A stretch of 11,219 bases of DNA, from contig SXIE01000327.1 of NCBI GenBank assembly GCA_005772945.1, positions 1 through 11,219 of the forward strand, in the 5' to 3' direction. The notes under the pieces are model-generated. The model ran no database searches and had not been told where the DNA came from. It saw nothing but the letters and a program-made list of their open reading frames with translations. Each line of letters starts with the position of its first letter. Within the stretch, counting starts at the first letter, position 1. Shown here piece by piece: positions 1-11,219 of the stretch. This DNA is from Pseudomonadota bacterium. Its GTDB lineage: Bacteria; Myxococcota; UBA9042; PHBI01. The position numbers and the translations under genes were made by a program.

Positions 1-231
1 GCCGACGGCGGCCAGGGCGGCCACGGCGGGGGCGGCGGCGGCGCCTGCGGCGGCGCGAGCTACGGCATCTACGTCGCTGCGCCGGGCGGCGGCCCAGCCC
101 TCTGGAAAACAGACAACGGCTTCGCCGCGGGCGCGACAGGCGGGTCCAAGGGCCGCGGCGGCGTGAGCCTCGACCAGACAAAGAACGGCAAAGACGGCGC
201 GGCCGGGACGGCGGCCAACACGAACTTCTGA
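1..231 (+). CDS. C-terminal end of a glycine-rich (PGRS-like) protein, 5' end outside the window
   Basis: Frame 1 is open from the window edge to a TGA at 229-231 and gives the last 76 residues. The first 20 or so are almost all Gly with a few Ala, Asp, Gln, His and Cys, including a run of seven glycines. Then comes an ASYGIYVAAPGGG segment and a Gly/Ala/Lys-rich tail ending TAANTNF. Myxobacterial and related genomes encode many long glycine-rich surface or secreted proteins with similar SxGIY segments near Gly tracts; this tail resembles them. The N-terminus is missing, so no signal peptide can be checked. The TGA overlaps the ATG of the next gene by one base (TGATG), which suggests translational coupling to the SecY-like gene. 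Function unknown; the family label rests on composition alone. Confidence 0.7.
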   Translation, partial: ADGGQGGHGGGGGGACGGASYGIYVAAPGGGPALWKTDNGFAAGATGGSKGRGGVSLDQTKNGKDGAAGTAANTNF

Positions 232-1757
232 TGCAGCGCTTGAAGCTCCTCGGAGCCTTGGCGCTGACGGTCCTCTGTGCGTGGGTGCTTTCGTTGCTCG
301 CCAAGATCGAGCTCCCGCGAACCGACGATCGGTACCGCGTGCCCATGGAGGGCCGCGGGCCCGCGCCGCCCGCTTGGTTGGAGGGCGCCGTGACGCCGCG
401 CGTGGCGGCCGGCGAGCCCCTCGTGCCGCCCGAAGTGCCCCTCGAAGGCACACCTCCGATCCGGTTACCCCGCACCCTGCCCGACGGCATCGAGCTCCGG
501 CTGCCGCCGCTTTCCGACGACTTCGAGCTCCGGCTGCCGCCGCTTCCCGACGACGCCCCCATCGAGTATCCGATCGAGACGCGGTCGTACCTCGAAGAGC
601 CCTTCCCGTTTCACCTCGGCGTGCTCGGGGTGACGCCGCTGCTCACCGCCATGCTCCTCATCGAGCTGCTCGCCGCGGCGGTCCCGCGCTGGCGCCCGCG
701 GCGGCACGGTGGTGGTGTCGCGCGGCGCCCGCTCGTCCGTGCCGCGTTCCTACTGGCCGGCGTCCTCGCGGTCATCCAGGCCTTCGGCGTCGCCGTGTAC
801 GCGCGCGGCATGGGGATCGCCGCGCACGGCATGGGCCCGACGCTCGCCATCATCCTCTTGTCCGTCCTCGGTCTCGCGCTTCTCGCGGGCGCGATGTGGC
901 TCTCGAGCCGCTTCGGCGTCGCGAACGGCTTCGTCGTCTTCGTCGTCTTCTTGGCCATCCCGATCTGGCTCCCCCAGCTCCTCCACACTTGGGGCGCCGA
1001 GGACCGCGAGTACGCCTGGCACTTCATCCTGGTCGGCGTGGCCGCGACCGTCGCGGTCCTGACGCTGCGTCCGGACGGGCGTCGGCTGCCGATCTCAGGG
1101 CTCTTGCCGCTGACGATTCCCATCCAGGTCGCCGGGCTCGTCGCCCTCGTCGCCGCGCTCACCGTCCCGGACCTCATGAACATCACGCACCCGTCGGCCG
1201 CCGTCCGCACCGTGCTCATCGGCGTCATGGCGGTCGGGATCCCCTGGCTCGCGCTGCGGCGACGCCCGCACACGCCGTCGTCGACGCCCGGCGACACCCG
1301 TCGCTCGCTTGCGAAGCGCGCGCAGCGCGTGCCCATGGCACATTCGCTGGCCCTCTCGGCCGCCTATATCGCGGTCCTCTACGCCATCAACGCCCTCGCC
1401 TCCCCGAACCCATCGCTGCTCGCCGTCGGCCAGGAGTTCATTCTCATCGCCACCACGACCGCCGCTATCTGGGACGTCCTCGCCGAGCTCGACGCGCGCT
1501 GGCGCCACGGCCCCCTCGTCGCCGCCTGGCCCTTCCACGACGTCGACGCCGCCGAGCGCGTCGCCGCCGCCCTCACCGCGCGCGGCATCCCCGCGTTCCT
1601 GCGCACCCATCGCCTGCACACGCTCGTCCGCATCCTCGGCCCCTGGTTCGCGACCGAGCTCATGGTGCCCCCCGCGGCGGTCGAACTGGCGCGCCAACTC
1701 GCCGAGACCGACCACGCACAACCAGCCCTCGCGGCCGCCGCCGAGGCCCTGGCCTGA
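231..1757 (+). CDS. Divergent SecY-like translocon protein with a DUF2007-like C-terminal domain
   Basis: This 508-aa protein has ten plausible membrane segments, near residues 5-24, 128-150, 168-189, 203-222, 230-252, 262-279, 292-314, 325-344, 368-389 and 398-418. Their order and local motifs follow SecY. An ELPRTD end of TM1 matches SecY IPIPGID. LGVTPLLTAMLLIELL (131-146) matches the TM2 LGIMPYISASIIIQLL. VLAVIQAFGVA (178-188) matches TM3. MWLSSRFGVANG (222-233) matches the MWL...GIGNG motif. PDGRRLPI followed by PLTIPIQVAG matches the C4 loop and TM7. A VGQEFILIA...WDVLAEL stretch matches TM10. Differences from normal SecY: the plug region (about 25-125) is a long Pro-rich acidic loop with an 11-residue repeat, the C4 loop is shortened, and GIGNG is GVANG. 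Residues about 430-492 resemble DUF2007 (AERVAAALTARGIPAFLR...ELMVPP). The ATG overlaps the upstream stop. The SecY relation was read by eye against the remembered E. coli sequence, so it needs a profile search. Confidence 0.75.
   Translation: MQRLKLLGALALTVLCAWVLSLLAKIELPRTDDRYRVPMEGRGPAPPAWLEGAVTPRVAAGEPLVPPEVPLEGTPPIRLPRTLPDGIELRLPPLSDDFELRLPPLPDDAPIEYPIETRSYLEEPFPFHLGVLGVTPLLTAMLLIELLAAAVPRWRPRRHGGGVARRPLVRAAFLLAGVLAVIQAFGVAVYARGMGIAAHGMGPTLAIILLSVLGLALLAGAMWLSSRFGVANGFVVFVVFLAIPIWLPQLLHTWGAEDREYAWHFILVGVAATVAVLTLRPDGRRLPISGLLPLTIPIQVAGLVALVAALTVPDLMNITHPSAAVRTVLIGVMAVGIPWLALRRRPHTPSSTPGDTRRSLAKRAQRVPMAHSLALSAAYIAVLYAINALASPNPSLLAVGQEFILIATTTAAIWDVLAELDARWRHGPLVAAWPFHDVDAAERVAAALTARGIPAFLRTHRLHTLVRILGPWFATELMVPPAAVELARQLAETDHAQPALAAAAEALA
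491..556 (+). repeat. 33-bp tandem repeat, two copies, inside the SecY-like gene
   Basis: Two head-to-tail copies of a 33-bp unit (491-523 and 524-556) are nearly identical; the first 30 bases differ at one position. They encode two copies of an 11-residue unit, ELRLPPL(S/P)DD plus one residue, in the extracytoplasmic loop between TM1 and TM2. The in-frame period means copy number could change without breaking the gene. Confidence 0.9.
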
Positions 1758-1796
1758 GCGCCACGCAACTGCGCAACGGGCAAGCGCAGGGCGCTC
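1756..1796. terminator. Candidate bidirectional stem-loop between convergent genes
   Basis: GAGCGCC (1756-1762) and CTGCGC (1769-1774) pair with the continuous stretch 1784-1796 (GCGCAGGGCGCTC). This gives a 13-bp stem with a 6-nt bulge and a 9-nt loop. It sits in the 48-bp gap between the SecY-like gene and the convergent peptidase gene and begins inside the first gene's stop codon. No T-run follows on either strand, so it is not a classical intrinsic terminator. Confidence 0.35.
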
Positions 1797-1805
1797 TTCG
1801 CGCGT

Positions 1806-2675
1806 TCAGAACCTGAGCGGCCGGAGCGCGTCGGCCCGCGCGACCGGCAGCGCCACGGGGACCACCGGCAGCGACCGATCGGGCACCAGCGCCTCGAACC
1901 CCGCGACCATCGGCAGGCTCCGATACGCGTCCGACAGGCGCCACGCGTCCCAGAACCGCGCGATTGGCAAACGGGCCACGGCCCCGTCGGCCGGGTCGTT
2001 GAAGATCACCTCGCCGCGCTCGAACCCATGCACGACCACCCAGTGCAGCCCCGGCGCCTCGAGCCCCCAGAGCGGCGCCGCCTCGGCCAGAATCACCACC
2101 GGCCGCCGCTCGGCGATCGCCTGTTTCAGCCCAATCACCGACCACGCCTCGAGCGGGATCCACGGATGCTCGAACGCCTCCCAGCGCGCGGCGCCGAAGC
2201 GCTCGAGGCTCTCCTTCATCATCGCCCGCGTCGTCATCCCCGCGTCATACCCGGGCAGCCGCATCTGCCGAAGCGGGAACGCCTGCCAACTCCACTCGCC
2301 GACGGTGTCGCGCAACGCACGCAACTCCGCGGGAGTGCTCACTTTTTGGAACGCCGCCAGCGTCATCGCCGCGGTCGTCGGCCCGCAGTTGGTCTTGTCG
2401 CCGCGCTGCCGAATCACCGGCATCGGCACGTCGAACTGCATCGCCGTGATCGGCTCTTCGGCGCGCAGCGGGCGGATGACGGGCCCGTCGGAGCGGACCG
2501 ACCCCGAGGCCACCTGCGTCGACTCGCGCTCGTGGCGCGTCTCGCCCTCCAGACCCTCGCGCACCGCGCCCGACGCAGCCGCCGCGAGCTCGTCGGGCAG
2601 CTCGGCCCGCGCCCCCGCATGAGCGACCACGACCGCCAGGAGCCCCACCCACCCGCTGTGCCGCGCGTACCTCAT
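1806..2675 (-). CDS. Exported C39-like (papain-fold) cysteine peptidase
   Basis: This 289-aa protein starts with a short basic N-terminus, a hydrophobic stretch (WVGLLAVVVAHAGARA) and a plausible signal peptidase I site after Ala24. A low-complexity linker runs to about residue 80. The peptidase domain (about 81-265) shows the C39_2 pattern: Cys97 in TNCGPTTAAM, His211 in LHWVVVHGF, and Asp227 in FNDPADG. All three catalytic positions are present. No ABC transporter domains are attached, so this is a stand-alone secreted or envelope peptidase, not a bacteriocin exporter. The ATG is preceded by GAGGTGG about 4 bases upstream on the minus strand. It faces the SecY-like gene tail to tail and diverges from the bactofilin operon. 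Its substrate cannot be read from sequence; members of this family include uncharacterised double-glycine-type or amide-bond peptidases. Confidence 0.85.
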   Translation of the reverse strand: MRYARHSGWVGLLAVVVAHAGARAELPDELAAAASGAVREGLEGETRHERESTQVASGSVRSDGPVIRPLRAEEPITAMQFDVPMPVIRQRGDKTNCGPTTAAMTLAAFQKVSTPAELRALRDTVGEWSWQAFPLRQMRLPGYDAGMTTRAMMKESLERFGAARWEAFEHPWIPLEAWSVIGLKQAIAERRPVVILAEAAPLWGLEAPGLHWVVVHGFERGEVIFNDPADGAVARLPIARFWDAWRLSDAYRSLPMVAGFEALVPDRSLPVVPVALPVARADALRPLRF

Positions 2676-2915
2676 CCGCCACCTCGTTGTCGGGTGAACG
2701 CGCGATGGCGGTCCGGCACTTCTGGGAACATCGAGGTCCTGATTTCAATCGGAGGACGCCGGCGTCAAAGACTGAGCCGGCTTCATTGCCTACTGTAGTC
2801 GCACGCGCTCCCCGTTTCCTGGTTTTGGGCACTTTTTCTTCGGCGGCCTCCCGGCCCAGAGGCGCCGCGATCGCGCGCTGGCGCTTGCGAAGCGGCGGAG
2901 CCCGACGGCTCGTGA

Positions 2916-2945
2916 TTGACACCGGGATCGATTAGCGGCAGGTAT
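2916..2945 (+). promoter_or_regulatory. Possible sigma-70-type promoter for the bactofilin operon
   Basis: TTGACA (2916-2921) matches the -35 consensus at all six positions. At the proper 17-18 bp spacing lies CAGGTAT, only a weak -10 match. It stands about 75 bp ahead of the first bactofilin start. The strong -35 in GC-rich DNA is the only real support. Confidence 0.3.
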
Positions 2946-3005
2946 CGGACCGCTCACGGTGATTCGCGAAGGCCGCGAGGCTGCCCGCGGACGGCGGGAA
3001 AGCGC

Positions 3006-3012
3006 GGGGAGG
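3006..3012 (+). promoter_or_regulatory. Ribosome binding site that fixes a TTG start
   Basis: GGGGAGG lies 7 bases ahead of the TTG at 3020. No ATG or GTG in the same frame has comparable support, so the first bactofilin most likely starts with TTG. Confidence 0.7.
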
Positions 3013-3019
3013 CGGGCTC

Positions 3020-3391
3020 TTGGACAACGGCACCCACATCCAGGCCGGCACGGTCGTGGTCGGAACGGTTCGCGGCAAAGGCCCGCTCACCGTCGCCGGA
3101 CGCATCGACGGCAAGGTCTTCATCGACGGCGACGTGCGCATCGCCGCGCGCGCGGCCGTCACGAGCGACATCGAGGCGGACGTCGTCGAGGTGCGCGGCC
3201 TCGTCAAGGGCAACATCAAGGCGCGCCAGCAGGTCGTCGTCGACGCGGGCGCGCAGGTCGAGGGCACCATTGAAGGTGCGCGCATCGAGATCGACCCCGC
3301 CGCGCGCGTCAAGGGACGCCTCGTGATGCCGCTGCAACTGCCGCGTGGCGTGCGGGGCCCGACCCCGGCGCGCGACGCGTGGAGCACCTAA
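3020..3391 (+). CDS. Bactofilin, first of three
   Basis: This 123-aa protein is a short beta-helix protein of the bactofilin family, polymer-forming cytoskeletal proteins that assemble on the inner face of the membrane without nucleotide. The core (about residues 5-107) is built from short repeats rich in Val, Ile, Gly and Asp, for example GPLTVAGRIDGKVFIDGDV, followed by VEVRGLVKGNIKARQQVVV and VEGTIEGARIEID. These hydrophobic-x-hydrophobic-x-G turns are typical of the family. The tail (about 108-123) is short, Pro/Arg-rich and probably unstructured. The start is a TTG with a GGGGAGG site 7 bases upstream. It is the first gene of a plus-strand run; the next bactofilin begins 50 bp after its stop. 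Confidence 0.9.
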   Translation: MDNGTHIQAGTVVVGTVRGKGPLTVAGRIDGKVFIDGDVRIAARAAVTSDIEADVVEVRGLVKGNIKARQQVVVDAGAQVEGTIEGARIEIDPAARVKGRLVMPLQLPRGVRGPTPARDAWST

Positions 3392-3441
3392 ACCACCCAG
3401 GTCCCGCGCGTGCGCGGGCCGGACGGAGCACGGAAACAGCC

Positions 3442-3759
3442 ATGGCAGAGTCCATCATCGGGCCGAACATCACGATCGAAGGTGACATCACCGGGACCGA
3501 CGCGCTGACCATCTTGGGCAACGTGCGCGGCGGCAAAATCCAGGTGAAGGAAGGCGTCATCGTCGCGCCGACCGGGCGCGTCGACGGCGAGGTCGAGTCG
3601 GCCGGCCTCGAGATCGCCGGGGCAGTGACCGGCAACGTGTCCGCCTCGGACAAGGTCGAAATCAAGTCCGGCGGAAAGCTCGTCGGCGACGTGAAATCCC
3701 CGCGGATCCTCATCGCGGATGGGGCGTCGTTCAAGGGCAACATCAACATGCAGGGATGA
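3442..3759 (+). CDS. Bactofilin, second of three
   Basis: This 105-aa protein is almost entirely bactofilin domain. It runs from SIIGPNITIEGDITGTDAL to a C-terminal ASFKGNINM; an FKGxIxM-like end is common in this family. I chose the ATG at 3442 because its N-terminus lines up with the other two bactofilins and a GGA-containing purine-rich stretch lies just upstream. A GTG at 3379 in the same frame would add 21 residues rich in Pro, Arg and Ala, overlapping the previous gene, and is unlikely. With almost no tails this is the minimal member of the trio and could be the main filament subunit, with its neighbours as modifiers; that role is an inference. Confidence 0.92.
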   Translation: MAESIIGPNITIEGDITGTDALTILGNVRGGKIQVKEGVIVAPTGRVDGEVESAGLEIAGAVTGNVSASDKVEIKSGGKLVGDVKSPRILIADGASFKGNINMQG

Positions 3760-3763
3760 CGCT

Positions 3764-4279
3764 GTGAACGACGTAGCGCACATTTCAGCTGGTCATCGCG
3801 TCGTGGGCACCGTGTCTGCGGCCGAGGACCTCGTCATCCTCGGGCGGGTCGAGGGGCGGATCCAGTCCGAAGGCATGGTCACGGTTGAGGTCGGGGCCAT
3901 CGTCGAGGCGGAGATTCTGGCCCGTCACGTCCTCATCCGCGGGGTCGTCGTCGGCGACGTGAACGGGGTCGAGGGCATCGAGGTCGCGGCCCAGGCGCAA
4001 GTGCTGGGCGATCTCAGGACGCGCCGCTTGGCCCTGCGCGCCGGCGGGCGCGTGGCCGGGGCGGTCACGACCGGCATCGAGGTCCAGCCCTTCATCTACG
4101 CCGGCAAGTCGGCCGCGCAGAGCGCGTGGCGTTCGCGCACGACGACGGTGCCGATGGGCGGCGCGCGCAGTGCGTGGCCGGTCGACGAGGTCGTCGAGTC
4201 GGTCTCGGCCAGGAGCGGCGCCGGTGGTGGCAGTGAAGCCCGCAAGACGAGCAGCGAGCCGTCGCGCGAAATCCTCTGA
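3764..4279 (+). CDS. Bactofilin, third of three, with a long C-terminal tail
   Basis: This 171-aa protein starts at GTG 3764, four bases after the preceding stop, with AGGGA 7 bases upstream. Residues about 6-106 form the bactofilin beta-helix (AHISAGHRVVGTVSAAEDL, then VLIRGVVVGDVNGVEGIEV). Residues about 107-171 are a tail rich in Ser, Arg, Ala and Gly, with a short VDEVVESVSA segment that could be helical, and are probably mostly disordered. Tails of this kind in larger bactofilins are candidate partner-binding regions. The tail's coding sequence overlaps the start of the next gene by about 56 bases. Myxococcus xanthus has a comparable bacNOP cluster with parC and padC; no ParC- or PadC-like gene lies next to this trio. 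Confidence 0.9.
   Translation: MNDVAHISAGHRVVGTVSAAEDLVILGRVEGRIQSEGMVTVEVGAIVEAEILARHVLIRGVVVGDVNGVEGIEVAAQAQVLGDLRTRRLALRAGGRVAGAVTTGIEVQPFIYAGKSAAQSAWRSRTTTVPMGGARSAWPVDEVVESVSARSGAGGGSEARKTSSEPSREIL
4211..4215 (+). promoter_or_regulatory. Ribosome binding site inside the third bactofilin gene
   Basis: AGGAG lies 8 bases before the GTG at 4224 and is the best-supported initiation signal for the lipoprotein gene. It falls within the coding sequence of the third bactofilin, whose stop is at 4277-4279. Confidence 0.45.
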
Positions 4280-4922
4280 GGCCGCCATTCTGAGCGGTCC
4301 CCAGGGGCGCGCGCGTTTCGTCGGAGCGACCGGCCGCTGGCTGTTGGCGCTCGCCGTGGCGGGGCTCGCGACGCCCGCGGCGGTCGGAGCGTGCGGGTCG
4401 AGCACGTACGGGGACGTGCAGGAGACGTGGACGCGCGCGAAGGACGCCTACGACGGCTTCGAGGTGAAGGCGTTTGCGGCCGCGACCCTGAAGGTGTTGC
4501 CGTTCCGGCGCGCGTACGTGGACGAGTACGCGCGGCTCTTTGCGCTGACGAAGGAGCAGCGCGAGGCGATGCTCGAGAACGAGCGCGACGAGGACCGTCG
4601 CAGCCTCGTCGTGATGGTCGCGTTCTACACGCCACAGACGGCGTGGAACGATCTGAACCCGGCGCGCGGGATCTGGGAGGTGCGCTTGGAAAGCGGTCCC
4701 GGCGACATCGTGCACCCGTTCGCCGTGACGCGCGTGAGCCAGCAGCGCAATCCGACCTGGCAGGCGCTGTTCCCGTATGTCGGCGCGCACCACGTGTTCT
4801 ATGAACTGAAGTTCGAGCGCGACCTCCCTGACGGGCGACCGTTTGCGCGCGGCGGCGACCGGGTGGACCTCGTCATCGCGGGGGCGCCGACGCAGCTCCG
4901 CCTCGCCTGGAAGATGCCCTGA
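4224..4922 (+). CDS. Putative lipoprotein of unknown function
   Basis: With GTG 4224 as start this is a 232-aa protein. A long Arg/Lys/Ala-rich N-terminus (about 1-38) is followed by a hydrophobic stretch (WLLALAVAGLATPAA) and VGAC, a reasonable lipobox with Cys57 as the acylated residue. The mature part has one conserved-looking region with YVDEYARLFALTKEQREAML and later VAFYTPQTAWNDLNPARGIWE, and it ends in a probable beta-strand segment (RLAWKMP). I do not recognise the family. The charged N-terminal region is unusually long for a signal peptide, so either the start is further downstream or the hydrophobic segment is a plain membrane anchor. It sits between a bactofilin and a hydrolase whose ATG follows its stop by one base, so it belongs to the same transcript. 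An envelope location would let it act with the bactofilins; that is an inference. Confidence 0.7.
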   Translation: MVAVKPARRAASRRAKSSEAAILSGPQGRARFVGATGRWLLALAVAGLATPAAVGACGSSTYGDVQETWTRAKDAYDGFEVKAFAAATLKVLPFRRAYVDEYARLFALTKEQREAMLENERDEDRRSLVVMVAFYTPQTAWNDLNPARGIWEVRLESGPGDIVHPFAVTRVSQQRNPTWQALFPYVGAHHVFYELKFERDLPDGRPFARGGDRVDLVIAGAPTQLRLAWKMP

Positions 4923-4923
4923 G

Positions 4924-5871
4924 ATGGTGATGCGCTTCAGCCGCATGCCGGATGGGACGCGACTCGCGTACAACCTCTATGGACCGCGGCTGCGCGGCGA
5001 GTCGGCGCGCGGGCGCATCGTCCTCTGCGACGGCATCTCGTGCGACGGGTACATCTTCCAGCACCTGCGGCCCGCGTTCGAGGGCGACTACGACATCCTC
5101 CACATGAACTACCGCGGGCACGGGCGCTCGGGCTTGCCACGCGACCCGACGGCCTCGACGCTGCCGCATCTGGCGGCCGACCACGCGTTCCTCATGGCCG
5201 AGCTCGGGTTCGAGGACGCGGTCTTCATCGGGCACTCGATGGGGGTCCTGGTCGCGCTCGAGACGGCGTTCCGGTATCCGCAGCGGGTCAGCGCCGGCGT
5301 GCTGACCTGCGGCGCGTCGGGGCGGCTCCTCGACAGCTTCAAGCACACTGATTTCGGCCTGCGCATCCTGCCGCTCGTCGACCTCGTGGCGCGGCGTTTT
5401 CGGAGCAGGTTCGCGGCGGCGCTGCGCGTCCTCATGCCGAGCCCGATCACATACCTCATCGCCGCGACCGAGATTCGAGGCGACCGCCTCAAGCCGAAGG
5501 ACCTCCAGCCGTACCTCGAGCACTTCGCGCGTATGCCGGTGGATCTGTTCGTGAATCTCCTCGAGGACGCGGCCGAGCGGACGACGCTGCCGTATCTGGG
5601 GCGCCTGACGCAGCCGTTTCTCGTCATCGCCGGCGAGGATGACGGCGTGACACCGCTGCCGGCAACGCGCCTCTTGGCGCGGACGCTGAGGGACGCGCAG
5701 CTCCTGGTCGTGCCCAAGACGAGCCACACGGCGCCGATCGAGGATCCAGAGGTCTTCGAGAAGGCCGTCCGGGAGTTCCTCGCGCGCCTCGACGCGTGCA
5801 AGACGGCGTTGCCTGCACGCGGGCCATGGCCGGCCGAGGCCTGGTCCGCTGCGCCGGTTGGCCCGGGTTAG
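4924..5871 (+). CDS. Alpha/beta hydrolase
   Basis: This 315-aa protein has the alpha/beta hydrolase fold signature in order: an N-terminal beta-strand region with RMPDGTRLAYNLYG, MNYRGHGRSG (61-70), the nucleophile elbow FIGHSMG with Ser105, an AGEDDGVTP loop with the likely acid Asp240, and SHTAPIEDPEVF with His268. The catalytic triad is therefore complete. A lid region lies around 140-215. The last 25 residues are Pro/Ala-rich. The start is the ATG at 4924, one base after the lipoprotein stop, with GGAAG 10 bases upstream. There is no signal peptide, so it is probably cytoplasmic. The substrate cannot be told: esterases, lactonases and C-C hydrolases share this pattern. It converges on the FkbM gene with only 6 bp between the stops. 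Confidence 0.9.
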   Translation: MVMRFSRMPDGTRLAYNLYGPRLRGESARGRIVLCDGISCDGYIFQHLRPAFEGDYDILHMNYRGHGRSGLPRDPTASTLPHLAADHAFLMAELGFEDAVFIGHSMGVLVALETAFRYPQRVSAGVLTCGASGRLLDSFKHTDFGLRILPLVDLVARRFRSRFAAALRVLMPSPITYLIAATEIRGDRLKPKDLQPYLEHFARMPVDLFVNLLEDAAERTTLPYLGRLTQPFLVIAGEDDGVTPLPATRLLARTLRDAQLLVVPKTSHTAPIEDPEVFEKAVREFLARLDACKTALPARGPWPAEAWSAAPVGPG

Positions 5872-5884
5872 AGCTGGTTAGAGT
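5866..5884. repeat. GGTTAGAG direct repeat spanning two convergent stop codons
   Basis: GGTTAGAG occurs twice, 11 bases apart. The first copy contains the TAG of the hydrolase gene; the second contains, on the minus strand, the TAA of the methyltransferase gene. On the minus strand this reads CTCTAACCAG then CTCTAACCCG, giving two in-frame stops. The 8-mer CTGGTTAG (5874-5881) recurs at the other convergent junction (9818-9825). Confidence 0.7.
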
Positions 5885-6747
5885 TCGGTGCGCTTGACGG
5901 CGTAGCGCGGGGCGCTGCGGACGCGCTCGGCGGCCTCGGCGAGGTCGCGCACGAAGATGGTGTTGCCGCGGTGCGGGTTCAAGCCCGGAAGCGGGGTCAG
6001 CGTGCGCGCGAACGGCGCGTAGTCGACCGGCGTGAAACCGAAGCTGCGGATGCGCGCGAGGACGGCCTCGTGGTGGCGCGAGACCTCGACGATCAGCGCG
6101 CGACACGCGGGCGAGGCGAAGACCGTCGCGCCGCCGGCGAGGACGCCGAGCTCGAAGCCCTCGACGTCGATCTTGGCGAGCGTCGGGATATCGGCGGCAA
6201 GGACGTCATCGACGCGACGGACCTCGATCGAGAGCGCGTTTGCGGCGTTCTCGTCGGGCTCGAGCAGGCGGTTCTCGCAGTCCTTGTCGCCGGTCATGGC
6301 CTGGGTGCGCGCGCTGTCCCCGAGGCCGTAGGGATGAAGCGTCGTCTTCGCGGCCATGCCGTTGACATCGACGTTGTCGCGCAGCGCGGCAAACGTGCCC
6401 GGCACCGGCTCGAAGGCGTGGACGCGCGCGCCGACCGCGGCACCGGCGAGCACGGTGTAGGAGCCGACGTTGGCGCCCATATCGGCGAAGACGTCGGCGG
6501 GGCGGAGGAAGTGGAGCGCGAAGGCCATGTCCTCGAGCTCGTGGAGGCCGCAGTAGATATTGCCGGTCGCGCCCTGCATGCCGGGACGGACCAGGAGGCG
6601 CGCGCGGCCGACGAACGGCACGACGAGCGGCCCGGGCGCGAGGCGGCTCGCGAGCTGCCATTGGACCCAGTCGCGCAGGGAAAGAACCGGATGCCGCCCG
6701 GCGAGCGGGTGGCGGAGGATGAAGCGCGCGGTGCCGAGGATGCTCAT
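5878..6747 (-). CDS. FkbM-family SAM-dependent methyltransferase
   Basis: This 289-aa protein carries the FkbM-type pattern. The SAM-binding motif is FADMGANVGSYT (87-98). HAFEPVPGTFAALRDN (110-125) carries the acidic residue that binds the SAM ribose. KIDVEGFELGVLAGG (192-206) is the hallmark FkbM segment. The C-terminal IVEVSRHH and GNTIFV stretches are also usual. Family members O-methylate sugars or polyketides, often on surface glycans. The ATG lies in an ATGA overlap with the uppP stop and has no clear Shine-Dalgarno sequence, so translation is probably coupled to uppP. The N-terminal 30-40 residues hold a hydrophobic patch but no clear membrane segment. Pairing with uppP hints at a polyprenyl-linked glycan substrate; that is an inference. 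Confidence 0.92.
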   Translation of the reverse strand: MSILGTARFILRHPLAGRHPVLSLRDWVQWQLASRLAPGPLVVPFVGRARLLVRPGMQGATGNIYCGLHELEDMAFALHFLRPADVFADMGANVGSYTVLAGAAVGARVHAFEPVPGTFAALRDNVDVNGMAAKTTLHPYGLGDSARTQAMTGDKDCENRLLEPDENAANALSIEVRRVDDVLAADIPTLAKIDVEGFELGVLAGGATVFASPACRALIVEVSRHHEAVLARIRSFGFTPVDYAPFARTLTPLPGLNPHRGNTIFVRDLAEAAERVRSAPRYAVKRTEL

Positions 6748-7595
6748 GCCGCGGGGACCGTTCGGACGAGCGACCAGACGATGACCGCGACGCCCGCGCA
6801 GAAGCAGTAGATTGCAAAGAGGTGCAAGCGTCCCTTCTGCAGCACGCGGATGAGCCACGTCAGCGCGAAGTAGCCGACGATGGCGGCGACGGCGGCGCCG
6901 ACGATCCCCTGGGCCCACGGGACGTTGTGGAACCCGGACTCGCTGGCGCTCTTGAGCTTGACGAGGAAGGCGCCGAGCACGGCGGGGATCGAGAGGACGA
7001 ACGAGAACGTGGCGGCCGCGTCCTGGCGGAGACCGCTCGCGAGGCCGCTGCTGATCGTCGAGCCGGAGCGCGACACGCCGCGGAAGACGGCGGAGATCCC
7101 CTGGAACGTGCCGACGACGAGCGCGTCGCGCAGGCGCAGGTCCTCGATGGCGCGGCCCGAGGTCTCGCGGCGCGCCTGGAAGTAGCGAATCGAGAGGAGG
7201 AGCAGGCCCGTCACGATGAGGTCGACGCCGACGAAGGCGGGCGTCATGACGGCGTCCACGCGCTTCTCGAAGAGGATGGCGAGCACGCCAGTCGGGACGC
7301 ACGCGACGAGCGTCCAGGCGACGACGCGCAGGTCGGGTTCGAGGCGCCACTGCTCGCGGAGGTGCCCGGGGCGGCGCAGCGCGCGGCCGGTCGCGGCGAG
7401 CAGGCGTCCGAGGATCGCGCGATATACGATGACGACGGCCGCGAGCGTGCCGAGGTGCAGCATCAGATCGAAGAGCACGTCGGGGCGGGTGCCGCTCATC
7501 TCTTCGAGCACGCGCAGGTGCCCCGACGACGAGATCGGCAGGAACTCGGCGACCCCTTGGAAGGCCGCGAGGAGAATCGCCAGACCCCAATCCAT
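6744..7595 (-). CDS. uppP: Undecaprenyl-diphosphate phosphatase (UppP/BacA)
   Basis: This 283-aa polytopic membrane protein would dephosphorylate undecaprenyl diphosphate to recycle the lipid carrier for peptidoglycan and surface polysaccharides, and can confer bacitracin resistance. The first signature region, QGVAEFLPISSSGHL (13-27), holds Gln13 where E. coli has Glu17 (the family motif allows E or Q), Glu17 (E. coli Glu21) and the conserved His26. The second is RGVSRSGST (172-180) with the catalytic Arg176. The usual leading Pro of the PGxSRSxxT motif is Arg172 here. FSFVLSIPAVLGA follows as expected. The length is normal for the family. GGAGG lies 5 bases before the ATG. The gene diverges from the alkylation-repair operon and overlaps the methyltransferase gene by 4 bp. 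Confidence 0.95.
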   Translation of the reverse strand: MDWGLAILLAAFQGVAEFLPISSSGHLRVLEEMSGTRPDVLFDLMLHLGTLAAVVIVYRAILGRLLAATGRALRRPGHLREQWRLEPDLRVVAWTLVACVPTGVLAILFEKRVDAVMTPAFVGVDLIVTGLLLLSIRYFQARRETSGRAIEDLRLRDALVVGTFQGISAVFRGVSRSGSTISSGLASGLRQDAAATFSFVLSIPAVLGAFLVKLKSASESGFHNVPWAQGIVGAAVAAIVGYFALTWLIRVLQKGRLHLFAIYCFCAGVAVIVWSLVRTVPAA

Positions 7596-7722
7596 CGCAT
7601 CCTCCGCCCGTGTCGGTAGCGCTTTGGCGATCGGGTGTCAAAGAAGCCGTGGCACGGTCACGCCGGGGGGACTCGGTCGTCGGCGCGCATTCGCGGGCGG
7701 CGGTGCGAGGTCCGAAAACGGC

Positions 7723-7751
7723 GAGACAGCGCTGGGGTCGGGCGCTACAAG
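7723..7751 (+). promoter_or_regulatory. Possible promoter of the alkylation-repair operon
   Basis: GAGACA (7723-7728), a 17-bp spacer and TACAAG (7746-7751) each match four of six consensus positions. A start site about 7 bases past the -10 would fall on or next to the ATG at 7758, giving a leaderless or nearly leaderless mRNA. The spacer is bounded by an inverted repeat, AGCGC (7728-7732) and GCGCT (7742-7746), a candidate operator. Confidence 0.3.
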
Positions 7752-7757
7752 GCGGCC

Positions 7758-9179
7758 ATGACGATGAACGCGGAGACCTGCTACGGCGCCATGGTGGCGC
7801 GCGATCGACGCTTCGATGGCCTGTTCTACGTCGGCGTGAAGACGACCGGGATCTACTGCCGACCGATCTGTCCCGTGCGCCTTCCGGCGGCTGCGAACTG
7901 CACGTTCTTCCGCTGCGCCGCCGAGGCCGAGAAACACGGTTTCCGGGCGTGTCTGCGCTGCCGGCCGGAGCTCGCGCCAGGACGTGCGAGCGTCGACGCG
8001 CGGGCCGATCTCGCCGAGCGCGCGGCGCGCCAGATCGACGCGGGCTACCTCGACGCGCATTCGGTCGAGGCGCTGTCGGACCGCCTCGGGGCGAGCGCGC
8101 GGCATGTGCGGCGGGCGCTCGAGGCCGAGCTCGGCGTGACGCCGGTGGAGTTCGCGCAGACGCGGCGCCTCGCGATCGCGAAGCGGCTCTTGCACGACAC
8201 GACGCTGCCGCTTGTCGAGGTCGCGGCGGCGTCGGGATTCGCGAGCCTCAGGCGCTTCAATGCGGCGTTCGCGGAGCGCTTCGGGCGACCGCCGTCAGCG
8301 CTCAGGCGCGACGCGGGGCGCTACGTCGGCCACGCCGACGCGATCGTCTTGCGGCTCGACTATCGGCCGCCGATGGACTGGGGTGACACGCTCGCGTTTC
8401 TCGCGGGGCGCGCGATCCCGGACCTCGAGCATATCGATCCTGCGAGAGGGACCTACACGCGGCGGCTCGGCGGGGGTGGTGAGGTTCATGTCGCCGCGCA
8501 TGCGCGCGAGCCTTATCTCATCGCGCACGTGTCGCTCGATCGCGTCGGGCCGCTCGGGGCGCTCACGCAGCGGCTGCGCAGTCTCTTCGATCTCGACATG
8601 CGCCCGGACGTCATCGCGGCGCAGCTCGGCCGCGATCCACGCCTTGCCCACTCGGTCGCGCTGCGGCCCGGGCTGCGGGTGCCCGGGGCCTTCGATGGTT
8701 TCGAGACGGCCGTGCGCGCCGTGCTCGGTCAGCAGGTCTCGGTGGCCGCGGCGACCACGCTCGCCCGCCGCCTCGTCGCGCGTCATGGCAGGTTTCCGGA
8801 TGCAGACACCCTCGCGGCATCGCCGCTCGCGGAGGTCCGGGCGATCGGGCTGCCGACGAAACGCGCCGAGACGCTGCTCGGGCTCGCGCGCGCGGTCGCC
8901 GACGGTCGCATTGATCTGACGGGAGCGGGCGCGGGCGGCGATCCCGAGGCGACGATCGCGCGCCTCGTCGAGCTGCCGGGGTTCGGTCCCTGGACCGCCA
9001 ACTACCTCGCGATGCGCGCGCTCCACTGGCCGAATGCGTTTCCAGCAGCGGATCTCGGCGTGAAAAAGGCGCTCGGCCTGACGCGCCCGCGCGACATTCT
9101 CGCGCGCGCCGAGCGCTGGGCGCCGTGGCGCGCCTACGCCGTGATGCACCTTTGGCGCAGCCTGGGAGACCCATCATGA
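7758..9179 (+). CDS. alkA: Ada-AlkA fusion: methyl-phosphotriester sensor, AraC-type regulator and 3-methyladenine DNA glycosylase
   Basis: This 473-aa protein has three parts. Residues about 1-75 are the Ada zinc domain, with Cys34, Cys38, Cys65 and Cys68 at the spacing of E. coli Ada Cys38/42/69/72; Cys34 would accept the methyl group from a DNA phosphotriester. Residues about 82-185 are an AraC-type double helix-turn-helix, ending in the VAAASGFASLRRFNAAFAERFG pattern. Residues about 195-470 are an AlkA-like glycosylase: VLGQQVSVAAATTLA, a helix-hairpin-helix LPGFGPWTANYLAMR (406-420), and FPAADLGV with catalytic Asp432. The O6-methylguanine transferase domain of E. coli Ada is absent and is supplied by the next gene. 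The ATG at 7758 (or 7764) is chosen because the Ada homology begins there; AAGG lies 5 bases upstream. The protein probably regulates its own operon. The same alkA-type fusion followed by ogt is known in Mycobacterium tuberculosis. Confidence 0.95.
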   Translation: MTMNAETCYGAMVARDRRFDGLFYVGVKTTGIYCRPICPVRLPAAANCTFFRCAAEAEKHGFRACLRCRPELAPGRASVDARADLAERAARQIDAGYLDAHSVEALSDRLGASARHVRRALEAELGVTPVEFAQTRRLAIAKRLLHDTTLPLVEVAAASGFASLRRFNAAFAERFGRPPSALRRDAGRYVGHADAIVLRLDYRPPMDWGDTLAFLAGRAIPDLEHIDPARGTYTRRLGGGGEVHVAAHAREPYLIAHVSLDRVGPLGALTQRLRSLFDLDMRPDVIAAQLGRDPRLAHSVALRPGLRVPGAFDGFETAVRAVLGQQVSVAAATTLARRLVARHGRFPDADTLAASPLAEVRAIGLPTKRAETLLGLARAVADGRIDLTGAGAGGDPEATIARLVELPGFGPWTANYLAMRALHWPNAFPAADLGVKKALGLTRPRDILARAERWAPWRAYAVMHLWRSLGDPS

Positions 9180-9682
9180 AGAGACGTTGGACCATGGCCT
9201 CGCCGCTCGGCACGCTCGAGCTCGTCGCGACCGACGACGCACTCACGGACGTGTGGTTCGGGGTGCCGGGCGCCGGGCGATTCGTTGGTGTACCAACTAT
9301 TTCCGACGTCGGCGCACACCCGGTGCTGGCGCGGGCGGCGACCCAGCTCGCCGCGTACTTTGCCGGCACGCGCACCGGCTTCGAGCTCCCGCTCGGGCCC
9401 GCGGGCACGCCGTTCCAGCAGCGGGTCTGGCGTGCGCTCTTGGCGATCCCGTATGGCGCGCGCTGCTCCTATCGCGACATCGCGAACGCGATCGGAGAGC
9501 CGACCGCCACGCGCGCCGTCGGCGCCGCGAACGGCAAGAACCCGCTCGGCATCATCGTGCCATGCCATCGGGTGGTCGGCGCGGACGGCTCGCTGACCGG
9601 CTACGCAGGCGGCCTCGAGGCCAAGCGCTGGCTCCTCCGCCACGAGGCGGAGCACACGCCGTTCACGCTCGCGCGCGCCTAA
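9176..9682 (+). CDS. ogt: Methylated-DNA-protein-cysteine S-methyltransferase (Ogt)
   Basis: This 168-aa protein removes methyl groups from O6-methylguanine and O4-methylthymine by irreversible transfer to its own cysteine. The active-site segment is NPLGIIVPCHRVVGADGSL, with acceptor Cys130. The C-terminal domain also has TPFQQRVWRALLAIPYG (78-94), the arginine-finger segment RAVGAANG (113-120) and GYAGGLEAKRWLL. The N-terminal domain (about 1-75) is short and typical. The ATG overlaps the Ada-AlkA stop as ATGA, so the two are translationally coupled. An alternative start at 9125 would add 17 residues inside the previous gene and is unnecessary. The TAA stop is part of the palindrome at 9680-9824. 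Confidence 0.95.
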   Translation: MKRRWTMASPLGTLELVATDDALTDVWFGVPGAGRFVGVPTISDVGAHPVLARAATQLAAYFAGTRTGFELPLGPAGTPFQQRVWRALLAIPYGARCSYRDIANAIGEPTATRAVGAANGKNPLGIIVPCHRVVGADGSLTGYAGGLEAKRWLLRHEAEHTPFTLARA

Positions 9683-9824
9683 CCAGGATCGCCTTGATCG
9701 TGATCCAATCGCGATCCTTCGTCACTTCCTCGCTCGCTTGTGCGCCGTACGTCGAGTACGGCTCCGCGCTCGCTCGCTCGTTCCTCGGCTGGCGATTGGC
9801 TCAGCGTCAATGCGACCCTGGTTA
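9680..9824. repeat. 145-bp interrupted palindrome between ogt and meaB
   Basis: The arms 9680-9717 and 9787-9824 are inverted repeats: ungapped, 30 of 38 positions pair. Each arm begins with TAACCAGG, and that TAA is the stop codon of ogt on one side and of meaB on the other. At the centre is a perfect hairpin, CCGTAC-GTCGA-GTACGG (9745-9761), whose midpoint differs from that of the arms by one base. Between arm and centre lie GC-rich CGCTCGCT tracts that are not inverted. No open frame here looks coding. It could serve as a two-way terminator or be a small palindromic dispersed element; copies elsewhere in the genome would decide. Confidence 0.8.
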
Positions 9825-10838
9825 GTGGGCCGGCGGCCAGCAGGTGAGGAGGCGATCGACGGCCGCCAGGACCGGGAGGGCGCCGCTCTCGACCGCGGCC
9901 TCGATGGACGCGAGCTCGCCAGCCAGCTCGTGCCGGATCCGGTCGCGCACGCGCTCGTCGACCAGGGCCCAGAGCCAACGCAGGTTCTGGCCGGCGCGCT
10001 GGGCGGCCAGCTTGCCGTTCAGCGCCTGGCGCGCGACGTGGGCGTCCGCGGCGGCGAGGACCTCGGCGATCCCCAGGCCCTCGAGGGCGCTGGTGACGAG
10101 CACCTCGGGCGGCTCGCCGGCCGGATGGAGGAGACGCAGGGCCGCGCGCAAGTGGGCCGCGGCGCGATGCGCGGGGCGCTCGAGCTCGCCGTCGGCCTTG
10201 GTCACGACGACGAGGTCGGCCATCTCCATGATGCCGCGCTTGATGCCTTGGAGCTCGTCGCCGGCGCCCGGGAGCGCGAGCAGGACGAAGGTGTCGACCA
10301 GGTGCGCGACGGCGGTCTCGGATTGGCCGACGCCGACCGTCTCGATGAGGACATGGGAGCAGCCGGCCGCTTCGAGGACGAGCGTCGCCTCGCGGGTGCG
10401 GGCCGCAACGCCCCCGAGCGTGCCGCCGGCCGGGGACGGACGAATGAAGGCGCGGGAGTCGGTCGCGAGACGGGGCATGCGGGTCTTGTCGCCGCGGATC
10501 GAGCCGCCGGTTTTCTCCGAGGTGGGGTCGTCGGCGAGGACGCCGATGCTGAGGCGCGCGGGAGGGTCGGCAGGGTCGGTGGGGCCGGGCGCCGCGAGGT
10601 CGCAGAGCGCGAGGCCGAAGGCGTCGATGAACGTGCTCTTGCCGACGCCCGGGACGCCGGTGATGCCGATGCGGTGGGCGCGTCCGGTGTCGGGCGCGAG
10701 GCGCGCGAGGAGCTGATGCGCGTGCGCGCGGTCGTCGGGGTGCTTGGACTCGACGAGCGTGATGGAGCGGCCGAGCGTGGCGCGTTCGGCGGCGCGGATG
10801 CCGGCCACCATCGCGTCGAGATCGAACGGCGGTCTCAC
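9822..10838 (-). CDS. meaB: MeaB/ArgK-type G-protein chaperone of methylmalonyl-CoA mutase
   Basis: This 338-aa P-loop GTPase loads and protects the B12 cofactor of methylmalonyl-CoA mutase. Walker A is GVPGVGKST (61-69). The MeaB-specific segment DPTSEKTGGSIRGDKTRM (104-121) and the switch/Walker B segment ETVGVGQSE (166-174) are clear. The base-recognition motif, usually NKAD, reads TKAD (213-216). The C-terminal arm (about 270-338) holds the helical region involved in dimerisation in this family. The GTG start at 10838 overlaps the mutase stop as GTGA and has no ribosome binding site, so it is read by coupling. The frame stays open upstream, but only because of GC-rich codon bias. It converges on ogt. 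Confidence 0.94.
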   Translation of the reverse strand: MRPPFDLDAMVAGIRAAERATLGRSITLVESKHPDDRAHAHQLLARLAPDTGRAHRIGITGVPGVGKSTFIDAFGLALCDLAAPGPTDPADPPARLSIGVLADDPTSEKTGGSIRGDKTRMPRLATDSRAFIRPSPAGGTLGGVAARTREATLVLEAAGCSHVLIETVGVGQSETAVAHLVDTFVLLALPGAGDELQGIKRGIMEMADLVVVTKADGELERPAHRAAAHLRAALRLLHPAGEPPEVLVTSALEGLGIAEVLAAADAHVARQALNGKLAAQRAGQNLRWLWALVDERVRDRIRHELAGELASIEAAVESGALPVLAAVDRLLTCWPPAH

Positions 10839-11119
10839 GGGTTCGGGCCCGCGCCGGCGAGCGTGTCGAGCAGCGCCTGCGCGGCCTCGCGGATGACGGT
10901 GCCGGGGCCGAAGATGGCGCTCGCGCCGGCCGCCGTGAGGGCCGCGTAGTCCTGGGGGGGGACGACCCCACCCACGACGATGAGGATGTCGCGGCGGCCG
11001 CGGTGGTCGAGCTCGGCGCGCAGCTCGGGGACGAGCGTCAGGTGACCGGCAGCGAGCGAGCTCACGCCGACGATGTGAACGTCGTTCTCGACCGCGGCCT
11101 GAGCGGTCTCGGAGGGGGT
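10835..11119 (-). pseudogene. C-terminal fragment of methylmalonyl-CoA mutase (B12-binding domain), 5' part missing
   Basis: About 94 residues of a mutase cobalamin-binding domain are present: TPSETAQAAVENDVHIVGV, SSLAAGHLTLVPEL, ILIVVGGVVPPQDY and AIFGPGTVI, close to the family consensus up to the C-terminus. The upstream DxHxxG motif that ligates cobalt is not in the window. In the same frame, nine unrelated residues precede TPSE and a TAA stop lies at 11147-11149. The only in-frame start is a GTG at 11065 inside the domain, which would not give a working protein. The gene is truncated, frameshifted or interrupted here, or the window end is an assembly join. Its stop overlaps the meaB start by 4 bp, so the pair was built as an operon. 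Confidence 0.8.
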
Positions 11120-11219
11120 CGATGCGCCAGTTGTTTTCGATGAGCTTTATGGCGGGCGCGTCGGCTACAAAGTGGCAGATCACGTAGTGCCCGTCCCGTG
11201 AGTGCTTGATCGGGTAGAA
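11120..11219 (-). other. Atypical edge sequence next to the mutase break
   Basis: The last 100 bp are about 57% G+C, well below the rest. On the minus strand one frame is open to the window edge and reads a protein-like stretch (YPIKHSRDGHYVICHFVAD, then APAIKLIENNWRIDPL). It does not match methylmalonyl-CoA mutase and I do not recognise it. It could be the end of another gene brought in by insertion or recombination, or foreign sequence at a contig end. Confidence 0.4.

Follow-up and report, generated by a model that had tools for sequence, protein, structure and literature searches.

SecY forms the channel for protein export in bacteria, and a role in protein export has also been described for the P1-head domain of SecD. 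A passage in PMC4826270 presents the C4 loop and the tip of the C5 loop of SecY as docking loops for SecA and the ribosome; the P1-head is proposed, in a section of PMC8082313, to bind precursor proteins, and is described as critical in translocation in part of PMC9508474. For the accessory SecY2, itself a divergent kind of SecY, one section of PMC5076819 states that SecY2 together with Asp4 and Asp5 raises the ATPase activity of SecA2, and that the accessory Sec locus carries the gene for the protein that it exports. The locus considered here encodes another divergent SecY, and sequence comparison and predicted models are best explained by a small set of SecY homologues in which the ten-helix fold appears to have been kept and the interaction surfaces rebuilt.

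The gene occupies positions 231..1757 of the window (the whole stretch of DNA that was analysed, 11,219 bp, 71.5% G+C), on the forward strand like all of its features given below, with its ATG at 231 and its stop at 1757. It encodes a 508-aa protein (P0001) composed of TM1, a Pro-rich insert, TM2 to TM10 and a DUF2007-like tail, and its G+C by codon position (0.749/0.513/0.914) resembles that of most other window genes. Immediately upstream is the 3' end of a Gly-rich ORF (1..231, forward strand; GC3 0.896), known from this one contig only, whose last 76 amino acids lie within the window and match no Pfam family over that piece; its TGA (229-231) shares bases with the ATG of the SecY-like gene in the sequence TGATG, which suggests translational coupling of the two. 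No ribosomal protein gene was found among the window genes scanned, in keeping with the preliminary description, which had placed the gene outside a ribosomal protein operon. Directly downstream, in convergent orientation, is a gene for a C39-like cysteine peptidase (1806-2675, reverse strand; PF13529, 7.1e-9) with an apparent signal peptide. Elsewhere in the window are three consecutive bactofilin genes (3020-4279; PF04519, 5e-20, 6.2e-23 and 5.5e-17), whose listed ORFs overlap at their ends, and an alkylation-repair pair (7635-9682), in which an Ada-AlkA fusion and the Ogt-type methyltransferase gene after it overlap as listed. The window also holds a gene for a MeaB GTPase (9822-10790, reverse strand), for which the best 80 of 574 genome-collection relatives, at 42-50% identity, all have Bacteroidota-type titles, a picture that may reflect the search patterns used.

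A divergent SecY homologue with ten membrane segments in SecY order had been proposed for this gene, and both points hold. The hydropathy scan finds ten hydrophobic segments in the 508-aa protein, which on its own matches the SecY family PF00344 at 1.3e-6 (28.5 bits, under the 32.2 cut-off, and over residues 132-277 only), the NCBIfam model TIGR00967 at 6.2e-6 (25.4 bits against a cut-off of 253.6) and SecY chains in the PDB at 5.6e-6 at best; the best-matching stretch, found with both Pfam and the PDB chains, runs from TM2 to TM6 (624..1061). The profile of the ten-member family matches E. coli SecY (5mg3_Y) at 1.3e-34, from TM1 into TM10 (positions 14-361). Aligned with 26 ordinary SecYs by hhalign, it reaches a probability of 99.2 and a score of 149, compared with 14 for the reversed family and 31-42 for six block shuffles. 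TM1-6 alone score 129, and TM7-10 alone 29.6 (reversed control 12.8), which does not exceed the full-length shuffles but falls in the right place. Two predicted models, built without ordinary SecY rows and retaining the whole ten-helix fold, also have SecY as their best structural match, so that the comparison with SecY structures proposed in the preliminary description gave SecY by profile and by predicted fold alike. Chance likeness of hydrophobic helices is ruled out by the reversed and block-shuffled controls and by these models. By homology across the ten-helix channel, in the same helix order, and by its predicted fold, the protein is a member of the SecY superfamily (PF00344) by descent. 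A housekeeping secY mistaken for a paralogue was likewise rejected, because C4 and C5 are missing and the SecY score is low.

Nine relatives of P0001 were found (P0002-P0010). A first protein search with P0001 returned P0002 alone, from a Polyangiaceae MAG. With P0002 as query, P0003-P0010 were then found, P0010 coming from a Deltaproteobacteria MAG and the rest from JGI records; a third protein search (with alignment), which listed neither P0001 nor P0009 themselves, yielded no additional protein of this layout. Because scoring in these searches is confined to some 8,000 candidates with exact words in common, the family numbers at least ten members. The names of the two MAGs, together with the high G+C content, suggest a myxobacterial host for P0001. 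Pattern scans gave no relatives of the family among 5 matches in the genome collection and among 4 and 46 matches in two scans of viral contigs. A plasmid tblastn search with P0006 returned 31 records, none covering 80% of the query, and wherever one of the 20 matches listed overlies an annotated feature, that feature is secY or secD. In 39 genomes taken as Pontibacter kin, the family profile found one match each (profile 14-261), taken as ordinary secY. No paper on a SecY-DUF2007 or SecY-SecD fusion was found in the open-access literature as searched by title and start of abstract.

Nine of the ten members pass the SecY Pfam cut-off, P0001 being the sole exception, and P0001 and its nine relatives have 22 invariant columns in common, spread across the SecY-like part and the tail. 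In the tree a branch with support 100/99 separates the ten from seven ordinary SecYs, and P0001 pairs with P0010 (99/97) on a long branch; end branches measure 1.33-1.53 changes per column in five members, the longest being that of P0001 (1.53). Another divergent SecY homologue, P0017 (351 aa, ena), has SecY as its sole Pfam match and falls on the side of the ordinary SecYs.

Several signatures of the SecY core are retained. TM1 (246..302, residues 6-24) is followed by IELPRTD, aligned to the proline motif (I/V)P(I/L)PGID at the end of SecY TM1; GVANG (915..929, residues 229-233) aligns as the counterpart of GIGNG between TM4 and TM5; and TM10 with the Asp that follows it, D415, lies at 1413..1475 by hydropathy and alignment. 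Across the family, as in SecY/Sec61-alpha, the TM2 Gly and Pro are found (the Pro in 10/10), GxxNG keeps its first and last Gly in all ten and its Asn in nine, and the residue after TM10 is D in every member, compared with D (24) or E (2) in the 26 ordinary SecYs. The TM3-TM4 loop is nearly unchanged (26-29 residues, against 27-38), and four of the five pore-ring columns remain mostly hydrophobic; the fifth, I278, reads T,T,G,P,P,S,V,T,V,D and is non-hydrophobic in most rows.

The docking loops, in contrast to those of SecY/Sec61-alpha, are cut back. The C4 remnant of P0001 (1068..1109, residues 280-293, by hydropathy and alignment) leaves 12 residues between anchors; the spacing is 12-26 in eight members and 35 in two, compared with 36-44 in 24 ordinary SecYs. 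The C5 remnant (1257..1343, residues 343-371) has no G(I/V)(R/K)(P/A)G tip, a C5 tip with Arg or Lys is absent from all ten members, and the loop is 18-39 residues long against 42 in the 24. The column of E. coli R357 holds R or K in none of the ten, compared with all 26 ordinary SecYs (9 R, 17 K). Loop lengths were taken from 24 of the 26 ordinary SecYs, P0011 and P0018 being left out as truncated, and residue counts from all 26, of which 18 come from one Pontibacter genome and its relatives and, being 64-90% identical to the Pontibacter SecY in the 17 compared, are not independent. All these counts come from a single alignment; a second alignment left the C4 and C5 numbers unchanged but misplaced TM1 of P0001. 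The preliminary description had also reported matching local motifs along the protein, and this stands for TM1, GVANG and TM10 but fails at C4, which is mostly missing (12 residues instead of 36-44), only the start of TM7 aligning there. P0017 also seems to lack the C5 tip, together with part of the plug, in a poor alignment of its TM7-10, and docking-loop loss may therefore have occurred more than once.

The plug region is similarly reduced, to 10-23 residues in nine members compared with 32-39 in the 24 ordinary SecYs. P0001 has at this site 102 unrelated residues between anchors (59 in the second alignment, with its misplaced TM1), most of them a Pro-rich insert (321..608, residues ~31-126) that has no Pfam match and a block-mean pLDDT below 50 throughout; it contains a 33-bp direct repeat (480..554; 2.3 copies, 90% match) in which ELRLPPL.DD is encoded twice. 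In the model of P0006, where the plug helix TM2a was looked for, a 7-residue helix is predicted at 35-41 in a partly low-confidence stretch. Trimming is not limited to the docking loops, because the periplasmic loop between TM7 and TM8 has also shortened (44-52 residues in the family, 55-62 in ordinary SecYs).

Directly after TM10, the tail of P0001 forms a DUF2007-like domain (1500..1718, residues ~424-496), modelled as beta-alpha-beta-alpha-beta-alpha with a block-mean pLDDT of 59-89, mostly 75-89, and taken from topology to be cytosolic. The earlier proposal of a DUF2007-like C-terminus is borne out by the family: all nine tails tested match PF09413 at E <= 1, the best at 1.9e-6 (a tail whose bits were not displayed and which may pass the cut-off), the P0005 tail having been left out as near-identical to that of P0004. 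The tail of P0001 itself is weak, with E 0.024 and 15.2 bits against a cut-off of 25.7, and full-length P0001 gives no DUF2007 Pfam match; no full-length member passes the cut-off, the best being P0007 at 23.0 bits. A search by sequence for solved relatives of the tail gave nothing under E 0.98.

The preliminary description missed a second added domain, the SecD P1-head (PF22599), which occurs in eight of the ten members (4.5e-10 to 5.2e-24), at the C-terminus in six (P0002-P0007) and at the N-terminus in two (P0009 and P0010). The family profile matches the solved SecDF P1 fragment 3aqo at 4.1e-17, and Foldseek pairs the P0006 model with the same structure at 6.9e-7, but with poor overall superposition (rmsd 15.5). 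Unlike in SecD/SecDF, P1 is here joined to a SecY-like channel, and PF22599 is the only SecD-type Pfam match, with no SecD membrane domain. By hydropathy, the three members with a C-terminal P1 that were scanned have one more helix ahead of it, and the N-terminal P1 sits between two helices in both members that have it; the scan, which covers seven of the ten members, is rough: it overlooks SecY helices in P0007 and P0009 and calls false segments in the tails of these two and, for P0010, in both tail and P1. From topology, P1 would be periplasmic and DUF2007 cytosolic in either layout. P0001 and P0008 are without P1, and the Pro-rich insert, considered as a hidden P1, does not match the P1 profile; P0001 thus has a long plug-site insert instead of P1. 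Nor is P1 encoded by a neighbouring gene within the window, which ends 76 codons into the upstream ORF: the best of 151 six-frame stretches scored E 0.24 against a P1 profile that recovered the SecD P0020, outside the profile, at 3e-23 and P0019, one of its rows, at 4e-47. P0001 and P0008 are not grouped in the tree, and P1 may therefore have been lost twice or gained separately.

Considering what such a protein might do, the preliminary description favoured an accessory translocon, and this is weakened by the state of the docking loops. With the C5 tip lost and C4 and the plug loop cut back, an accessory translocon driven in the normal way by SecA or the ribosome is unlikely, as is any SecA- or ribosome-driven mode like that of ordinary SecY, judging from sequence. 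We prefer, at a probability of about 40%, an auxiliary SecY-derived channel or lateral-gate insertase in which DUF2007 and P1 would replace the lost docking sites. DUF2007 could serve, on the cytosolic side, as the receptor or gate of one specific partner or client; hydrophobic segments could pass through the lateral gate, or a nascent exported chain could be held there; and the P1-head, or in P0001 perhaps the long Pro-rich plug-site loop, could take up the chain in the periplasm, with an active SecYEG-SecDF complex presumed in the same cell.

The chief rival to the auxiliary channel is a non-conducting, SecY-derived partner or regulator of the main translocon, which would sit beside the SecYEG-SecDF of the cell, contact exported chains through P1 and signal to the cytosol through DUF2007. 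Shortening of the docking loops, plug and TM7-TM8 loop together, loss of hydrophobicity in most rows of the I278 column, rapid divergence (five members with end branches of 1.33-1.53) and the fusion of P1 without a SecD membrane domain all favour this reading; set against these, GxxNG is kept together with the TM2 Pro and the TM10 Asp, four of five pore-ring columns stay mostly hydrophobic, and the models retain the whole ten-helix SecY fold, so that we regard a non-conducting role as possible though doubtful. Distinctly less probable is a conventional accessory translocon of the SecA2-SecY2 kind, driven by SecA or SecA2 and dedicated to one substrate, perhaps the upstream Gly-rich protein. 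The overlap of the SecY-like start with the Gly-rich stop does recall an accessory Sec locus encoding its own substrate, as stated in part of PMC5076819, but that neighbour has been seen on a single contig, the R357 position and C5 tip are lost in 10/10 members and C4 is cut in 8/10. The SecY2 models TIGR02920 and NF009082 score P0001 at 12.7 and 13.2 bits, far under their cut-offs of 249.6 and 353, and no secA2-like gene, asp gene or serine-rich substrate was recognised among the window genes scanned, the upstream side comprising only 76 codons.

Use of the SecY fold for something else, such as lipid or small-molecule handling or envelope sensing, would accommodate the absence of the canonical motor dock and plug length, and some neighbours (bactofilins, BacA and the C39-like peptidase) are envelope-related; a domain with a role in protein export has nevertheless been fused at two different ends of the protein within the family, and we consider this reading more improbable still. 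A decaying secY pseudogene, to which an end branch longer than that of any other member (1.53) and the 33-bp repeat in the insert might point, is highly improbable given an open frame of 508 codons with a GC3 of 0.914 and 22 invariant columns common to P0001 and nine relatives in both the SecY-like part and the tail.

Returning to the auxiliary channel, a more specific and, in our estimate, unlikely form of it is a one-piece, motor-free protein-handling pore, in which the docking loops would have been traded for a built-in cytosolic DUF2007 receptor and a built-in SecD P1 receiver serving dedicated clients. If this were true, one polypeptide would do a job otherwise split between SecYEG and SecDF. 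A SecY-fold family that has lost R357 and is fused to P1 would allow the abilities of the SecY core alone to be told apart from the contribution of the motor docks, and the family raises the question of whether a SecY channel can make use of P1 when the remainder of SecDF is absent; both questions, that of the core alone and that of P1 without SecDF, could be addressed with one protein.
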